Of a stretch of 64,000 nt of DNA, positions 1 to 64,000 are shown piece after piece. The notes beneath the pieces are model-generated. The model ran no database searches. It was not told where the DNA came from and saw only the letters and a list, made by a program, of their open reading frames with translations. Source of the stretch: an uncultured Draconibacterium sp. (GTDB lineage: Bacteria > Bacteroidota > Bacteroidia > Bacteroidales > Prolixibacteraceae); NCBI RefSeq assembly GCF_963675585.1, contig NZ_OY776414.1:971001-1035000 (forward strand), read 5' to 3'. A program made the translations under genes and the position numbers. Numbering within the stretch: position 1 is the stretch's first letter; each line of letters starts with the position of its first letter.

Positions 1-40
1 TAATAATTGCCAGGAGTTGTGAAATCGTTTTTGTATTCAT
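1..40 (-). CDS. 5' end of a further gene of the pectin locus (cut by window edge)
   Basis: Reading leftward, an ATG at 40-38 opens a frame of 13 codons, MNTKTISQLLAII, before the window ends. A polar start followed by a hydrophobic run is what the beginning of a signal peptide looks like. It begins 11 bases after the stop of the pectin methylesterase gene on the same strand, so it is probably the next gene in the same operon and its product an exported protein. The product cannot be named from 13 codons. Confidence 0.5.
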   Translation of the reverse strand, partial: MNTKTISQLLAII

Positions 41-51
41 TTTATGTTATG

Positions 52-1026
52 TTATTGATTTTCAGATTTAAATAAGTTTGAACTTTTTACCCATTCGCCC
101 AGAATATTTTCCGGAGTATACTTTTCAGCTTGTTCTTTTGTGAGCTGGTGCGACCAACTCACACGTTGTTCAGTATTCGCACCTGCTCCAGTATTGTTGT
201 ATTCAGCAAAAAATGCCGTTTTTTCTTTGTTCGGATCATTCCAGTTGTGCCAGGCTTCTGGTTTAATCAGCTCATCGAGTTTACAGTTTATAAAAACCGA
301 TTTACCGTTTGGTCGCCAGGGCCGTCCCAGATAAAAGGTGGCTTCACCTGCCGATCCTGTTATAGTACAGTTTAAAAAGACAAAACCATAAGGCGTATCT
401 TCCGATGTTGACGGAGCTGTAACATAACCGTGGTCTTTGCAAAAGATGGTACAGTGCTCGAACACCGCAGTTGACCATCCAAAAATAAAATCGACAGTAC
501 CTTCTATGTAGCAGTTTTTATAATACTGATGGCTTTTGTCGCCGTGCGGATAAAGTGTATCCTGAAATCCCAGGAAACGGCAGTTTTTAAAGGCAACTTT
601 ATCGCCATCAATACGCACTGCAACAGCTTGTCCAACTGGTCCGGCTGAGTTTTCAAAGGTGATGTTCTCGGCTGTAAATCCATCGCCAAAAATAAAGAAT
701 GAAGTAGAACCGGTTGTTCCAACTTCTTCGCCAAAACGATTCTTTTTTGATGCAAAATCGTCGTAAGTAAGTATTGTTTTATGAAGGTCTTCGCCAATAA
801 ACGATACGTTTGTTTTACTGGCAGCCAGTACCAGTTTCTCTTTGTAAATTCCGTTTTTTATCAGAATGGTAGTTGTATTTTTTCTGAAATCGGGAACTGC
901 ATTTATGGCTTCCTGAACCGTTTTGAAATCGCCGCTACCATCTTTGGCTACAACAAAATCGTAGGCATTTGCAGGAAATACAATTGCTGACATCAAAAAA
1001 ATCGCTATTAAAACTACTGTTCTCAT
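52..1026 (-). CDS. Pectin methylesterase (carbohydrate esterase family 8)
   Basis: This 324-residue protein removes methyl groups from homogalacturonan, releasing methanol and exposing free galacturonate for lyases. A signal peptide is visible at residues 1-21 (ends PANA), so it acts in the periplasm or at the surface. Family landmarks of the right-handed beta-helix fold are all present: GQAVAVR (132-138, oxyanion Gln133), QDTLY (Asp156, acid/base), VDFIFG (Asp179, nucleophile) and GRPW (Arg235). The length is normal for a single-domain CE8 enzyme. Its ATG overlaps the TGA of the upstream acetylesterase gene as ATGA, which suggests translational coupling. It is the last complete gene of the pectin locus in this window. 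The family call is firm; the preferred pattern of demethylation is unknown. Confidence 0.95.
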   Translation of the reverse strand: MRTVVLIAIFLMSAIVFPANAYDFVVAKDGSGDFKTVQEAINAVPDFRKNTTTILIKNGIYKEKLVLAASKTNVSFIGEDLHKTILTYDDFASKKNRFGEEVGTTGSTSFFIFGDGFTAENITFENSAGPVGQAVAVRIDGDKVAFKNCRFLGFQDTLYPHGDKSHQYYKNCYIEGTVDFIFGWSTAVFEHCTIFCKDHGYVTAPSTSEDTPYGFVFLNCTITGSAGEATFYLGRPWRPNGKSVFINCKLDELIKPEAWHNWNDPNKEKTAFFAEYNNTGAGANTEQRVSWSHQLTKEQAEKYTPENILGEWVKSSNLFKSENQ

Positions 1027-1847
1027 TCTTCTGTCTGTGTATGATTTGCCAAATCTTTTAATCCTTCGAACACAAGTTCAGCAACTGCTTTTGCGCCTTC
1101 GGGTTGAAAATGGGTATTGTCGTTTTGTCCATCCGGGTAGGCTTCATATTTTCCGGCCGGCAGATTCATAAAATAATTGGTTTTTACATAATCGCGTCCT
1201 TTGGCTGTAAAGTACTCCATCGATCTTTTATTTAAATCGATGAGTAAGGTTTGGGTTTCTTCTGCAATTTCAAACATACATTGCGGATAATTGCCGTGTA
1301 TGTTTTTCAGAGTATCATTTTCCCATGGGTAGTTTCGCGCAACCGGTGTTACCAGTATGGGTGTACCATTTTTTTGTCGGGTTTGCGAAATAAACAAACG
1401 CAGAAATTCTTTGTAGCCTTCTTCGTTTACATAACGTTCGGTTTTTTGCACCGAAGCATCGTTATGTCCAAATTGCATTAATACAAAATCGCCGGGCTGC
1501 ATGTCATTGTACACTTCCCGCCATCTTCCTTCCTGAAAAAAGGTGCGGGTACTTCTGCCACCTTTTGCACGGTCGTCGATAATTACATTGTCGGCTATTA
1601 AAAAGTTTTTAATTGCCTGTAAATTCGAGCCGGATACAAAAGATTGAAAAACCTGACCCCAGCCTGTAATCGGGTATTTTTTTGATTTGTAATTGTCTTC
1701 TTTTGAATAATCGGCAACGGTTGAATCGCCAATTAACCACATTTTGATGGTTTTTTGTTTTGTTTCCGGTTGTTTTTCACCCGAAACATTACCTGACAAA
1801 AATGTGAGTGACAATACGGCAATGAGTATGTATTTTATTTTTACCAT
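1023..1847 (-). CDS. Rhamnogalacturonan acetylesterase-like SGNH hydrolase (CE12)
   Basis: This predicted exported SGNH/GDSL esterase of 274 residues should remove acetyl groups from pectin, by family precedent from rhamnogalacturonan I. Residues 1-23 form a signal peptide. The four SGNH blocks are visible: GDST (Ser42, nucleophile), KGG (Gly near 96-97), GHND (Asn129, oxyanion) and DNTHF (Asp243 and His246, catalytic pair). It overlaps the GH43 gene upstream by 7 bases and the CE8 gene downstream by 4 bases, so the three are translated from one message. Neighbours that attack methyl-esterified pectin make a pectin acetylesterase the best reading; xylan acetylesterase activity is the main alternative within CE12-like proteins. 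Confidence 0.9.
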   Translation of the reverse strand: MVKIKYILIAVLSLTFLSGNVSGEKQPETKQKTIKMWLIGDSTVADYSKEDNYKSKKYPITGWGQVFQSFVSGSNLQAIKNFLIADNVIIDDRAKGGRSTRTFFQEGRWREVYNDMQPGDFVLMQFGHNDASVQKTERYVNEEGYKEFLRLFISQTRQKNGTPILVTPVARNYPWENDTLKNIHGNYPQCMFEIAEETQTLLIDLNKRSMEYFTAKGRDYVKTNYFMNLPAGKYEAYPDGQNDNTHFQPEGAKAVAELVFEGLKDLANHTQTEE

Positions 1848-3475
1848 TTTTTATCTATTCTAATCCAGTCAATATCTACTGTTCCCGAGTCGTTGGTAAT
1901 TCCTTCGCGCAGGGCGAAGTAGCCAATTTTAGCACCGATCCAACGTCCTGGTTTTGCTTCCAGTTTTTCGCCAGCCTCTTTAAACTTTTTACCGTTCGAG
2001 CTAAAACTAAAACTGCAAAGGGCACCTTTTTCTACTTTTACTTTGAAATAGATATCTGTTCCTTCAAATGTCTCAGAATACAATTCTTCTTCAACTCCTC
2101 CGGTTCGTGCATTTTTACAGCGAACCACTCTTAGCAGCATTTTATCTTCCATCTTTTTTAGCGAAATGTACTGGTAGTCTTCGCCCATTACTACAAACCC
2201 GGTTTCTTCATTTTCGGTACGAGGTGTAAAACTCAGTTTTGTGGTAGCAGTAAATTCTTCTGCCGGAAATTTTTGTAAAAGAAGGTTTGGAACTTCCCAA
2301 AAGCCTTTGCTGTTTTCGGGGCGAACAATGCAGTTTAACCTGAAATATCCGAGGTTGCCCGATGGAAAGCCATACGAAATATGTGGATTGGCATGCCACT
2401 GCCATTGTTTGTTTAAGGTAGCACCGTTAAACTCATCATTTTCGGGTGGAGTTACCACGGGATAGGTGGCACCAACGTTTGGTTTTTTATAAGTTAGAAC
2501 AGGTTCTCCAACTCCATCGCCGTCTTCATCGATACCAATTACAGGCCAGTCGTGTACCCACTTCATGGGTTGTAAATGAACAATCCGTCCGTAGGCTTCC
2601 TTGTCCTGAAAATGAATAAACCAGTCTTCACCACTTTTTGTATCTATCCATGCTCCCTGATGAGGGCCATTTATGGCTGTATAACCTTGATCCATTACAA
2701 TTTTTTCTTCGTAAGGTCCATAAATGTTTTTTGAACGCAGCACCAGTTGCCAGCCGGTTGAAACACCTCCGGCAGGTGCAAATATGTAGTAGAATCCATT
2801 TCGTTTGTAGAATTTTGGTCCTTCAACAGTGGGATGAGCTGTGTGTCCATCGAAAACCATTACTTCATTTCCAATTGGCGCTGTTCCTTCGCTGTTTAGT
2901 TCCTGAACCATTAAAACACTTTTAACACGTGCCCGGCTTCCAGCAAATGCAAAGGTCAGATAAACTTTGCCATCATCGTCCCAAAGCGGGGAGGGGTCAA
3001 TCAAACCTTTTCCGCCTTTTACTAAAATCGGCTCAGACCAGGGACCTGCAGGATTTGTAGCTTTTGTAAGGTAAATGCCAAAATCAGGATCGGGATAATA
3101 GATGTAAAATTCATTATTGTGATATCGGATACATGGGGCCCAAACTCCGTTGCCATGTTGCGGTGTATTAAAAACATCAAATGGAGGTTGTTTTTCAAGG
3201 GCATATCCGATTAGTTGCCAGTTTACCAAATCTTTGGAATGGAGGATTGGAAGTCCCGGAACACAATTAAATGAAGATGCGGTCATATAATAATCGTCAC
3301 CGGCGCGAACCACGTCAGGGTCGGAATAATCGGCGTGTATGATTGGATTTTTGTATGTGCCATCGCCATTATCGGCTACCCACACTTTTGAAACATCATT
3401 TTGAGCATAAAGTACTGAGGTATAAAGCACAGTTGCCAACAGCAGTAAAAGTGATTTTGTAATTTTTAGGTTCAT
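1841..3475 (-). CDS. Glycoside hydrolase family 43 with C-terminal beta-sandwich
   Basis: This 544-residue exported enzyme (signal peptide 1-24, ending VLYAQ) has a five-bladed GH43 propeller at about 40-330 and a lectin-like beta-sandwich at about 350-540 of the type seen in beta-xylosidase-like GH43 proteins. The catalytic triad can be placed: base Asp52 in SDPDV, pKa-modulating Asp160 in LIDPSP, and acid Glu218 in VEGP. GH43 enzymes remove arabinose, xylose or galactose from side chains. In this operon the likely target is a neutral-sugar decoration of pectin, but the exact sugar cannot be read from sequence. The start ATG overlaps the stop of the pectate lyase gene by 4 bases (ATGA) and the 3' end overlaps the CE12 gene. 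Confidence 0.9.
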   Translation of the reverse strand: MNLKITKSLLLLLATVLYTSVLYAQNDVSKVWVADNGDGTYKNPIIHADYSDPDVVRAGDDYYMTASSFNCVPGLPILHSKDLVNWQLIGYALEKQPPFDVFNTPQHGNGVWAPCIRYHNNEFYIYYPDPDFGIYLTKATNPAGPWSEPILVKGGKGLIDPSPLWDDDGKVYLTFAFAGSRARVKSVLMVQELNSEGTAPIGNEVMVFDGHTAHPTVEGPKFYKRNGFYYIFAPAGGVSTGWQLVLRSKNIYGPYEEKIVMDQGYTAINGPHQGAWIDTKSGEDWFIHFQDKEAYGRIVHLQPMKWVHDWPVIGIDEDGDGVGEPVLTYKKPNVGATYPVVTPPENDEFNGATLNKQWQWHANPHISYGFPSGNLGYFRLNCIVRPENSKGFWEVPNLLLQKFPAEEFTATTKLSFTPRTENEETGFVVMGEDYQYISLKKMEDKMLLRVVRCKNARTGGVEEELYSETFEGTDIYFKVKVEKGALCSFSFSSNGKKFKEAGEKLEAKPGRWIGAKIGYFALREGITNDSGTVDIDWIRIDKKW

Positions 3476-4857
3476 TTTTTAATCGTTTTGTTTACCAATG
3501 AGTTAATAAACATTTCAAGATTGGTATAACTGTTATCTAAAGTATAATCGTTGTTGTTTGCCTGGTTGGGATTTATTTTCATTCTTTTTTCCCATTTGTC
3601 GGGCATCCCGTCGTTGTCTGAATCAAGTGGGGGAGTTGTAGATTTTAAGATTGGCCATCCGCCAACATCCGTTTGCGAATCGATTATTCCATTTCCTCCA
3701 CCATTAAATGAATGGCCAAAAGTTTCCTTTTTTGTTTTTGCTTCTTTTACGATACGTTTGTCAACTGCATCGCGAGAGAGACTTGCACCTGCATATTTTA
3801 AAATTTCTTTGCCAGCTGTTTTGGCATCGGACGTTACAATTGCTGTGTGTTCCACCGGAGTGTTCAGCTTCGATTTGTTTTTAATCTCTTCGTTTATTCC
3901 TTTTAGCTGAACGCCTCCGTTCCAGTTGTTTTCTGATATTTCAGGAAATCCTTCCACTGTATTTCCTGTAATGTAAAACTTACCTGCCTGAAGCGTATCT
4001 GTATTGTGAGCTGAACTGTAGAAGCTTTGAGTAAGTTCCAGAATTCTGTTTTGTTTGTCTTTTTTTGTTGCCGGGCCGGCTTTAAAAGAATTGTTTACTA
4101 AGTTGTAGTAGCCCTCTTCGCCACCGTAAATTGTATTGTAGCCCCAATTGTAAATCAGGTTATTCCTGAAGTCGGTTTTTTCGGTTTCGGGATTATTTGT
4201 GTAACGCGAGCCTTGTAACCGGGGATTTCGGCTGGTATGATCGGATAAAAGATTGTGGTGGAAACTGGCGTTTAAACCTCCCCAAATTCCACCAAAACCA
4301 TGTTCTCCTTTGTGATGAGCCGATTTGTACAAGCTTTCGCTAATAATACACCACTGCAGTGTAAAGTTTTCGTTTTCATAAAACGAGGCGGTTTCATCAA
4401 CCGACCAGCTAAAACTACAATGATCGATAATAATATTTTTGTGACGGTTAACCGAAATTGCATCCATTTCCTGGTGCATTTCGTCTCCGGGACGAACCCG
4501 AATATACCTGACAATAACATTGTCGGCATCTACTCTCATTCCATAATTTTTTAGACATATTCCATCTCCGGGGGCGGTTTGGCCGGCAATGGTTAAATCG
4601 CCGTTTTTAATGTGAATTGTTTTTTGAAGTTCGATTGTTCCTGAAATTCTGAAAATGATAGTACGCGGGCCTTTGGCTTCAATTGCTTTTCGGAAGCTGC
4701 CATTTCCCTTGTCGTTTAAATTATCGACAAAAATAATTTCACCTCCACGTCCTCCGGAGGCAAATTTACCGCCACCTTCGGCTCCCGGAAATGCTACCTG
4801 CTGCGCAGATGATGTAAGGAGTGAAAAATAAACAAGTACTAAAACTAAATATTTCAT
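3472..4857 (-). CDS. Pectate lyase, polysaccharide lyase family 1
   Basis: This 461-residue secreted lyase cleaves de-esterified homogalacturonan by calcium-assisted beta-elimination. A signal peptide covers about residues 1-18. The mature protein opens with AFPGAEGGGKFASGGRGGE, typical of Bacteroidota PL1 proteins, and has the beta-helix landmarks DAISV (132-136), a probable calcium ligand region around DETA (154-157) and SRNPR (209-213), whose arginine is the likely catalytic base. Near the C terminus is an Asp-rich stretch, DSDNDGMPDKWE, resembling a calcium-binding loop, which many of these lyases carry. It is the first gene of the overlapping enzyme block and is separated from the upstream surface-protein gene by 104 bases containing a strong hairpin. 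Confidence 0.93.
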   Translation of the reverse strand: MKYLVLVLVYFSLLTSSAQQVAFPGAEGGGKFASGGRGGEIIFVDNLNDKGNGSFRKAIEAKGPRTIIFRISGTIELQKTIHIKNGDLTIAGQTAPGDGICLKNYGMRVDADNVIVRYIRVRPGDEMHQEMDAISVNRHKNIIIDHCSFSWSVDETASFYENENFTLQWCIISESLYKSAHHKGEHGFGGIWGGLNASFHHNLLSDHTSRNPRLQGSRYTNNPETEKTDFRNNLIYNWGYNTIYGGEEGYYNLVNNSFKAGPATKKDKQNRILELTQSFYSSAHNTDTLQAGKFYITGNTVEGFPEISENNWNGGVQLKGINEEIKNKSKLNTPVEHTAIVTSDAKTAGKEILKYAGASLSRDAVDKRIVKEAKTKKETFGHSFNGGGNGIIDSQTDVGGWPILKSTTPPLDSDNDGMPDKWEKRMKINPNQANNNDYTLDNSYTNLEMFINSLVNKTIKK

Positions 4858-4873
4858 TCAGAAACATTGAATA

Positions 4874-4907
4874 AACTCCAGGATGCCAGAATCAGCATCC
4901 CGGAGTT
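4874..4907 (-). promoter_or_regulatory. Intra-operon hairpin between binding and enzyme genes
   Basis: AACTCC-A-GGATGC (4874-4886) pairs with GCATCC-C-GGAGTT (4895-4907): 12 pairs interrupted by one mismatch, with an 8-base loop. It lies between the stop of the surface lipoprotein gene (4962) and the pectate lyase ATG (4857). On the transcribed strand it is followed by TTTATTC rather than a long U tract. A partial terminator, a processing site or a 3' stabiliser of the susCD message are all possible. Confidence 0.6.
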
Positions 4908-4961
4908 GTATAACTAACTAAAACTAACCTAACTAATACTAAACAATATTAATCGGAAATA

Positions 4962-6611
4962 TTATAAACCTATTCTCCAACGAGGGTCACCAGAGCTGCT
5001 TTTGCCCGGGAATCCTGTGTCAAGAAAATCGAATACCGCATTGTAAGGATCAGTCCATAATTCGGCTGCTGTTCCTGTGTAAGGAGCTGATGGTAATCCC
5101 GGAATTTGCTCTTTCCCTTCGGCATAACCAAAGTCGCCTGTGGTGTATGAGTTTACAACATTCCAGTTGGTATTTTCCATACCATCGTAACCGTCTACCA
5201 GGTAATCTGCTTCGCCTGCCATATTCCAGCCATGACCCCAAATTGTATTTGAGATTGTGATACCATTTGTAACATCACTTTGTCCGCTTTCTCTCCAACG
5301 GAACATTTGTCTTCCTTTTTCAGGAGCTTCACTAATGGTACAGCCATCAATTGTAAGCGAGTTTGAATTGTTACGACTAACAAGGAAATACTGACATTTA
5401 GAGAAAGTTGAGTTTTGTAGCAGAATGTTGTTACACATCCAGGTGTTTTTGTCTACTGATATTACTCCATAACCGTTAATACTGTCTACACGGCAGTCGT
5501 TAATAATGTAATTTTCCAAAACTCCCTCACCACCTTTCATTCTTACAATTCCACGAAGTGTACGAATAACGCACGACTCGAAGTTTAACTCGCCAAGAGT
5601 AGAAGTCTGGTCGATATTAAATACGTAACGTCCTCCAAAACCGTCGCCTCCGTCAGGAGTTGTAAGTTTTATGTCTTTAAATGTTACGTAGCCCACATTT
5701 GCATCGGCAACAAGGTTAAAGTTGCTCGACATATCGATTACCGGCAATGCCTGAACAAAGCTGTAACCTGCAACAAACGAAATGGATTTGTCGAAGGCAT
5801 AACCACCAGCTAAGTATGTTTTTCCACCTTCTAAAACAACTACTGTTTCATCGGCAACATCAGGAAGTACATGCGACAGATTTACAGTTGAATCGATACC
5901 TGTTAAATTAAGTACATTATCACCCGATACAAAAGCTTCACGTGTTTGATACTGTTCCCAGCCACGAAGTTGATCGCCACTGTAAATGGCCACCTGGTAC
6001 AATGTATTCGGTGCTAATCCGCTGATAATTTTTAAAGTTGCTTCTACTTCTTCAGCTGTTAACTCGTATTCCTGAAGTGGAGTTGTTAAACGATCGTCGT
6101 CGCCCGCAAATACTTTTACATGCGTAATTGTTGCTCCCGCTGCAGTCCAGAATACTTTTGCCTGAGTATCCAAAATGTCGAAATAGGTTGGTGTTCCCAT
6201 GTTTGACGGATATTTTTCAGTACGAACACTTCCTAAAAGCGATGGCAAACTATTGTAATCAGCATCATCGGCATGTGCGGTTGCACGCACCTGATAAATG
6301 GTAAACCACAACAATTCTTCACCAATTTTGCTCTCATCAATAACTACATAATTGGTATCGGTTTGAAAACTGTATTCAGTTGTTAAGAAAGAATCGCGAC
6401 TCACTTCAATGGTGTAATTCTCTGCTTCTTTCATTTTTCCAAGGTGAACAATAATGGTATTGTCAACCGCTTCAAGGTCTTCGTTCAGCACCGGCTGAAA
6501 CAGACGCGTTCTCGGATAATTGCCTTCATCTTCCTGACAGGACATAAATGCTATAAACCCTGCAATAAGTATGAGAGACAGAATTTTTATTTTATTGTAT
6601 TTTATATTCAT
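4962..6611 (-). CDS. Surface lipoprotein with FN3-like and right-handed beta-helix (DUF4957/DUF5123-type) regions
   Basis: A 549-residue lipoprotein: the N-terminal hydrophobic segment ends in the lipobox AFMSC with Cys25 as the lipid anchor. Residues about 35-230 look like one or two fibronectin-III-like beta-sandwich domains (for example ITHVKVFAGDDD and PNTLYQVAIYSGD). Residues about 240-500 carry beta-helix-like rungs with repeated short asparagine- and isoleucine-rich strands. This matches the DUF4957/DUF5123 proteins found beside SusCD pairs in pectin loci, where they occupy the SusE/SusF position. No obvious catalytic motif was seen, so a surface glycan-binding role is most likely, with a lyase-like activity possible because the fold is shared with pectin lyases. 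Confidence 0.8.
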   Translation of the reverse strand: MNIKYNKIKILSLILIAGFIAFMSCQEDEGNYPRTRLFQPVLNEDLEAVDNTIIVHLGKMKEAENYTIEVSRDSFLTTEYSFQTDTNYVVIDESKIGEELLWFTIYQVRATAHADDADYNSLPSLLGSVRTEKYPSNMGTPTYFDILDTQAKVFWTAAGATITHVKVFAGDDDRLTTPLQEYELTAEEVEATLKIISGLAPNTLYQVAIYSGDQLRGWEQYQTREAFVSGDNVLNLTGIDSTVNLSHVLPDVADETVVVLEGGKTYLAGGYAFDKSISFVAGYSFVQALPVIDMSSNFNLVADANVGYVTFKDIKLTTPDGGDGFGGRYVFNIDQTSTLGELNFESCVIRTLRGIVRMKGGEGVLENYIINDCRVDSINGYGVISVDKNTWMCNNILLQNSTFSKCQYFLVSRNNSNSLTIDGCTISEAPEKGRQMFRWRESGQSDVTNGITISNTIWGHGWNMAGEADYLVDGYDGMENTNWNVVNSYTTGDFGYAEGKEQIPGLPSAPYTGTAAELWTDPYNAVFDFLDTGFPGKSSSGDPRWRIGL

Positions 6612-6641
6612 GATATAAAGTTTTACCGTTTTAAAGTTTGA

Positions 6642-8474
6642 TTAATAACCAAAATTGTATCCATCGTTTTTCAGTAAGCCTTTACTATTGTCGATACCAA
6701 TTGTTGGAATTGGGAAAATGTAACGAACTACTCCATCGGGTACACCTATGTTACCCGGATTAACGTAATTGTCCCAGTGGCTGGTAATCCATTCGGCATA
6801 ACCATCAGTAGTGGTTTCGCTTGACATACTAATCAACCATGATTCGCGTTCCCATGAATCATCAGGAGGAGCAACCAGTTTTTCGTGTAGATTCAGAATT
6901 ACCAGGTTACCGGTTTCATCAAGTTTTGTGTAAAGATAGTCTGGCAATGTACCTGTTCCAGCAAATGCTTCGTCGGCCATTTGTTTACATCCTTCAACGG
7001 TTTCGGTAATTTTTTCAGCATACAGGTTCCAGCGAATCAATTCGTATTTACGAATCATTTCTCCACCAAATTCCCAGGCACGTTCGTTAACAATTGCGTC
7101 AAAAAACGATTCTTTACTTGCTGATGCTGTACTTACATACTGCTCAACTTTTGTATTCCAAACTGCTTCGTCGAAAGCACGCTCCCGAACACGTTTTAAA
7201 GCAGCCTGTGCCTCTGTAGTAGGTCCGCTAATTTCGTTTACAGCTTCGGCATACATTAAAATTACATCGGAATAACGTAACATTGGCCAGTTGATACCGG
7301 TACCTTTGGCAGTTGTTTTTCCGGGAGGAGTATCCAGAAAATGACGACTCCATTTTCCCTGCGAAATGTTCATACTACCAGAGCTAACAAGTTCCTGAAT
7401 AAAATCGGAATTAATGGTATACAAACCACAGGTTACAGGTAAACGTTTGTCGTCTGCATCGAACGAATACAAATAGGTTGGCGGCATTGCCATGTAATTA
7501 CTTCCTGAACCGTATTCGTGGTTTCCACCATCAACACGAATTCCAATGTTCCAGGCAACATCACCACGACCAACGGCAAATGGTACTTCAAATAAAATAT
7601 CGTCGTTAACAGGTGAAATAAATTTACACTCATTCATGAAAATTTGTCTGAAATCTTCCGGCAAATCGCGGTCTTTCAAAGTCATTAACTTTTTAGAATA
7701 ATCGCGGGCAATTTTGTAATAATCAAGGTAGTCGCTTTCACGCGCCATGCTTAAATCGGGAGTTAAATAGTAACCTCCGCGTTGAAGCGCCAAGCGGGCG
7801 ATCATACCTAAAGTATATTCGCGGTTAATTTGCTCAATTCCGTAACGTGTTTCGTCGGCCCATTTCATTTTGTCCTCAATGTCAATCAAATCCTGAATAA
7901 CCGCACTTAAAATTAGGTTACGGTCTTCTTTAGGCAGGTTGAATTCAACATCAACGGCAGGAGCCTGGGTTGAAAACGGAACATCGCCAAAGTAGAAAAT
8001 AAGCATACTGTACCAGTAGGCACGCATGGTATAAGCTTCACCAAGCAGGTGATACATTTCGTTTGATAAGGCCACATCGTTGGAATTTAATGCCTCACTT
8101 GCGCTAATTCCTTCAATGGCAATATTTGCATCTCGGATGGCCTGGTATCCGATGTTCCAAACATAGGCAAGGTCACCATTATTTTCCTGAGCATCCAGTC
8201 TCCAAATCTGGTAACGTGCTCCGTCACTCGATCCACCGGCATGTTCAATGTCGGTATTTCCGGTCATGTTATTCGAAAGTCGCGAACGGAATCCATCGTG
8301 ACTGTAGTGTACATACATTGCATTAACTGCTTTTCGTGCATCGTCAGCATTCGAAAAGATGTATTCTGAATCGAAAGTCGATAGTGACTCCGGATCCAAA
8401 AAATCCTGGCAGGCGCTTGTGCTTAAAAAGACTGCCAAAGTATATAGGATGTATTTAAATTTCATTTTTTTCAT
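6642..8474 (-). CDS. susD-like: SusD/RagB-family outer-membrane glycan-binding lipoprotein
   Basis: This 610-residue SusD homologue forms the lid of the SusC transporter and binds oligosaccharides at the cell surface. The lipobox STSAC puts the lipid anchor on Cys22 and is followed by CQDFLDPES, a typical SusD opening. The N-terminal alpha-helical TPR-like part has the expected motifs (DARKAVNAMYVHY, EAYTMRAYWYSML). The C-terminal half contains the conserved LRYSDVILMYAEAVNE and the late RAWEFGGEMIRKYELIRW. It lies 17 bases downstream of the susC stop and 30 bases upstream of the beta-helix lipoprotein gene, so the three are one transcript. The ligand, presumably pectin oligosaccharide, is inferred from the enzymes next door. 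Confidence 0.95.
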   Translation of the reverse strand: MKKMKFKYILYTLAVFLSTSACQDFLDPESLSTFDSEYIFSNADDARKAVNAMYVHYSHDGFRSRLSNNMTGNTDIEHAGGSSDGARYQIWRLDAQENNGDLAYVWNIGYQAIRDANIAIEGISASEALNSNDVALSNEMYHLLGEAYTMRAYWYSMLIFYFGDVPFSTQAPAVDVEFNLPKEDRNLILSAVIQDLIDIEDKMKWADETRYGIEQINREYTLGMIARLALQRGGYYLTPDLSMARESDYLDYYKIARDYSKKLMTLKDRDLPEDFRQIFMNECKFISPVNDDILFEVPFAVGRGDVAWNIGIRVDGGNHEYGSGSNYMAMPPTYLYSFDADDKRLPVTCGLYTINSDFIQELVSSGSMNISQGKWSRHFLDTPPGKTTAKGTGINWPMLRYSDVILMYAEAVNEISGPTTEAQAALKRVRERAFDEAVWNTKVEQYVSTASASKESFFDAIVNERAWEFGGEMIRKYELIRWNLYAEKITETVEGCKQMADEAFAGTGTLPDYLYTKLDETGNLVILNLHEKLVAPPDDSWERESWLISMSSETTTDGYAEWITSHWDNYVNPGNIGVPDGVVRYIFPIPTIGIDNSKGLLKNDGYNFGY

Positions 8475-8491
8475 TTTGTAGTCGTTTTAAG

Positions 8492-11400
8492 TTAGAAAGT
8501 TACATTAACACCAAAAGTGAACGAACGGCTACGTGGGTACGATGAATAATCGAGACCCGGAGTTAAGGCACCGTAGCTGCTGCTTCTTGAAGTACTTACT
8601 TCGGGATCGTATCCTGAGTAATTGGTTAATAACCACAAGTTGTAACCTGTTGCGTAGAAACGTAAGTTGGAAATGCCCACTTTCGAAGTTAAGTTAGAAG
8701 GCAATGTATATCCAACAGTTAGAGTACTTAGACGTAAGAATGATCCATCTTCGATAGCCCAATCGCTAACAACAGCGGTTGCCTGACCAAATGAAGTATT
8801 ACCGCTCCAAATTGTTTTGTCTTTGTTTAACTCAGCCAACTGACCTAAATCGGTAATTACACCACCTGCTGTTCCTGTTATTGTTCCGTCAACATCGATG
8901 TAAGTAAAACGTTTGTCCGAACTCATTGAGCTCAACATATTTCCGTAACGGGTTCTGTAAAGTTGGTTGTAATCAATTTTACCCGAGTTGTATACATCGT
9001 TTCCAATCGACCAGTTAAACAGAATTGAAGCATCAAAACCTTTGTAAGTTGCGTCAAAACTAAAACCTCCAATTGCATTTGGCAGCGCGCTTCCGATCAC
9101 TTTTCGGTCGAGGCTGTTGATTTCGCCATCGTTGTTTAAATCTTTCAGTTTCATGTAACCCGGACGAACGTCGCTAACTCCAAGTGTGTTTTTTGCATTT
9201 GGAACACCTTCGGCCAAAGTATACGTTCCGGCAACAGCATCGTAAGCACTAAAATCGCTGGTTGTGTACATTCCATCGTTTACATACCCGTAAATTAAAC
9301 CAATAGTCTGACCAACAGCCAGGTAGTAATCGTCGCGGTCTTTTAGGTCGGTACTAGCCCAGTTCGACTGGAAGAAACGCTCGTCAGTTCCGTCTAATTC
9401 ATCAATGTTGGCTTTGTTAATACCAAAGTTGAAATTGGTTCTTAAGGTAAAATCAGAAGTTTCAACCAATGTTGCATTTAACATTAATTCGAAACCTTTA
9501 TTCGATGTACTACCAATGTTGTTCCATTGAGTGCTAAAACCCGAGATAGGAGAAATAGCCGATGCCAAAAGTAAGTCTTTGGTTGTATTGTTATACAAGT
9601 CGATGTTACCGCTAATTCTACCGTTAAACATCATAAAGTCTAAACCTAAGTTTCGGTTAATGGTTGTTTCCCAAACCAAATCAGGGTTGTATAAAGTTGA
9701 TCCTTCCGGCGAATAATAAGCATTCTCGGTGTTGGTACCCATACCCGGGCCTCTTGTTGTACTTGCATCGAATAAAAACTTGGTAGCATTCGACGAAATA
9801 CGGTCGTTACCCGTTGTACCGTAACTAACACGAAGTTTTAACTCATCCACTTTGTCGGCACCTGCCATAAAAGCTTCTTCGTTAATTTTCCAACCCAAAG
9901 CAACAGCAGGGAAAATACCCACTCTGTTTTCTTTCGAGAATTTGCTCGACATATCAGAACGTACAGTAGCTGTAACCAGGTATTTTTCTCTGAATTGGTA
10001 ATTTGCTCTTCCAAAGAAAGACAGACGGTTTTGTTCGGTAGATTCTGATGTTCCGTAAGAGTTTAACTCACCCAACGCCATATTGGCAAACATTTCATCG
10101 GGTTGCATCGACTCTCTGAATTTGATTGCTCTAACTCCGCTCGATTTACCTCCGTTTGAGTAGGTTTCGTGTCCTAATAAAATATCAAGGCTGTGTTCGC
10201 CCAAATCTTCGAATACATACTGAGCTGTATTTAACCAACGTAAAGAACTGTTGTCGTAATTGTTAATGGTACCAAGCGGTAAACTACTACCTTCCTGCTG
10301 CGCAGTACTGGTTAACGGACCGTAATACCTTAAACGTTCATCAAAAGTCTGGCTATTCGAGATTGTTGTTTTTAAAGTCAGCGTTTTTAACGGATTCCAG
10401 GTTAAACCTCCCTGTAATACATAGTTTTTTGTATTTCGCTGTCTCCAGTCTTGTTCGGCCAGTTCAAGCGGATTAATCATACTAAGTAAGAATGATTGGT
10501 AGTCGTCGTCGCTGTTAATGCTGTTTAAGTCAATATCCAGCTCGTCGGCAATACCGTTTACCGGACGGGCAGTAATAATGTTCTTAACGCGTAATTGCGA
10601 ACTTCCGGATGTTCCTGCTCCGTCAACCTTAGTGTCGGTGATTCTTGCAGAAGTTTCCAGTTTTAACGATTTTGCAATTTCATGGTTCAGTTTAAAGTTA
10701 ATGGTGTTTCGTTTGTAACCATTACCTACCATAATACCTTCATCGTTGTTGCTTGATAAACTCAAACTAATTTTGGTTGTTTTTGTTCCTCCGCTAACAC
10801 TAATGTTGTGCATTTGCGAAACCGTAGGATCGCCAAACAGTTCTTCCTGCCAATCGTTTGGTTTTTTGTACTGGTACAGTTCAAGGTCTTCGTATTTACC
10901 GTAGTATTTTTCGAAATTGTTCAAATCCGACTCCGAACGTAAAATGGCGTATTCATACTGCATCATAACAAATTCATACGGATCGAGTACATCGTATTTA
11001 CGTTCCTGTGGTAAGGTTTTAACCTGAACATAACCGTTGTAAGTTACTGTTGTTTTACCTTCGGTAGGACTTTTGGTTGTAATAAGGATTACACCGTTTG
11101 CAGCCTGCGCACCATAAATTGCAGTTGCGGCCGCATCTTTTAATACGTTAATACTCGAAATGTCAGTAGGAGGGATGTCGCGGATACTGCTTACAATAAA
11201 TCCGTCAACTACATAAAGAGGAGAGTTGTCTTGTGTTACAGAACCACCCCCACGAACACGTATTACAACTTCAGCATCGGGCGATCCGTCAGTAGTAATA
11301 ATGTTAACACCGGGAAGTCGACCTTTGATGGCTTCAGCAGCGTTTGCTACCGGAATTTTTTTCAAAGTTTCACTCGACATGGTTGCCATTGATCCTGTTA

Positions 11401-11794
11401 AATCGCGACGACGTGCAGTACCGTATCCAACGGCAACAACTTCGTCTAAACCAATTGAGGCACTTTCAAGCTGAACATTAATTTCTGTTTTTCCGTTTAC
11501 CGGAATTTCCTGCGGAGTATATCCTATAAAGGAATACATCAGAACTGCATCGGAACCGGAAACGTCAATTTGGTAAGAACCGTCGATTTGAGTAATCGTT
11601 CCTTTTGTGGTTCCTTTAATAACAACGTTTACCCCGGGAAGTTCTTCACCCGTTTTTTGGTCGGTTATTTTACCTTTTACTACCTGAGAATAGGACGTAA
11701 AGGCAAAAATAAACTGAGCCAAAACCAAAACAACCACGAAACGAAGCATACTTTGCAATCGTAGTTTTTGATTTTTACTTTTTTTGTTTACCAT
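8492..11794 (-). CDS. susC-like: SusC/RagA-family TonB-dependent glycan transporter
   Basis: A 1100-residue outer-membrane beta-barrel that imports oligosaccharides using TonB energy. In order: signal peptide (about 1-37, ends SYSQ), carboxypeptidase-D-regulatory-like domain (about 38-118, GKITDQKTGEELPGVNV), plug with the family signature VAVGYGTARRRDLTG and the LKDAAATAIYGAQAANGV block, then the barrel ending in the terminal strand FTFGVNVTF with a C-terminal Phe. The length is normal for SusC. It is the first gene of the structural operon; a TACATTTG promoter box lies about 60 bases upstream of its ATG and a repeat cluster lies further up. The substrate is inferred to be pectin fragments. 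Confidence 0.96.
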   Translation of the reverse strand: MVNKKSKNQKLRLQSMLRFVVVLVLAQFIFAFTSYSQVVKGKITDQKTGEELPGVNVVIKGTTKGTITQIDGSYQIDVSGSDAVLMYSFIGYTPQEIPVNGKTEINVQLESASIGLDEVVAVGYGTARRRDLTGSMATMSSETLKKIPVANAAEAIKGRLPGVNIITTDGSPDAEVVIRVRGGGSVTQDNSPLYVVDGFIVSSIRDIPPTDISSINVLKDAAATAIYGAQAANGVILITTKSPTEGKTTVTYNGYVQVKTLPQERKYDVLDPYEFVMMQYEYAILRSESDLNNFEKYYGKYEDLELYQYKKPNDWQEELFGDPTVSQMHNISVSGGTKTTKISLSLSSNNDEGIMVGNGYKRNTINFKLNHEIAKSLKLETSARITDTKVDGAGTSGSSQLRVKNIITARPVNGIADELDIDLNSINSDDDYQSFLLSMINPLELAEQDWRQRNTKNYVLQGGLTWNPLKTLTLKTTISNSQTFDERLRYYGPLTSTAQQEGSSLPLGTINNYDNSSLRWLNTAQYVFEDLGEHSLDILLGHETYSNGGKSSGVRAIKFRESMQPDEMFANMALGELNSYGTSESTEQNRLSFFGRANYQFREKYLVTATVRSDMSSKFSKENRVGIFPAVALGWKINEEAFMAGADKVDELKLRVSYGTTGNDRISSNATKFLFDASTTRGPGMGTNTENAYYSPEGSTLYNPDLVWETTINRNLGLDFMMFNGRISGNIDLYNNTTKDLLLASAISPISGFSTQWNNIGSTSNKGFELMLNATLVETSDFTLRTNFNFGINKANIDELDGTDERFFQSNWASTDLKDRDDYYLAVGQTIGLIYGYVNDGMYTTSDFSAYDAVAGTYTLAEGVPNAKNTLGVSDVRPGYMKLKDLNNDGEINSLDRKVIGSALPNAIGGFSFDATYKGFDASILFNWSIGNDVYNSGKIDYNQLYRTRYGNMLSSMSSDKRFTYIDVDGTITGTAGGVITDLGQLAELNKDKTIWSGNTSFGQATAVVSDWAIEDGSFLRLSTLTVGYTLPSNLTSKVGISNLRFYATGYNLWLLTNYSGYDPEVSTSRSSSYGALTPGLDYSSYPRSRSFTFGVNVTF

Positions 11795-11855
11795 ACTTTT
11801 AGATTTAATTAGAAAAACATTATTGATTATGTTAGAATTAATTTTCGACTACTGT

Positions 11856-11863
11856 CAAATGTA
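11856..11863 (-). promoter_or_regulatory. Candidate -7 box for the pectin operon (susC promoter)
   Basis: On the minus strand the sequence reads TACATTTG, an exact match to the Bacteroidota -7 consensus TAnnTTTG. It would start transcription near 11850 and give a leader of about 55 bases before the susC ATG. No TTG box is visible at the usual 17-23 base distance upstream. That would fit a promoter dependent on an activator such as the HTCS encoded next door. Confidence 0.5.
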
Positions 11864-11944
11864 AAATTACGCTACACTTAAGTACCGTATTTTACTTACA
11901 CGTTCATTCGTTTCTTTGGTTTCAATCTGTTTGGAAAATTACAG

Positions 11945-12018
11945 ATTCCGGAATGGTTTTGATTTTAAATCTTCCCAAATAATACCGCCAGATTTCCCGA
12001 AAGAGGGAGATATTTCCC
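11945..12018. promoter_or_regulatory. Cluster of phased TTCCC repeats upstream of susC, candidate HTCS operator
   Basis: Within the 333-base gap between the regulator and susC are three direct repeats: CTTCCCAAA (from 11971), TTTCCCGAA (from 11993) and TTTCCCAAA (from 12013). Their CCC cores start at 11974, 11996 and 12016, that is 22 and 20 bases apart, close to two turns of the helix. A perfect 10-bp palindrome, ATTCCGGAAT, lies at 11945-11954, nearer the promoter. Phased direct repeats upstream of a promoter lacking a -33 box are what an AraC-type regulator would bind. The assignment is inference; the repeats themselves are seen directly. The rest of the gap shows nothing else. Confidence 0.5.
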
Positions 12019-12127
12019 AAAAAGCGGGTACTCTGGATTGAAATTAAAGTGAAAAAACACAGAGATAGTGTCTAATGTTCAGTAGATCAGGCATTTATGG
12101 TGATGGGGCTGTTAAAACGTAGTAATG

Positions 12128-15100
12128 CTATTTTTCTTTCTTTTCCTGCGAAATGTATTCGCTTGCACTCATTCCAAATTCACGTTTAAAACACTTTCTG
12201 AAATGCGATAAATCTTTAAATCCAACTTCGTAAGCCACCTCCGAAATGTTCATTTTATTTTGCGATAGAAGTTGTGAGGCACGCTTTAAACGAATGTGTC
12301 GGATAAACTCTTTTACGGTCATGTCGGTTAGTGCATGCAGTTTTCTGTATAACTGCATTCTGCTTACTCCAACTTTCACCGAGAAATTTTCAATATCAAG
12401 TTCGCTGTCCGAAATATTTTCTTCTACAATTTCGATGGCTCGTTGCAGGAATTTTTCGTCGTGCGAAGTAATTACCACATTTTTAGGTTCGAGCACCACA
12501 GTTCCAGTGTATTTTTGTTTTAACGATTCGCGGATAGACAGCACATTTTCAACTTTAACCTGCAATACCGACAAATCAAATGGTTTGGTAATGTAGTCGT
12601 CGGCTCCGGTGGTTAAACCTTTAATTTCATTCTCTTTTGAGTGCATGGCAGTAAGCAGCAATACCGGAATATGAGAAGTTCGTTCGTCGTTTTTAATCCG
12701 TTTGCACAACTCGTAGCCATTCGAAACAGGCATTAAAATATCGCTGATAACAATGTCGGGAATGGCTTTTAACGCTAGCTCCCAACCTTCATCTCCGTTT
12801 TTGGCTTCAATTATTTTATAGCTTGAATTAAAATGGCTGGAGATAAACTGACGTACATCAGGATTGTCGTCAACTACCAACATAATTTTTTCACCCGGTA
12901 TTTCACTGCTTTCTTCAAGCTGTTTTTCCAGATCGATATAATCGGCGTCTATTCCTTTTGGAAGACTGGCCGTTTCTGTTGTTTTGTGTTGAATGGTAGC
13001 TAAGTACGGTATTCGAATTGTAAATTTAGTTCCCATGCCGGTTTTACTGCTTACAAAAATTTCGCCTTTGTGCAGTTTCACCAATTCCTTAACAAGTGCC
13101 AATCCAATACCGGCGCCTGAGTTTCCATCTTCTTCATCAGACTGAAAAAAGCGGTTGAATATTTTTTTTATGTTCTGCGGCGGAATTCCCCGGCCTGTGT
13201 CTTTAACTGTAATTTCAATAAATTGTTTGTCTTTGCTTGTGTTGTGAAAATCATCGTCTTCGGAGTTAAAAACAAGCGAAAGCGTTACAGAAACCGAACC
13301 TCCGGGAGCCGTAAATTTAAAGGCATTTGAAAGCAGGTTGTTGATGATTTTTTCAATTTTATCGTGATCGAAAACCGCAGTTAATTTCTTTTTTAAAGTG
13401 GTAAATTTTAATTGTATCTGTTTTTCATCTGCAAAATCGTTAAACGAATGTACCAGTGTTTCAATAAAACGTACAATATCGGCTTCGGTTAAATTAAGTT
13501 TTAAATTGCCGGTTTGTAATTTTCTAAAATCGAGTAACTGATTTATTAAACGATCGAGATTGTTTGCATTTCGGTGCATTAATTGCAGGTTTTCTTTCAC
13601 TTCTGCAGGACTAGCCTCGTTTTTCAATAGCTTGTTTAAAGGCCCAAGTATTAAGGTTAAAGGAGTTCTGATTTCGTGCGAAATGTTGGTGAAGAATTTC
13701 AGCTTTAACATATCCAGCTCATGCAGTTTACGCGCATTAAGTCGTTCAACAACCAGCTGGCTTTTAATTTTTTCGCGATTGATGAAAAAATGAACCAGGG
13801 TATAAATCAAACCAATAATAAATAAAATAAGCAGCGTTAAAAACCATTTCGTTTTCCAAAATGGCGGAAGTACTGTAATGTATAGCTGCAATTCTTTTCC
13901 TCCTTCCGGATTCCCCGGAACTACCCGTTTTACATGTAATACATAATCGCCCGGATTTAAATTGGTATAGGTAGCCGAACGGTTGATGCTGGGATCGTTC
14001 CATTCTTCGCTAAATCCTTCCAATCGATAAGTGTACATGTTTTTATTGCTGTTTACATAGTTTAATGCAGCAAATTCGAGGGTGAAAATATTCTGATCGT
14101 AATTGAGTATCAGGTGATCGGTTTCTGAAATACTTTTTTGAAGTACCGATTTTTTATCATTTCCAATTTCAACCGATTTGTACAGAATTTTGAAATCAGT
14201 AAAAACAAGAGGTACGTCGTTGTCGACAGAGATAATCTCGGACGGATTAAATCGATTAAATCCGGATATGGATCCAAAAAGCAAGTCGCCGGATTTTGTT
14301 TTGTAGGCAGCTCCATAACAAAACTGATTGTTGCTTAATCCATCTTTGTTTGTAAAATTTTGAAAGTAATTGTTCTCAATGTCTAGTTTCGATAAACCGT
14401 TGTTTGTGCTGATCCATAGGTAATTATCGTCGTCTTCTAAAATACATAGTGCGTGATTGTTTGCCAGTCCATCGCTTTCGTTGTAGTAGCTTATCGGACC
14501 GGTAAATGGCGAATATAAAGCTATTCCCTTATCGTTGGTTGCAATCCATATCCTGTTTTTAGAATCTTCAAACATGGTTCGGGAATGCTCAGGGAATCGT
14601 TTGGTGGTTTGTTTATTTTTATTGAAAACGACCACATCATCCATACTTCCTGCCCAAAGATTGTTTTGCGAATCAAATTCCAGCCACGAAACTCCTACCG
14701 AACCGTTGATTTTTTTCTGGTGCCTGAATGTATTTGTTTCTGAATCAAATTTATCAATACCCGAGGCACTTGCAACCCAAATTTCACCATCATTGTCCAT
14801 TGCTATGTCCCACACACGATTGTCTGATAAACTATTCGGATCGTCGGGATTGTGCTGGAAATGTTTTATTTGTTTTGTTTTCAGGTTAATAATATCGATA
14901 CCACCTAAAAAAGAACCCACCCATAAATTTCCTTTGCCATCATCGAGAAAGGCTTTAATACAATTCTTTGAAATGGTATTTTTATTGTTCTCCTCATACA
15001 TTAAATATTGGTAGGTACCCGATTTTGGATCGTAAATATTTATGCCTCCGTCTTCTGTTCCAATCCAGATATTGTCTTTTTCGTCAATCCAGAATGCATA

Positions 15101-16213
15101 AACAATGCTGCTGTTTAAATAGTTGTTTTCGCCAGGCAGGGCGCTGTAGTTGTGAAAAACCTGTTTTCTTTTTGCCAGTAAATTTAAACCACCGCGCGTA
15201 CCAATCCAGGTTTCGCCGCGTGCATCATGAAAAATGGAAAGTACGGAAGTGTTTGATAAACTTCTCGGATCGTTTTCGTTGTGTCTGAAATAGCCGGTAA
15301 TTCCTTCCCCTTTTTTGTATTTGTAGAAGCCACCGCGGGTTCCGATCCAATATTCACCAAAAAAACCTTTCGAAATGGTTTTTACTGTTTCCGAACGTTC
15401 AACTTCAGGTTCGAGCTTTAATTTTTTTACTGAATAATCCAGCGGGCTCACTAAAAATAATCCAGCCGAATAGGTTCCAATCCACATCAAACCTTCATCA
15501 TCCATATAAAGTTCCCAAATTTCTTTATTTTGATTTTTTTGAAATGGAAGAGTAAATGAATCCAGTATATTGTTTTTGGGATTGTAAATGTAGACTCCGG
15601 TATTTGTCCCTATCCAAAGGTTCCCTGCATTGTCGAATTGCAATTCCCGAACAAAATTCCCTTCAAATTTTAAATCCGGATTTGAACTAATCGGATTAAG
15701 TACTGTAATATTTCCTAAGGTATCAAGCATTAAAACGTTAAAATCGGTCCCCATCCAAATGGTTCCGTTTTCATCTTGTTGAATGTCGTTTACTGAAATA
15801 CTGTTGTTTTGGTATTCAGGGTGGTTGAAAAATGGATGATAGAATTTTTCTTTATCTCTGTCGAAAATATTGAGTCCGCCGCTTTCGGTACCCACTAATA
15901 AATTTCCGTTTAAATCTTCTTTAATAACACGTACCAGGTTGCCTTTTAAACTCGCACTGTCGCCTGGATTTGGAGTGAAGTTTACAAAGTTGTAACCATC
16001 AAAACGACTTAATCCCTGGCTGGTGCCAATCCACATCCAGCCTTTCGAATCCTGAAAAATGCACTGAATTTGATTATTGGGCAATCCGTCTTCCTGAGAA
16101 AAAATATCGAAACTGATTTCGGAAGTCACAGCACCATTCGAAACCGATTTAAGCATCAGTGACAATACCACTACAAAAAACCACACCAATCTCTTTTCTA
16201 CACCTGTTCTCAT
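12128..16213 (-). CDS. Hybrid two-component system sensor/regulator (HTCS) of the pectin locus
   Basis: One polypeptide of 1361 residues senses a sugar ligand in the periplasm and activates transcription. Order: signal sequence (1-27), a long two-component-regulator propeller region with repeated blade motifs such as GWMWIGTSQGLSRFDGY, FVSQEDGLPNN-like openings and NLWIGTNTGVY (about 30-700), a Y_Y_Y domain, one membrane segment (about 790-810), histidine kinase core with His846 in NISHEIRTPL and ATP-binding boxes NLLSNAFKF, GRGIPP and GAGIGLAL, receiver domain with Asp1158 in VISDILMP, and a C-terminal AraC-type DNA-binding domain. The ATG at 16213 is chosen because it has AGGGG 8 bases upstream, and a -7 promoter box covers the alternative TTG start at 16246. 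It lies immediately upstream of the susC operon and is its presumed regulator. Confidence 0.93.
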   Translation of the reverse strand: MRTGVEKRLVWFFVVVLSLMLKSVSNGAVTSEISFDIFSQEDGLPNNQIQCIFQDSKGWMWIGTSQGLSRFDGYNFVNFTPNPGDSASLKGNLVRVIKEDLNGNLLVGTESGGLNIFDRDKEKFYHPFFNHPEYQNNSISVNDIQQDENGTIWMGTDFNVLMLDTLGNITVLNPISSNPDLKFEGNFVRELQFDNAGNLWIGTNTGVYIYNPKNNILDSFTLPFQKNQNKEIWELYMDDEGLMWIGTYSAGLFLVSPLDYSVKKLKLEPEVERSETVKTISKGFFGEYWIGTRGGFYKYKKGEGITGYFRHNENDPRSLSNTSVLSIFHDARGETWIGTRGGLNLLAKRKQVFHNYSALPGENNYLNSSIVYAFWIDEKDNIWIGTEDGGINIYDPKSGTYQYLMYEENNKNTISKNCIKAFLDDGKGNLWVGSFLGGIDIINLKTKQIKHFQHNPDDPNSLSDNRVWDIAMDNDGEIWVASASGIDKFDSETNTFRHQKKINGSVGVSWLEFDSQNNLWAGSMDDVVVFNKNKQTTKRFPEHSRTMFEDSKNRIWIATNDKGIALYSPFTGPISYYNESDGLANNHALCILEDDDNYLWISTNNGLSKLDIENNYFQNFTNKDGLSNNQFCYGAAYKTKSGDLLFGSISGFNRFNPSEIISVDNDVPLVFTDFKILYKSVEIGNDKKSVLQKSISETDHLILNYDQNIFTLEFAALNYVNSNKNMYTYRLEGFSEEWNDPSINRSATYTNLNPGDYVLHVKRVVPGNPEGGKELQLYITVLPPFWKTKWFLTLLILFIIGLIYTLVHFFINREKIKSQLVVERLNARKLHELDMLKLKFFTNISHEIRTPLTLILGPLNKLLKNEASPAEVKENLQLMHRNANNLDRLINQLLDFRKLQTGNLKLNLTEADIVRFIETLVHSFNDFADEKQIQLKFTTLKKKLTAVFDHDKIEKIINNLLSNAFKFTAPGGSVSVTLSLVFNSEDDDFHNTSKDKQFIEITVKDTGRGIPPQNIKKIFNRFFQSDEEDGNSGAGIGLALVKELVKLHKGEIFVSSKTGMGTKFTIRIPYLATIQHKTTETASLPKGIDADYIDLEKQLEESSEIPGEKIMLVVDDNPDVRQFISSHFNSSYKIIEAKNGDEGWELALKAIPDIVISDILMPVSNGYELCKRIKNDERTSHIPVLLLTAMHSKENEIKGLTTGADDYITKPFDLSVLQVKVENVLSIRESLKQKYTGTVVLEPKNVVITSHDEKFLQRAIEIVEENISDSELDIENFSVKVGVSRMQLYRKLHALTDMTVKEFIRHIRLKRASQLLSQNKMNISEVAYEVGFKDLSHFRKCFKREFGMSASEYISQEKKEK

Positions 16214-16243
16214 TTGATTATCCCCTAATTTTTGTCGCTGTCT

Positions 16244-16251
16244 CAAAAATA
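16244..16251 (-). promoter_or_regulatory. Candidate -7 box of the HTCS gene
   Basis: TATTTTTG on the minus strand matches TAnnTTTG and lies 30 bases upstream of the chosen ATG at 16213. It overlaps a possible TTG start at 16246, which argues against that longer reading. Together with the terminator at 16466-16496 it suggests the regulator has its own promoter. The rest of 16252-16465 shows nothing recognisable. Confidence 0.45.
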
Positions 16252-16465
16252 CAAATAACGAGAATTTTATTTAACTACCTCGTTTCGACCGGTAAAAATA
16301 GAAAATTGCTTGAATATTATTGGAATAAGTTTGCAGCAAGAGGTAAATGTGAAAGGTTTGAAAACCTGATTTTTGTGTTGGCGCAGGCAAATTTTTTCTA
16401 CACTGATTGGTGCCTGTCGACTTGTGTTTTAGTAAAGGAGTTAAAAGCTGTCAGCGGAATAAAAT

Positions 16466-16496
16466 AAAGCACCTCCTAAACATTAGAAAGTGCTTT
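16466..16496 (-). terminator. Terminator after ornithine carbamoyltransferase
   Basis: AAAGCAC (16466-16472) and GTGCTTT (16490-16496) form a 7-bp stem. On the minus strand it follows the arcB stop by 36 bases and is trailed by TATTTTATT. It would separate the arc genes from the HTCS gene downstream. Confidence 0.65.
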
Positions 16497-16532
16497 TTCA
16501 AAATTCCGTATTAATAAACAAAACTATGTGCG

Positions 16533-17531
16533 CTAGGCCAGTGTAGCAACCATAACAGCTTTAATGGTGTGCATTCGGTTTTCTGCTTCGTCGAAAACAA
16601 TGGAAGCTTCGCTTTCAAATACATCCTCCGAAACTTCCATGGCTTCAATTCCAAATTTTTTGAAAATTTCTTCACCAACTTTTGTTTCGCGGTTGTGGAA
16701 GGCGGGCAGACAATGAAGAAATTTAACGTCTGGATTTCCGGTAAGATTCATTGTTTTTTGATTTACCTGGTAGGGGAGTAATTGTTTTATTCGTTCGGCC
16801 CAAACTTCGTCTGGTTCGCCCATCGAAACCCACACATCGGTATATAAAAAGTCGCAGTTCTTAACAGCTTCTTCAACATTGTCAGTTATTAAAATTTTGC
16901 CTCCGTTTTGAGCCGCAATTTCGCGGCACTGGTTTTGCAAATCGTTTGCAGGTTGGCATTCTGCCGGTGCTGCGGCCCTAAAATCCATTCCCAGTTTGGC
17001 TGCTCCAACCATTAACGAATTTCCCATGTTGTTGCGGGCATCGCCCAGATAGCAAAATTTAATTTCTGAAAGTGGCTTGTTCGAATGTTCTTTCATGGTT
17101 AAAAAATCGGCTAAAATCTGTGTGGGATGAAATTCGTTGGTTAAACCATTCCACACCGGTACACCTGCATATTTACCCAATTCTTCAACAATGTCTTGTC
17201 CAAAACCACGGTATTCAATCCCGTCATACATTCGGCCTAAAACACGGGCCGTGTCTTTCATCGACTCCTTTTGTCCGATTTGGGAACCTGAAGGCCCAAG
17301 ATAGGTAACTTTAGCTCCCTGGTCATACGCTGCCACTTCAAATGCGCAACGCGTGCGTGTTGATGCTTTTTCGAAGATCAAGGCAATGTTTTTACCTGTT
17401 AATTGAGCTTGTTCGGTACCCGCATATTTTGCTTTTTTCAACGATTCTGCCAGTTCCAATAAAAAGTTAATTTCTTTTGTTGAGAAATCGAGGAGTTTTA
17501 GAAAGTTCCTGTTTTTTAAATTGAATGCCAT
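16533..17531 (-). CDS. arcB: Ornithine carbamoyltransferase, probably catabolic
   Basis: This 332-residue enzyme interconverts ornithine plus carbamoyl phosphate and citrulline plus phosphate in the cytoplasm. The carbamoyl-phosphate site STRTRC is at 57-62 and HPTQ at 135-138. The ornithine loop DVWVSMGE is near 232-239 and HCLPAFH at 273-279, all intact, so it is a true OTC rather than a divergent carbamoyltransferase. Length and motifs match the ArcB/ArgI group. The gene upstream on the same strand is carbamate kinase, which argues for running in the citrulline-breakdown direction to make ATP. No arginine deiminase gene is present in the window. An anabolic ArgF role cannot be excluded from sequence. 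Confidence 0.88.
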
Positions 17532-17555
17532 GATGTTTGATTATTTGTTGTACTT

Positions 17556-17611
17556 AAATTGCTAAATTGATAAACTGTTAAATTGATAAATTGACAAATT
17601 GTTAAATTGTT
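17556..17611. repeat. Seven tandem copies of an 8-bp unit, AAATTGNN
   Basis: Exactly phased units follow one another: AAATTGCT, AAATTGAT, AAACTGTT, AAATTGAT, AAATTGAC, AAATTGTT, AAATTGTT. They fill most of the 107 bases between the arcC stop and the arcB start. The unit is not a multiple of three and lies outside coding sequence. It could be slippage-generated spacer DNA or a binding or processing region that sets the ratio of the two messages. Confidence 0.85.
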
Positions 17612-17638
17612 TACTGTGACTGCAACTGCCAACTTTCT

Positions 17639-18595
17639 TTATTCGTAGTTCATTGTAATTTTTGAACCGTAACTTTTATCTTCCAGTTTGGTTGCTTCTG
17701 TAATTACACTCTTGCTCCCTCCGTTTTTAATAAAATTAAGGCAGGCTCTTATTTTTGGTTCCATTGTGCCTTCAGCAAAGGTACCATTTTCAAGGTGTTT
17801 CAAAGTATCGTTGTAATCCAAAAATTCCAGTTTCTCCTGGGTTTCAAGTCCAAAGTCTTTGTAAATAAATGAAACATCGGTGAGTATGTAGAGTTCGTCG
17901 GCCTTAATATTTGTGGCAAGCAAGCTCGAAGCCATGTCTTTGTCAATTACTGCATCAAGGGTTCTTACGTCGTTGTTTTCGTCGTAATACACCGGAATTC
18001 CGCCACCGCCGGCAGCAATAACAATGTTGCCGTTTTCTGTAAGTTGTTCAATTATTTCGCGGTTGACAATACTCTTGGGAACTGGCGAGGGGACTACTCT
18101 TCTGAATCCGTTTGGAGTTTTCGATGACGTTTTAAAAATCCATTTCTTTTCTTTTGTAAGTCTTTCTGCTTCCTGCTGGTTGTAGACTTTCCCGACACGT
18201 TTCGACGGATTTTGAAACGCCGGATCATCTTTGCTGATCTCAACCAGCGTAACCATGGAAATAACATTCTTTTGAATGCCGTGTTTGTTTAAAACATTAC
18301 GCATCATTCGTTCAATCATAAATCCTATTCCACCCTGCGAATCGGCAACACAAATGTTTAGTGGCATGGGTGCAATGTTGTACAATTGTTCGCCTGCATC
18401 GTTGCGCATTAATATGTTTCCCACCTGCGGTCCGTTACCGTGTGTAATTACAATTTCGTATCCCTGTTTAATCAAATGCACCAGGTTCTCAAGCGTATCA
18501 GTTACGTTTTTTTCCTGCTGAACAATTGTTCCTGCTTCATTGCCACGAAGTATGGCGTTTCCGCCCAATGCAATAACGGCCAATTTCTTTTTCAT
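17639..18595 (-). CDS. arcC: Carbamate kinase
   Basis: A 318-residue carbamate kinase of the amino-acid kinase fold, which transfers phosphate from carbamoyl phosphate to ADP. The N-terminal phosphate loop ALGGNAIL (about 9-16), THGNGPQVGNI (about 52-62), the GGGGIPV block and the C-terminal MEPKIRA segment are all as expected, and the length is standard. It precedes the ornithine carbamoyltransferase gene on the same strand with a 43-base spacer beyond the repeat array. The pair forms the last two steps of the arginine deiminase pathway, yielding one ATP per citrulline. A TATGTTTG box lies about 31 bases upstream of the ATG. Confidence 0.95.
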   Translation of the reverse strand: MKKKLAVIALGGNAILRGNEAGTIVQQEKNVTDTLENLVHLIKQGYEIVITHGNGPQVGNILMRNDAGEQLYNIAPMPLNICVADSQGGIGFMIERMMRNVLNKHGIQKNVISMVTLVEISKDDPAFQNPSKRVGKVYNQQEAERLTKEKKWIFKTSSKTPNGFRRVVPSPVPKSIVNREIIEQLTENGNIVIAAGGGGIPVYYDENNDVRTLDAVIDKDMASSLLATNIKADELYILTDVSFIYKDFGLETQEKLEFLDYNDTLKHLENGTFAEGTMEPKIRACLNFIKNGGSKSVITEATKLEDKSYGSKITMNYE

Positions 18596-18625
18596 ACGTT
18601 TTTGTTCCTACATTTCGTTCGTTAA

Positions 18626-18633
18626 CAAACATA
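18626..18633 (-). promoter_or_regulatory. Candidate -7 box for arcC
   Basis: The minus strand reads TATGTTTG, a match to TAnnTTTG, 31 bases before the arcC ATG. No matching TTG box is seen at 17-23 bases, so this is a moderate call. Confidence 0.35.
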
Positions 18634-18850
18634 TAAATTCAAACGAAAAAAAGAAATGTTAATGCATTGCATTTTAACGAATTATAGCTATTGTAAAACA
18701 CACTTTTTATACCTTTTTTTTAATTCGTAAAACAGGTTGATTTAAAACTTTCAGTTTAAAATATTTTGGGATGGTTTTGTTAACAGTTTGTTCTTAATAT
18801 GATTTTGTGGAATGAATGAAAGTATGAGTGGCAAGCTAATTTTTTTTAGT

Positions 18851-18858
18851 TAAATTTG
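18851..18858 (+). promoter_or_regulatory. Candidate -7 box for ftsK
   Basis: TAAATTTG matches the Bacteroidota -7 consensus and ends 22 bases before the ftsK ATG, giving a short leader of about 15 bases. A -33 TTG was not found at normal spacing. Confidence 0.5.
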
Positions 18859-18880
18859 CGTTCAATTTAAAAAAATCCGG

Positions 18881-21325
18881 ATGGCATTTAAACGTAAAAA
18901 GAAGCCAGTAAAACCAAAAAAGAAACCAACTACTAAGCGCACCTCCATTTTTAAAAATGAAAAGGCCATTTTCATTTTTGGCGTGCTGTTGTTGCTGATA
19001 GCAGCTTACTTGCTTATTTCTTTTGTTTCGTTTTTGTTTTATGGTGCTGCCGATCAAAGTATAATGGATTCAAGTTGGAGAGAGTTTTTATTTAACTCGA
19101 ACGTGAATGCCAAAAACATGGGAATGAAACTGGGGGCTTTGGTTTCGGAGGTTGTTATTAACCGTGGATTTGGAATTGCCTCGTTTCTGTTTATTTACAT
19201 ACTGGCGCTTACCGGTTTAAAAATACTTGGAACAACAATCACAAAATACCGAAAGAGTTTAATTTATAGTATTGTTACTATTCTCTGGTTATCAATTGCA
19301 TTCGGGTTGTTTTTTAATAAAAGCACTGCCGGGTCGTTTATATACTGGGGAGGCCATTACGGTTTTATTTTAAGCAACTGGCTGCGTTCCTTGATTGGTG
19401 TGGTTGGCTTGGTGTTTTTGCTTTTTATTTCAGGATTAACAATTGTAATTATTCGTTTCGATAAAGCCTATTCTTTAATTATGGGTGTTTTCAAACGGAA
19501 GCCCAGAGAAATTTCCGATGAAGAGGATGATGCCGAAATGGATGATCCATCAAACGAAACCGCAAATGAAATTCCGGTTGCAGACGATGCGATTACCAAA
19601 GTAATTGAAGATGATGACGTAGTTCGGGCAATTTTTGAACCCGATTCTGTTGATGATGCTGAAACTCCATTGTTGGATGACGAGCTTGAGATAGAAGTTC
19701 CGGAAGAAGAGCCGGAAGAAACTACGGAAGATGAAACTGATGATGAAGAAGAGGATTTGAAGTTGCTGGTTAAGCCAAAGCTGGTTGAAGAAGAATCGGA
19801 TAATGTTCAGCCAGAACAATTGGAAGATTACGATCCGACACTTGATTTGTCTAATTTTAAATTTCCGACACTCGATTTGCTGGAAGACCATAAATTTGGA
19901 AATGCCGAGGTTAAAAACGATGAGTTGGTAGCCAACAAAAACAAGATTGTTGAAACCCTTCGCCATTACAAAATCGAAATTACAAAAATACGGGCTACAA
20001 TTGGTCCAACCATTACCTTGTACGAAATTGTGCCGGCTCCGGGAGTTCGGATTTCAAAAATTAAAAACCTGGAAGACGATATTGCATTAAGTTTGGCAGC
20101 ACTGGGAATTCGTATTATTGCACCAATTCCGGGACGCGGAACCATTGGTATTGAGGTGCCAAATCAGCATCCTGAAACGGTTTCGATGCATTCAATTGTA
20201 CGTTCGAAAAAATTCCAGGAGACAACAGCCGAATTGCCTGTGGCTTTGGGAAAAACAATTTCGAACGAGACGTATCTGTTCGACCTGGTAAAGATGCCGC
20301 ACATTTTGGTGGCAGGTGCAACGGGTCAGGGTAAATCGGTTGGTATAAATGCCATTATTACTTCGTTGCTGTACAAAAAACATCCGGCGCAGTTAAAGTT
20401 TGTTTTTATCGATCCGAAAAAAGTAGAGCTTAACATTTATTCGGTTCTCGAGAAACATTACCTGGCTAAATTGCCTGACGCTGAAGAGCCTGTAATTACA
20501 GATATTCAGAAAGTAAAAAATACACTGAACTCGGTTAATATTGAAATGGATGCCCGTTACGATTTGTTAAAGGCGGCTCAGGCACGAAATATTAAAGAAT
20601 ACAACCGGAAATTTATCAGCCGTAAATTGAATCCTGAAAAAGGACACAAATTTATGCCTTATATTGTTGTTGTTATCGACGAGTTTGCCGATTTAATAAT
20701 GACGGCCGGGAAGGAAATTGAATTGCCGATTGCAAGAATAGCACAGCTGGCACGTGCAGTTGGTATTCACATGGTAATTGCCACTCAGCGACCTTCTACA
20801 AATATTATTACCGGAGTTATAAAAGCGAACTTCCCTGCGCGAATTGCGTTTAAGGTAGCATCGATGATCGACTCACGCACTATTTTAGATACGCCGGGAG
20901 CGAATCAGTTGATTGGTAGGGGAGATATGCTCATTGCATCGGGAAGTGAATTAACCCGTGTACAGTGTGCTTTTGTTGATACACCCGAAGTTGAAAATAT
21001 TGTAAAATACATTTCTGAACAACGTGGTTATCCAACTGCATTTTTGTTGCCTGAGTACGTGGGTGATGATGAAATTGGTCCGGGCGACGTTGATTTAAGA
21101 AACAGAGATGAACTATTTGATGACGCCGCACGAATTGTGGTTCTTAACCAAATGGGATCTACCTCGATGATACAGCGTAAATTCTCGATCGGGTACAACC
21201 GTGCCGGACGTTTGATGGATCAACTGGAAGCAGCAGGAATTGTCGGACCAAGCGAAGGTAGCAAAGCCCGACAGGTACTTATTCAGGAAGAATATACTTT
21301 GGAACAGTTATTGAATAGTTTGTAA
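18881..21325 (+). CDS. ftsK: FtsK/SpoIIIE DNA translocase
   Basis: This 814-residue protein pumps DNA through the closing septum and coordinates chromosome dimer resolution. The N terminus is basic (KRKKKPVKPKKKP) and is followed by about four membrane segments (residues 25-200). Next comes a strongly acidic linker (about 205-310) and the motor with Walker A GATGQGKS (479-486), Walker B IVVVIDEFADL and the IATQRPS segment. The C-terminal winged-helix gamma domain (about 750-814, SIGYNRAGRLMDQLE) reads polarity sequences on DNA. A -7 promoter box lies just upstream. The LolA-like gene follows after 13 bases. The recombinase partner type, xerD, is 3 kb downstream. Confidence 0.96.
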   Translation: MAFKRKKKPVKPKKKPTTKRTSIFKNEKAIFIFGVLLLLIAAYLLISFVSFLFYGAADQSIMDSSWREFLFNSNVNAKNMGMKLGALVSEVVINRGFGIASFLFIYILALTGLKILGTTITKYRKSLIYSIVTILWLSIAFGLFFNKSTAGSFIYWGGHYGFILSNWLRSLIGVVGLVFLLFISGLTIVIIRFDKAYSLIMGVFKRKPREISDEEDDAEMDDPSNETANEIPVADDAITKVIEDDDVVRAIFEPDSVDDAETPLLDDELEIEVPEEEPEETTEDETDDEEEDLKLLVKPKLVEEESDNVQPEQLEDYDPTLDLSNFKFPTLDLLEDHKFGNAEVKNDELVANKNKIVETLRHYKIEITKIRATIGPTITLYEIVPAPGVRISKIKNLEDDIALSLAALGIRIIAPIPGRGTIGIEVPNQHPETVSMHSIVRSKKFQETTAELPVALGKTISNETYLFDLVKMPHILVAGATGQGKSVGINAIITSLLYKKHPAQLKFVFIDPKKVELNIYSVLEKHYLAKLPDAEEPVITDIQKVKNTLNSVNIEMDARYDLLKAAQARNIKEYNRKFISRKLNPEKGHKFMPYIVVVIDEFADLIMTAGKEIELPIARIAQLARAVGIHMVIATQRPSTNIITGVIKANFPARIAFKVASMIDSRTILDTPGANQLIGRGDMLIASGSELTRVQCAFVDTPEVENIVKYISEQRGYPTAFLLPEYVGDDEIGPGDVDLRNRDELFDDAARIVVLNQMGSTSMIQRKFSIGYNRAGRLMDQLEAAGIVGPSEGSKARQVLIQEEYTLEQLLNSL

Positions 21326-21338
21326 GCAAAATAGAAAG

Positions 21339-21986
21339 ATGAAAAGAACAATTTTAATTATAGCAGCCTTAATTGCAGTAAATGTAATTTGGGCTCAGGA
21401 CACAAAAGCCAAACAGATTTTAGACGAAGTAAGTGCTAAAACAAAAACGTATAAGAGTTTTTCGGCCAGTTTTATTTTCTCGATGGAAAATGAAGAAATG
21501 GAAATTGATGAAAAAAATGAAGGTACGATTAAATTAAAAGGTCAAAAGTACTGTGTTCAACTTCCGGGTGTTGGAGTGGAAGTATTTTCAGATGGTACTA
21601 CACTTTGGAATTATATGAAAGAAGGCAACCAGGTAACCATTTCAAATCTTGACGATGAAAGTAGTGAACTGATGGATCCGTCATCCATTTTTACAATTTA
21701 TGAAAAAGGATTTCGCTCGGAGTTTGTGGAAGAGAAAAAGTCAGGTGATAAAACCCTTTTCCGAATTGATCTGTTTCCGGATTCGGAAGAATACGAAGTT
21801 TCAAAAATAGAAGTTACGATTGATAAAGCTTCCATGATGATACATGAAGCGACTTTGTACGGAACCGATGGTAATTTGTATGGTATTGTTGTTAAAAAGA
21901 TGGAGACTGATAAAGATTTCCCTGATACCGACTTTGTATTCAATCAATCGAAGCATGCCGATGTGGAAGTAATTGACTTTAGATAA
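21339..21986 (+). CDS. lolA: LolA-like outer-membrane lipoprotein carrier
   Basis: A 215-residue periplasmic protein with a signal peptide (1-19, ends VIWAQ). The mature part has the LolA pattern: an amphipathic helix (AKQILDEVSAKTKTYKSF), then a half-barrel with the segments GTIKLKGQKYCVQLP, SDGTTLWNYMKE and LFRIDLFPD. LolA-family carriers ferry lipoproteins from the inner membrane to the outer membrane. It is co-directional with ftsK (13-base gap) and is followed by a strong terminator, so the two probably form a transcription unit. No LolB or LolCDE gene is in the window. The family call is good; the cargo is by analogy. Confidence 0.85.
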   Translation: MKRTILIIAALIAVNVIWAQDTKAKQILDEVSAKTKTYKSFSASFIFSMENEEMEIDEKNEGTIKLKGQKYCVQLPGVGVEVFSDGTTLWNYMKEGNQVTISNLDDESSELMDPSSIFTIYEKGFRSEFVEEKKSGDKTLFRIDLFPDSEEYEVSKIEVTIDKASMMIHEATLYGTDGNLYGIVVKKMETDKDFPDTDFVFNQSKHADVEVIDFR

Positions 21987-22010
21987 AATCAAGTAAAACG
22001 AATACGATAC

Positions 22011-22047
22011 AAAATACCTTGTCTGTTACAGACAGGGTATTTTTTTG
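22011..22047 (+). terminator. Terminator of the ftsK-lolA unit
   Basis: AAAATACCTTGTCTG (22011-22025) pairs with CAGACAGGGTATTTT with one G-U pair and a 3-base loop, followed by a T run. Confidence 0.9.
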
Positions 22048-22051
22048 ACAT

Positions 22052-22085
22052 AAAAAATCCCCGCCGTTGGTACGACGAGGATTTT
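22052..22085 (-). terminator. Terminator of the pyruvate kinase gene
   Basis: On the minus strand AAATCCTCGTCG pairs with CGGCGGGGATTT through G-U pairs and is followed by TTT. It begins 20 bases after the pyk stop and sits back to back with the lolA terminator, so the two converging units are insulated. Confidence 0.8.
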
Positions 22086-22105
22086 GATTTACGTAGATAT
22101 AATTA

Positions 22106-23521
22106 TTATAAATCTTTTGGTTTTAAAAATAATTTATCGGCTGTAGAGATCTCAAGAAACGAAGCTCCTGAATCTTCTCCAAATCTTCCACCAATGTAAA
22201 TAACCAAATCATCCATTGCAATAACACCCTCATTCACCAACTCCTGAATAGCGGCTTTTTGAATCTTCATTTTGTTCTTTTTGGTTTCCAGGTATGATGG
22301 ATGTACCCCGAACGATAAGGCCATTTCGCGTACTACACGATGTGAATGACATTTAATAAACACAGGGAAGAAAGAACGGTGTGCGGCCAGATAGCGACCT
22401 GTTTTACCGGTAGTAGTAGTGGTAACTACTGCATCTGGTTTTAATTCGCGAGCTGCACGAATAGCCGATTGCGCTAAGTAAGCCGGAATATCTGTTTTAA
22501 GAGGAATGGTTAATTCTCTTTTATCACGGTCAGGTTCTACTTCACGTGCAATGTTTGCCATTGTTTTAACAGCTTCAACAGGGTATTTTCCGTAAGCTGT
22601 TTCACCGCTTAGCATAATCGCATCGGTTCCAATATAAATGGCACTTGCCACATCACTTACTTCGGCACGTGTTGGGCGAGGGTGCTCAATCATGGTATGT
22701 AGCATTTGCGTGGCTACAATTACCGGTTTTTGATGAAAAATAGCACGACGAACCAATTGACGTTGTACTGCAGGTATACGTTCTTCCGGAAGTTCAATCC
22801 CTAAATCGCCACGTGCTACCATTATACCGTAAGAAACTTCCAATATTTTGTCAATATTGTCAACTCCTTCAACGTTCTCAATTTTCGAAATAATTTTTAT
22901 TGGGCTGTTTTGTTTGTCCAATACTTTTTGAACCTCAAGAACATCTGCCTTATTACGAACAAAAGAGTGTGCAATAAAGTCGATTTCCTGTTCAATGGCA
23001 AATTCAATAAATTCTATGTCGCGTGCGGTCAACGACGGAAGTTTAATTTCAATTCCCGGTACATTAATACTTTTACGCTTTTTAACTACGCCCGAATTGC
23101 CCACTTTGCAAACAAGATATTTTAGGTGTTTTTCCACCACCTCGAAACCAATATCTCCATCGTCGATAAGAATTTTAGCTCCTACCTTTAAATCGTTAAC
23201 AAAGCCTTTGTAATTAACACATATATTTTTTACACCCTCAATCGCTGTTGTCGCATACGATAATGTAACTAATTCTCCTTCCTCAAGTACCGTGTCCGAC
23301 AATGTTTGACACGTTCTTATTTCCGGCCCTTTGGTGTCAATCAAAATCGCAATTTTATCTGATACTGTGCGGATGTTATCGATCATCATCTTACCAGTTT
23401 CAGTTGAAATATGTGCAGTATTTAATCGGGCCACATTCATCCCTGCATCATACAAAGCTTTGATGAAACTAACATCGCATCTTTGATCTGATATTGTTGC
23501 TACAATTTTGGTCTGTCTCAT
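22106..23521 (-). CDS. pyk: Pyruvate kinase
   Basis: A 471-residue pyruvate kinase making pyruvate and ATP from phosphoenolpyruvate. The main active-site blocks are intact: IDTKGPEIRT (61-70), SKIENVEGVDN, MVARGDLGIELP, VIVATQMLHTMIEHPRPTRAE and IMLSGETAYGKYPVEAV, with a C-terminal allosteric domain. The N-terminal block differs from the textbook enzyme. Where most have RxNFSHG, this has RLNTAHI (32-38), so the serine that helps hold potassium is Ala36, while Asp62-Thr63 and the potassium-dependence glutamate (Glu67) remain. I believe this form is usual in Bacteroidota, so it is a lineage trait rather than damage. A TACATTTG box precedes the gene. Confidence 0.96.
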   Translation of the reverse strand: MRQTKIVATISDQRCDVSFIKALYDAGMNVARLNTAHISTETGKMMIDNIRTVSDKIAILIDTKGPEIRTCQTLSDTVLEEGELVTLSYATTAIEGVKNICVNYKGFVNDLKVGAKILIDDGDIGFEVVEKHLKYLVCKVGNSGVVKKRKSINVPGIEIKLPSLTARDIEFIEFAIEQEIDFIAHSFVRNKADVLEVQKVLDKQNSPIKIISKIENVEGVDNIDKILEVSYGIMVARGDLGIELPEERIPAVQRQLVRRAIFHQKPVIVATQMLHTMIEHPRPTRAEVSDVASAIYIGTDAIMLSGETAYGKYPVEAVKTMANIAREVEPDRDKRELTIPLKTDIPAYLAQSAIRAARELKPDAVVTTTTTGKTGRYLAAHRSFFPVFIKCHSHRVVREMALSFGVHPSYLETKKNKMKIQKAAIQELVNEGVIAMDDLVIYIGGRFGEDSGASFLEISTADKLFLKPKDL

Positions 23522-23542
23522 TCCTGTAAATTTTTAAGGGCG

Positions 23543-23550
23543 CAAATGTA
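23543..23550 (-). promoter_or_regulatory. Candidate -7 box for pyk
   Basis: The minus strand reads TACATTTG followed by CGCCC, the common form of a Bacteroidota -7 box. It lies 22 bases from the ATG. No clear -33 box was seen. Confidence 0.5.
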
Positions 23551-23626
23551 GAATAAATGTCGGTTATTTGCTTAAATATTTATTAATCTGAAATTAAATT
23601 TAAGAAACCATTTAAAACAATTCCGT

Positions 23627-24043
23627 TCAATTTACGAAACTTTGCACAGCTAATCGATACGATTGTAATCCAAAGCCCATAATACAGCCTTTACAAACCG
23701 GTCCAATAATGGATTTATGTCTGAAATCTTCACGTGTTAATGTATTAGAAATGTGGACCTCAATTACGGGAGAATTAATTCCTGCAATGGCATCACGTAT
23801 GGCAACCGAAGTGTGTGTATATGCACCGGCATTGATTATAATTCCATCCAGGCTAAACCCATTTTCGTGTAATTTATTAATAAGTTCACCTTCAACATTT
23901 GATTGATAATATGTAAACTCAATAGCTGGAAATTCTTTTTTCAATTGTTCGAAATAGCTTTCAAAATTCTCCGATCCATAGATGGATTTTTCGCGAACGC
24001 CAAGTAAGTTTAAATTAGGGCCATTGATAATCAATATCTTCAT
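23627..24043 (-). CDS. aroQ: Type II 3-dehydroquinate dehydratase
   Basis: A 138-residue shikimate-pathway enzyme converting 3-dehydroquinate to 3-dehydroshikimate. The opening IINGPNLNLLGVRE, catalytic Tyr22 (SIYG), the NAGAYTHTSVAIRDA block (71-85) and EVHISN with His97 are all present. The short length and dodecamer-type motifs distinguish it from the type I enzyme. It is divergent from xerD with 142 bases between the starts. Confidence 0.96.
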   Translation of the reverse strand: MKILIINGPNLNLLGVREKSIYGSENFESYFEQLKKEFPAIEFTYYQSNVEGELINKLHENGFSLDGIIINAGAYTHTSVAIRDAIAGINSPVIEVHISNTLTREDFRHKSIIGPVCKGCIMGFGLQSYRLAVQSFVN

Positions 24044-24185
24044 TTATTTCGATTTTAATTTATTTTATAGTAACTTTATATAGAACACAACGTAATTAAT
24101 TTTATTAAAATAGTTAATACTACTGAAATTATGAAAACCAGAGTATTTTAAACAGACTTTAAAATTAACTTTAATTTGGTAGATT

Positions 24186-25085
24186 ATGAAATGGGAGGAT
24201 AGTAAAAAAGGTTACGAGAATTATTTAAAACTGGAAAAGTCCTTGTCGCAAAACTCAATTGCTGCTTATATTAATGATATAAACAAACTAGTTGTTTTTT
24301 TCGAAAACAAATACAAAGGGCTTGCACCGGATAAGGTAAAACTCGATCATTTAAAAAGTTTTGTAGAATGGTTAAACGATCGCGGAGTAAGTCCAAGAAC
24401 GCAAGCCAGAACAATTTCAGGTATAAAATCATTTTATAAATACTTGCTTATCGAAGGGGATATTACGAGCGATCCTACCGCTTTGCTTGAATCTCCTAAA
24501 ATTGGTCGGAAATTACCTGATATTCTTTCGATGGAGGAGATTGACACGTTGATTGAAGCCATTGATTTAAGCAAAGCGGAAGGGCAACGTAATAAAGCAA
24601 TGCTGGAAACACTTTACAGTTGTGGATTACGTGTGTCAGAATTGGTTAATTTAAAAATTACGAATTTGTTTTTTGAGCAAGGTTTTATAAAAGTAGAAGG
24701 CAAAGCAGATAAAGAAAGATTGGTGCCGGTTAGTGGCAGGGCAATTGAAGAAATTAATAAGTATTTAAATAAATACAGGAAAACGTTACGTGTCAACAAG
24801 GACAGCGAAAATGTATTGTTTCTGAATCGAAGGGGACGTAAATTAAGCAGGGTAATGATTTTTACAATCATAAAAAACCTGGCTGAAAAAGTAAATCTCG
24901 ATAAAAAAATTAGTCCGCATACTTTTAGGCACTCCTTTGCAACCCATTTAATTAATGGAGGAGCAGATTTACGAGCAGTACAAGAAATGCTTGGTCATGA
25001 GTCTATTCTTACTACCGAAATTTATACTCATTTAGATAAAGACTATCTGCGAAGTACTATTCATCAATTCCATCCCAGATCCTAA
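24186..25085 (+). CDS. xerD: Tyrosine recombinase XerD (chromosome dimer resolution)
   Basis: A 299-residue tyrosine recombinase with an N-terminal SAM-like core-binding domain (about 5-95) and a C-terminal catalytic domain. Catalytic residues can be placed at Arg149 (GLRVSEL), a lysine in the GKADKERLV segment, His245 and Arg248 (HTFRHSFATH), His271 (LGHE) and the nucleophile Tyr280 (IYTHLD). Length and the absence of any phage or integron context point to the housekeeping enzyme, which works with FtsK (3 kb upstream here). Distinguishing XerD from XerC in this phylum by eye is not secure. A strong terminator follows. Confidence 0.9.
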   Translation: MKWEDSKKGYENYLKLEKSLSQNSIAAYINDINKLVVFFENKYKGLAPDKVKLDHLKSFVEWLNDRGVSPRTQARTISGIKSFYKYLLIEGDITSDPTALLESPKIGRKLPDILSMEEIDTLIEAIDLSKAEGQRNKAMLETLYSCGLRVSELVNLKITNLFFEQGFIKVEGKADKERLVPVSGRAIEEINKYLNKYRKTLRVNKDSENVLFLNRRGRKLSRVMIFTIIKNLAEKVNLDKKISPHTFRHSFATHLINGGADLRAVQEMLGHESILTTEIYTHLDKDYLRSTIHQFHPRS

Positions 25086-25108
25086 TTTTACAAATAGAAT
25101 ACTTAATT

Positions 25109-25144
25109 AGAGCATTGTAATACATTATTGCAATGCTCTTTTTT
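25109..25144 (+). terminator. Terminator of xerD
   Basis: AGAGCATTG (25109-25117) and CAATGCTCT (25131-25139) form a perfect 9-bp stem followed by a run of six T, 23 bases after the stop. Confidence 0.9.
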
Positions 25145-25266
25145 ATTAACGATTTGGATATTTCTTGAAGTAAATAAAGAAAAATTCCATTGTTAAGATA
25201 ATGTTTAATTGCAATCAAAAACAGGCTAAAAGGCTGTGAAGGGCATAGGCGATTGGAAAAAAAAGT

Positions 25267-25274
25267 TATTTTTG
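25267..25274 (+). promoter_or_regulatory. Candidate -7 box for pckA
   Basis: TATTTTTG matches TAnnTTTG, 55 bases upstream of the pckA ATG. The downstream leader contains no evident structure. Confidence 0.45.
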
Positions 25275-25329
25275 TCAACCGATTTACGTAGAAGAAAAAT
25301 TGTATTATTAAGTTAATTATTAGGTAGTT

Positions 25330-26928
25330 ATGGCAAATTTAGATTTAAGCAAGTACGGTATTGTAGACGTACAGGAAATTATCCACAACCCTTCATACGA
25401 GAAACTTTATGAAGAAGAAATGAATCCTGCTTTGGAAGGATTCGAAAAAGGTCAGTTAACAGAGCTTGACGCGGTTAACGTTATGACTGGTGAGTTCACA
25501 GGTCGTTCTCCTAAGGACAAATTCATCGTTGAAAACGAAGAGTCAAGTGATATTTGGTGGACTTCTCCTGAGTCTCCAAACGATAACAAAAAAGTTTCAG
25601 AAGAAGCTTGGTCATACTTAAAAGAAATTACAACAAAACAACTTTCTGGAAAGAAATTGTATGTTATGGATACTTTCTTAGGTGCTAACGAAAATTCTCG
25701 TTTGAAAATTCGTTTCATCATGGAAGTTGCATGGCAAGCACATTTTGTGAAAAACATGTTTATTCGTCCAACAGCAGAAGAATTGGAAAACTACGGTGAG
25801 CCTGATTTTGTTGCTATGAACGGTTCGAAAACTTCGAATGATCGTTGGCAAGAATTTGGAATGAACTCTGAAGTTTATACTGTATTCAACCTTAAAGAAA
25901 AAATGCAGGTTATTGGTGGAAGCTGGTACGGTGGTGAGATGAAAAAAGGTATGTTCGCAATGATGAACTACTACTTGCCAAAAGCAGGAATGGCATCAAT
26001 GCACTGCTCGGCCAACGTTGGTAAAGATGGCGATACTGCTATTTTCTTCGGTCTTTCAGGTACAGGTAAAACTACCCTTTCAACTGATCCAAATCGTCAG
26101 TTAATTGGTGACGATGAGCACGGTTGGGATGATGATGGTGTATTCAACTTCGAAGGTGGATGTTATGCAAAAACTATCAACTTAGATAAAGATGCAGAGC
26201 CAGAAATTTATGGTGCAATTAAACGTAACGCTCTTTTAGAGAACGTAACTGTTGATGCTGATGGTAAAATCGACTTTAATTCGGGACCAGCAAATACTCG
26301 TGTTTCTTATCCAATTAACCACATCGAAAATATTGTTAAGCCAGTTTCAAAAGCAGGTCACGCAAACAAAGTTATTTTCTTAACTGCTGATGCTTTTGGT
26401 GTATTGCCTCCGGTAGCTAAATTAACTAAGGAGCAAACTCAATACCACTTCTTGAGTGGATTTACTGCAAAATTAGCGGGTACTGAGCGTGGTGTTACTA
26501 CTCCACAGCCTACTTTCTCAGCTTGTTTTGGTGCAGCTTTCCTTTCACTTCATCCAACCAGATATGGACAGGAATTAGTGAAAAAAATGGAAGAGCACGG
26601 TGCTGAGGCTTACTTGGTAAACACCGGATGGAACGGAACAGGAAAACGTATCTCGATTAAAGATACTCGTGGTATTATTACTGCAATCCTTGATGGTTCT
26701 ATCGAAGGTGCTCCAACAAAAAACCTTCCTGTATTTAACTTGGAAATTCCAACTGAATTGAAAGGTGTTGATACAAAAGTTCTTGACCCACGTGATACTT
26801 ATGCAGACGTTGCTGACTGGAATACTAAAGCTGCTGACCTTGGTGGACGTTTTATCAAAAACTTTGTGAAATATACTGATAATGCAGAAGGAAAAGCATT
26901 GGTTGCTGCTGGTCCTCAACTTGACTAA
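25330..26928 (+). CDS. pckA: Phosphoenolpyruvate carboxykinase (ATP)
   Basis: A 532-residue ATP-type PEP carboxykinase, reversible between oxaloacetate plus ATP and PEP plus CO2 plus ADP. In fermenting Bacteroidota it often runs toward oxaloacetate, feeding fumarate and succinate. The kinase loop GLSGTGKT (241-248), the following [16 protein letters not shown] metal and substrate block, the substrate arginine region (GRSPKDKF) and the C-terminal [12 protein letters not shown] segment are intact. It has its own promoter box and terminator. The class I fumarase of the same pathway is also encoded in this window (43685-45289). Confidence 0.97.
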
Positions 26929-26950
26929 TATTAACTTAGTTATATATATT

Positions 26951-26985
26951 AAAAACCTTCTGTCGATTGACAGGAGGTTTTTTTA
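26951..26985 (+). terminator. Bidirectional terminator between pckA and the epimerase gene
   Basis: AAACCTTCTGTC and GACAGGAGGTTT form a 12-bp stem with a short loop and T runs on both sides. The stop codon of the converging epimerase gene (26985-26983) lies at its right edge. Confidence 0.9.
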
Positions 26986-27852
26986 TACAATAATTTCAGA
27001 AAGTGCCGATTCAATGGTTGGGAAGTTAAATTCAAAATTATTTTCTAAAAGAGCTTCCGGTATCACAGCTGGGCCATGTGTTAAAAGAATTGCTGCTTTT
27101 CCAAATATCAGTTTCAGTAGAATTTCAGGAATAGGAAAAATTGCCGGCCGATGAAGCGATTTTGCCAGTGCTTTGGTAAAATCTTGGTTGTTTATGTTCT
27201 GTGGAGCTACCAGATTAAAAGTTTTACTTGCTGAGCATTCCTCAACAGCCCATACAAAAGCATTTACCAAATCCAGTTCGTGAATGAATGGGAAAGGTTG
27301 ATTTCCTGATGCTATTTTTCCTCCTAAGCCCAATTTAAATGGCAACAATAAGTTGGTAATGGTTTTTGCATTTTTTCCCAAAACCAAACCAATCCGGAAA
27401 ATATTTTGCTGAACTGTGCGCGGAAGTTTGTTTAATGATTTTTCCCAATCAAGAACAACTTTACCCACAAACCCGGTATCAAAATCCGTACTTTTTTCAG
27501 TATGAATTTTCCCTGATTTATAAATACCGATGGCTGAAGCAGAAATGAACTTTAGCGGTCGTTCTTCAGGTTTCATTTGGTTTACCGCTTCAACAAGGTT
27601 TAAAGTTGATGTAATTCGGCTGTCGTAAATTAGTTGTTTGTTTTTTGATGTCCACCTTTGTAAAATAGGTGCGCCGGCCAGGTTGATAAGTACATCACAT
27701 TCTTTTATTTCATTTTGCAGCTCTGCAGGATCGCCGTATAACAACTCACGTTTTACACCTGACACAAGGTGCTGATTATCAAGTAGCTTTTGCGAAATAA
27801 GTTGGCCTAAGTAGCCGTTTATTCCTGTTATTTTAATTTTTAAGCCAGTCAT
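26983..27852 (-). CDS. TIGR01777-family NAD(P)-binding epimerase-like protein
   Basis: A 289-residue atypical short-chain dehydrogenase of the TIGR01777 group (YfcH/SULA-like). The nucleotide loop is GINGYLGQL (about 10-18). Downstream are VLINLAGAPI, FISASAIGIY and the family-specific C-terminal DUF1731-like region (ALAKSLHRPAIFPIPE...LLTHGPAVIPEALL). The substrate of this family is generally unknown, so no reaction is proposed. It converges on pckA and shares its terminator. Confidence 0.85.
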   Translation of the reverse strand: MTGLKIKITGINGYLGQLISQKLLDNQHLVSGVKRELLYGDPAELQNEIKECDVLINLAGAPILQRWTSKNKQLIYDSRITSTLNLVEAVNQMKPEERPLKFISASAIGIYKSGKIHTEKSTDFDTGFVGKVVLDWEKSLNKLPRTVQQNIFRIGLVLGKNAKTITNLLLPFKLGLGGKIASGNQPFPFIHELDLVNAFVWAVEECSASKTFNLVAPQNINNQDFTKALAKSLHRPAIFPIPEILLKLIFGKAAILLTHGPAVIPEALLENNFEFNFPTIESALSEIIV

Positions 27853-27968
27853 GTTCTTCTTTTCTGCAACAAACTACATTATAGATTTATAAATTAAACA
27901 AAAACTTTCCTGATTTAGTTCTTAAAAAGTGTTAATGAAGCTCGCTAATTGTTACTTTTACGGTTTGT

Positions 27969-29753
27969 ATGAGCAGTAGTAGTTTGCATATATTAGCAAG
28001 GTTGCACCGATGGCGTTTGCATCATTTAAGCGAACGCGGATTTATAACAATTCTGAGTATAATTGTTGGTGTACTGGCAGGTGTAGCCGCTGTGATAATA
28101 AAAAATACCGTTTGGCTCACGCAACGTATGGTAAATTCTTTGGTGGTATCCAATGAGGTGGTAAACTACCTTTATTTTGCGCTTCCGGTTGTAGGTATTT
28201 TCCTGGCTATTTTAGTTGTGAAATATGTTGTCCGATCAGAAGTAAGACACGGTATTCCCAACGTGCTGCACAGTATTTCAAAACGCAAAGGGAAAGTTAG
28301 CAATCATAATTTGTATTCGTCGGTAATAACCAGTTCGCTTACCGTAGGTTTTGGCGGATCGGTGGGACTGGAAGGACCAACTGTTGCCACAGGGACAGCC
28401 TGGGGATCGTGGCTGGCGCGTGGATTTCGTTTAAATTATAAGAATACAATATTAATGTTGGCCTGTGCGTGCGCAGGAGCTATGGCTGCCATTTTTAAGG
28501 CGCCCATCGCTGCAATCGTATTTGCTGTTGAAGTAATTATGATCGACCTGACCGTATTTTCGCTGGTGCCACTGTTACTTGCATCGGCATCGGCAGTTGT
28601 TACTTCTTACTTCTTTTTAGGACAAGATGTTTTGTATCCGTTTGAAGTGATCGAAACATTTGCTCTGGAAGATTTACCCTACTATATTTTATTGGGGATT
28701 GCAAGCGGTTTTGTTTCGGTGTATTTCACCAAAATGTATATGTTTTTTGGCGAACAGTTTGATAAATTAAAAAACAACAAGATTCGTTTGGTAGTTGGTG
28801 GAGTAGGATTGGGGATTTTAATTTTTCTTTTTCCTTCGTTATACGGCGAAGGGTACGAAGCAATTAATGAGTGTTTGGCAGGTAACGTGCACTACCTTTT
28901 CGACAATAGTATTTTTTATTCATTTCACGAAGAACTTTGGGTAGCCCTGGTACTTTTAGCCGCAGTTATTTTGTTGAAAATTGTGGCCACATCATTAACT
29001 TTTGGAGCCGGGGGGGTTGGAGGCATTTTCGCACCTACTCTTTTTATGGGCGTAAATACCGGAATGCTTTTCGCCCAACTTGTAAACTGGACCGGTATTC
29101 GACACATAAGTACGCACAATTTTGCACTCATCGGAATGGCTGGTCTTATTGCAGGAGTGCTTCATGCTCCGCTAACGGGTATTTTCCTTATTGCAGATAT
29201 TTCAGGAGGTTACCAATTGTTTGTTCCGTTAATGATTACAGCTACTTTTGCATATCTGATAGTACGTGCCTTTACTCCAAATTCGGTTTATCACATTCAG
29301 CTTGCACGCAGAAATGAGCTGCTTACACACGATAAAGATGCCAATGTTTTACAAATGATGGAAGTGAAGAAATTGATAGAAACCGATTTTGAGATTCTTT
29401 CGCCTGATGCCACTCTAAGAGACTTAACCGTCGCTATTTCGCGAAATCATCGAAATCTGTTTCCTGTTGTTGAGAAAGATGGAACCATGGTGGGGATGTT
29501 AAAAATGGATGATGTAAGAGAGATGATTTTTAATCATGAATTGTACGATAAAGTAAAAATAAGTGAGTTGATGTATATGCCTGAATATCATATCGACCCC
29601 AATGACAACATGGAAGTTGTTGCCAATAAATTTGAATCCTCAGGAAGATATAACCTGGCTGTAATTGAAGATGGTAAGTACATTGGTTTTATTTCAAGAG
29701 CAAAAGCATTTACCAGGTACCGAAAACAAATTATTGATGTTTCCCATGTTTAA
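27969..29753 (+). CDS. ClC-family chloride channel/transporter with CBS pair (copy 1)
   Basis: A 594-residue ClC protein: about ten to twelve membrane helices (residues 25-435) followed by two CBS domains (about 465-590). The anion pathway motifs are recognisable. GGSVGLEGPT contains the gating glutamate, GAGGVGGIFAPTLF corresponds to the GxFxP filter segment, and RHGIPN takes the place of the usual GSGIP. The second half of the first CBS domain has NLFPVVEKDG, typical of nucleotide-binding CBS pairs. Whether it is a channel or a chloride/proton antiporter cannot be told by eye. It overlaps a paralogue by 8 bases. Confidence 0.92.
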   Translation: MSSSSLHILARLHRWRLHHLSERGFITILSIIVGVLAGVAAVIIKNTVWLTQRMVNSLVVSNEVVNYLYFALPVVGIFLAILVVKYVVRSEVRHGIPNVLHSISKRKGKVSNHNLYSSVITSSLTVGFGGSVGLEGPTVATGTAWGSWLARGFRLNYKNTILMLACACAGAMAAIFKAPIAAIVFAVEVIMIDLTVFSLVPLLLASASAVVTSYFFLGQDVLYPFEVIETFALEDLPYYILLGIASGFVSVYFTKMYMFFGEQFDKLKNNKIRLVVGGVGLGILIFLFPSLYGEGYEAINECLAGNVHYLFDNSIFYSFHEELWVALVLLAAVILLKIVATSLTFGAGGVGGIFAPTLFMGVNTGMLFAQLVNWTGIRHISTHNFALIGMAGLIAGVLHAPLTGIFLIADISGGYQLFVPLMITATFAYLIVRAFTPNSVYHIQLARRNELLTHDKDANVLQMMEVKKLIETDFEILSPDATLRDLTVAISRNHRNLFPVVEKDGTMVGMLKMDDVREMIFNHELYDKVKISELMYMPEYHIDPNDNMEVVANKFESSGRYNLAVIEDGKYIGFISRAKAFTRYRKQIIDVSHV

Positions 29754-31542
29754 ACGTTTTTTTATTAATGGTCCAAAAGACCTGTTAAACAGGCTGGTTG
29801 CCTGGAGAATTGCTTCTATATCGGAACGCAATTTCTTGTATTTACTGAGCTTTATTGTTGGCATTTTTAGTGGTTTGGCAGCTTTGTTACTTAAAAATCT
29901 GATTCATTTTGTAGCAAAAGAATTAACCACATTAATTTATGTCGATGGATTTAGTTATTTGTATTTGCTGTATCCGTTTATTGGAATTTTGCTTACTGTT
30001 CTTTTTGTAAAATATATTATTCGCGATAATATCGGACATGGAGTTTCAAAAATTCTTTTTGCCATTTCGCGTAAAGGAAGTAAGATAAAGCCACACAATA
30101 ATTATTCTTCAATGATTGCGAGTTCGTTGACCATTGGTTTTGGAGGATCAGTAGGAGCAGAGGCCCCAATTGTGCTAACCGGTGCTTCAATCGGATCGAA
30201 CCTGGCACGGATTTTTAAATTAAGATATAAATACATCACTTTAATGGTTGCCTGTGGTTCTGCCGGAGCAATTGCAGGAATTTTTAATGCACCCATGGCA
30301 GGTATCGTTTTTACGCTGGAAGTATTAATGATCGACTTAACCATGGCTTTTTTAATTCCCTTACTAATATCATCTGTTACAGCAACTGTATTGTCGTATT
30401 TTTTTATGGGCGATGCAGTATTACTTCGATTTACTGCTGTGGCTCCGTTTGATATCCATTACATCTGGATTTATATTCTGGTTGGTATTTTTACCGGATT
30501 ACTTGGCTTCTACTTTACCCGTACTTCCATGTTTCTCGAAAGTCGTTTCTCCGGAATTAAAAATTGGTTTTGGAGAGCTTTAATCGGAGCTTTTATTTTA
30601 GGTATTCTGATTTATATTTTTCCACCGCTTTGGGGAGAAGGATACGACAGTATCAGCGATGTTTTTAATAACCAGGGAGCAGAATTATTAAACAACTCCT
30701 TGTTTGAACAATGGAAAGATAATCCATATGCTATTTTAATTGTAATTGGTGGTATTTTGTTATTTAAAGTTGCCGCAACTGCTGCAACTACAGGTGCCGG
30801 TGGAAATGGCGGAATTTTTGCGCCAACACTTTTTACGGGTGCAATTGCCGGATATTTTTTGGTTAAGCTTTTAAATACAGTATTTGAATTGGGGGTGCCT
30901 GAAAACAATTTTGCATTAGCCGGAATGGCCGGAATGATGGCTGCGGTGATGCATGCACCGCTTACCGGAATTTTCCTTACAGCTGAAATAACGGGTGGCT
31001 ATGGCATGTTTATTCCGTTACTGATAACTTCAACGGTAGCCTACGTAACAATAATGCGTTTCGAACCTCATTCAATTTATACAAAACGATTGGCTCAAAC
31101 CGGCGAATTAATCACCCATCACAAAGATAAGGCTGTTCTTCGCTCAATGGATTTGAAAAATCTGATCGAAAATGATTTTGAAATTCTTTCACCGGATGCC
31201 AGTTTAAGAGACCTGGTAAAAGCAGTTTCAAAATCGGATAGAAACCTCTTCCCAATTGTTGATAAGGATGGCTACCTGAAAGGAATGCTAAAACTCTCGA
31301 AAGTTAAAAACCTTATTTTTGAACCCGATCTTTACGACAAGGTGATGGTAAAGGATTTAATGTTTATGCCGGAGTTTTACATTTCGTCAAGCGACTCAAT
31401 GGAAACTGTTGCTAAAAAGTTTGAAACATCAAACCGTTATAATTTGGCCGTTATTGATGATGGCAAGTATTTAGGTTTTATTTCCAGGGCAGTTGTGTTT
31501 TCAAATTACAGAAAGACACTCGAGTATTTCTCACACGAATAA
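29746..31542 (+). CDS. ClC-family chloride channel/transporter with CBS pair (copy 2)
   Basis: A 598-residue paralogue of the preceding gene. The ATG at 29746 is chosen because it aligns with the start of copy 1; the frame stays open upstream into that gene. Motifs: GHGVSKI at the first filter position (Pro replaced by Ser), GGSVGAEAPI with the gating glutamate, and GAGGNGGIFAPTLF. A C-terminal CBS pair is present (NLFPIVDKDG, NLAVIDDGKYLGFISR). The start lies inside the last codons of copy 1, so translation is likely coupled. ClC proteins are dimers, so a heterodimer is possible. Confidence 0.92.
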   Translation: MFKRFFINGPKDLLNRLVAWRIASISERNFLYLLSFIVGIFSGLAALLLKNLIHFVAKELTTLIYVDGFSYLYLLYPFIGILLTVLFVKYIIRDNIGHGVSKILFAISRKGSKIKPHNNYSSMIASSLTIGFGGSVGAEAPIVLTGASIGSNLARIFKLRYKYITLMVACGSAGAIAGIFNAPMAGIVFTLEVLMIDLTMAFLIPLLISSVTATVLSYFFMGDAVLLRFTAVAPFDIHYIWIYILVGIFTGLLGFYFTRTSMFLESRFSGIKNWFWRALIGAFILGILIYIFPPLWGEGYDSISDVFNNQGAELLNNSLFEQWKDNPYAILIVIGGILLFKVAATAATTGAGGNGGIFAPTLFTGAIAGYFLVKLLNTVFELGVPENNFALAGMAGMMAAVMHAPLTGIFLTAEITGGYGMFIPLLITSTVAYVTIMRFEPHSIYTKRLAQTGELITHHKDKAVLRSMDLKNLIENDFEILSPDASLRDLVKAVSKSDRNLFPIVDKDGYLKGMLKLSKVKNLIFEPDLYDKVMVKDLMFMPEFYISSSDSMETVAKKFETSNRYNLAVIDDGKYLGFISRAVVFSNYRKTLEYFSHE

Positions 31543-31570
31543 CACTCCTGAAATCATTTTGAGCTGACAC

Positions 31571-31598
31571 TTGTGTTTGTTATTTGGAGTTAATTTTG
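31571..31598 (+). promoter_or_regulatory. Promoter of the glycosylasparaginase gene
   Basis: TTG at 31571-31573 and TAATTTTG at 31591-31598 are separated by 17 bases, within the range reported for Flavobacterium promoters (TTG, 17-23 bases, TAnnTTTG). Transcription would start about 30 bases before the ATG. Confidence 0.55.
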
Positions 31599-31635
31599 TT
31601 TTCTTTCAACAAAATAATTGTAAAACCTGATTGTC

Positions 31636-32631
31636 ATGATTTCACGTCGTTCGTTTATTGCAAAAAGTACATTGGTTGTAACGGGAGCCGGTTTAAATTC
31701 CAAGGTATTTTCAAATTCAGTACTTCAAAGTGCTTCAAAGTTTCCTGTTGTAATTTCCACATGGAATCATGGAATGCCTGCAAACGAGGCAGCATGGGAA
31801 ATTCTGGAATCCGGCGGCCATTCACTCGATGCAGTGGAGGCAGGTGTGCGGGTTCCTGAAGGTGATCCGAATGTGATAACGGTTGGGAAAGGCGGCATCC
31901 CTGATGCAAGTGGAAAAGTAACTTTGGATGCCTGTATTATGGACGAAAAAGGTCGTGCGGGAAGCGTAACGTATCTCGAGCACATTGTACACCCTGTTTC
32001 TGTTGCCCGCTTGGTTATGGAGAAAACGCCCCACGTAATGTTGAGTGGAAAAGGTGCATTAAAATTTGCTTTGGACAACGGTTTTAGTAAAGAAAAACTG
32101 CTGACCAAAAAGCGAAAGGAAGAATGGAAGAAATGGAAAAAGGAGCAGAAAGAATTTAGCAATCAGATTAATATTGAGAACGTTACTGAAGACAATCACG
32201 ATACCATTGGAATGCTTGCAATTGATGAACAAGGACGTATTTCGGGGGCATGCACAACCAGTGGAATGGGCTATAAAATGCCCGGAAGGGTGGGAGACTC
32301 TCCCATAATAGGAGCCGGCCTTTTTGTTGATGGGGAAGTAGGAGGTGCCACAGCTACCGGATCGGGAGAGTTGGTTATGAAAACACTCGGGTCGTTTTTG
32401 GTGGTTGAATTAATGCGCAACGGAATGTCGCCATCGCGTGCCTGTGAAGAAGCCGTAAAACGAATTGCCAAAAAAATTCCAAACTATCAGCAACACCAAA
32501 TAGGATACATCGCTTTAAATACAAAAGGTGAATATGGATCTTTTTGTATTAATGCAGGATTTAACTATGCTCTGAAAACTCCTGATAAAACGGAACTGGT
32601 TGATGCCGAAGCCTGGTTGAAGAAATTGTAA
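31636..32631 (+). CDS. Exported N4-(beta-N-acetylglucosaminyl)-L-asparaginase (glycosylasparaginase)
   Basis: A 331-residue Ntn-hydrolase that cuts the bond between asparagine and GlcNAc of N-glycans and self-processes at an internal threonine. The cleavage site HDTIGM is intact, with Thr190 becoming the N-terminal nucleophile. The beta-subunit motifs GRVGDSPIIGAG and GGATATGSGE follow. The alpha-subunit start NHGMPANEAAWEILE also matches Elizabethkingia glycosylasparaginase. The N terminus carries a twin-arginine-type signal (ISRRSFIAK, then a hydrophobic stretch), so export by Tat is likely. Standing alone with its own promoter and terminator, it probably scavenges glycopeptides. Confidence 0.92.
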   Translation: MISRRSFIAKSTLVVTGAGLNSKVFSNSVLQSASKFPVVISTWNHGMPANEAAWEILESGGHSLDAVEAGVRVPEGDPNVITVGKGGIPDASGKVTLDACIMDEKGRAGSVTYLEHIVHPVSVARLVMEKTPHVMLSGKGALKFALDNGFSKEKLLTKKRKEEWKKWKKEQKEFSNQINIENVTEDNHDTIGMLAIDEQGRISGACTTSGMGYKMPGRVGDSPIIGAGLFVDGEVGGATATGSGELVMKTLGSFLVVELMRNGMSPSRACEEAVKRIAKKIPNYQQHQIGYIALNTKGEYGSFCINAGFNYALKTPDKTELVDAEAWLKKL

Positions 32632-32637
32632 TAAGAT

Positions 32638-32671
32638 AAAAAAAGGTGCTTAAAAATAAGCACCTTTTTTT
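32638..32671. terminator. Bidirectional terminator between glycosylasparaginase and RRM genes
   Basis: AAGGTGCTTA and TAAGCACCTT (core 32643-32666) are flanked by A and T runs on both sides, giving a stem usable from both directions. Confidence 0.9.
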
Positions 32672-32693
32672 AATTATCTTTTGAAATCGTAGT

Positions 32694-33158
32694 TTACCAA
32701 CGATTACCGCCACGATCACCACCGCGGTCGCTGTTGTAGCCGCCACCGCCTCTGCGGTCACCACCACCTCTGCGATCACCACCACCACCACGACGATCAC
32801 CGCCGTCGCGATTGTAACCACCGCCACCGCCACGGTTGTAACCACCGCCGCCGCCGCCACGGTTAAAACCGCCGCCGCCACCGCGATTGAATCCGCCGCC
32901 GCCACGTGGACGTTCTGATGGAGGATTAGCTTCTTTTACCACGATTTGTTTTCCGTCAACTTCTGAGTCATTCAACGCTGCAATAGCTGCGTTTGCTTCT
33001 TCGTCGTTTGGCATTTCAACAAAACCAAAACCTTTCGAGTTTCCTGTTTCTCTGTCAAAAATAACTTTTGCAGATGCAACTTCTCCGTGAGCAGAGAATA
33101 ATTCTTGTAAGTCATCACCAGTTGTTGATGAACTTAACTTTGCAACAAATAAATTCAT
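32694..33158 (-). CDS. RNA-binding protein with RRM domain and RGG-like glycine/arginine tail
   Basis: A 154-residue protein: one RRM domain (residues 1-78) with RNP2 LFVAKL (3-8) and RNP1 KGFGFVEM (42-49), then a low-complexity tail (about 84-154) of repeated GGGGFNRGG, GGGYNRGG and GDRRGG units. Such small RRM proteins are common in Bacteroidota and Cyanobacteria and act as RNA chaperones or regulators, sometimes in cold response. The tail resembles RGG boxes, which bind RNA loosely and may drive condensation. The gene has an unusually hairpin-rich leader (33201-33365), which is a plausible target for the protein itself. The specific targets are unknown. Confidence 0.93.
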   Translation of the reverse strand: MNLFVAKLSSSTTGDDLQELFSAHGEVASAKVIFDRETGNSKGFGFVEMPNDEEANAAIAALNDSEVDGKQIVVKEANPPSERPRGGGGFNRGGGGGFNRGGGGGGYNRGGGGGYNRDGGDRRGGGGDRRGGGDRRGGGGYNSDRGGDRGGNRW

Positions 33159-33200
33159 AAAAAAATAGAAAAATATAAATGTATAAATAGTAATTAATAA

Positions 33201-33365
33201 GTAGTTCTAATAGAACTACCTGTTTTTTAGAACTTTAATTGATAAAAAGAACGTTTTAGAAATTAAAACGGAAAATCACAATGTCGTGGTAATGTGAAAT
33301 TGAATTAAATTCTATATACAAATAAAAGTCTTATTTGTCAGATAAACACTAAAATTGTAGTGTTT
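33201..33365 (-). promoter_or_regulatory. Hairpin-rich leader region of the RRM gene
   Basis: In the 359-base gap before the RRM gene there are four perfect short hairpins: GTAGTTCT/AGAACTAC (33201-33219, loop 3), CGTTTTA/TAAAACG (33252-33270, loop 5), ACAAATAA/TTATTTGT (33318-33338, loop 5) and AAACACTA/TAGTGTTT (33344-33365, loop 6). No TAnnTTTG box was found here on the minus strand, so the promoter is not located. The structures may be an autoregulatory RNA leader or simply operators. 33366-33391 holds nothing else. Confidence 0.5.
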
Positions 33366-33391
33366 TTTAGCTAATTTCTGAAAAAAACTAC

Positions 33392-33421
33392 AAAAAAAGA
33401 ACCTTCCCGAAAGAAGGTTCT
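33392..33421 (-). terminator. Terminator of the cytidylate-kinase-like gene
   Basis: AGAACCTTC (33398-33406) and GAAGGTTCT (33413-33421) form a perfect 9-bp stem. On the minus strand it is followed by seven T, 97 bases after the stop of the gene at 33518. Confidence 0.88.
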
Positions 33422-33517
33422 GGTAAGGTGAGATTAAAGTATTTGTTTCTCCTGATTTTCAGGAGATTAATTTCATACAAAAAAAGCGTTTTTAGCCGGT
33501 TTTAAAAATATTTAATT

Positions 33518-34240
33518 TTAATATTCGGCATGTTGCGAAATAATTTTTTTATTTCTCAGAATATTTATAACCGCATCAACTATCTGATCGTCTTCCAGTG
33601 AAGCATAATTAAATATTACATCAAAATCGTTGTTCTCGGCTTTTCTGCCTATAATTTTTTCGATAAATGAATCACGTTTAGCGTCGGCTTTGTTTATATA
33701 TGCAGCTGCTTCAGCCTGGCTAAAATCTTTTATTTGCATTATTCTGTTGATTCTCCATTCAGTAGGAGCTTCAAGCCTTATGTTGAGTTTATTGGGTACA
33801 TCTTTAAGGATAACACCGGCCGATCGTCCAACGATGATAGTACGTCCCCGGTTGGCTAGTCGGCAAATAATTCCTTTTAGTGTTTGTATTAAATGTTCGT
33901 CAGATATGTCGTAAATGGTTTCTGTGGTAAATGCACGTGCAACTTCATTTAATAAACTAATGGCTTCTTTTGCATCTTCAAAATTACCGCTGTTTATTTC
34001 TTCAATCATTTCCTGCACTGCCTCCGAAAAAACATCTTTGTTTACCCATTGCCAAACCACATCGGTTTTGGTTTCCGACATGTAACTGTATCCTGTTAGA
34101 ATTTTCGAAAGTTTAATTGCAAGTCGTTGTGCCGAGCATCCGGCCTGTCGCGAGATGGTAATAAACGGACCTGGAAAATCACCGGTTTCGAGGTTTATAC
34201 ATTTAAAATGATTTAAATAGTTATTCATAAATTTTTCCAT
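33518..34240 (-). CDS. Cytidylate kinase-like family protein
   Basis: A 240-residue P-loop nucleotide-kinase-like protein of the cytidylate kinase-like family. The modified phosphate loop is ITISRQAGCSAQRLA (about 27-41), followed by a GRSAGVIL segment (about 138-145), the family's hallmark, and a lid region RIMQIKDFSQAEAAAYINK. It differs from the housekeeping Cmk in its P-loop and overall sequence, so it should not be called cmk without evidence. Stand-alone proteins of this family have no settled function. There is an in-frame second ATG four codons in; the first is used. Confidence 0.8.
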   Translation of the reverse strand: MEKFMNNYLNHFKCINLETGDFPGPFITISRQAGCSAQRLAIKLSKILTGYSYMSETKTDVVWQWVNKDVFSEAVQEMIEEINSGNFEDAKEAISLLNEVARAFTTETIYDISDEHLIQTLKGIICRLANRGRTIIVGRSAGVILKDVPNKLNIRLEAPTEWRINRIMQIKDFSQAEAAAYINKADAKRDSFIEKIIGRKAENNDFDVIFNYASLEDDQIVDAVINILRNKKIISQHAEY

Positions 34241-34411
34241 ACCTCAGGTTTTAAGTAACTGGTTATGTTTGATTTATTCGAAGTTACAATCAAATATTCT
34301 TTAATTGATGGATATGTGTTATACAATAGCAGATAATTCAGATGTTTTTCAACAACTTTATTAATATCTCTTGAAAAACATTACTTTTAGTTTTCATAAA
34401 AAATATTGATT

Positions 34412-35458
34412 ATGACTCATCCAATTAAAACTGCGATAGCTTCATTTGGTATGTCGGGGCAGGTTTTTCATGGCCCCTTATTAAAAGTCAACAGCGGCTT
34501 CGAAGTTGTTTCTGTATTTGAAAGAAGTAAAAATATTTCAGAAAAATTATTTCCCGAAGCACGGATTGTAAGAACTTATGACGAGCTTCTGAATGATTCA
34601 GCAATCGAATTAATTATTGTAAACACACCCGATGTTTTTCATTTTGAAATGGCAAAACAGGCCATTTTGCATGGGAAGCATGTGGTTGTTGAGAAACCTC
34701 TTGCACAAAAAAGTGATGAAGGTGCTGAACTAATTCGTTTGGCAAAAGAGAAGGGGCTTGTATTTACTGTGTTTCAAAACAGAAGATGGGACAACGATTT
34801 CAGAACGGTGAAGAAAGTAATTGAGGAAGCCAAATTCGGGCGATTAATTGAATTTGAATCACATTTCGACAGATACCGAACCTACATTGCACCTGATACA
34901 TGGAAAGAAGAAGGAGATGAGTACTCGGGTGTTTTGTACAATTTGGGCTCGCACATGATTGACCAGGTGTATGTATTGTTTGGCATGCCCAAAGCGGTTA
35001 CAGCACATTTGCGAATTGTCAGAAAAAATGGCGTAGTAACCGATTATTACGATATAAGACTGGAATATGAAGGTTTTGCTGCTCTGGTAAAATGCTCGTA
35101 TCTGGTAAAAGATCCCGGACCACGTTACACCATTCATGGCGAATATGGAACTTTTTACAAATCGGGTCTTGATCCGCAGGAAGAAATGTTAAAAGAGGGA
35201 CATTTGCCAAACGAAGAAAACTGGGGTACCGAAGAGCCGGAAGAGTGGGGAACGTTACTTTACGAAGAAGATGGCGAAGATGTGGAAGAACTGGTTGAAA
35301 CTGTTTCCGGAGATTACAATATATTTTATAATAATGTTTACGACGCCATTCGAAACGGAGCCAAACTGTTGGTAAAACCTGAAGAAACAGTGGATGTACT
35401 AAAAATACTTGAAACTTGTTTGATTAGTAACAAAGAGAAACGTACGATTATTTTATAA
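34412..35458 (+). CDS. Gfo/Idh/MocA-family oxidoreductase
   Basis: A 348-residue NAD(P)-dependent oxidoreductase. An N-terminal Rossmann domain (IASFGMSGQVFHGPLL) is followed by VVVEKPLAQK, the family's EKP motif, and a C-terminal alpha/beta domain (about 125-348). The sequence resembles the YdgJ/YvaA-like oxidoreductase subgroup that acts on sugars or inositol-like compounds; the actual substrate is not predictable. ATG 34412 is preferred to a TTG two codons earlier. No sugar catabolic cluster surrounds it. A very strong hairpin terminator separates it from the converging reductase gene. Confidence 0.9.
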   Translation: MTHPIKTAIASFGMSGQVFHGPLLKVNSGFEVVSVFERSKNISEKLFPEARIVRTYDELLNDSAIELIIVNTPDVFHFEMAKQAILHGKHVVVEKPLAQKSDEGAELIRLAKEKGLVFTVFQNRRWDNDFRTVKKVIEEAKFGRLIEFESHFDRYRTYIAPDTWKEEGDEYSGVLYNLGSHMIDQVYVLFGMPKAVTAHLRIVRKNGVVTDYYDIRLEYEGFAALVKCSYLVKDPGPRYTIHGEYGTFYKSGLDPQEEMLKEGHLPNEENWGTEEPEEWGTLLYEEDGEDVEELVETVSGDYNIFYNNVYDAIRNGAKLLVKPEETVDVLKILETCLISNKEKRTIIL

Positions 35459-35470
35459 TTGGATTAGAAA

Positions 35471-35511
35471 AAATGCGGGATGTGAAATCAGTTTCACATC
35501 CCGCATTTTTT
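35471..35511. terminator. Bidirectional terminator, 17-bp perfect stem
   Basis: AAATGCGGGATGTGAAA (35471-35487) pairs perfectly with TTTCACATCCCGCATTT (35492-35508) around a TCAG loop. T runs occur on both strands, so it serves the Gfo/Idh gene and the aldo/keto reductase gene. Confidence 0.95.
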
Positions 35512-35522
35512 GTTGAAATAAA

Positions 35523-36446
35523 CTAACCTCCATTCATTTCACCAAGGGCAGTTTCCATCCGTTTTACATAATTATCGATTTGTGCTTTATCTTCAAAGCC
35601 AACTATCATCATATCAACGCATCCCAAACCCAAAACAAAACGGAGCGAATTGTCGATCTTTTCGCTGTCGTTTCGTAATTTGCCATCACCAACCAGTTTC
35701 ATTCCGATTATTCCTTTGCCCGAATTGTGTAATTGCTGAATAACCTCAACAACCTCTTGAGGTTCCGGTTTATCCATGGCAATTCCGTATGGATTTATAC
35801 GGGCGTGTAAAATATCAACCCAGTCGCTTTGCACAGCAGCCTTCATGGCAACATGCGAATGCACAGAAACCCCGTGAGCTTTAATAATTCCTTTTGCTTT
35901 CAGGTTCTCCAGAATATCCATTTGTGGTTTAAGTGTTTCTGTCCAGTTGGCATCTTCCATACAATGTATTTGCACAATATCGATGTAGTCGGTGTTTAGT
36001 TCTCTCCTGAATCGATCAACCACTTTGTCCGCATCCGGACGCTCCGGTTCCGGAATACCACCATTTCTTGTCCATATTTTTGTGGTAAGAGCTAGTTCCT
36101 CCCGATTCATATTTTTAATCGATTCAGCCATTAAAACATGGGTTCCGTAAGTGTCGGCCAAATCAAAATACCGGATTCCTTTTTGGTAGGCATATTCCAG
36201 CAGTTCGAGGCTTTTATTTTTGTCTTGCCGGGTTAAATACGATGTCCGATTGGTAGCATGAACACCGGTTCCCATACCAAGTAATGTTGTTTCAATCCCC
36301 GAATTACCCAATTTTACCTTTTGAAAAGGATCAATACCAGAAATTTGTGAGAAACCGGCATAAAGTGGATTTGAAAATAACACGTGAGCAGTTCCCAATC
36401 CTAAAGCACCAATAAATTTCCGACGGTTTAAATTTGTATTCGACAT
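35523..36446 (-). CDS. Aldo/keto reductase with twin-arginine signal
   Basis: A 307-residue aldo/keto reductase. The catalytic tetrad is visible in order: Asp and Tyr in FDLADTYG, Lys in TTKIW and His in QIHCME. The ATG at 36446 is chosen because it starts MSNTNLNRRKFIGALGLG, a good Tat signal (RRKF then a hydrophobic stretch). A longer reading would begin at a TTG inside the preceding terminator. A Tat signal on this family suggests a cofactor-loaded periplasmic oxidoreductase, as in many Bacteroidota and Planctomycetes; NADPH supply there is unclear. The substrate is unknown. Confidence 0.88.
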   Translation of the reverse strand: MSNTNLNRRKFIGALGLGTAHVLFSNPLYAGFSQISGIDPFQKVKLGNSGIETTLLGMGTGVHATNRTSYLTRQDKNKSLELLEYAYQKGIRYFDLADTYGTHVLMAESIKNMNREELALTTKIWTRNGGIPEPERPDADKVVDRFRRELNTDYIDIVQIHCMEDANWTETLKPQMDILENLKAKGIIKAHGVSVHSHVAMKAAVQSDWVDILHARINPYGIAMDKPEPQEVVEVIQQLHNSGKGIIGMKLVGDGKLRNDSEKIDNSLRFVLGLGCVDMMIVGFEDKAQIDNYVKRMETALGEMNGG

Positions 36447-36485
36447 ATGAGAGCATTTTATTTGTTTCTTGATTCCTCTAATGTA

Positions 36486-36526
36486 CAAAAACAAACAGAG
36501 GAAACCATAAATTGATTTCCTCTGTT
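36486..36526 (-). terminator. Terminator of the small membrane-anchored protein gene
   Basis: AACAGAGGAAA (36494-36504) and TTTCCTCTGTT (36516-36526) form an 11-bp stem. On the minus strand it is followed by TGTTTTTG and lies 43 bases after the stop at 36569, which supports that small gene being transcribed on its own. Confidence 0.8.
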
Positions 36527-36568
36527 GTGTCGAACTCTTGGTTCAAACTTATTACATCACGTTTGTCT

Positions 36569-36787
36569 TTATTCTATTTCTTTGTTCTCAGCCTCTGCAA
36601 CAGGTTCATCTTCTGTTTTTGTAGGTTGAGCCTCGTGAAAGTTAACGGCTTTTTCCTGAATTTCAGGTTTTACTTTCTGAATGGTAACTTTTTCAACCGG
36701 TGCTACCTTTTTAATCAAATCAATTTTGTTGCTGATCTTTAATCCAAGAATATAGAAAATAGAGGAGATTAAAATAATTGCTTTCAT
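36569..36787 (-). CDS. Small membrane-anchored hypothetical protein
   Basis: A 72-residue product with one hydrophobic segment at the N terminus (about 2-16, MKAIILISSIFYILGL) followed by a charged tail rich in Lys, Glu and Pro (about 20-72). No family is recognised with certainty. It reads like a single-pass anchor with a disordered cytoplasmic or periplasmic tail. A strong terminator directly downstream and a fully open frame favour a real gene, but no promoter box was found in 36788-36960. Confidence 0.5.
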   Translation of the reverse strand: MKAIILISSIFYILGLKISNKIDLIKKVAPVEKVTIQKVKPEIQEKAVNFHEAQPTKTEDEPVAEAENKEIE

Positions 36788-37007
36788 GTGTTTCTGCTTT
36801 TGTTTTCAAATTCTACTCCAAATTATGTAAATCAATATAAACAGCGAAATATTATCTGTGAATGGCATCAACTAATCTGCAAACGACAAAAATACGTCTG
36901 CAAAAATTATCCGGGTTTTAATAGATCGCATAAAATTTCTGATAAATCGATGGTGTTTTTCGAAAGTTGAGGGGGTGTTAAAATGTAATTTGTAGAGCGG
37001 CGATTTT

Positions 37008-37712
37008 TTAATTAAGCTTTAGCTGAGCTAAAAAATCGTGATGTTTACCCTGTGCAACGAGGGTACAGCTCAGCCCAGCCAATGCTGCAATTTTTGTCAG
37101 GTTTTCGAAATCGATAAACAGCCAGTCGAACTTCGATGACGATTTTTTGTAGTTGACTTCGTAGCTCATTTCGCCATAGTATTTCTCATTGGCCAAATCA
37201 ATCCACATCGAACCATCTTCTTCTTCGAACAAATATTTTATATCCGACGAGTCGATCAGGATTTGGCCGTCGTCGAAAAGCAGTGTTTTAAGATGCGAAA
37301 GCAATTTTCTTAGCCCATTCATTGTCTGGCCAATTCCGGCACCATTCATTAAAAGTAAAATGGTATTAAATTGTTGCTCGTTGTAATCTAAAATATCAGC
37401 ATGAACAACTTTTACAATTCCTTGTTTTTTCATGGCTTCCACCGAAAGTTCGGATTTTTCAAGAGCGGTAACATTAAATCCTTTTTTTTGCAAAACAAGG
37501 GAATGACAACCGGCAGCAGCTCCAACATCAAGGATTTTTCCTTTGCATTTTTTTAATGCTACTTTTTCAAGTTTAGGCATTTCTTTTTCGCTACGGAACA
37601 AATACGAAACCGGTATTGACTCGTCTTCTGTGTAGTTCGAATTTATTGCTATGTCAGGTGCTTTACCTTTACTCAAAAACTCTTGAATGGCTTCACCAAA
37701 TGGGTCGTTCAT
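37008..37712 (-). CDS. Class I SAM-dependent methyltransferase
   Basis: A 234-residue Rossmann-fold methyltransferase. Motif I is KILDVGAAAGCHSLVL (about 74-89), the acidic ribose ligand falls in ALEKSE, and motif III-IV is FNTILLLMNGAGIGQTM. The glycine-rich loop is slightly altered (DVGAAAG instead of D-G-G-G) but remains plausible. The first 60 residues precede the core and contain FRSEKEMPKLEKVAL. The substrate is unknown. No operon partner is evident, with 95 bases to the PhzF gene upstream. Confidence 0.85.
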   Translation of the reverse strand: MNDPFGEAIQEFLSKGKAPDIAINSNYTEDESIPVSYLFRSEKEMPKLEKVALKKCKGKILDVGAAAGCHSLVLQKKGFNVTALEKSELSVEAMKKQGIVKVVHADILDYNEQQFNTILLLMNGAGIGQTMNGLRKLLSHLKTLLFDDGQILIDSSDIKYLFEEEDGSMWIDLANEKYYGEMSYEVNYKKSSSKFDWLFIDFENLTKIAALAGLSCTLVAQGKHHDFLAQLKLN

Positions 37713-37807
37713 AAAGAATATTTTCTGCGAATTTAACGTATTTTTTGGGGCTGGAACTTTATACTTATTAAAATAAGGTTAATGATAACCTAACCTTTTA
37801 ATAAGCT

Positions 37808-38590
37808 TTAAAAATTAATTTCTCCAATAAAGTAAGTAATGGCTTTCCCTCCAATTTCAACGCGGTCATCCAGGTGTTTACAATGTAAGGTACCACCGCG
37901 TTTCGATACTTGGCGGGCAATTAATTTGGTTTTATTCAGTTGTTTAGCCCAATACGGAATTAGCATGGTATGTGCCGAACCTGTTACCGGATCTTCGTCT
38001 ACACCAACAGCCGGTGCAAAAAATCGCGAAACAAAATCATACTTTTCCGAGGGTGCTGTACAAATCACACCACGGGCATTTGATTCTATTATTTTTATGA
38101 AATTTGGCTGAAGATTAATAATGTCATCTTCGTTTTTAAAACACAACATTATATCGTCTCTGCCTTTGTAACATTTGCGGGGGTGAATGTTAAAAGCGGT
38201 TTTTAAATTCGGAGGAATGTATTGTGTCTCAATTTTCGATGCAGGGAAATTCAACACAAGTAACTCGCCTTCTTTTTTTACTGTTAATACTCCACTTCTC
38301 GATTCAAACTGAATTTCATTTTCAGAATAATTTAAGTGCTGAAATAAAACATGTGAAGTTGCTAACGTGGCATGTCCACATAAGTCTACTTCGGCATTTG
38401 GCGTAAACCAACGAATGTGATATCCGGTTTTGTGTGGGATAAAAAATGCTGTTTCCGAGAGGTTATTTTCGAGGGCTATGTTTTGCATTATTGCATCATC
38501 CAGCCAGGTTTCCAGCGGAATTACAGCTGCCGGATTACCTTCGAAAACATTTTCGGCAAATGCATCAACCTGGTACATTGTAAAAATCAT
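37808..38590 (-). CDS. PhzF-family isomerase/epimerase-like protein
   Basis: A 260-residue protein of the PhzF (DAP-epimerase fold) family. Key blocks: YQVDAFAENVFEGNPAAV (5-22), NNLSETAFF with the catalytic Glu (about 43-51), AEVDLCGHATLA (about 67-78) and DPVTGSAHTMLIPYW (about 196-210). Stand-alone PhzF-like proteins outside phenazine clusters have mostly unknown substrates; no phenazine genes are nearby. The length is slightly shorter than PhzF itself (about 278), as is common in this subgroup. Confidence 0.93.
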   Translation of the reverse strand: MIFTMYQVDAFAENVFEGNPAAVIPLETWLDDAIMQNIALENNLSETAFFIPHKTGYHIRWFTPNAEVDLCGHATLATSHVLFQHLNYSENEIQFESRSGVLTVKKEGELLVLNFPASKIETQYIPPNLKTAFNIHPRKCYKGRDDIMLCFKNEDDIINLQPNFIKIIESNARGVICTAPSEKYDFVSRFFAPAVGVDEDPVTGSAHTMLIPYWAKQLNKTKLIARQVSKRGGTLHCKHLDDRVEIGGKAITYFIGEINF

Positions 38591-38667
38591 AATGAGCGTT
38601 TACTTTTTATTGCAATAAGTTAAGATATTCTCATTCAGGAATCAAATGATATTCACATTCAAGCCGA

Positions 38668-41079
38668 TTAAAATTTCAAAGTAAGCTTTAAGTTAAACTT
38701 TCGACCTGTTAAATAATTCGGAACAGCATATTGATCGCCATAAATACTCGATACCCAGAAATAGGAAATGGTGTTGTTTATATCGAGAATGTTAAAGGCC
38801 TCAAGGCTGAGCCACATATCGGTAATGTGTTTAAAAAACGGGCTGTTTGAAGGATTGGCAGCACTGATGAACACCTTTGAAAAGCCAAGGTCGATTCTTC
38901 GGTAAGCCGGCATTCGGAACACATCCTGGTAGCGTTCTCCATTTGGTGGGCCAGTGGGAAGCCGTGCTCCGTAAAACCCGGAAAGCTGCATTCTGTAGGT
39001 TGGATTGCCGGGTAAATAATCCTGGAAAAACAGGCTAAAATTCATCCATTGATCGGTAGGCCGGGGTATGTAACCGTGTCCGTCGTTTTTAATATCTTCT
39101 TCGGTTTGCAAAAACGACAAACTGGCCCACGATTGTAAGCCACTCACAAATTCACCGTTTATTTTCATATCCAAACCGGTTGCATAGCCTTGTGCTTCTT
39201 TTTCTCCCAAATACCTGATTCTAACATTATCAACCTGGTAAGGAATTAAATGGCTCATAAACTTGTAATATGCCTCGGTGGTAAATCGAAACGGGCGATC
39301 CCATGCCGTAAAAATAAGGTCGGTACCTGCAACCACCTGAAATGATTTTTGAGCTTTTGCATTTTCATTTATGGTTCCGTCGCTGTTTTTTAGCTCTTTA
39401 AAAAATGGCGACTGATGGTACATTCCTGCCGACAGGCGAAACGACATTTTCTTTTCCCATTCAGGAAAATAACTTAAGGTGGCACGCGGACTAACTAAAA
39501 GTTCGTTGTTCAAATCCCAAAAGTTAAAACGAACTCCGCCATTAATGTATAAATCGCCACTACTAACCGGAACACTCCAACTGTCCTGAAAATATCCCGT
39601 AATTCGATTCGAACTAACTTTGTTTCGGGCATTTAAACTATGGTAAAGTAGTACTTCAGTATCGGAATATGGAATAGAATAACCCGTTGAGTCGCGGTAA
39701 ATCCATTCGTTTATTTTATCCTCAATTTCTTCGTGCTGAATTTTAATTCCCCAGTTTAGCAAATGATTTTCGGAGTTAAAAGCTCCCTTGTGCGCGAAGC
39801 TGTAAACTGTAGCATTTAAATGATTTCGGGCATGGTTTAAAAAAGTACCAACACCCAGATTAAGTGCACTGTCGCCAAATTCTTCCGACGACATATTCCG
39901 CTCCAGCTGGTTTAAATAATATTGTCCCTGAATATCGTAGGTTTCTTTTTCGTTGGCGTGGTAGGCCGAAGCAATAAACTTCAGGTTTAAATTGGCGTTG
40001 GGATGGTAATTGGCGCTAATTGCTCCCAGGTAAGTTTGAAAATCATCAACTTCCTGCCCGTCGAAATAGATTTTTGTATTTAAAGGATTTTGCCAGGTTC
40101 CAAAAGTAGTTTCTCTGTCCTGTGGTATAAAGTTGTATTGATTTTGCGCTACATTTCCTAAAAACGAGATGTCAAATTTTTCGGAAAACTGGTAGGTTAT
40201 GTAGGTTTGAAAATCGAGAAAGCGTGGATCGTATTCTCCTTTTTCATCCAAACTACCCAGCAAATAGCTGTTTGTTTTGTATCTGATTCCTGAAATATGT
40301 GTGAGTTTTCCTTTTAAAGCTACGTCTTCGAAATGTGCCGTTGCGCCCATTAAACTTACCGACGCTGATCCGCGGAAATCGCTTGGTTTGCGGTAGTTAA
40401 TATCTAGAACAGACGACATTTTATCGCCGTATTTTGCGTTAAAACCACCAGCAGAGAAGTCGATTGTAGAAACCATATCGGAATTGATAAAGCTCAAACC
40501 TTCCTGTTGACCGGAACGTACCAAAAACGGGCGGTACACTTCCACATCATTTACATACACCAGGTTCTCGTCGAAATTACCACCGCGCACAGTATATTGC
40601 GAACTTAGCTCGTTGTTTGAAGATACTCCGGGCAGTGTTTTAAGTCCCGCTTCTATTCCTCCGGAAGCACTGCTCATCGAATTTACAATTTTTGGATCGA
40701 GGCTGATTATACTGGAACCGTTTCTTCGCTGTTCTCTTACCACAATTTCTGCCAACTCAAGGTTTTGTGCCGGCATAACAATTTCTTTGGTAACGGTTTC
40801 ATTCGGGTTGGCATAAATCGAATCGGAAAACGTTTTGTAACCAATGGATGAAAATATGATGGTTAAATGTTTGTTTGCCGGAATTCGCAACAAAAACTCG
40901 CCTTTGGCATTTGTGGTGGTACCAAGTGTCGGATATTCTTTTAAAACTACAGTCACCATATCCAACGGAATTCCATTGGAATCTTCTAGAACACCCCGTA
41001 AAGTTGCGTTGTTACTTTGTCCCAATAAAGTGAGTTGGGTAATTAAAAGCAGAATAGAAAAGGTAAAGATTTTTTTCAT
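38668..41079 (-). CDS. TonB-dependent receptor with N-terminal carboxypeptidase-regulatory-like domain
   Basis: An 803-residue outer-membrane receptor. It has a signal peptide (about 1-20, ends LLGQ), a carboxypeptidase-regulatory-like domain (about 24-105, LRGVLEDSNGIPLDMVTV), a plug (about 115-230, with TLPGVSSNNELSSQYTVRGG and NLVYVNDVEVYRPF) and a barrel ending KFNLKLTLKF with terminal Phe. The ATG at 41079 is preferred to a GTG two codons earlier. There is no SusD partner, so it is not a SusC-type transporter. The ligand could be a siderophore, cofactor or peptide; nothing nearby decides. Confidence 0.92.
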   Translation of the reverse strand: MKKIFTFSILLLITQLTLLGQSNNATLRGVLEDSNGIPLDMVTVVLKEYPTLGTTTNAKGEFLLRIPANKHLTIIFSSIGYKTFSDSIYANPNETVTKEIVMPAQNLELAEIVVREQRRNGSSIISLDPKIVNSMSSASGGIEAGLKTLPGVSSNNELSSQYTVRGGNFDENLVYVNDVEVYRPFLVRSGQQEGLSFINSDMVSTIDFSAGGFNAKYGDKMSSVLDINYRKPSDFRGSASVSLMGATAHFEDVALKGKLTHISGIRYKTNSYLLGSLDEKGEYDPRFLDFQTYITYQFSEKFDISFLGNVAQNQYNFIPQDRETTFGTWQNPLNTKIYFDGQEVDDFQTYLGAISANYHPNANLNLKFIASAYHANEKETYDIQGQYYLNQLERNMSSEEFGDSALNLGVGTFLNHARNHLNATVYSFAHKGAFNSENHLLNWGIKIQHEEIEDKINEWIYRDSTGYSIPYSDTEVLLYHSLNARNKVSSNRITGYFQDSWSVPVSSGDLYINGGVRFNFWDLNNELLVSPRATLSYFPEWEKKMSFRLSAGMYHQSPFFKELKNSDGTINENAKAQKSFQVVAGTDLIFTAWDRPFRFTTEAYYKFMSHLIPYQVDNVRIRYLGEKEAQGYATGLDMKINGEFVSGLQSWASLSFLQTEEDIKNDGHGYIPRPTDQWMNFSLFFQDYLPGNPTYRMQLSGFYGARLPTGPPNGERYQDVFRMPAYRRIDLGFSKVFISAANPSNSPFFKHITDMWLSLEAFNILDINNTISYFWVSSIYGDQYAVPNYLTGRKFNLKLTLKF

Positions 41080-41185
41080 TGGCACAAATCTAATAATCCA
41101 GTTTTATATTGAACTTTTTATTGCCAGATAAATTGTGCTTCGAAATCATAAAATTAACAGCTTGTGGTGTATTTGCAGAGTGCTT

Positions 41186-41485
41186 TTATTGATTTTGTTT
41201 TGATTTATTAAAATAGTCGGTAATTGAAGCAATGTAATTTTCGTAGGCATTAATTCCGGTTTCAGTAATTTGAAGAGTTGTTAAAGGATAATTATTCCGG
41301 AACGACTTTTTTACACTAATGTAATTTGCTTCTTTTAACTTGGTAATCTGGAAACTAAGATTCCCTTTTGTTGTATCTATGTTTTCGAGTAAAAATGAAA
41401 ATTCAGCCGATTTTGAATTCAACAAAATGGTCATGATTGCCAAGCGTACCTGAGAGTGGAGTAATGGATCGAGGTTTTTAAACAT
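41186..41485 (-). CDS. Winged-helix transcriptional regulator
   Basis: A 99-residue one-domain DNA-binding protein of the winged-helix type (PF13601-like, MarR/ArsR relatives). It contains DPLLHSQVRLAIMTILL, the recognition-helix region TKGNLSFQITKLKEANYI and the wing KKSFRNNYPLTTLQIT. It overlaps the membrane protein gene upstream by 8 bases, and this regulator-plus-membrane-protein pairing is seen repeatedly in Bacteroidota. The regulator probably controls its own operon. The inducing signal is unknown. Confidence 0.85.
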   Translation of the reverse strand: MFKNLDPLLHSQVRLAIMTILLNSKSAEFSFLLENIDTTKGNLSFQITKLKEANYISVKKSFRNNYPLTTLQITETGINAYENYIASITDYFNKSKQNQ

Positions 41486-42101
41486 TACGCTTCTTTTTTA
41501 TTTCGGAATACATTAAAACTCCCGGAATAACAAAACAAACAAAATCGGCAATTGCCCTAACCAGAAATTGGGTGTTTAAATCGTAGTTTGCCGATACTGC
41601 TGCACCAATCCACATAATAACACCACTTGCAACAAGCAGGTAATACCGGTAAATGCCACCGGTTACAAAAAGGGCGAAACCAATTAAAACCATTTGTAAG
41701 GGATGGAGTATTTCAAAATTAATTTCGTTCATACTGCTTTTGGTAACAATAACATTTAAATTGTGTGCCAAAATAACACCAAGCCAAACAAATCGTGTTG
41801 AAATAGCAGTGTAGGTCTTAACTCGTTTAGTTCGGAAGAAAATAAAGTAGATGGTAAATGCAATTATTCCTACCGCTGCAATTATATTGATTATGCTCAT
41901 CACATCTCTAATACGGCTCGGAACCAAAACTATGGAATTGTAGTATTTCCAAAAAAAACCGAGCGACATTACCAATCCCCAGCTTAGCAACAAAATGCCG
42001 TCATCCATCAATGTTTTTCGCGAGGTAGCGATTGACGTTTTTAGCGTTTTCAATACTTGTTCCTTATCAAATGTTTCAGAAGAAATTGTATCGGTTTTCA
42101 T
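41478..42101 (-). CDS. Multi-pass membrane protein of unknown function
   Basis: A 207-residue protein with a short polar N terminus (about 1-35) and then five or six hydrophobic segments (for example GILLLSWGLVMSLGFFW, IINIIAAVGIIAFTIYFIFF, MVLIGFALFVTGGIY and FVCFVIPGVLMYS). No family is recognised. It is translated just before, and overlaps by 8 bases, the winged-helix regulator, so the two are expected to work together, perhaps with the membrane protein as a sensor or as the regulated target. Confidence 0.7.
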   Translation of the reverse strand: MKTDTISSETFDKEQVLKTLKTSIATSRKTLMDDGILLLSWGLVMSLGFFWKYYNSIVLVPSRIRDVMSIINIIAAVGIIAFTIYFIFFRTKRVKTYTAISTRFVWLGVILAHNLNVIVTKSSMNEINFEILHPLQMVLIGFALFVTGGIYRYYLLVASGVIMWIGAAVSANYDLNTQFLVRAIADFVCFVIPGVLMYSEIKKKRNV

Positions 42102-42181
42102 CGTTTTTGTTTATAAAATTAAACAAGTTTGTAATACAAACCAAATATTGTGACAAAAAAAATATCACGATATACTATCAG

Positions 42182-43408
42182 TTAGTTGGCCTTAACAATC
42201 TTTTTGGAAAAAACTTGTGTGTTGGACTTTATTTGAAGTAAATAAATTCCTGACTGAAGTGCTGATGTATTAAATGAAAATTCGTTTTCGAATACTTCTT
42301 TCCGGAATACTAATTTGCCGGAAGTAGTGTGAAGCTGAATAATCAAAGTTTCCATGTCGTCTGAATCTCTGGGAATACTTACCCAACATTTGTTTTGTAC
42401 CGGATTAGGATAAACGAGTAAAGGTCTTCCTTCCAGTTCGTTGCCGGTTCCTGGTTCCGGATGATTTGTTTCATCCCTCCAGTCGCGAATACCATTCCCG
42501 TTAAAATCGGGCAGAGGACAGTTGCTTGCCATCGAGTTGCACATAATTTTCGGATCGTATGAAGTATCGTAAAAATCCAATAATCCATCGTTGTCGGTAT
42601 CTGTTGTGTCGCATCCAAATGTGGCAATGCCATCGTTGTCAATGTCCAGGGCTTCAATACGGTCACTCACACCATCATTGTCCGAATCATCATCAAGAAA
42701 GTCGGGAATACCATCCAAGTCAGTATCCGTCAGATCGTAATATTCTCCACCGGTTTGACCATCGAATGCATCATCCCACCCGTCATTATTTTCATCGGAA
42801 CGAAGAGGAACAATATGAGAGAACTCAGACTGCCATTCAATTAAATCAGTAATTCCATCGTTATCCGAGTCAATATCCAAGCAGTTTGGAACTCCATCGT
42901 TGTCTGCATCCTCTTCACCTTCGTGAATATCTATGATCCCATCGTTATCATCATCCAAATCAATGGAATTAATAATCTTATCGCAGTCACAATCGGCGCC
43001 AATGGTAATTGTAACTAAAGCATTGGAATGCATTTGGACATTCTGAGTAGAATATATCTGGTAGTAGAATTGTACTTCACCTTCATACGGTGTTTCCAGT
43101 TTGAAAATGAAATTGCCTTTTGGACCAATGGACAAGCGCCCTATAGCTGGTGCAGTGGCAAATGCTACTTTTATTTCCTGGTTGCCATTAGGGTTGTCAT
43201 TTTCAAGTACATTTCCTTCTATTGTGAAATTGTCGCATCCTAATGCCAGAGTATAAGCATCTTCATTCGCAACAGGAATATCATTCTCTTGTGAAATTAC
43301 GGAACTGGTTGGAATCTCAAATGGGGTATTAAAACTGCTAAGTTCGTTTATCGAGGTGAAAATAATTATATGCATTGCTGCATACAGCCACCCAAAGTTT
43401 TCAGCCAT
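42182..43408 (-). CDS. Calcium-repeat protein with type IX secretion sorting tail
   Basis: A 408-residue predicted surface or secreted protein. After a hydrophobic N-terminal stretch (about 7-20) comes an Ig-like/cadherin-like region (about 48-135, with NVLENDNPNG). This is followed by about 150 residues of thrombospondin-type-3 calcium repeats (DLDDDNDGIIDIHEGEEDAD and similar). The C-terminal sorting domain begins YPNPVQNKCWVSI and ends with a basic VFSKKIVKAN. The type IX tail indicates transport across the outer membrane. The N-terminal signal lacks the usual lysines, but an in-frame stop lies just before the ATG and a promoter 20 bases upstream fixes this start. Confidence 0.85.
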   Translation of the reverse strand: MAENFGWLYAAMHIIIFTSINELSSFNTPFEIPTSSVISQENDIPVANEDAYTLALGCDNFTIEGNVLENDNPNGNQEIKVAFATAPAIGRLSIGPKGNFIFKLETPYEGEVQFYYQIYSTQNVQMHSNALVTITIGADCDCDKIINSIDLDDDNDGIIDIHEGEEDADNDGVPNCLDIDSDNDGITDLIEWQSEFSHIVPLRSDENNDGWDDAFDGQTGGEYYDLTDTDLDGIPDFLDDDSDNDGVSDRIEALDIDNDGIATFGCDTTDTDNDGLLDFYDTSYDPKIMCNSMASNCPLPDFNGNGIRDWRDETNHPEPGTGNELEGRPLLVYPNPVQNKCWVSIPRDSDDMETLIIQLHTTSGKLVFRKEVFENEFSFNTSALQSGIYLLQIKSNTQVFSKKIVKAN

Positions 43409-43427
43409 TTAAGTTTTATTGACGGGC

Positions 43428-43458
43428 CAAAATTAATTGAATGATAAATATATACAAG
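43428..43458 (-). promoter_or_regulatory. Promoter of the T9SS cargo gene
   Basis: On the minus strand TTG (43457-43455) is followed after 19 bases by TAATTTTG (43435-43428). Both boxes and spacing fit the Bacteroidota consensus. Transcription would start about 13 bases before the ATG at 43408. Confidence 0.65.
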
Positions 43459-43648
43459 GACAGACAGCTACTAATTTGAGGAAGTTATTAACGCTTGTTT
43501 ATAAGTCTGGAGGGCGATGATCTATGTCACAGGATATTGTTAATCAGACCGTAGTTTTTAATAATTCATTGTTGGTAGCGCCTCATTAATTCAGCGTAAA
43601 ATCGGAAAGTAAAAAGATTTAATTCAAATAGAAACCAGTGAATAGTTT

Positions 43649-43656
43649 TATCTTTG
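43649..43656 (+). promoter_or_regulatory. Candidate -7 box for fumarase
   Basis: TATCTTTG matches TAnnTTTG, 28 bases upstream of the fumarase ATG. No TTG at normal spacing. The remainder of 43459-43648 shows nothing recognisable. Confidence 0.5.
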
Positions 43657-43684
43657 AAGAGATTTTAATTTAACCTATAATATA

Positions 43685-45289
43685 ATGGCAGATTTTAAAT
43701 ACCAAAAACCATTTCCAATTTTAAAAGACGATACAGAATATCGTTTACTGACAAAAGATTATGTATCGACCATTGATGTTGATGGAAGAAAAATAGTAAA
43801 AGTGGATCCAGAAGGATTAGAAATGCTGGCTAAAGAAGCATTTTCTGATGTGTCATTTTATTTGCGTGCAACACATTTAGAAAAGTTGGCAAAAATTCTG
43901 GAAGACCCTGAAGCGACTGATAATGATCGTTTTGTGGCACATACCATGTTGATGAACCAGGCTGTGTCGGCCGAAGGTGAATTACCAACTTGTCAGGACA
44001 CCGGAACTGCCATTGTAATGGGGAAAAAGGGCGAGAATGTTTTTACCGGTTGCAACGATGCCGAACATCTTTCAAAGGGTATTTTTAATACCTACGCTGA
44101 ACGTAACCTGCGTTATTCTCAGGTGGTGCCGTTTACTATGACCAAAGAAAAAAATACAGGTACGAATTTACCTGCTCAGATTGATATTTATGCTGAACAA
44201 GGAAGTAGTTACGAGTTTTTGTTCATCACAAAAGGTGGTGGTTCAGGAAATAAAACCTTTTTATATCAGCAAACAAAATCGTTGTTAACCGAGGAGAACC
44301 TTAGCAAATTTGTTAAGGAAAAAATTATGGACCTTGGTACTTCGGCTTGTCCTCCCTATCATTTGGCTTTGGTAATTGGTGGAACTTCGGCGGAAGCTAC
44401 TTTGGCAGCAGTTAAAAAGGCTTCGGCAGGTTATTTCGACAACTTACCAACCGAAGGTAATGAAGGTGGCCAGGCGTTCCGCGATTTGGAATGGGAAGAA
44501 AAAGTGACTAAAATTTGCCAGGAAAGTGGAGTAGGAGCTCAGTTTGGTGGTAAATATTTTGTGCATGATGTTCGCGTTATTCGTTTGCCACGCCACGCTG
44601 CATCATGTCCGGTTGGTTTAGGAGTTAGTTGTAGTGCCGACAGAAACATTAAGGCAAAAATTAATGCCGACGGAATTTTTCTTGAAGAACTGGAGAAAAA
44701 TCCGGCACGTTTCTTACCTGCAAAAGCGCCTGCGATGAGTCCGGCCGTTGACATCGATTTGGATCAACCAATGGAAGATATTTTGAAAGAGTTGACTAAA
44801 TATCCAACCAAAACGCGACTGAATTTAAGTGGAACCTTAATTGTTGCACGCGACATTGCACACGCACAGATTAAACAAATGATTGACGAAGGTAAACCAA
44901 TGCCTGAGTACTTTAAAAATCATCCGGTTTATTATGCAGGTCCTGCAAAAACTCCAAAAGGAATGGCTTCAGGTAGTTTTGGCCCAACAACTGCAGGAAG
45001 AATGGATCCATACGTCGACGAATTCCAAAGCCTGGGCGGATCGTTGATTATGCTTGCCAAAGGAAACCGTTCGTTGCAAGTAACCGAAGCTTGTAAAAAG
45101 TACGGTGGTTTTTATCTTGGATCGATTGGTGGACCAGCTGCTATTTTGGCAAAAAACAGTATTAAGTCTGTTGAAGTGGTTGATTTTGAAGATTTGGGTA
45201 TGGAAGCTGTTCGTAAGATTCGTGTTGAGAATTTTCCTGCCTTTATTATTGTCGACGATAAAGGAAATGATTTCTTTAAAGAATTGTAA
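43685..45289 (+). CDS. fumA/fumB-type: Fumarate hydratase, class I (iron-sulfur)
   Basis: A 534-residue single-chain class I fumarase interconverting fumarate and malate. Three cysteines for the [4Fe-4S] cluster can be placed at Cys103 (PTCQDTG), Cys222 (SACPPYH) and Cys308 (ASCPVGLG). The alpha-domain (about 1-325) is fused to the beta-domain (about 340-534, with [16 protein letters not shown] and [15 protein letters not shown]), as in FumA/FumB. The oxygen-labile cluster suits an anaerobic or microaerobic cell. It has its own promoter and terminator. It complements the ATP-type PEP carboxykinase in a succinate-forming branch. Confidence 0.96.
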
Positions 45290-45308
45290 AAAGAAAAATA
45301 TAGATATT

Positions 45309-45346
45309 AAAACGCCTTCAGTTCTATTTGCTGAAGGCGTTTTTTT
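45309..45346 (+). terminator. Terminator of fumarase
   Basis: AAAACGCCTTCAG (45309-45321) and CTGAAGGCGTTTT (45331-45343) form a perfect 13-bp stem followed by T, 20 bases after the stop. Confidence 0.95.
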
Positions 45347-45394
45347 ATGCTTATAACTAACGTTCAAAATAATTTAGCTTGTAAGAATAGAAAA

Positions 45395-45491
45395 AAGGGT
45401 AGAACAATATGGACGCTTTTTGAAGATGATTGATATTTTACAAACCCCTAAACACAAAACCAATCATAAATACAGAAGTTGCTCTACCCTT
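45395..45491. repeat. 97-bp imperfect inverted repeat with an enclosed short frame
   Basis: The arm AAGGGTAGAACAA (45395-45407) and the reverse complement of TTGCTCTACCCTT (45479-45491) differ at one base out of 13. They lie in the 353-base space between the fumarase and META-protein genes. A 34-codon frame, ATG 45426 to TAA 45530, runs out through the right arm (MIDILQTPKHK...). The layout resembles an insertion-sequence end or a small MITE-like remnant, but no transposase family is recognised. 45531-45642 holds nothing else I can name. Confidence 0.4.
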
Positions 45492-45642
45492 AAATTTTAT
45501 CTTTTTTCAATCACGAAATCGATATCCTAATTCGATTTCAGCAGTAAGTTACGAATAAAATATCTACAAAACCAAATAATGTGGTTTGCAGTAATTCCTC
45601 TAACCTGACTGTTTTATGGATTCCATCGAGTACTGCTAAAAC

Positions 45643-46644
45643 TTAATCTGTTTTGCGCAATTGAAGAATTCGTCTCCCTTCGGCATCAAATAAAATAAGT
45701 TTTAGATTGTGTATTTCATACGATTTTACATCGTTTATGGCAGCGTTAAACTTATCAGCATTGGTCATGTCAGGGCACATCATTCTTGTTCCGGCAAGTG
45801 GTCCAATTTCAATTTCGGTATTGGTAAGCCGGGTAAGTTTCCCTTTAAAATTATTACATCCGTGGGTACCCATAATTTGCATTTGCTCGCTGTGAATCTC
45901 AATCTGAGGAGCTGCTGCAGATACCGATTCACCACGTATGAATTCAACAACCCAAATGTCGTTAATTAAAACCATCGGTTCTGCAGTTTTACTACATTCA
46001 AGAACAACCGAACCATTTGTGTCCATAAAATACAGCTTATTTTTTTCTGTGCGAAAGGTTTTAACCTTCGAAATTGCCTGGTTAAACCGGTCAGGAATAG
46101 CCATTTCGGGACACATTTTACGGGTTGCCGCCAGTGGCCCCAGTTCAATAAATCCTCCATCAATGGTTAAAACTGTACCCGAATAGTTGTTGCACCCGTC
46201 TGTGCCATTTATTGTCATTTCTGCAATATCAATTGCTATTTGAGGCTTTTGTACCGTTGAAGTTATAGCCGCACCATTTATTTTTATTACCTCCCAATTC
46301 CCATTTAGAAAGTACTTCGTATCTTCCTTTTTCTCTAAAATTGTTACAAGTGTGTATTTGATCGACGAAGCATCTGCAGGAATATTTTGAAGTTTTTCTT
46401 CTTTTACTTCCAGTTTATAAATGAAGCCCGGTTCATAGGTAAATCCTTCAATTTTAGAATAAAAGTTTTGCCATTGACCTTCAATTATCTTTTCTCCTTT
46501 TTGAATAAGCATACAATTCATGGGCGTTAAACCAGTACAATCTACAGTATAGCTGTTAATCCAATAAGTGAAGGTATTTTTTTGAAGCGTTGATGAACAC
46601 GAAATAGCAAGAATAATAATTGCCAATAAGAATGTATTTCTCAT
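45643..46644 (-). CDS. Lipoprotein with DUF4377 and two META domains
   Basis: A 333-residue lipoprotein (lipobox LAISC, Cys16). Residues about 25-108 match the DUF4377 pattern (DCTGLTPMNCMLIQKGE, IEGFTYEPGFIYKLEV). Two META/HslJ-like domains follow (about 115-220 and 228-333), each with the GCNN(Y/F) and GPLA(A/G)TR(K/M)MCP signatures. In the HslJ group META domains are linked to heat-stress or drug tolerance and to cell-surface stability, but no activity is established. The paired domains look like an internal duplication. It has a single gene layout with 141 bases to the next gene upstream. Confidence 0.88.
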   Translation of the reverse strand: MRNTFLLAIIILAISCSSTLQKNTFTYWINSYTVDCTGLTPMNCMLIQKGEKIIEGQWQNFYSKIEGFTYEPGFIYKLEVKEEKLQNIPADASSIKYTLVTILEKKEDTKYFLNGNWEVIKINGAAITSTVQKPQIAIDIAEMTINGTDGCNNYSGTVLTIDGGFIELGPLAATRKMCPEMAIPDRFNQAISKVKTFRTEKNKLYFMDTNGSVVLECSKTAEPMVLINDIWVVEFIRGESVSAAAPQIEIHSEQMQIMGTHGCNNFKGKLTRLTNTEIEIGPLAGTRMMCPDMTNADKFNAAINDVKSYEIHNLKLILFDAEGRRILQLRKTD

Positions 46645-46785
46645 GATTGTTTTACGTTTGCAAGTTATAGATCTTGCAAATTACAATATTTAGAACAAAA
46701 GTGCCCCGGATACCACCAAAATCCTTCAAAAGTAAAATTCCATTTGACAGAGAAAATTACAGAACACCTGGAAAACGTTTCTTTG

Positions 46786-47358
46786 TTAACCGATTTTAAT
46801 CTTGTATTTATGCAACAATCCCGGCAGAGTTTCCATTGAGAATTTAGCTCCGCTTATCTGATTTTGTTCGGGATAAATGTTAAAATTAAATGAAGTTCTC
46901 AGGTCTGCTCTACGAAGATTTGTTTGAGAAAAAGTTGCTCCGGCAAAATCACATTCCGTAAAATTTGCTTCTGATAAATCAGCCTGCGAAAAGTCAACTT
47001 CGTGTAAACTACATTTGGTGAAAACCGTTTTTTTAAGCTTTACTTTGAAGAACGATGAATAGTTTAACAGGCATGTTGTAAATGTAAACTCGAGTAAGAA
47101 TGGATTGCACTCATCGAATTGTAAACCAATTAGTTTGCACGAATTAAAATGTACATTTTTAAATGCTGTGTTTCTGATTTTTGTGTTGCTAAAGTCACAG
47201 TTTTCAAACCGGCAATCTTCAAAACTAAAATCGCTTAAATTGGCATTTGAAAAGGAACAATCAATAAAAGTACAATTTTCATAATCTGAAATCTCAACTT
47301 CGCTATCGGAGAAAATAATGTTTTTAAAGTTCTGGTCGGTAATGTATTGCTTACTCAT
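46786..47358 (-). CDS. Pentapeptide-repeat protein
   Basis: A 190-residue protein made largely of A(D/N)LXX-type pentapeptides, for example CSFSNANLSDFSFEDC and SQADLSEANFTECDFAGATF, expected to fold as a right-handed quadrilateral beta-helix. The pattern is interrupted near 75-110 (CNPFLLEFTFTTC), as in Qnr- and MfpA-like gyrase-protecting proteins, which share this length. Gyrase protection is only a possibility; many pentapeptide proteins have no known role. The ATG overlaps the stop of the VOC-protein gene (ATGA), so the two are co-translated. Confidence 0.87.
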   Translation of the reverse strand: MSKQYITDQNFKNIIFSDSEVEISDYENCTFIDCSFSNANLSDFSFEDCRFENCDFSNTKIRNTAFKNVHFNSCKLIGLQFDECNPFLLEFTFTTCLLNYSSFFKVKLKKTVFTKCSLHEVDFSQADLSEANFTECDFAGATFSQTNLRRADLRTSFNFNIYPEQNQISGAKFSMETLPGLLHKYKIKIG

Positions 47359-47720
47359 TTTCTGAATTCTATTAGTTCTATTGGAGCACCGTTGTGTTCT
47401 ATCATTGCAACACGTATTCCCTCTATTGGATGATTTGGCTCTGTAATAATTGTGAGTTCACGATTTGCCAATTCGTAATCTAAATCTTCAACTTCAAAAG
47501 CCAGGTGTGGTATTTTCTGAATTAATGGGTGTATGGGGCTGTCTTTATCAAAACGCATCCATTCCACACCAAAAGGACTTGTTGGAAAACCTGAATGATA
47601 AAATTTGAATTGAGGCATGTATTTTTCATCAGCCATTTTTTTTGTGGTTGGAATTCCCAGGTGATGATACTTCCATCCCCACTTTTGGATGGCTTCGGGT
47701 GGTTCATATTCAAGTCTCAT
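47355..47720 (-). CDS. VOC-superfamily (glyoxalase-like) protein
   Basis: A 121-residue vicinal-oxygen-chelate fold protein (KYHHLGIPTTKK, PHLAFEVEDLDYEL, IEGIRVAMIEHNGAPIELIEF). The histidine near 20 and the C-terminal glutamate are consistent with metal ligands. The substrate is unknown. It lies 9 bases downstream of the rhlE stop and overlaps the pentapeptide gene by 4 bases, so rhlE, this gene and the pentapeptide gene may be one transcript. Confidence 0.82.
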   Translation of the reverse strand: MRLEYEPPEAIQKWGWKYHHLGIPTTKKMADEKYMPQFKFYHSGFPTSPFGVEWMRFDKDSPIHPLIQKIPHLAFEVEDLDYELANRELTIITEPNHPIEGIRVAMIEHNGAPIELIEFRK

Positions 47721-47729
47721 GATTTTGTT

Positions 47730-49055
47730 TTATCTGGAACGAGAACGTGAACGATTTGTAGAGTTTGGTCGATTCGAATCACGTCGCCGTTTGTTATTGT
47801 TTTTTCTTGTGCCTTGGCCATGCCCTTTTCTTTCTCCTTCTTGTCCCGGGCGTGGTTTTCGTTTCGGACGTTGATTGGATTGCGCCGGCTTTTTTCTGGC
47901 AGGTGTTTCTTCAACATCGCCAATAAAAGGGTGGTTTTCAATTACCGGAATTCGTTGGTTGATTAATTTCTGAATACCGCGCAAATAGGGTTTTTCGTCT
48001 GTATCGCAAAACGAAAGAGCAATTCCACTTGCACTGGCTCTTCCTGTTCTGCCAATTCGATGTACATAAGTTTCTTCGATGTTTGGCAGATCGAAATTTA
48101 TAACCAATGACAGTTCTTTAACATCTATTCCCCGGGCGGCAATATCAGTGGCTATTAAAACCTTTGTTTCACCACTCTTAAAGTTGCTTAAGGCACTTTG
48201 TCGTGCTCCCTGCGATTTGTTTCCGTGTATTGCTTCCGAATTAATTTGTGCCCCTTTCAAAAATTTAACAATTTTATCGGCACCGTGTTTTGTGCGCGAA
48301 AAAACCAGACAAGTTTCGTATTCTTCTGTTTTTAACAAATGAGTTAATAGCTTTGGTTTATTGCGCTTGCTTACGAAATAAACAGCTTGTTTTACTTTTT
48401 CTGCTGTTGTTTGTTCAGGTTGAATGGTAACACGTTGTGGATTGCCTCCAACTATTTTTTCTGAAAGTTGAAGAATATCCAAAGGCATAGTTGCCGAAAA
48501 AAATAAAGACTGGCGTTTGTTGGGAAGTTTTGCGAGTATTTTACGAATGTCGTGGATAAATCCCATGTCGAGCATACGATCGGCTTCGTCAAGTACAAAA
48601 TATTCGACGTGTTTTAGCGAGATAAATCCCTGATCCATTAAATCGAGTAATCTTCCCGGAGTGGCAACCAGAACCTCAACACCCCGACGAAGCGCATCGG
48701 TTTGAGCGTTTTGTTTAACGCCGCCAAAAATTACCGTGTTTTTTATACCCGTATATTTTCCGTATTTCGTGAAACTTTCCTGAATTTGAATGGCCAGTTC
48801 GCGGGTTGGTGTAACAATTAATGCTTTTACATCGCGAAATCCACTTTTTAGATTTTTGTTAGTATAAATATGCTGCAATATTGGAATGGCAAAAGCAGCC
48901 GTTTTTCCCGTACCGGTTTGAGCGCATCCCAACAAATTTTTTCGGAGTAATAAACTTGGAATCGATTGTTCCTGAATGGGTGTTGGTGTATGGTAACCTT
49001 CAGCGTCGAGCGCCTTAAGTATCGGTTCAATAATTTCTAATTCTTCAAATGTCAT
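47730..49055 (-). CDS. rhlE: DEAD-box RNA helicase, RhlE type
   Basis: A 441-residue ATP-dependent RNA helicase. Q motif region TPTPIQEQSIP, motif I AQTGTGKT (45-52), TPTREL, motif II VLDEADRMLDMGF, motif III FSATMP, ARGIDV and motif VI HRIGRTGRA are all intact. The C-terminal tail (about 370-441) is strongly basic and rich in Lys, Arg, Asn and Ser (ending RSRSRSR), as in RhlE proteins that act on ribosome assembly or cold adaptation. It is divergent from a second DEAD-box gene 118-170 bases away. Confidence 0.95.
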   Translation of the reverse strand: MTFEELEIIEPILKALDAEGYHTPTPIQEQSIPSLLLRKNLLGCAQTGTGKTAAFAIPILQHIYTNKNLKSGFRDVKALIVTPTRELAIQIQESFTKYGKYTGIKNTVIFGGVKQNAQTDALRRGVEVLVATPGRLLDLMDQGFISLKHVEYFVLDEADRMLDMGFIHDIRKILAKLPNKRQSLFFSATMPLDILQLSEKIVGGNPQRVTIQPEQTTAEKVKQAVYFVSKRNKPKLLTHLLKTEEYETCLVFSRTKHGADKIVKFLKGAQINSEAIHGNKSQGARQSALSNFKSGETKVLIATDIAARGIDVKELSLVINFDLPNIEETYVHRIGRTGRASASGIALSFCDTDEKPYLRGIQKLINQRIPVIENHPFIGDVEETPARKKPAQSNQRPKRKPRPGQEGERKGHGQGTRKNNNKRRRDSNRPNSTNRSRSRSR

Positions 49056-49172
49056 ATAATCTTATAAAAACACAAAGTAAAGTAAATGTTTTCGAAAATG
49101 TAGCTAAATCAGGGAAATGGGGTTCAAATACCAAGCAAATGTTGCCATGTGCTATTTGAAACAGAAAAAATA

Positions 49173-49203
49173 ATTGTCGTTCAGGAATTTAGCAGTACTT
49201 TCG
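49173..49203 (+). promoter_or_regulatory. Promoter of the second DEAD-box helicase gene
   Basis: TTG (49174-49176) and TACTTTCG (49196-49203, one change from TAnnTTTG) are separated by 19 bases. The box continues into CGGCAAA, a common Bacteroidota form. Because the -33 box occupies an in-frame TTG at 49174, translation must begin further down. Confidence 0.6.
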
Positions 49204-49227
49204 CGGCAAATTATTAAAAGAACTGTT

Positions 49228-50349
49228 TTGAATAAATTTGAAGAATTAGGAGTCGGCAAAAAATTTGTAAAAGGTTTGAACGACCTAAACATTACTATAC
49301 CAACCGAAATACAAAATAAGGTAATACCCATTTTAATATCGTCGAATACCGATTTGGTGGGGCAGGCGCAAACCGGTACCGGGAAAACCGCGGCTTACGG
49401 ATTGCCATTGCTTCAAAAAGTAGATGCCGGTCAGAAGAAAATTCAAGGCTTAATTCTTTGTCCAACACGCGAATTAGGGCAACAAATTGCAAAGCAGCTA
49501 TTTAAGTATACAAAATATTCAGCCAAAATATTTACCGAAGCGGTTTATGGAGGAGCACCTATTGAGAAACAATTAGTGGCACTTCGCAGACCAACACACA
49601 TTATTGTTGCCACTCCGGGCCGTTTAATTGATTTGGTAAAACGAGATGCCGTTGATTTAAGCAACGTAAAAACTGTAATTCTCGACGAAGCCGACGAAAT
49701 GTTAAGTATGGGTTTTAAGTCTGAATTGGACGAAATTCTTCGCTACACCTCTTCGGCCGAAAACAAATGGTTATTTTCGGCCACAATGCCGCAAGGTATT
49801 AAACAAATTGTTACTGATCATTTGGCAGCCAATGCCATTCGTATTGAAGTGAACGAAAAAAATGTGGTAAATAAAAATATTGAACATCAGTACATTGTTT
49901 GTGAAGAGACGGACAAACTGCATTCGCTTATGCAATTCCTAAAAAAGGAAGGAACAAACCGTGGTGTAATTTTTTGTCGGACAAAAGTGGCAGCAAAAAA
50001 ATTAAGCCAGCAACTTACTGCTAAAAATATTGCGGTAGGAGCCATTCATGGTGATTTGTTACAAAAGGAGCGCGATAAAGTTATGCGGGCCTTTAAAAAC
50101 GAATCGCTTCGATTGTTGGTGGCTACTGACCTGGCAGCACGCGGGATAGATATTGAAGCACTCTCGTTTGTGGTACATTATCAATTGCCCGATAAAGATG
50201 AGTATTATACGCATCGAAGCGGAAGAACTGCACGTGCAGGCAAAAAGGGAATTTCGCTGAGTTTAATCACTCCGTTCGAAACCAAACAAATTCGATTCTA
50301 CGAAAAAAGTTTACACATCGCATTTAATCAAATTACTTTGGGGGTTTGA
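49228..50349 (+). CDS. DEAD-box RNA helicase without C-terminal extension
   Basis: A 373-residue DEAD-box helicase core with QAQTGTGKTAAYGLP, CPTRELGQQI, VILDEADEMLSMGF, FSATMPQ, GVIFCRTK, DLAARGIDI and HRSGRTARAG all intact. The start is a TTG at 49228 (MNKFEELGVGKKF), chosen because no ATG precedes motif I and because the upstream TTG at 49174 lies inside the promoter. It has essentially no tail after the helicase core, unlike the divergent rhlE gene. Likely roles are RNA unwinding in ribosome assembly or decay. Confidence 0.9.
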   Translation: MNKFEELGVGKKFVKGLNDLNITIPTEIQNKVIPILISSNTDLVGQAQTGTGKTAAYGLPLLQKVDAGQKKIQGLILCPTRELGQQIAKQLFKYTKYSAKIFTEAVYGGAPIEKQLVALRRPTHIIVATPGRLIDLVKRDAVDLSNVKTVILDEADEMLSMGFKSELDEILRYTSSAENKWLFSATMPQGIKQIVTDHLAANAIRIEVNEKNVVNKNIEHQYIVCEETDKLHSLMQFLKKEGTNRGVIFCRTKVAAKKLSQQLTAKNIAVGAIHGDLLQKERDKVMRAFKNESLRLLVATDLAARGIDIEALSFVVHYQLPDKDEYYTHRSGRTARAGKKGISLSLITPFETKQIRFYEKSLHIAFNQITLGV

Positions 50350-50405
50350 TGAAACCGAAGGTATTAGTATTAAAAAAGGATGAATGAATATCCTTTTTTG
50401 GCAGT

Positions 50406-50852
50406 TTAGTAAACTTCGTTTATCAAATTTACTTTTCCCTGAAAAGAAAATTGGTCGCCAACTTGTTTTGTGTGAAGTAGTTTGCCAATGGGAGAGGCCA
50501 ATGAGATACAATAATAAATTTCATTATTTATTTCAATTTTTCCTAAAGCCGAAGAAATAAAATAATTGTTTTGAGTTGTTTTTACAATGCTGCCAAATTC
50601 AACAATAGTCGATTTTTTACTTGTGTCAATCTGCAACAATTCATGTTTCAGGTTTTCGGTTTTATTGAGTTGAATACGGTTTTTTTCAACCTCCATTTGC
50701 ATTAGTGTACGTCCAGTTTCGTATTTGTCGCCAACACTGCTTTTGGTTTCGTTATCCCGCGATTCCTTTGCCGATTCGATTGCAATACGCACCAACTCAA
50801 TTCGTTGATCGAGCAATGTTATTATCTTTTGTAAGAGAAGTTCTTTAATCAT
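50406..50852 (-). CDS. GreA/GreB C-terminal-domain family protein
   Basis: A 148-residue protein. The N-terminal half is helical and charged (ESAKESRDNETKSSVGDKYETGR, coiled-coil-like). The C-terminal half, from about 80, resembles the GreA/GreB FKBP-like domain (IVEFGSIVKTTQNNYFISSALGKIEI, SLASPIGKLLHTKQVGDQFSF). Such proteins occur throughout Bacteroidota and are often misnamed 3-oxoacyl-ACP synthase. The N-terminal coiled coil lacks a clear match to the acidic tip that lets Gre factors trigger transcript cleavage, so binding to RNA polymerase without cleavage is possible. Confidence 0.8.
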   Translation of the reverse strand: MIKELLLQKIITLLDQRIELVRIAIESAKESRDNETKSSVGDKYETGRTLMQMEVEKNRIQLNKTENLKHELLQIDTSKKSTIVEFGSIVKTTQNNYFISSALGKIEINNEIYYCISLASPIGKLLHTKQVGDQFSFQGKVNLINEVY

Positions 50853-50920
50853 TTTCAGTATAAATGACTAAAGATAGATAAGATGTAAAAAGCAGCAAAT
50901 ATTAGTTGCCAAAATCTATC

Positions 50921-52045
50921 TTATAACTGAATGTAAAAGGTTGTTCCTTCATCGGGAGTGCTGGTAAACCACACCTTGCCTTTTAAGTATTTTTCGCCCA
51001 ACAGTTTCATCGAATAGGTTCCAACTCCTCTGCCAGCACCTTTTGTTGAATAAAAGCGCTTAAACAATTCGTCTTGAATGTTTTGAGGAATGACACTATT
51101 ATTATGAACTGAGAACTGAACTGATTCATTTATTCTTTTACAATTGAGTGTGATCTCATCGTTTGGAGAATTCGACTCAATTGCATTTTTTATCATGTTT
51201 CCTAAAATGCGGTTTAATAAAACCCGGTCGGTATTTACATTTGTGTATTCGGCTTCGGGGTGAATTTTGATCTGTTTTCCAAAATTTAGTTCGTGATTGA
51301 CATACAATTTTTGTATGTCCTTTAATATGAACATTGAATCAACTTCAAAAAATTTGGCTTGTAAATCACCGCGTTCGGCCGCGGCAAACTCGCGTTGCGC
51401 TTTAATTTCGTCGATTAAACTGCCGGCTGCACTTTCAATTGTTTCGGCAATGTCGAACATCTCTTTCGGATCGTCTATTTCTTTTAAAATGGCAGATAAG
51501 CCTGAAATAGCTCCTGCACTGTTTAAAATGTCATGTATAAAAACTCTCTCAAGCGACTTTCTTCTTTTTTCGTCACGGATATCGATGATTGAAAAGATGG
51601 TAAGTTTTTCACCTTCCAGCTCGAGAGGAGTGGCTGTAACATTTAAGTCAATGGCATCGTTGTCGACAGTTAAAACCTGGCATTCTTTTGTGGCTTTTGT
51701 TCCTTTGTGCGATTCCGATATGGCCTGGTAAGCACCGCACGACTGGCAGACTTTTGATCCTCCACATCCGTTTACCGATTTAAATGCGTTACGGCAGTTA
51801 AATGTCTCGCCCGGTTTTTTCCCAATAATAGGTTCTTCGTTAAAAGTTTTACAGAAATCCTTATAACTTTTGTTGGCATATATCACCTGACGGTATTTAT
51901 TCAAAATAAGAACCATCTGAGATATTGATTCAACAAAACTTACCAGTTGCTTATTTCTAAGTACTAAATTGGATTGGCTTTCTAATTGACCATTCGTATA
52001 ACGCTTAGCCGGAGCAAAGCTCGTTAGGGTAAAGTCTTCAAACAT
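50921..52045 (-). CDS. Cytosolic PAS-domain sensor histidine kinase with four-cysteine cluster
   Basis: A 374-residue histidine kinase without membrane segments. After about 30 residues comes a PAS-like domain (about 35-165) containing Cys84, Cys94, Cys100 and Cys103 (FNCRN, GCGGSKVCQSCGA), then a phosphoacceptor helix with His171 (IHDILNSAG) and an ATPase domain (NMIKNAIES, GAGRGVGTYSMKLLGE). The cysteine spacing suggests a metal or iron-sulfur site and thus redox or metal sensing. The ATG at 52045 is preferred over 52084 because AGAAGGA precedes it by six bases; the longer form adds 13 residues. No response regulator is adjacent. Confidence 0.87.
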   Translation of the reverse strand: MFEDFTLTSFAPAKRYTNGQLESQSNLVLRNKQLVSFVESISQMVLILNKYRQVIYANKSYKDFCKTFNEEPIIGKKPGETFNCRNAFKSVNGCGGSKVCQSCGAYQAISESHKGTKATKECQVLTVDNDAIDLNVTATPLELEGEKLTIFSIIDIRDEKRRKSLERVFIHDILNSAGAISGLSAILKEIDDPKEMFDIAETIESAAGSLIDEIKAQREFAAAERGDLQAKFFEVDSMFILKDIQKLYVNHELNFGKQIKIHPEAEYTNVNTDRVLLNRILGNMIKNAIESNSPNDEITLNCKRINESVQFSVHNNSVIPQNIQDELFKRFYSTKGAGRGVGTYSMKLLGEKYLKGKVWFTSTPDEGTTFYIQL

Positions 52046-52185
52046 ACACGTCCTTCTAATGGGTTTGTACGTGCAATGTACCATTCATTCAGCACTTAAT
52101 CAATTGTTTAAGGCTGATTTTTGCTCAGTAATTTTGAAGCAAAAATCAGCAATATTGGAAGGCTTTTTTAATTTCGGGAAGGGAC

Positions 52186-52224
52186 AAAAAAAAGCTGTCT
52201 CAATAATCCATTGAAACAGCTTTT
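52186..52224 (-). terminator. Terminator of the acetate transporter gene
   Basis: On the minus strand AAAAGCTGTTTCAAT pairs with ATTGAGACAGCTTTT (one G-U) around a 5-base loop and is followed by more T, 26 bases after the stop at 52250. Confidence 0.9.
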
Positions 52225-52249
52225 CCGAATTGTATTTTTTTTTGACGTA

Positions 52250-52822
52250 TTATTTAGCTTTTTGAGCCCAGGCAGTACCTACCGGTAAAACAGTCTTTCC
52301 GGCCAAATCATTGATGATGATTGAAGCCATCATGTACCATGCCGACAGTGCACAGAAAATTAATTCGTATCCTGCTACCACGTTCATTTTTGGGAATCCA
52401 AAATGCCCAATGATTAATAGTATAAAACCAATTTCGAGTAAAACAAAAGTAATTGCCATGGCTTTGTGTACGTAAAAAGATGCAAAGGTTAAAATTGCTG
52501 TGTAAAGTGCCCAGGCAACCAAATACCAACCCACATCGGTGTGCGATGCCGAATAAATTTCGAAATGGTTTAGTAACCAAATAATTGCCAGGCCAATCCA
52601 AAATGATCCATAAGCAGTAAATGCACTAAATCCAAAGTTGTTGCCGAGTTTTTGTTCCATAAATCCGGCAATAAATTGTGCCAAACCACCAAAAATTAAA
52701 CCCATGGCCAATACTGGTCCAATACCTAATAATCCAATGTTATGGATTTGTAAAAGTAAAGTTGTTAATCCAAAACCAGCCAGTCCTACTACCGCTGGGT
52801 TACCCATTTTTTGCGTACTCAT
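52250..52822 (-). CDS. satP-like: Acetate/succinate uptake transporter (GPR1/FUN34/YaaH family)
   Basis: A 190-residue membrane protein with six hydrophobic segments. The family signature near the N terminus is GNPAVVGLAGFGLTT (about 7-21), followed by FGGLAQFIAGFMEQ and FGFSAFTAYGSFWIGLA. The family moves acetate, and in some members succinate, as channel or proton symporter. A TATTTTCG promoter-like box lies 32 bases upstream. It stands alone in its transcription unit. Confidence 0.93.
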   Translation of the reverse strand: MSTQKMGNPAVVGLAGFGLTTLLLQIHNIGLLGIGPVLAMGLIFGGLAQFIAGFMEQKLGNNFGFSAFTAYGSFWIGLAIIWLLNHFEIYSASHTDVGWYLVAWALYTAILTFASFYVHKAMAITFVLLEIGFILLIIGHFGFPKMNVVAGYELIFCALSAWYMMASIIINDLAGKTVLPVGTAWAQKAK

Positions 52823-52853
52823 TTCTATTGTGTTAATGTTGAAAATAAGGGCG

Positions 52854-52861
52854 CGAAAATA
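52854..52861 (-). promoter_or_regulatory. Candidate -7 box of the acetate transporter gene
   Basis: The minus strand reads TATTTTCG then CGCCC, one base from TAnnTTTG and with the typical downstream C-rich start region. No -33 box was identified. The remainder of the gap to 53065 contains a 9-bp hairpin TTAGAAATG/CATTTCTAA (52943-52973) without a T run. Confidence 0.35.
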
Positions 52862-53065
52862 GACTTTTTACGAAAGTTTAAAGCTTAAAATATTGAATTG
52901 AAACAGGGTTTAATAATTAATTGATTTACTACTGTTTTAGAGTTAGAAATGTCCATTCATTTTTCATTTCTAAAGAGGCCTTTTTTACTTTTTAATGCAC
53001 ATTTCATCAAGTGTATTTCACGTAATTAATTTGATTATAATGAGCCTAAAATTGGAATCTGGTAT

Positions 53066-53860
53066 TTATTTGTGGTTTTTGGTTGATAGAAAATCATTCA
53101 TGTCACGATATCGTATAGACTGAATCTTGTTTTTATTACAGAGTTTAAATGCGTCTTCCAGATATTTTGGATGAATCGAATAATCTCTTAATGTTGTATC
53201 TATACGATGGGCGTATACAACTAAAACTTCATCCAGTTTATTGGCACGTGCAAGGCCTGTTTCTAAATTCTCTAAAGTAATTTTGTAGTTGGTATCAATG
53301 CCCATTGCATTGTTTATTCTGAAATTTGTTTTGGTAGCAAATATTTCATTGTAAGTATTAATGCTTGTATCCTGCATATTCCAGGTCGCTTTTCGTAAAT
53401 ATTGAAAATGGTGAAGAAGTGCAGAATCGATTTCAGGGGTAGAACTTCCGTATGGATAGGCAAAAGACACCACATCGAATCCATAATTTTTCAAAATTTC
53501 AATTGCCGGTTTAATATCACTTTCTATTAATACATCAATAGAATCTTTGTAGTTAAGCGAATTTACATGATTTAATCCGTGGCATCCGATCTCATGTCCA
53601 TCGGCTTCCAATTCTTTTAGTTTTTTAATTTGTTCCGGTTGCAGTAATTGAGGGCGATTAATAAAAAACGTTGCTTTGATGTTGTATTTGTTGAATAGCT
53701 CACGTTGCTTGTACCATAAATCCACATATTGATCATCGAAGGAAAATACAACCGCTCCTGTTTTTAATTCATCATTTTTGCAGGAATAGAGTAGGGAGGT
53801 AAATAAAAACAGCAGGAATACAGGTGCTGCAATACGAATTGTAATTTCTCTTTTAACCAT
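53066..53860 (-). CDS. Polysaccharide deacetylase family lipoprotein (CE4/NodB fold)
   Basis: A 264-residue lipoprotein (lipobox LLYSC, Cys27). The NodB motifs are present: motif 1 FSFDDQYVD with Asp42/Asp43, motif 2 GCHGLNH with metal ligands His94 and His98, then FAYPYGSS and the late VVYAHRI. The substrate may be a peptidoglycan or polysaccharide acetyl group, but many Bacteroidota members of this fold are uncharacterised. It lies upstream of nothing else on this strand within 100 bases. Confidence 0.88.
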   Translation of the reverse strand: MVKREITIRIAAPVFLLFLFTSLLYSCKNDELKTGAVVFSFDDQYVDLWYKQRELFNKYNIKATFFINRPQLLQPEQIKKLKELEADGHEIGCHGLNHVNSLNYKDSIDVLIESDIKPAIEILKNYGFDVVSFAYPYGSSTPEIDSALLHHFQYLRKATWNMQDTSINTYNEIFATKTNFRINNAMGIDTNYKITLENLETGLARANKLDEVLVVYAHRIDTTLRDYSIHPKYLEDAFKLCNKNKIQSIRYRDMNDFLSTKNHK

Positions 53861-53897
53861 TCATTTTCTGTGGGTTGGTACTTATTTCAAAGTAAAT

Positions 53898-53929
53898 AAA
53901 AAAATGCCACCCTGCAAAAGGATGGCATT
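53898..53929 (-). terminator. Terminator of the pnt operon
   Basis: On the minus strand AATGCCATCC pairs with GGGTGGCATT (G-U included), followed by a run of T, 36 bases after the pntB stop. Confidence 0.88.
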
Positions 53930-53964
53930 CTCTATCGAAAGGTTGAATAGTTTTCAACCGAAGT

Positions 53965-55407
53965 TTACATACTTTTAATTTCGCTTACTAATTTCGAAAT
54001 AGAAGCTTTTGCATCGCCAAATAGCATGCGGGTTTTATCGTTGAAGAACAGGAAGTTTTCGATACCTGCATATCCTTTACCCATTCCTCGTTTCATGATA
54101 ATGATGTTTTTAGCCAGGTGTGCATCAATAATTGGCATACCGTAAATAGGGCTGCTTGGATCGTCGTATGCGGCAGGATTTACAACATCGTTGGCTCCAA
54201 TAACAATTGCCACATCTACGTTTGGCATGTCCGGATTAATGTCGTCCATTTCCACCAGCTGCTCGTAAGGAACATCAGCTTCAGCCAGAAGAACGTTCAT
54301 GTGTCCCGGCATACGTCCTGCAACAGGGTGGATCGCATATTTAACTTCAACACCTTTACTTTCAAGCAGGGAATCAAGTTCGTGAGCGATATGTTGTGCC
54401 TGGGCAACAGCCAAACCGTAACCCGGAATAACAACAACTTTCTGCGAGTAACTTAACAGAACTGCTGCATCGCTTAATTGAATTTCTTTTATCGAACCTT
54501 CCACGCCAGTAGCTCCGGCAGCACCTCCACCACCAAATGCTCCAACAATAACGTTAATCAATGAACGGTTCATTGCTTTACACATTAGCATGGTCAATAT
54601 CATTCCGGCAGCTCCTACCAAAATACCACCTAAAATCATTGCCTGGTTGTTGTAAATAAAGCCAGCCATTGCAGCTGCAATACCTGTTAACGAGTTTAAC
54701 AACGAAATTACAACCGGCATGTCGGCACCTCCAATTGGCATAACAAACATAACACCGTATACCAACGAAATAACCAGTAAGGCATAAATCGCCCAAACCA
54801 TTTCAGATGGTTGGTTTGGCGATATAATAATATAAACTCCAATACCAATTGTAACTATTAAAAGCACAAGGTTAATGTATGTCATAAATGGTTTCATGAT
54901 GTCGCCAACTCTTCCGTCGAGTTTTGCAAAAGCTATCATACTTCCACTAAAAGCAATGGCACCAATAATCAATCCTAAAACTGTGACCAAAATCGATTGA
55001 ATATCGCCTGCAACTGCATTGGGATACTCGAGTAATGCAACCAACATAGATGCAGCACCACCTGTGGCATTGTAGATTGATACAAGTTGTGGCATTGCTG
55101 TCATTTTTACCTTACGGGCAATGATCCATCCAATGGCAGATCCTACGCCAATGGCAGCCAGAATAATCCATACATTTGTCAGTGGAATACCATTGCCACC
55201 TGCATCTTTATGCAATAAAAGTGTTGTTAACATTCCCAGTCCCATTCCGCCTGCAGCCCAAAGGTTACCGGTACGGGCAGTGGCAGGGTGGGAAAGTAGT
55301 TTTAATCCGTATACAAATAAAAGTGCGGCAATCAGATAACTTAGCTCAAGTATTGAATCGCCAATGGTATATTCCATTCCGTTTAAAATTCCTATTACTT
55401 TATCCAT
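53965..55407 (-). CDS. pntB: NAD(P) transhydrogenase subunit beta
   Basis: A 480-residue inner-membrane subunit carrying about eight to nine membrane segments (5-270) and the NADP(H)-binding domain III (about 300-480). Domain III has the GYGLAVAQAQH loop, VEVKYAIHPVAGRMPGHMNVLLAEA and the GANDVVNPAA motif. The proton-translocating transhydrogenase uses the proton gradient to make NADPH from NADH. It is the third gene of the pntA1-pntA2-pntB operon, with 6 bases between the coding regions. Confidence 0.97.
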   Translation of the reverse strand: MDKVIGILNGMEYTIGDSILELSYLIAALLFVYGLKLLSHPATARTGNLWAAGGMGLGMLTTLLLHKDAGGNGIPLTNVWIILAAIGVGSAIGWIIARKVKMTAMPQLVSIYNATGGAASMLVALLEYPNAVAGDIQSILVTVLGLIIGAIAFSGSMIAFAKLDGRVGDIMKPFMTYINLVLLIVTIGIGVYIIISPNQPSEMVWAIYALLVISLVYGVMFVMPIGGADMPVVISLLNSLTGIAAAMAGFIYNNQAMILGGILVGAAGMILTMLMCKAMNRSLINVIVGAFGGGGAAGATGVEGSIKEIQLSDAAVLLSYSQKVVVIPGYGLAVAQAQHIAHELDSLLESKGVEVKYAIHPVAGRMPGHMNVLLAEADVPYEQLVEMDDINPDMPNVDVAIVIGANDVVNPAAYDDPSSPIYGMPIIDAHLAKNIIIMKRGMGKGYAGIENFLFFNDKTRMLFGDAKASISKLVSEIKSM

Positions 55408-55413
55408 AACTGC

Positions 55414-55728
55414 CTACTTTTTTTTCTTTTTAAACATTTCAAGCATTCTGTCGGTAACAGCAAATCCCCCAACAACGTTTAGTGTACCAAATATCAGGGC
55501 TAAAATCCCCAGTACCAGATCCAGCGAAAACTTAGTAAGGTCGGCGTGTCCAACAAGAATAATTCCACCAATAATAATAACACCACTAATTGCGTTTGCT
55601 CCGGACATTAACGGAGTGTGCAAAACGGCAGGCACGTTGGAAATCACTTCAATACCCACAAATATGGATAAGGCGATAATAAAAATCGCTTCTTTATACT
55701 CAAAGAAAAATGTTAATACTTGTTCCAT
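55414..55728 (-). CDS. pntA2: NAD(P) transhydrogenase subunit alpha, membrane part
   Basis: A 104-residue membrane protein with three hydrophobic helices (about 10-30, 35-55 and 65-90) containing VPAVLHTPLMSGANAISGV, which matches the C-terminal membrane domain of PntA. In this three-gene arrangement it is separate from the NAD-binding part. It lies 5 bases downstream of pntA1 and 6 upstream of pntB. Confidence 0.93.
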   Translation of the reverse strand: MEQVLTFFFEYKEAIFIIALSIFVGIEVISNVPAVLHTPLMSGANAISGVIIIGGIILVGHADLTKFSLDLVLGILALIFGTLNVVGGFAVTDRMLEMFKKKKK

Positions 55729-55733
55729 ATCTG

Positions 55734-56864
55734 TTATGCTTTTTCGATTACTGATTTAACTCGTTCGTTGTAAATTTCACCTTTATTTGTAATACAGGTT
55801 CCTTTTACAATGTCATCTTCAAAATTCAGGTTTAAGGCACCTTCTTCTCCAATAATTAACTTCATAAAGTTGAGTACGTTTTTACCAAACATACGACTGG
55901 CATCCACCGGTTTTTGCGACGGATAATTTGATTGGCCAATTATGCTTACTCCTTTGTATACAACTGTTTCGTCGTTTTTAGTTAACTCGCAGTTTCCTCC
56001 GGTAGAAGCGGCCAGGTCAATAATTACCGATCCTGGTTTCATGCCTTCAACAGCTTCGGTTGGAATTAAAAGCGGAGCTTTACGACCCGGAATTTGTGCT
56101 GTACAAATTACCACATTCGATTTTGCAGCTACATCGTTAATCGCCTGTTGTTGTTTCTTTTTAAACTCGTCGGTTTGTTCTACAGCATAACCTCCGGCGG
56201 CTTTGTCTTCAGTGGCACCTTCCACTTCAACAAATTTTCCTCCCAAACTCATTACTTCTTCTTTCACGGCCGAGCGAACATCAAATACCTGAACCTGGGC
56301 TCCCAGTTTGCGTGAAGTAGCGATTGCTTGCAAACCTGCAACACCTGCTCCCAGAATTAAAACATTGGCGGGGCGAATTGTTCCTGCAGCTGTCATAAAC
56401 ATTGGGAAAAAGGTTGGCAGTTTAACGGCTGCTTCCAATACGGCCATGTAACCTGATACCGTTGCCATTGACGATAAAATATCCATGGCTTGTGCACGGG
56501 TTGTACGTGGAATCAGGTCGAGACTAAAAGTTGTTGTGCCTTTTTTTAGAAAGGTATTTACCAACTCGGTATCCCACAGTGGATTAAATGCACTAATCCA
56601 AACCTGCGAATCTTTAATTTTCTCTGTATCTCCTTCAGCCGGTGGCTGAATTTGTAATAGAACTTCAGCTTGTGCAAAAACATCTGCTCGTGCAACTACA
56701 TTTGCTCCAACAGCTTCGTAGTCAGCATCACTCGCAAAAGCAGTTTCTCCGGCACCCTGTTCCACTAATACCTTCACTTTCAAATCAGTAAAAGCCTTTA
56801 CTGTTTCCGGAAGCAAAGCTACACGGGACTCAGTACCGTACTCCTTTAATAGTCCAAGAATCAT
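55734..56864 (-). CDS. pntA1: NAD(P) transhydrogenase subunit alpha, NAD-binding part
   Basis: A 376-residue cytoplasmic subunit (domain I) homologous to alanine dehydrogenase. It has the N-terminal PETVKAFTDLKVKVLVEQGAG region, the NAD loop VLILGAGVAGLQAIATSRKLGA (about 168-189), the mobile loop region (about 215-245, GGKFVEVEGATEDKAAGGYA) and VIIDLAASTGGNCE. It is first in the operon. A TAGATTTG box precedes it by about 31 bases, with a palindrome beyond. Confidence 0.96.
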   Translation of the reverse strand: MILGLLKEYGTESRVALLPETVKAFTDLKVKVLVEQGAGETAFASDADYEAVGANVVARADVFAQAEVLLQIQPPAEGDTEKIKDSQVWISAFNPLWDTELVNTFLKKGTTTFSLDLIPRTTRAQAMDILSSMATVSGYMAVLEAAVKLPTFFPMFMTAAGTIRPANVLILGAGVAGLQAIATSRKLGAQVQVFDVRSAVKEEVMSLGGKFVEVEGATEDKAAGGYAVEQTDEFKKKQQQAINDVAAKSNVVICTAQIPGRKAPLLIPTEAVEGMKPGSVIIDLAASTGGNCELTKNDETVVYKGVSIIGQSNYPSQKPVDASRMFGKNVLNFMKLIIGEEGALNLNFEDDIVKGTCITNKGEIYNERVKSVIEKA

Positions 56865-56894
56865 AAATTTTGATTTAGATATTTAATTTGGAAA

Positions 56895-56932
56895 CAAATC
56901 TAAGAAAATAAAATTACCGTGTCCGTACACGG
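56895..56932 (-). promoter_or_regulatory. pnt promoter box with overlapping palindrome
   Basis: The minus strand reads TAGATTTG at 56902-56895, a match to TAnnTTTG 31 bases before the pntA1 ATG. Upstream lies CCGTGT-CCGT-ACACGG (56917-56932), a 6-bp-arm palindrome, which would overlap the -33 region and could be an operator. No TTG box was seen there, which fits activator control. Confidence 0.45.
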
Positions 56933-57048
56933 CGAATCTTTTTCTTATGATTTATAACAGTTTTATTAACACACAAGAATGTTTCCGGTGTTGCACGAGC
57001 ACGGTGCTCCGAAAAGACATAGACGCTTGCTCTGAAAGATAGCCTTTT

Positions 57049-57687
57049 TTAATGGCCTCCAATGCCAAACAAATCGAATGGAGGTTGACTAAAAAAATCG
57101 TTGAAAAGAAAATAGTTCAGAACAATAAAAGCAATAAAACCAAGTAAAATAAGAATTTGACCCCAGTTTGTTTTTTGAATTTCATGACGCGATTTTACGT
57201 CGCACACTTCACCCGGACAATATTGAACTTTATCTTTAAAAAACCAGGGATAAGTTTTGCAGCCAAGACATATTCCAAAAACCGATTCGAAAAACAAAAA
57301 AATAAGGCAAACAAAACAAATCAGACCGGTAATAGGGCTGTAGGAGTTTACCAACACAATTAAAACAAACATGGTAAGCGCCAAAGCGATTCCTATTTTC
57401 CAGGCAAACTTTTTTTGCCGGGCTCCTACATATTCCGGTGTTTGATTACGAACAATTAGTCTTCCAATAATAAGTGTTGGAGCAAACCTTGGACTAACAA
57501 ATACCCGGATTAGCATATCGGTTAAAAAACCAATAACAGCATATTTCAGCATTGTAAAATCGCCTGACGCCGCTTGTTGAATCGAAATAAACATGATTAA
57601 AAACAAGATACCGGCAGCTGCCCTTATTTCTCTTTCGTTTAAAACCGGAATTGTGTATCCTTCAACCTGTTCTCCAAATTTTGCCAT
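57049..57687 (-). CDS. DUF4395-family membrane protein
   Basis: A 212-residue protein whose first 150 residues match the DUF4395 pattern: VLNEREIRAAAGILF, VSPRFAPTLIIGRLIV, and a membrane segment ending FGICLGCK. Four membrane segments are apparent (about 26-60, 97-120, 122-140 and 183-200). A cysteine-containing loop (GICLGCK and QYCPGEVC) suggests a redox or metal role. The family is often found beside thioredoxin-like or sulfur-transfer genes; none is adjacent here. The function is unknown. Confidence 0.85.
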   Translation of the reverse strand: MAKFGEQVEGYTIPVLNEREIRAAAGILFLIMFISIQQAASGDFTMLKYAVIGFLTDMLIRVFVSPRFAPTLIIGRLIVRNQTPEYVGARQKKFAWKIGIALALTMFVLIVLVNSYSPITGLICFVCLIFLFFESVFGICLGCKTYPWFFKDKVQYCPGEVCDVKSRHEIQKTNWGQILILLGFIAFIVLNYFLFNDFFSQPPFDLFGIGGH

Positions 57688-58029
57688 TTTTTGTGATTTT
57701 AAATTTTTGTAATAAAGTATATGCAGCTATTCTAAATAATTAATAAATTATACAGACAAGTGTAGGTGCAAAATGTTCACAACCATAACTTTAAATTAAG
57801 TATAGAACAGCGGTTCAATCTAAGAAATATTTTTGGTATTAAATGATTGGTCAAAAGTTTTATTTATATGGTAGGTTCTTATAATTGCTAATCGATAGTT
57901 TACAATTGTGGTGTTTCAAATCTGCACTAGTTTTTTGGTATGATAGAAATCACATTCTTTTTTTAAACTGGAAATAATACTATATTCATCATTAATTTCC
58001 GAGGAAGTACTACTAACTGATACAAACCT
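57688..58029. other. 342-base intergenic region between divergent genes
   Basis: This AT-rich gap separates the DUF4395 gene (leftward) from the PocR/PAS kinase gene (rightward). The only recognisable element is TATTTTTG at 57828-57835 on the plus strand, which matches a -7 box but lies about 195 bases from the ATG at 58030 and has no TTG partner. No terminator or open frame of note was seen. Confidence 0.5.
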
Positions 58030-61000
58030 ATGAATTCAGTCGATTTATACACGGAGAATGAGGAAGCATATTCTTTTGAAGATTTCTTTGATATTGAAGA
58101 AATTCAAAGAATGCAGGATTTGTTTGCTGATGTTAATGAGGTGGCATCCATAATTACCCAACCAGATGGTACTCCATTAACCAGGCCTTCAAATTTTACG
58201 CGGCTCTGTGCCGAAATTATCCGGAGATCACCAAAAGGACGTTTAAAATGTTTTCGTTCCGATTCCGTTATCGGCGAGTGTAATACAAGTGGTTCAACCG
58301 TGCACAAATGTTTAAGCGCCGGAATATGGGATGCCGGTGTAACGATTAAAATCGGGGATTTTCATGTTGCCAATTGGTTGATAGGGCAGGTAAAAAGTAC
58401 TGAACTGCAAAAAGAAGAATTGGAAAAATATGCAGATGAGATTGATGTAGACAGAACTGTTTTTATCGATGCATACAAGGAAATTCCGATCATGTCGGAA
58501 AACAAATTCAATAAAATTGCTGAATTATTAGCCGCTTTTGTTACCGAAATTACAGACAAGGCCTATAAAAATATTCTTGTTCAAAAGGAAATAAGCGAAA
58601 AGGAAGTTATCCTTCACCAAAAGAAAGAAAAGGAGCAGGAATTAAAAGAGACTTACGATGAATTTCGGCTTATTTCTGAAAATGTACCAACTATAATTTG
58701 GAAGGCAGAAATTACAAGTGACGGAAGATTTGTAAATTCCTATATTTCGGAAATAGCAGATGAATTATTGGAATTACCAAAGGGAACAATAAAAAATGAT
58801 TTTGAAAAATACTTTTCATACGTTGTTCCTGAAGATCTAGCCTTATTGAATAAAACCATTACAGAAGCAAAGTCGAATCCTGGTAAAACATATAGTGAAT
58901 CCTACAATGTAAAAAAAGATAACGGGGAGTTGGCTATTTTCGAAAGCACCGGACGCATACACAAGCTAAATAACAAAATGCTGTTTATAGGAACTACTGC
59001 TGATATTACCGCCCAAAGAAAAATAAAAACACGCCTGCAAGAAGATGAATACGTGATGAAACAGGCGCAAAAGGTGACTAACTTTGGGTATTATGTTTTA
59101 GATGTGGTAACCGGCTTTTGGGTAAGCTCAAGTTTTTTGGATTACATATTTGGTATTGACGATTCATACGAGAAAGATGTTTCAGGATGGCTTGACTTTA
59201 TTCATCCGGATGACCGGAAGATGATGGAGGAATACTTTTATTCGGAAATTTTAGAAAAGCATAAAAATTTTAATAAACAGTACAGGATAATAAAAGCAAA
59301 CAGCGATGAAGTGGTTTGGGTTCACGGAATGGGAGAACTCGAAATGAATGAGGAAGGGAAAGTTGTAAAAATGATTGGTACCATTCAGGATATTACCAAG
59401 CGCAAGGAGATGGATGATTTATTACTGGAAAGCGAGGAACGATACCGATCTTTATTATCTAACTTGCCAGTTGGAGTTTTTCGTTCTTCATTAAAAGGCG
59501 AGGTGCTTTCTGCGAATCAGGCAATGGCCGAAATGTATGGATATGAAACAGTGGAAGAATTGCTTCAGGTTCCTGCAGAAGAATATTATGCCGAATCAAA
59601 TCCAAGAGACTTGATGCTTGAAAAACTACTGGCCGATGGCTATTTACTCGACTATGAAACGCAAGAGCATAAAAAGGATGGTTCGTTAATATGGGTTTCA
59701 GCCAACTATAAGCTGGTTAAGAATACAAATGATGGAAACTATTACATTGAAGGCGTTTTGATCGATGTTTCTGACCGAAAGAGAGCGAATATAAAATTGG
59801 AAGAAAGCGAACGTCTCCTCGCAAAAATTACCGATAATTTTCCAAATTCTTACATCTCCATTATAGAGAAAGACTATACGATCGGTTATAGTGGAGGTCA
59901 GGAATTTATTAAACAAGGAATCGACCCCAAATCATTTTACGGCTGTACCTTGCACCAGGTTTTTGATGACAAAGCAGGTTTTGTGCGTGATTTTTATGAA
60001 AAAACGTTTAATGGAGAAGAATGCAATTTTGAGCTTTTTATAAACAATCAATTTCAGAAATACAAAACAGTGCCTTTGTATTCTTCTGCGAGCGAGATTG
60101 ATCGTATTTTAGTTGTAACTGAAAATATTACAGATCAAAAAGAAAAGGAAATTGAAATACTTGAAGCAAAAGCAAAAGCAGAGGAAAGCACTGAAAGATA
60201 TGAGTTAGCCATGCAGGTTACACATGACGGGCCGTATGACTGGAATTTGATTACCAACCAAATTTATTATTCCGACAGGTGGAAAGAAATAGTGGGATAT
60301 AAACCAGATGAATTACAAAATGACTTTTCGGTTTGGGAGCAACTAACAAATCCTGAAGATGTAAAAAGATCGTGGGAATTACTAAATCGACATATAAAAG
60401 GTGAGGTTGATAAATTTGAGATCGAATTTCAAATGAAACACAAGGACGGGCATTGGGTTGATATTTTATCGCGTGCCCGTGCTCAGTTTGATAAAACAGG
60501 AAAGGCAATTCGTGTAGTTGGTACACACATTGATATTACCGAATCAAAAAAAGCAGAAAAACATCTTCGTGAAAATGAAGAACGATTTAGAAAACTAACC
60601 GAGCATTTGCCCAGTGGAATTGCCATTTATCACCCTTTGGAAGGGGGCAGGGACTTTCGAATTATTGATATTAATAAAACTGCTGAGGTAATAACAAACT
60701 CAACACGAGAGGAATTAGTAGGAAAGACCTTTCTAAACGCATTCCCAAATATGGAAGGAACGCCATTGTATAAAGCCCTTAAGAAAGTGAGTAAAACGGG
60801 TATTGACGAATTTATTCCTTCCTTTTATTACAAGGATTCAATACGTGAAGGATGGCGCGAAAATTTTGTATATAAGTTACAAACGGGTGAAATTGTTGCC
60901 ATTTTTAGAGATACAACTAGCATTAAAAAGGCGGAAGAGAATTTGATTAAACAAAATAGAGAGTTAGAAAATGCCAAAGCGATTGCCGAACAAAACCAGG

Positions 61001-62484
61001 CTCGCTTTAAAGCGCTGCACGATGCATCCTTTGGTGGAATTGCCATTCATGATAAAGGAAAGATTTTGGATTGCAACCGCGGCTTAACAAAATTAACGGG
61101 ATTGAAGCAAAAAGAACTTATTGGTATGGATGGTTTGTTGCTGATTGCCAAATCGCACCGTAAATTTGTAATGAAAAAGATATTGGATGAATACGCCAAA
61201 CCATACGAAGCTGTTGGAGTTCGTAAGAATGGGGAAGAATATCCGGTTCGTTTGGAAGGACGTATGATTCCGTACAATGGTAAACGGGTTCGTGTAGTTG
61301 AGTTTAGAGATATAACCGATATTAAAAGGGCAGAACACGATCTTATAAGCGCAAAAGAGAAAGCCGAAGAATCGGATCGCTTAAAATCGGCCTTTTTGGC
61401 AAATATGAGTCACGAAATAAGAACTCCGATGAATGGAATTCTTGGCTTTACAAGCCTTTTGCAAGAACCCGGGCTTTCTGGAGAACAACAACAGAATTAC
61501 ATCGATATTATTCAAAAAAGTGGCGACCGAATGTTACAAACCGTTAACGATATAATTGAAGTGTCGAAAATTGAAACGGGGCAGGTAAGTGTTGCACAAA
61601 CAAAGGTAAACGTAAGCACTTTGCTTGAATATTTGTACGACTTTTTTAGAGCAGAAACAGATCGGAAAGGGTTGGAGTTGTTGCTTGAAAATCAATTGCC
61701 AAGTAGCGAAAGTGAAATATTAACCGATGAAAATAAACTCAATTCGATACTCAGTAATTTAATTAAAAATGCAATAAAATATTCCGACACAGGTTTAATA
61801 AAAATAAGTTGTACAAAGGAAAATAAACACATAAAATTTAGTGTAGCAGACCAAGGAATCGGTATTCCAATTCACAGGCAGAAAGCTATTTTTGATCGTT
61901 TTGTACAAGCCGACATTGAAGACAAGAGAGGCCATGAAGGATCGGGTTTAGGATTAACAATTACCAGATCGTATGCAAAAATGCTGGGAGGTGGTGTTTG
62001 GCTCGAATCGCGCGAGGGAATAGGTAGTACGTTCTATGCGACAATTGAATACAAACCTCTTTCAAAAAAGGAAAAGACCTTAATAAATAAAACAAACGGA
62101 ATTAAAACTATGGTAGAAGATAAAAAGCATATACAGATTTTGGTTGCCGAGGATGATGACGTTAGTTTTATGCTCCTGGAAAATATACTTTCATCGGAGA
62201 ACTACACGCTAACACAAGCGAAAAACGGGAAAGAATTAATTAAAGCGTTCAAACAAAATCCGTCGTTTAAATTGATATTAATGGATATTAAAATGCCGGA
62301 ACTGGATGGAATTGAAGCAACAAAACGAATAAGGGAATTTAATGAAACTGTTCCGATTATTGCACAAACCGCTTATGCGCTTGAAGGTGATAGAGAAAAG
62401 GCATTGGAAGCAGGGTGTAATGCTTATGTTTCGAAACCTATAAATAAGAACGATTTGTTGCAAAAAATTCAATCGCTTTTGTAA
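58030..62484 (+). CDS. Hybrid histidine kinase with PocR sensory domain and about seven PAS domains
   Basis: A 1484-residue soluble hybrid kinase. The N-terminal PocR ligand-binding domain (about 18-180) has conserved cysteines (RLCAEIIRRSPKGRLKC, HKCLSAGIWDAGVTI, FHVANWLIGQV). It is followed by a short coiled coil and about seven tandem PAS/PAC units (about 205-1105, for example PEDLALLN, HKDGHWVDILSRAR, VEFRDITDIKRAE). The kinase core has His1128 in NMSHEIRTPMNGILGF and ATPase boxes NLIKNAIKYS and GSGLGLTI, and a receiver domain has Asp1419 in LILMDIKMP. PocR domains were first described in propanediol regulation and sense small molecules, here cytoplasmic. There is no output domain, so another regulator must take the phosphate. 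Confidence 0.94.
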   Translation: MNSVDLYTENEEAYSFEDFFDIEEIQRMQDLFADVNEVASIITQPDGTPLTRPSNFTRLCAEIIRRSPKGRLKCFRSDSVIGECNTSGSTVHKCLSAGIWDAGVTIKIGDFHVANWLIGQVKSTELQKEELEKYADEIDVDRTVFIDAYKEIPIMSENKFNKIAELLAAFVTEITDKAYKNILVQKEISEKEVILHQKKEKEQELKETYDEFRLISENVPTIIWKAEITSDGRFVNSYISEIADELLELPKGTIKNDFEKYFSYVVPEDLALLNKTITEAKSNPGKTYSESYNVKKDNGELAIFESTGRIHKLNNKMLFIGTTADITAQRKIKTRLQEDEYVMKQAQKVTNFGYYVLDVVTGFWVSSSFLDYIFGIDDSYEKDVSGWLDFIHPDDRKMMEEYFYSEILEKHKNFNKQYRIIKANSDEVVWVHGMGELEMNEEGKVVKMIGTIQDITKRKEMDDLLLESEERYRSLLSNLPVGVFRSSLKGEVLSANQAMAEMYGYETVEELLQVPAEEYYAESNPRDLMLEKLLADGYLLDYETQEHKKDGSLIWVSANYKLVKNTNDGNYYIEGVLIDVSDRKRANIKLEESERLLAKITDNFPNSYISIIEKDYTIGYSGGQEFIKQGIDPKSFYGCTLHQVFDDKAGFVRDFYEKTFNGEECNFELFINNQFQKYKTVPLYSSASEIDRILVVTENITDQKEKEIEILEAKAKAEESTERYELAMQVTHDGPYDWNLITNQIYYSDRWKEIVGYKPDELQNDFSVWEQLTNPEDVKRSWELLNRHIKGEVDKFEIEFQMKHKDGHWVDILSRARAQFDKTGKAIRVVGTHIDITESKKAEKHLRENEERFRKLTEHLPSGIAIYHPLEGGRDFRIIDINKTAEVITNSTREELVGKTFLNAFPNMEGTPLYKALKKVSKTGIDEFIPSFYYKDSIREGWRENFVYKLQTGEIVAIFRDTTSIKKAEENLIKQNRELENAKAIAEQNQARFKALHDASFGGIAIHDKGKILDCNRGLTKLTGLKQKELIGMDGLLLIAKSHRKFVMKKILDEYAKPYEAVGVRKNGEEYPVRLEGRMIPYNGKRVRVVEFRDITDIKRAEHDLISAKEKAEESDRLKSAFLANMSHEIRTPMNGILGFTSLLQEPGLSGEQQQNYIDIIQKSGDRMLQTVNDIIEVSKIETGQVSVAQTKVNVSTLLEYLYDFFRAETDRKGLELLLENQLPSSESEILTDENKLNSILSNLIKNAIKYSDTGLIKISCTKENKHIKFSVADQGIGIPIHRQKAIFDRFVQADIEDKRGHEGSGLGLTITRSYAKMLGGGVWLESREGIGSTFYATIEYKPLSKKEKTLINKTNGIKTMVEDKKHIQILVAEDDDVSFMLLENILSSENYTLTQAKNGKELIKAFKQNPSFKLILMDIKMPELDGIEATKRIREFNETVPIIAQTAYALEGDREKALEAGCNAYVSKPINKNDLLQKIQSLL

Positions 62485-62581
62485 TTTTTCCAGGTTGTTC
62501 TTCAACTTTCTTATCTTCTGACTTATTTTGTCTGATTCGATATAAAACAAATTGAATGTACACAATCAGTTCTATTAAGAA

Positions 62582-62639
62582 CGTCACCCTGAATTTATTT
62601 CAGGGTCTTTTTGTCAATGGTCAGGTAATCAGCATGACG
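62582..62639. repeat. REP-like element with two inverted copies
   Basis: CGTCACCCTGAATTT (62582-62596) opens a hairpin, CCCTGAA...TTCAGGG, followed by CTTTTT. About 30 bases further on, a second related sequence in the opposite orientation (ending ATGACG at 62639) reads CGTCATGCTGATT on the minus strand. Such paired CGTCA...CTGAA repeats are dispersed in many Bacteroidota genomes. The first hairpin could also serve as terminator for the hybrid kinase gene about 100 bases upstream. The rest of 62485-62773 shows nothing further. Confidence 0.5.
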
Positions 62640-62773
62640 ACCTATTGGTAAATATCGCAGAGTGTAGATATTCATTAAAACAAAGTAACGGTAAACATTG
62701 TCATTTGATTTTACAATGGTGTTTTGTTCGCAGTATTGGTTTCACCGAAAATCAAAAAATAGGTTTTATGTCT

Positions 62774-62802
62774 TTTGTTATTCAATAAAACCATTACTTT
62801 TG
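62774..62802 (+). promoter_or_regulatory. Promoter of the leader peptide-corA unit
   Basis: TTTG (62774-62777) and TACTTTTG (62795-62802) lie 17 bases apart, and the -7 box runs into CCACC, the usual Bacteroidota form. Transcription would start near 62809, 27 bases before the leader ORF and 124 before corA. This placement excludes a longer open frame starting at 62698. Confidence 0.65.
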
Positions 62803-62835
62803 CCACCGATTATAAAAATTAAAACAAATTTTGAA

Positions 62836-62883
62836 ATGGACGAAGGCCCGTATCATACGAAGAAATTATTAACTTTCCTTTAA
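62836..62883 (+). CDS. 15-codon leader ORF upstream of corA
   Basis: ATG at 62836 to TAA at 62883 encodes MDEGPYHTKKLLTFL. It lies between a promoter and the corA gene and ends 49 bases before the corA ATG. The opening Asp-Glu followed by proline resembles peptides that destabilise the ribosome when magnesium is low, as MgtL does ahead of mgtA in enterobacteria. The stop codon is just before a pair of competing hairpins. Whether it is translated is unproven; a chance ORF of this size would not be surprising by itself. Confidence 0.45.
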   Translation: MDEGPYHTKKLLTFL

Positions 62884-62890
62884 GGGGGCA

Positions 62891-62930
62891 CTTTGTTTTG
62901 TCTCCTCAAAGGGTTATTTGAAAGGAGACA
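62891..62930 (+). promoter_or_regulatory. Mutually exclusive hairpins controlling the corA ribosome-binding site
   Basis: Structure B pairs TGTCTCC (62899-62905) with GGAGACA (62924-62930) and TCAAA (62906-62910) with TTTGA (62917-62921), leaving a 6-base loop and a 2-base bulge. It buries the corA Shine-Dalgarno AAAGGAG (62921-62927). Structure A pairs CTTTG (62891-62895) with CAAAG (62907-62911), using part of the same strand, so A and B cannot coexist. A ribosome stopped at the leader stop (62881-62883) would cover the CTTTG arm and favour B, shutting corA off. Confidence 0.55.
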
Positions 62931-62932
62931 GC

Positions 62933-63865
62933 ATGATCAAAATTTTCAAAAGTTTGGCTGGTCAAATCAGCTTGTCGAATCCTGAAAAAGGATGTTGGAT
63001 AAATGTACTGGAACCAACAACGACAGAAATTAACCATTTAACAAACGATTTAAACGTACCTGAAGATATTATTCGCGATATTTTAGACGTCGACGAACGT
63101 CCGCGCGTGGAGTATGACGATGACTGGACTTTGATTATTTTCAGGATTCCGGTAGCCACCGAGAATAACGGAGTGCCTTACCAAACGGTTCCTCTGGGAA
63201 TATTTGTGAGCTCCGATTTTACACTAACGCTTTGTTCAACAAAAAACGAAGTTTTAAACTTTGAATCGCCCACTTTGTACCGCGAGAAAAAACAGCAGGT
63301 TTCTGATATTCTTAATTTTCTGTTTCGTTTGTCATTGCGTTCGGCACAGGTTTTCCTGATCTATCTGAAACAAATAAATCAGCAAACAGCTGCAATTGAA
63401 CAGGATTTGGAAAAATCGATCAGGAACAAAGAATTGAATAAGCTGCTAAAAATGGAAAAATGCCTGGTTTATTTTATCACTTCGTTGAAAGCCAATGAAT
63501 TGGTGCTTGCGAAATTGGGCAACGCCAAAAAAAATACCATTAGCGAAATTAACGAGGATTTGCTGGAAGATGCTATTATTGAAAACAAACAGGCACTCGA
63601 AATGTCTCAAATTTATTCCGACATACAAAGTGGAATGATGGATGCATTTGCATCGGTAATATCAAACAACCTAAATGTTGTTATGAAACAACTGGCATCT
63701 ATTTCAATTATTTTAATGATACCAACCTTAATTGCGAGTATGTACGGAATGAACGTTCCCAATTCGGCTGAAACATCACCGTGGGCTTTCCCATCAATTT
63801 TAGGAGCGTCTGTTTTTATGTCGGGTTTGGGCATATTTATTTTCAGAAAAAGGAACTGGTTTTAA
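62933..63865 (+). CDS. corA: CorA-family magnesium (divalent cation) transporter
   Basis: A 310-residue CorA channel: a cytoplasmic alpha/beta domain and long stalk helix (about 1-245), two C-terminal membrane segments (about 252-272 and 285-303), and the signature GMN at 272-274 (SMYGMNVPNS). The basic end RKRNWF follows. The pentamer admits magnesium, and sometimes cobalt or nickel. The ATG at 62933 has AAAGGAG five bases upstream and is preferred to a TTG at 62918 that lies inside the hairpin. Expression is probably controlled by the leader and hairpins upstream. Confidence 0.94.
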   Translation: MIKIFKSLAGQISLSNPEKGCWINVLEPTTTEINHLTNDLNVPEDIIRDILDVDERPRVEYDDDWTLIIFRIPVATENNGVPYQTVPLGIFVSSDFTLTLCSTKNEVLNFESPTLYREKKQQVSDILNFLFRLSLRSAQVFLIYLKQINQQTAAIEQDLEKSIRNKELNKLLKMEKCLVYFITSLKANELVLAKLGNAKKNTISEINEDLLEDAIIENKQALEMSQIYSDIQSGMMDAFASVISNNLNVVMKQLASISIILMIPTLIASMYGMNVPNSAETSPWAFPSILGASVFMSGLGIFIFRKRNWF

Positions 63866-63973
63866 CACATAAACTCCAATTGTTAAAGAATAACACAGCT
63901 TAACGCTATTTAACAAACATTGCGGGAAAAGTTTATTTCAATTGTTTATTTTTACTTGTGATTTAATTAAAGC

Positions 63974-64000
63974 ATGAAAATTCTGTTTACCATATTATAC
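63974..64000 (+). CDS. 5' end of a gene cut by the window edge
   Basis: ATG at 63974 opens nine codons, MKILFTILY, to the edge. A basic residue then a hydrophobic run suggests a signal peptide. It is 108 bases downstream of corA. The product is unknown. Confidence 0.4.

Follow-up and report, generated by a model that had tools for sequence, protein, structure and literature searches.

Intrinsic ribosome destabilisation, which Chadani reportedly described in 2017, operates in the MgtL-mgtA leader. Erm-type translation attenuation relies on antibiotic-induced stalling and acts on a resistance gene. The transporter MgtB, whose control is of interest here, is a P-type ATPase. In Salmonella mgtQ, the acidic codons at positions 2 and 5 increase the translation of mgtB via alternative stem-loops, and loss of the mgtQ start codon lowers it (PMC8092293). 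Enterobacterial corL-corA has two exclusive structures and an inverse relation between corL translation and corA (PMC11552253), and ribosomes drop off at the EPDP motif of MgtL at low Mg2+ (PMC11282234).

Here, we describe a candidate leader upstream of a corA-like gene in an uncultured Draconibacterium sp. It lies in a stretch of 64,000 nucleotides (contig NZ_OY776414.1), the whole of which we call the window. The sequence-only reading of this DNA, made before any database search, knew of no described leader of this kind in Bacteroidota, and among the titles listed in the literature searches, which did not extend to subscription papers or preprints, there was no such description. Ribosome profiling of Flavobacterium johnsoniae has been published, and a text search of that paper gave no occurrence of corA, of uORF, or of leader peptide (PMC6847099). 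The best explanation overall, which we hold to be fairly probable, is that a translated acidic leader peptide controls the initiation of corA translation, with low Mg2+ as the likely signal.

The corA locus and its leader

The corA-like gene (62933..63865, with its ATG at 62933; on the + strand, like the terminator-like hairpin and the leader elements below) encodes a protein of 310 aa with a YGMN motif. It matches PF01544 with an E-value of 3.6e-51 and the CorA structure 4cy4 in the PDB with 4.1e-25, the nearest solved structures being CorA magnesium transporters; by these homologies, the gene downstream of the leader can be assigned to the CorA family with its GMN motif. Its TIGR00383 score (123.9 bits) lies below the curated cut-off of 200.75, and Mg2+ is therefore a putative substrate. 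Directly upstream of the corA unit, a 1484-aa ORF (58030-62484) resembles, by eye, a hybrid sensor kinase that has several PAS domains and a receiver domain. A terminator-like hairpin (62586..62606) sits between this gene and the corA unit; it may be due to chance, since the scan found 1 such hairpin and shuffled sequences gave 1.4 on average.

The promoter proposed earlier, a TTTG followed at 17 nt by a second box, is present at 62774..62802 and is of the Bacteroidota type (TTTG at 62774-62777, TACTTTTG at 62795-62802). A TANNTTTG box recurs at most 70 nt upstream of 109/117 upstream ORFs (uORFs) compared with 88/2340 shuffles, mostly at 22-32 nt from the uORF ATG. In the window, the uORF (62836..62883) runs over 15 codons (MDEGPYHTKKLLTFL) from the ATG at 62836 to the stop TAA at 62881-62883. 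It begins with Met-Asp-Glu-Gly-Pro, just as first read, and its codons 2-3 (62839..62844; GAC GAA, i.e., Asp-Glu) form the acidic pair that is constant among its relatives. In these acidic N-terminal residues, it resembles leaders of the MgtL/mgtQ type.

Two mutually exclusive hairpins are predicted, one around the uORF stop and one at the corA start. Hairpin A (5′ arm 62876..62890, 3′ arm 62899..62913) has 14 bp and -16.7 kcal/mol and spans the uORF stop codon, where a terminating ribosome would mask its 5′ arm. Hairpin B (-13.0 kcal/mol) pairs the anti-Shine-Dalgarno (anti-SD) arm 62899..62910 (TGTCTCC-TCAAA) with 62917..62930, which is made up of TTTGA (62917-62921), a two-base bulge (62922-62923), and GGAGACA (62924-62930) and holds the SD-like AAAGGAG (62921..62927) that precedes corA. 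The shared switching arm, 62899-62910, is common to both and makes them exclusive. The sequence-only reading was right about this exclusivity and about B, but it had misdrawn A as CTTTG/CAAAG (62891-62895/62907-62911), whose 5 bp can pair and are worth merely -2.6 kcal/mol versus -16.7 kcal/mol; that version of A was rejected.

The folding energy of the whole leader is mildly unusual (z -2.03; 10/200 shuffles equally good). Its bistable-overlap score, which rates nucleotides for pairing with the stop region in nascent transcripts as well as with the start of corA, is 10.46 versus a shuffled mean of 3.07 and is reached by 0/100 shuffles. In naked RNA, a possible helix C would pair the uORF start (5′ arm 62838..62849) with the post-stop region (62886-62889 and 62891-62898); 9/49 leaders of the GP class and 9/64 others place it within the best 5% of their own shuffles, and its enrichment is weakly supported. 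At the gathering score of Rfam release 15, the window leader is without a match, and a sub-threshold hit to RF03161 (S15-Flavobacteria leader) at 62795-62838 (27.3 vs 46.5 bits) is probably due to chance. The same release found nothing but two tRNAs in 20 relative sources, their leaders being unmatched.

Conservation of the acidic upstream ORF

Relatives were collected at four taxonomic levels. The family search matched 60/120 genomes and gave 57 loci with a readable upstream region, the other 3 lying at contig edges; the order search matched 58/295 genomes, with 52 loci counted and the remaining 6 belonging to other searches. At the class level, 41/291 genomes matched and 29 loci were tested, and at the phylum level, 47/296 matched, of which 30 loci were treated by script and 15 by eye, with one partial hit left out. 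The sets share some genomes, and unique counts (113 uORFs, 109 leaders for the bistable score, and 111 leaders for ribosome position) drop identical stretches.

In the strict uORF test, an ATG 55-130 nt upstream of corA had to open a frame of 6-22 codons that starts with M[DE][DES] and stops before corA. The ORF start, whose conservation the sequence-only reading had named as support, is kept in 56/57 family and 37/52 order loci, and the test was also passed by 11/29 class and 13/30 phylum loci, against a background of 8/2180 shuffled upstream regions (family and order sets). In many Bacteroidota, a short ORF beginning Met-Asp/Glu-Asp/Glu sits 67-124 nt upstream of corA. At the level of sequence, a coding-type acidic uORF is deeply conserved upstream of corA, and more widely than first claimed.

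The strict test failed in 15/52 order, 18/29 class, and 17/30 phylum loci, and by eye, the acidic uORF is absent from the 15 further phylum loci. Two near-misses were seen by eye among the 15 order failures, namely L288 (MDGVPDNLENNPA) and L275 (MDEVPLCRLFFDYTKKKAKKIVILP). Loci without the uORF mostly carry more distant CorAs, with the exception of L268, L275, and L277, whose CorAs score as high as those of uORF carriers. Ten MgtE loci (source genome and near relatives) and the second corA of the source genome do not have the acidic uORF, which speaks in favour of the proposed switch. When mapped onto a tree built from 108 CorAs plus one outgroup, the uORF label needs 6 changes versus 30.3 when shuffled (0/500 as low); the starred branches force at least 4 uORF changes, and a single origin without loss is therefore not demonstrated.

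Because the 113 unique uORFs were chosen by M[DE][DES], the independent evidence lies in their third-base pattern and in a first-ATG test. The first two bases of codon 2 are GA in 113 uORFs and those of codon 3 in 111, and the third bases vary. With residues ignored, the first ATG after the TANNTTTG box opens M[DE][DE] in 99 of the 107 loci (out of 168 looked at) that have both the box and a following ATG. The 113 uORFs represent 93 different peptides with lengths of 8-19 codons, and besides D/E at positions 2-3, a constant run of same-amino-acid codons is absent from them. Of the acidic-then-Pro start that was originally put forward, the acidic pair stands, being constant across this set; Pro as an essential element was rejected, since only 69/113 have one within the first 7 residues.

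The coding-type third-base variation in codons 2-3 and the acidic pair in those 99/107 first-ATG ORFs argue against an RNA-only element, in which the uORF would be incidental and temperature, a direct effect of Mg2+ on the RNA, or a protein would set A versus B. The spacing of the uORF start (mostly 22-32 nt past the promoter box), the missing Rfam match, and the lack of any invariant column from uORF codon 5 to the SD in 41 aligned GP-class rows point the same way. Although A and B are stable hairpins on their own, and many MDDYH and MDDYY leaders hardly change their predicted access with ribosome position, we consider this explanation very unlikely.

A scan of genome contigs with an 18-base pattern for MDDY[YH]S yielded at least 120 stretches. 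These loci were chosen by uORF sequence and are thus excluded from the conservation counts, yet they make up most Flavobacterium alignment rows. Among the matches listed (120 of at least 120), 109 precede a corA-like gene with a start, and 108 pass the strict test by the matched ORF; L141 and L171 precede a corA-like frame for which no ATG was found, L108 and L208 are cut off, and 7 lie at unrelated sites, of which 6 belong to named records from other phyla. Named carriers among the matches listed include Flavobacterium johnsoniae CI04 (L112), Prevotella sp. HJM029, and Hoylesella marshii. The broader pattern MDDY[YH] was set aside as near background: it matched 62/295 class genomes, and its reversed control matched many rows as well.

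Some variants of the leader deserve mention. Twelve-codon uORFs (L021, L027, L029, L034, L036-L038, L265, L266, and L270-L272) end earlier than the 15-17-codon forms, and a comparison of L021 with L030 reveals an apparent one-base shift onto a TAA in another frame. In the family f57, where corA has no separate uORF, an ATG in another frame lies 7 nt upstream of the corA start and opens an overlapping frame in 8/8 loci (L243, L244, L245, L247, L252, L253, L320, and L321). Seven of these frames begin ATGGACG (MDDD...) and 1 ATGAACG, and they stay open for at least 26 codons; the overlap with ATGAT forces part of the acidic run, though not codon 2. Such an overlapping ORF could be another way of coupling an acidic leader to corA.

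Conservation of the alternative hairpins

Over 109 unique leaders, the bistable score averages 6.42 versus 2.48 when shuffled, and 71/109 rank within the highest 5% when each is compared with its own shuffles. Although relatedness makes these leaders non-independent, the order set by itself has a share of 16/35.

Covariation in both helices, which the sequence-only reading had also named as support, was found for A in two clades and for B in one. The figures given are for the full 49 GP-class and the full 50 Flavobacterium-type rows, with shuffle statistics that ignore the relatedness of the sequences. In the GP class, A has 80.8% of cells paired, 47 both-side changes versus 21.0 shuffled (0/500), and a covariation of 0.395 versus at most 0.222 when slid, this support covering its middle ten pairs; B has 92.2% of cells paired, 12 both-side changes versus 4.9 (1/500), and 0.260 versus at most 0.140 when slid. 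In 50 of the 89 Flavobacterium-type rows, A is paired in 90.9% of cells with a covariation of 0.319 versus 0.214 shuffled (0/500) and at most 0.169 slid. For B in the same rows (86.0% paired), the covariation of 0.119 is matched by 46/500 shuffles (0.106 on average), and a one-column slide scores higher, at 0.221; B in Flavobacterium is therefore conserved but unproven by covariation. Two reduced subsets led to the same conclusions. In A2, 41 of the 49 GP-class rows remain after the removal of 5 near copies and 3 divergent sequences; in A3, 38 remain of a random 50 from the 89 Flavobacterium-type rows, most of the 12 removed having other arm sequences.

In sequence, the Flavobacterium-type arms bear no relation to the window arms. 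One Flavobacterium sub-group (L135, L199, L128, L201, L219, and L166) combines an MDDYYS leader with quite different hairpin arms, and in some of its members, by eye, TGTAAGCGAT-like stretches face ATCGCATTGC-like ones at the corA start.

B lies over the start region of corA in clades whose arm sequences are unrelated to one another, which speaks for an effect on translation initiation. The alternative is that the leader acts on Rho-dependent transcription termination, as in enterobacterial corL and mgtL, and the E. coli corA 5′ region does work through Rho (PMC11552253). A terminator-like site is absent from the leader, by a scan that is blind to Rho sites, and we regard termination as quite unlikely here.

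Ribosome position and access to the corA start

According to the sequence-only reading, a ribosome at the uORF stop leads to B and an OFF state and an early ribosome to A and an ON state, and this polarity is also what folding predicts for the window leader and for many other SD-bearing leaders. When the front of a ribosome is swept along the window leader, the predicted unpaired fraction of the SD is 0.46-0.72 with the front at 62848-62876 and 0.11-0.13 at 62880-62900. A front at 62904, farther downstream than a ribosome at the stop would extend, is predicted to open the SD again (0.68). The 111 unique leaders used for this comparison are those outside the Flavobacterium pattern set. In the 78 that bear an SD, a ribosome at codon 5 instead of at the stop is predicted to open the SD in 47, with 0 reversed and 31 flat (a change in predicted access not above 0.05), and among the 33 that lack an SD, an early ribosome is predicted to open 7 and to close 1.

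The same predictions also bear on simple translational coupling, in which uORF translation would bring ribosomes to corA. The uORF does adjoin corA on one presumed transcript; nonetheless, the stop-to-start gap is 41-60 nt in the loci listed, with a hairpin in between, and in SD-bearing leaders, complete translation of the uORF is predicted to shut corA. On this distance and this predicted sign, coupling was rejected as scarcely credible.

One part of the original scheme fared less well, namely that ribosome drop-off, leaving naked RNA, would turn corA ON. Without a ribosome, the window leader is predicted to be closed (SD unpaired 0.11; -30.0 kcal/mol when constrained to B versus -25.2 kcal/mol when constrained to A), i.e., OFF at equilibrium, so that the ribosome would have to pause or be loaded repeatedly, or A would have to be kinetically trapped.

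A pure equilibrium folding model is also insufficient outside the GP class, where Flavobacterium and MDDYH leaders show no clear switch. Of 82 Flavobacterium pattern loci (matches listed), 31 move as predicted and 19 are reversed, and for MDDYH leaders, equilibrium folding gives means of 0.30 with an early and 0.28 with a late ribosome. In several Flavobacterium pattern loci, B reaches into the corA codons and is predicted to be more stable than A in every state, so that the timing of synthesis would have to play a role; A could form before the corA start region is synthesised.

The Shine-Dalgarno sequence

Among the 40 ORFs of at least 150 aa in the window, corA alone has AGGAG or GGAGG at the corresponding distance from its first ATG. 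In relatives, such a sequence precedes the uORF-bearing corA in 43/56 family, 32/37 order, and 5/11 class loci, versus 1/34 corA loci without the uORF in these three sets; the counts use first-ATG starts, whereby a few SDs may be hidden. Flavobacterium-type corAs are mostly without it (1/13 with it in the phylum set and 7/108 in the pattern set, matches listed).

Ribosomes of Bacteroidia normally fail to recognise SDs (PMC9976891), and calling AAAGGAG the ribosome-binding site of corA, as the sequence-only reading did, is therefore unsafe; its predicted occlusion by B stands, 62921-62927 lying inside that hairpin. The counts point to a link between an acidic leader and strong SDs where ribosomes normally ignore SDs. 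The AGGAG or GGAGG may be merely a helix arm, or it may be a real SD. A bolder joint reading, which we find rather unlikely, adds SD-competent ribosomes to a Bacteroidota Mg2+ sensor that works by ribosome destabilisation, evolved independently, and gates a true SD in otherwise SD-blind cells. If true, SD-competent (e.g., bS21-deficient) ribosomes would read a small number of genes in Bacteroidales, corA among them, and Mg2+ uptake would be tied to both leader elongation and ribosome composition.

Proposed mechanism and signal

At the level of sequence, the uORF is conserved and its acidic pair constant, the alternative hairpins show covariation, and the predicted effect is one-sided in SD-bearing leaders; we consider a leader-controlled two-hairpin switch on corA very likely. 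A ribosome held in the first codons (Met-Asp-Glu...) would leave the uORF stop region free for A to form; A would sequester the anti-SD arm, thereby exposing the corA start and turning corA ON. A ribosome at the uORF stop would mask the 5′ arm of A, so that the anti-SD arm folds on the corA start (B) and corA is OFF. In window-type leaders, corA would be ON if an early ribosome pauses or is loaded again and again, or if A persists after drop-off.

The sensor is probably the destabilisation or pausing of ribosomes by acidic residues. Low cytoplasmic Mg2+ would most likely make ribosomes unstable or slow on the N-terminal acidic residues, and as the acidic start makes them falter, low Mg2+ would raise uptake. 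With ample Mg2+, ribosomes would reach the stop, B would form, and corA would be OFF. Mg2+ as the signal is somewhat favoured, by analogy with mgtQ and MgtL and by the identity of the downstream gene. We infer uORF translation, acidic destabilisation in Bacteroidota ribosomes, the Mg2+ signal, and translational control, all four.

The same switch might instead respond to the translation state, through ABC-F/EttA-like factors and ATP, bL31, polyamines, or the charging of acidic-codon tRNAs. EttA acts on the acidic motif of MgtL (PMC11282234) and L31 affects mgtQ (PMC8092293). The loci counted, however, have a CorA-type transporter downstream, which is the expected target of an Mg2+ signal, and outside D/E at positions 2-3 a constant one-amino-acid codon run is absent; we give such a signal a modest chance. 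The switch is testable in a tractable genus, since the leader precedes corA in Flavobacterium johnsoniae CI04.

Comparison with known systems

If confirmed, the leader described here would give Bacteroidota a leader-peptide switch of wide conservation, where the titles listed in our literature searches contained none, and it would imply that Mg2+ sensing through ribosome trouble with N-terminal acidic residues also arose outside Enterobacteria. As in Erm-type attenuation, the ribosome position in the leader would free the start of the next gene, but there, stalling is antibiotic-induced and the target is a resistance gene. Enterobacterial leaders allow a closer comparison. MgtL-mgtA is alike in that an N-terminal acidic and proline motif (EPDP) senses low Mg2+ and differs in its Rho output and its transporter (PMC11282234). 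In corL-corA, a uORF likewise lies upstream of corA, with two exclusive structures and an inverse relation to corA, whereas the output is Rho-dependent transcription termination and the layout and phylum differ (PMC11552253).

The closest parallel is mgtQ-mgtB. It likewise has a short ORF with acidic residues near the start, a choice between stem-loops, an inhibitory stem-loop that covers the ribosome-binding site of an Mg2+ transporter gene, and more transporter upon less leader translation; unlike the window leader, mgtQ has 8 aa, lies between mgtC and mgtB, and belongs to another phylum (PMC8092293). An action on initiation rather than termination, which the sequence-only reading had stressed, thus has a translational precedent in Salmonella. 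By analogy, the leader described here would be a case of leader-peptide translational attenuation with the logic of mgtQ-mgtB in a new phylum, gene, and layout, one that we do not class as descended from mgtQ or corL.
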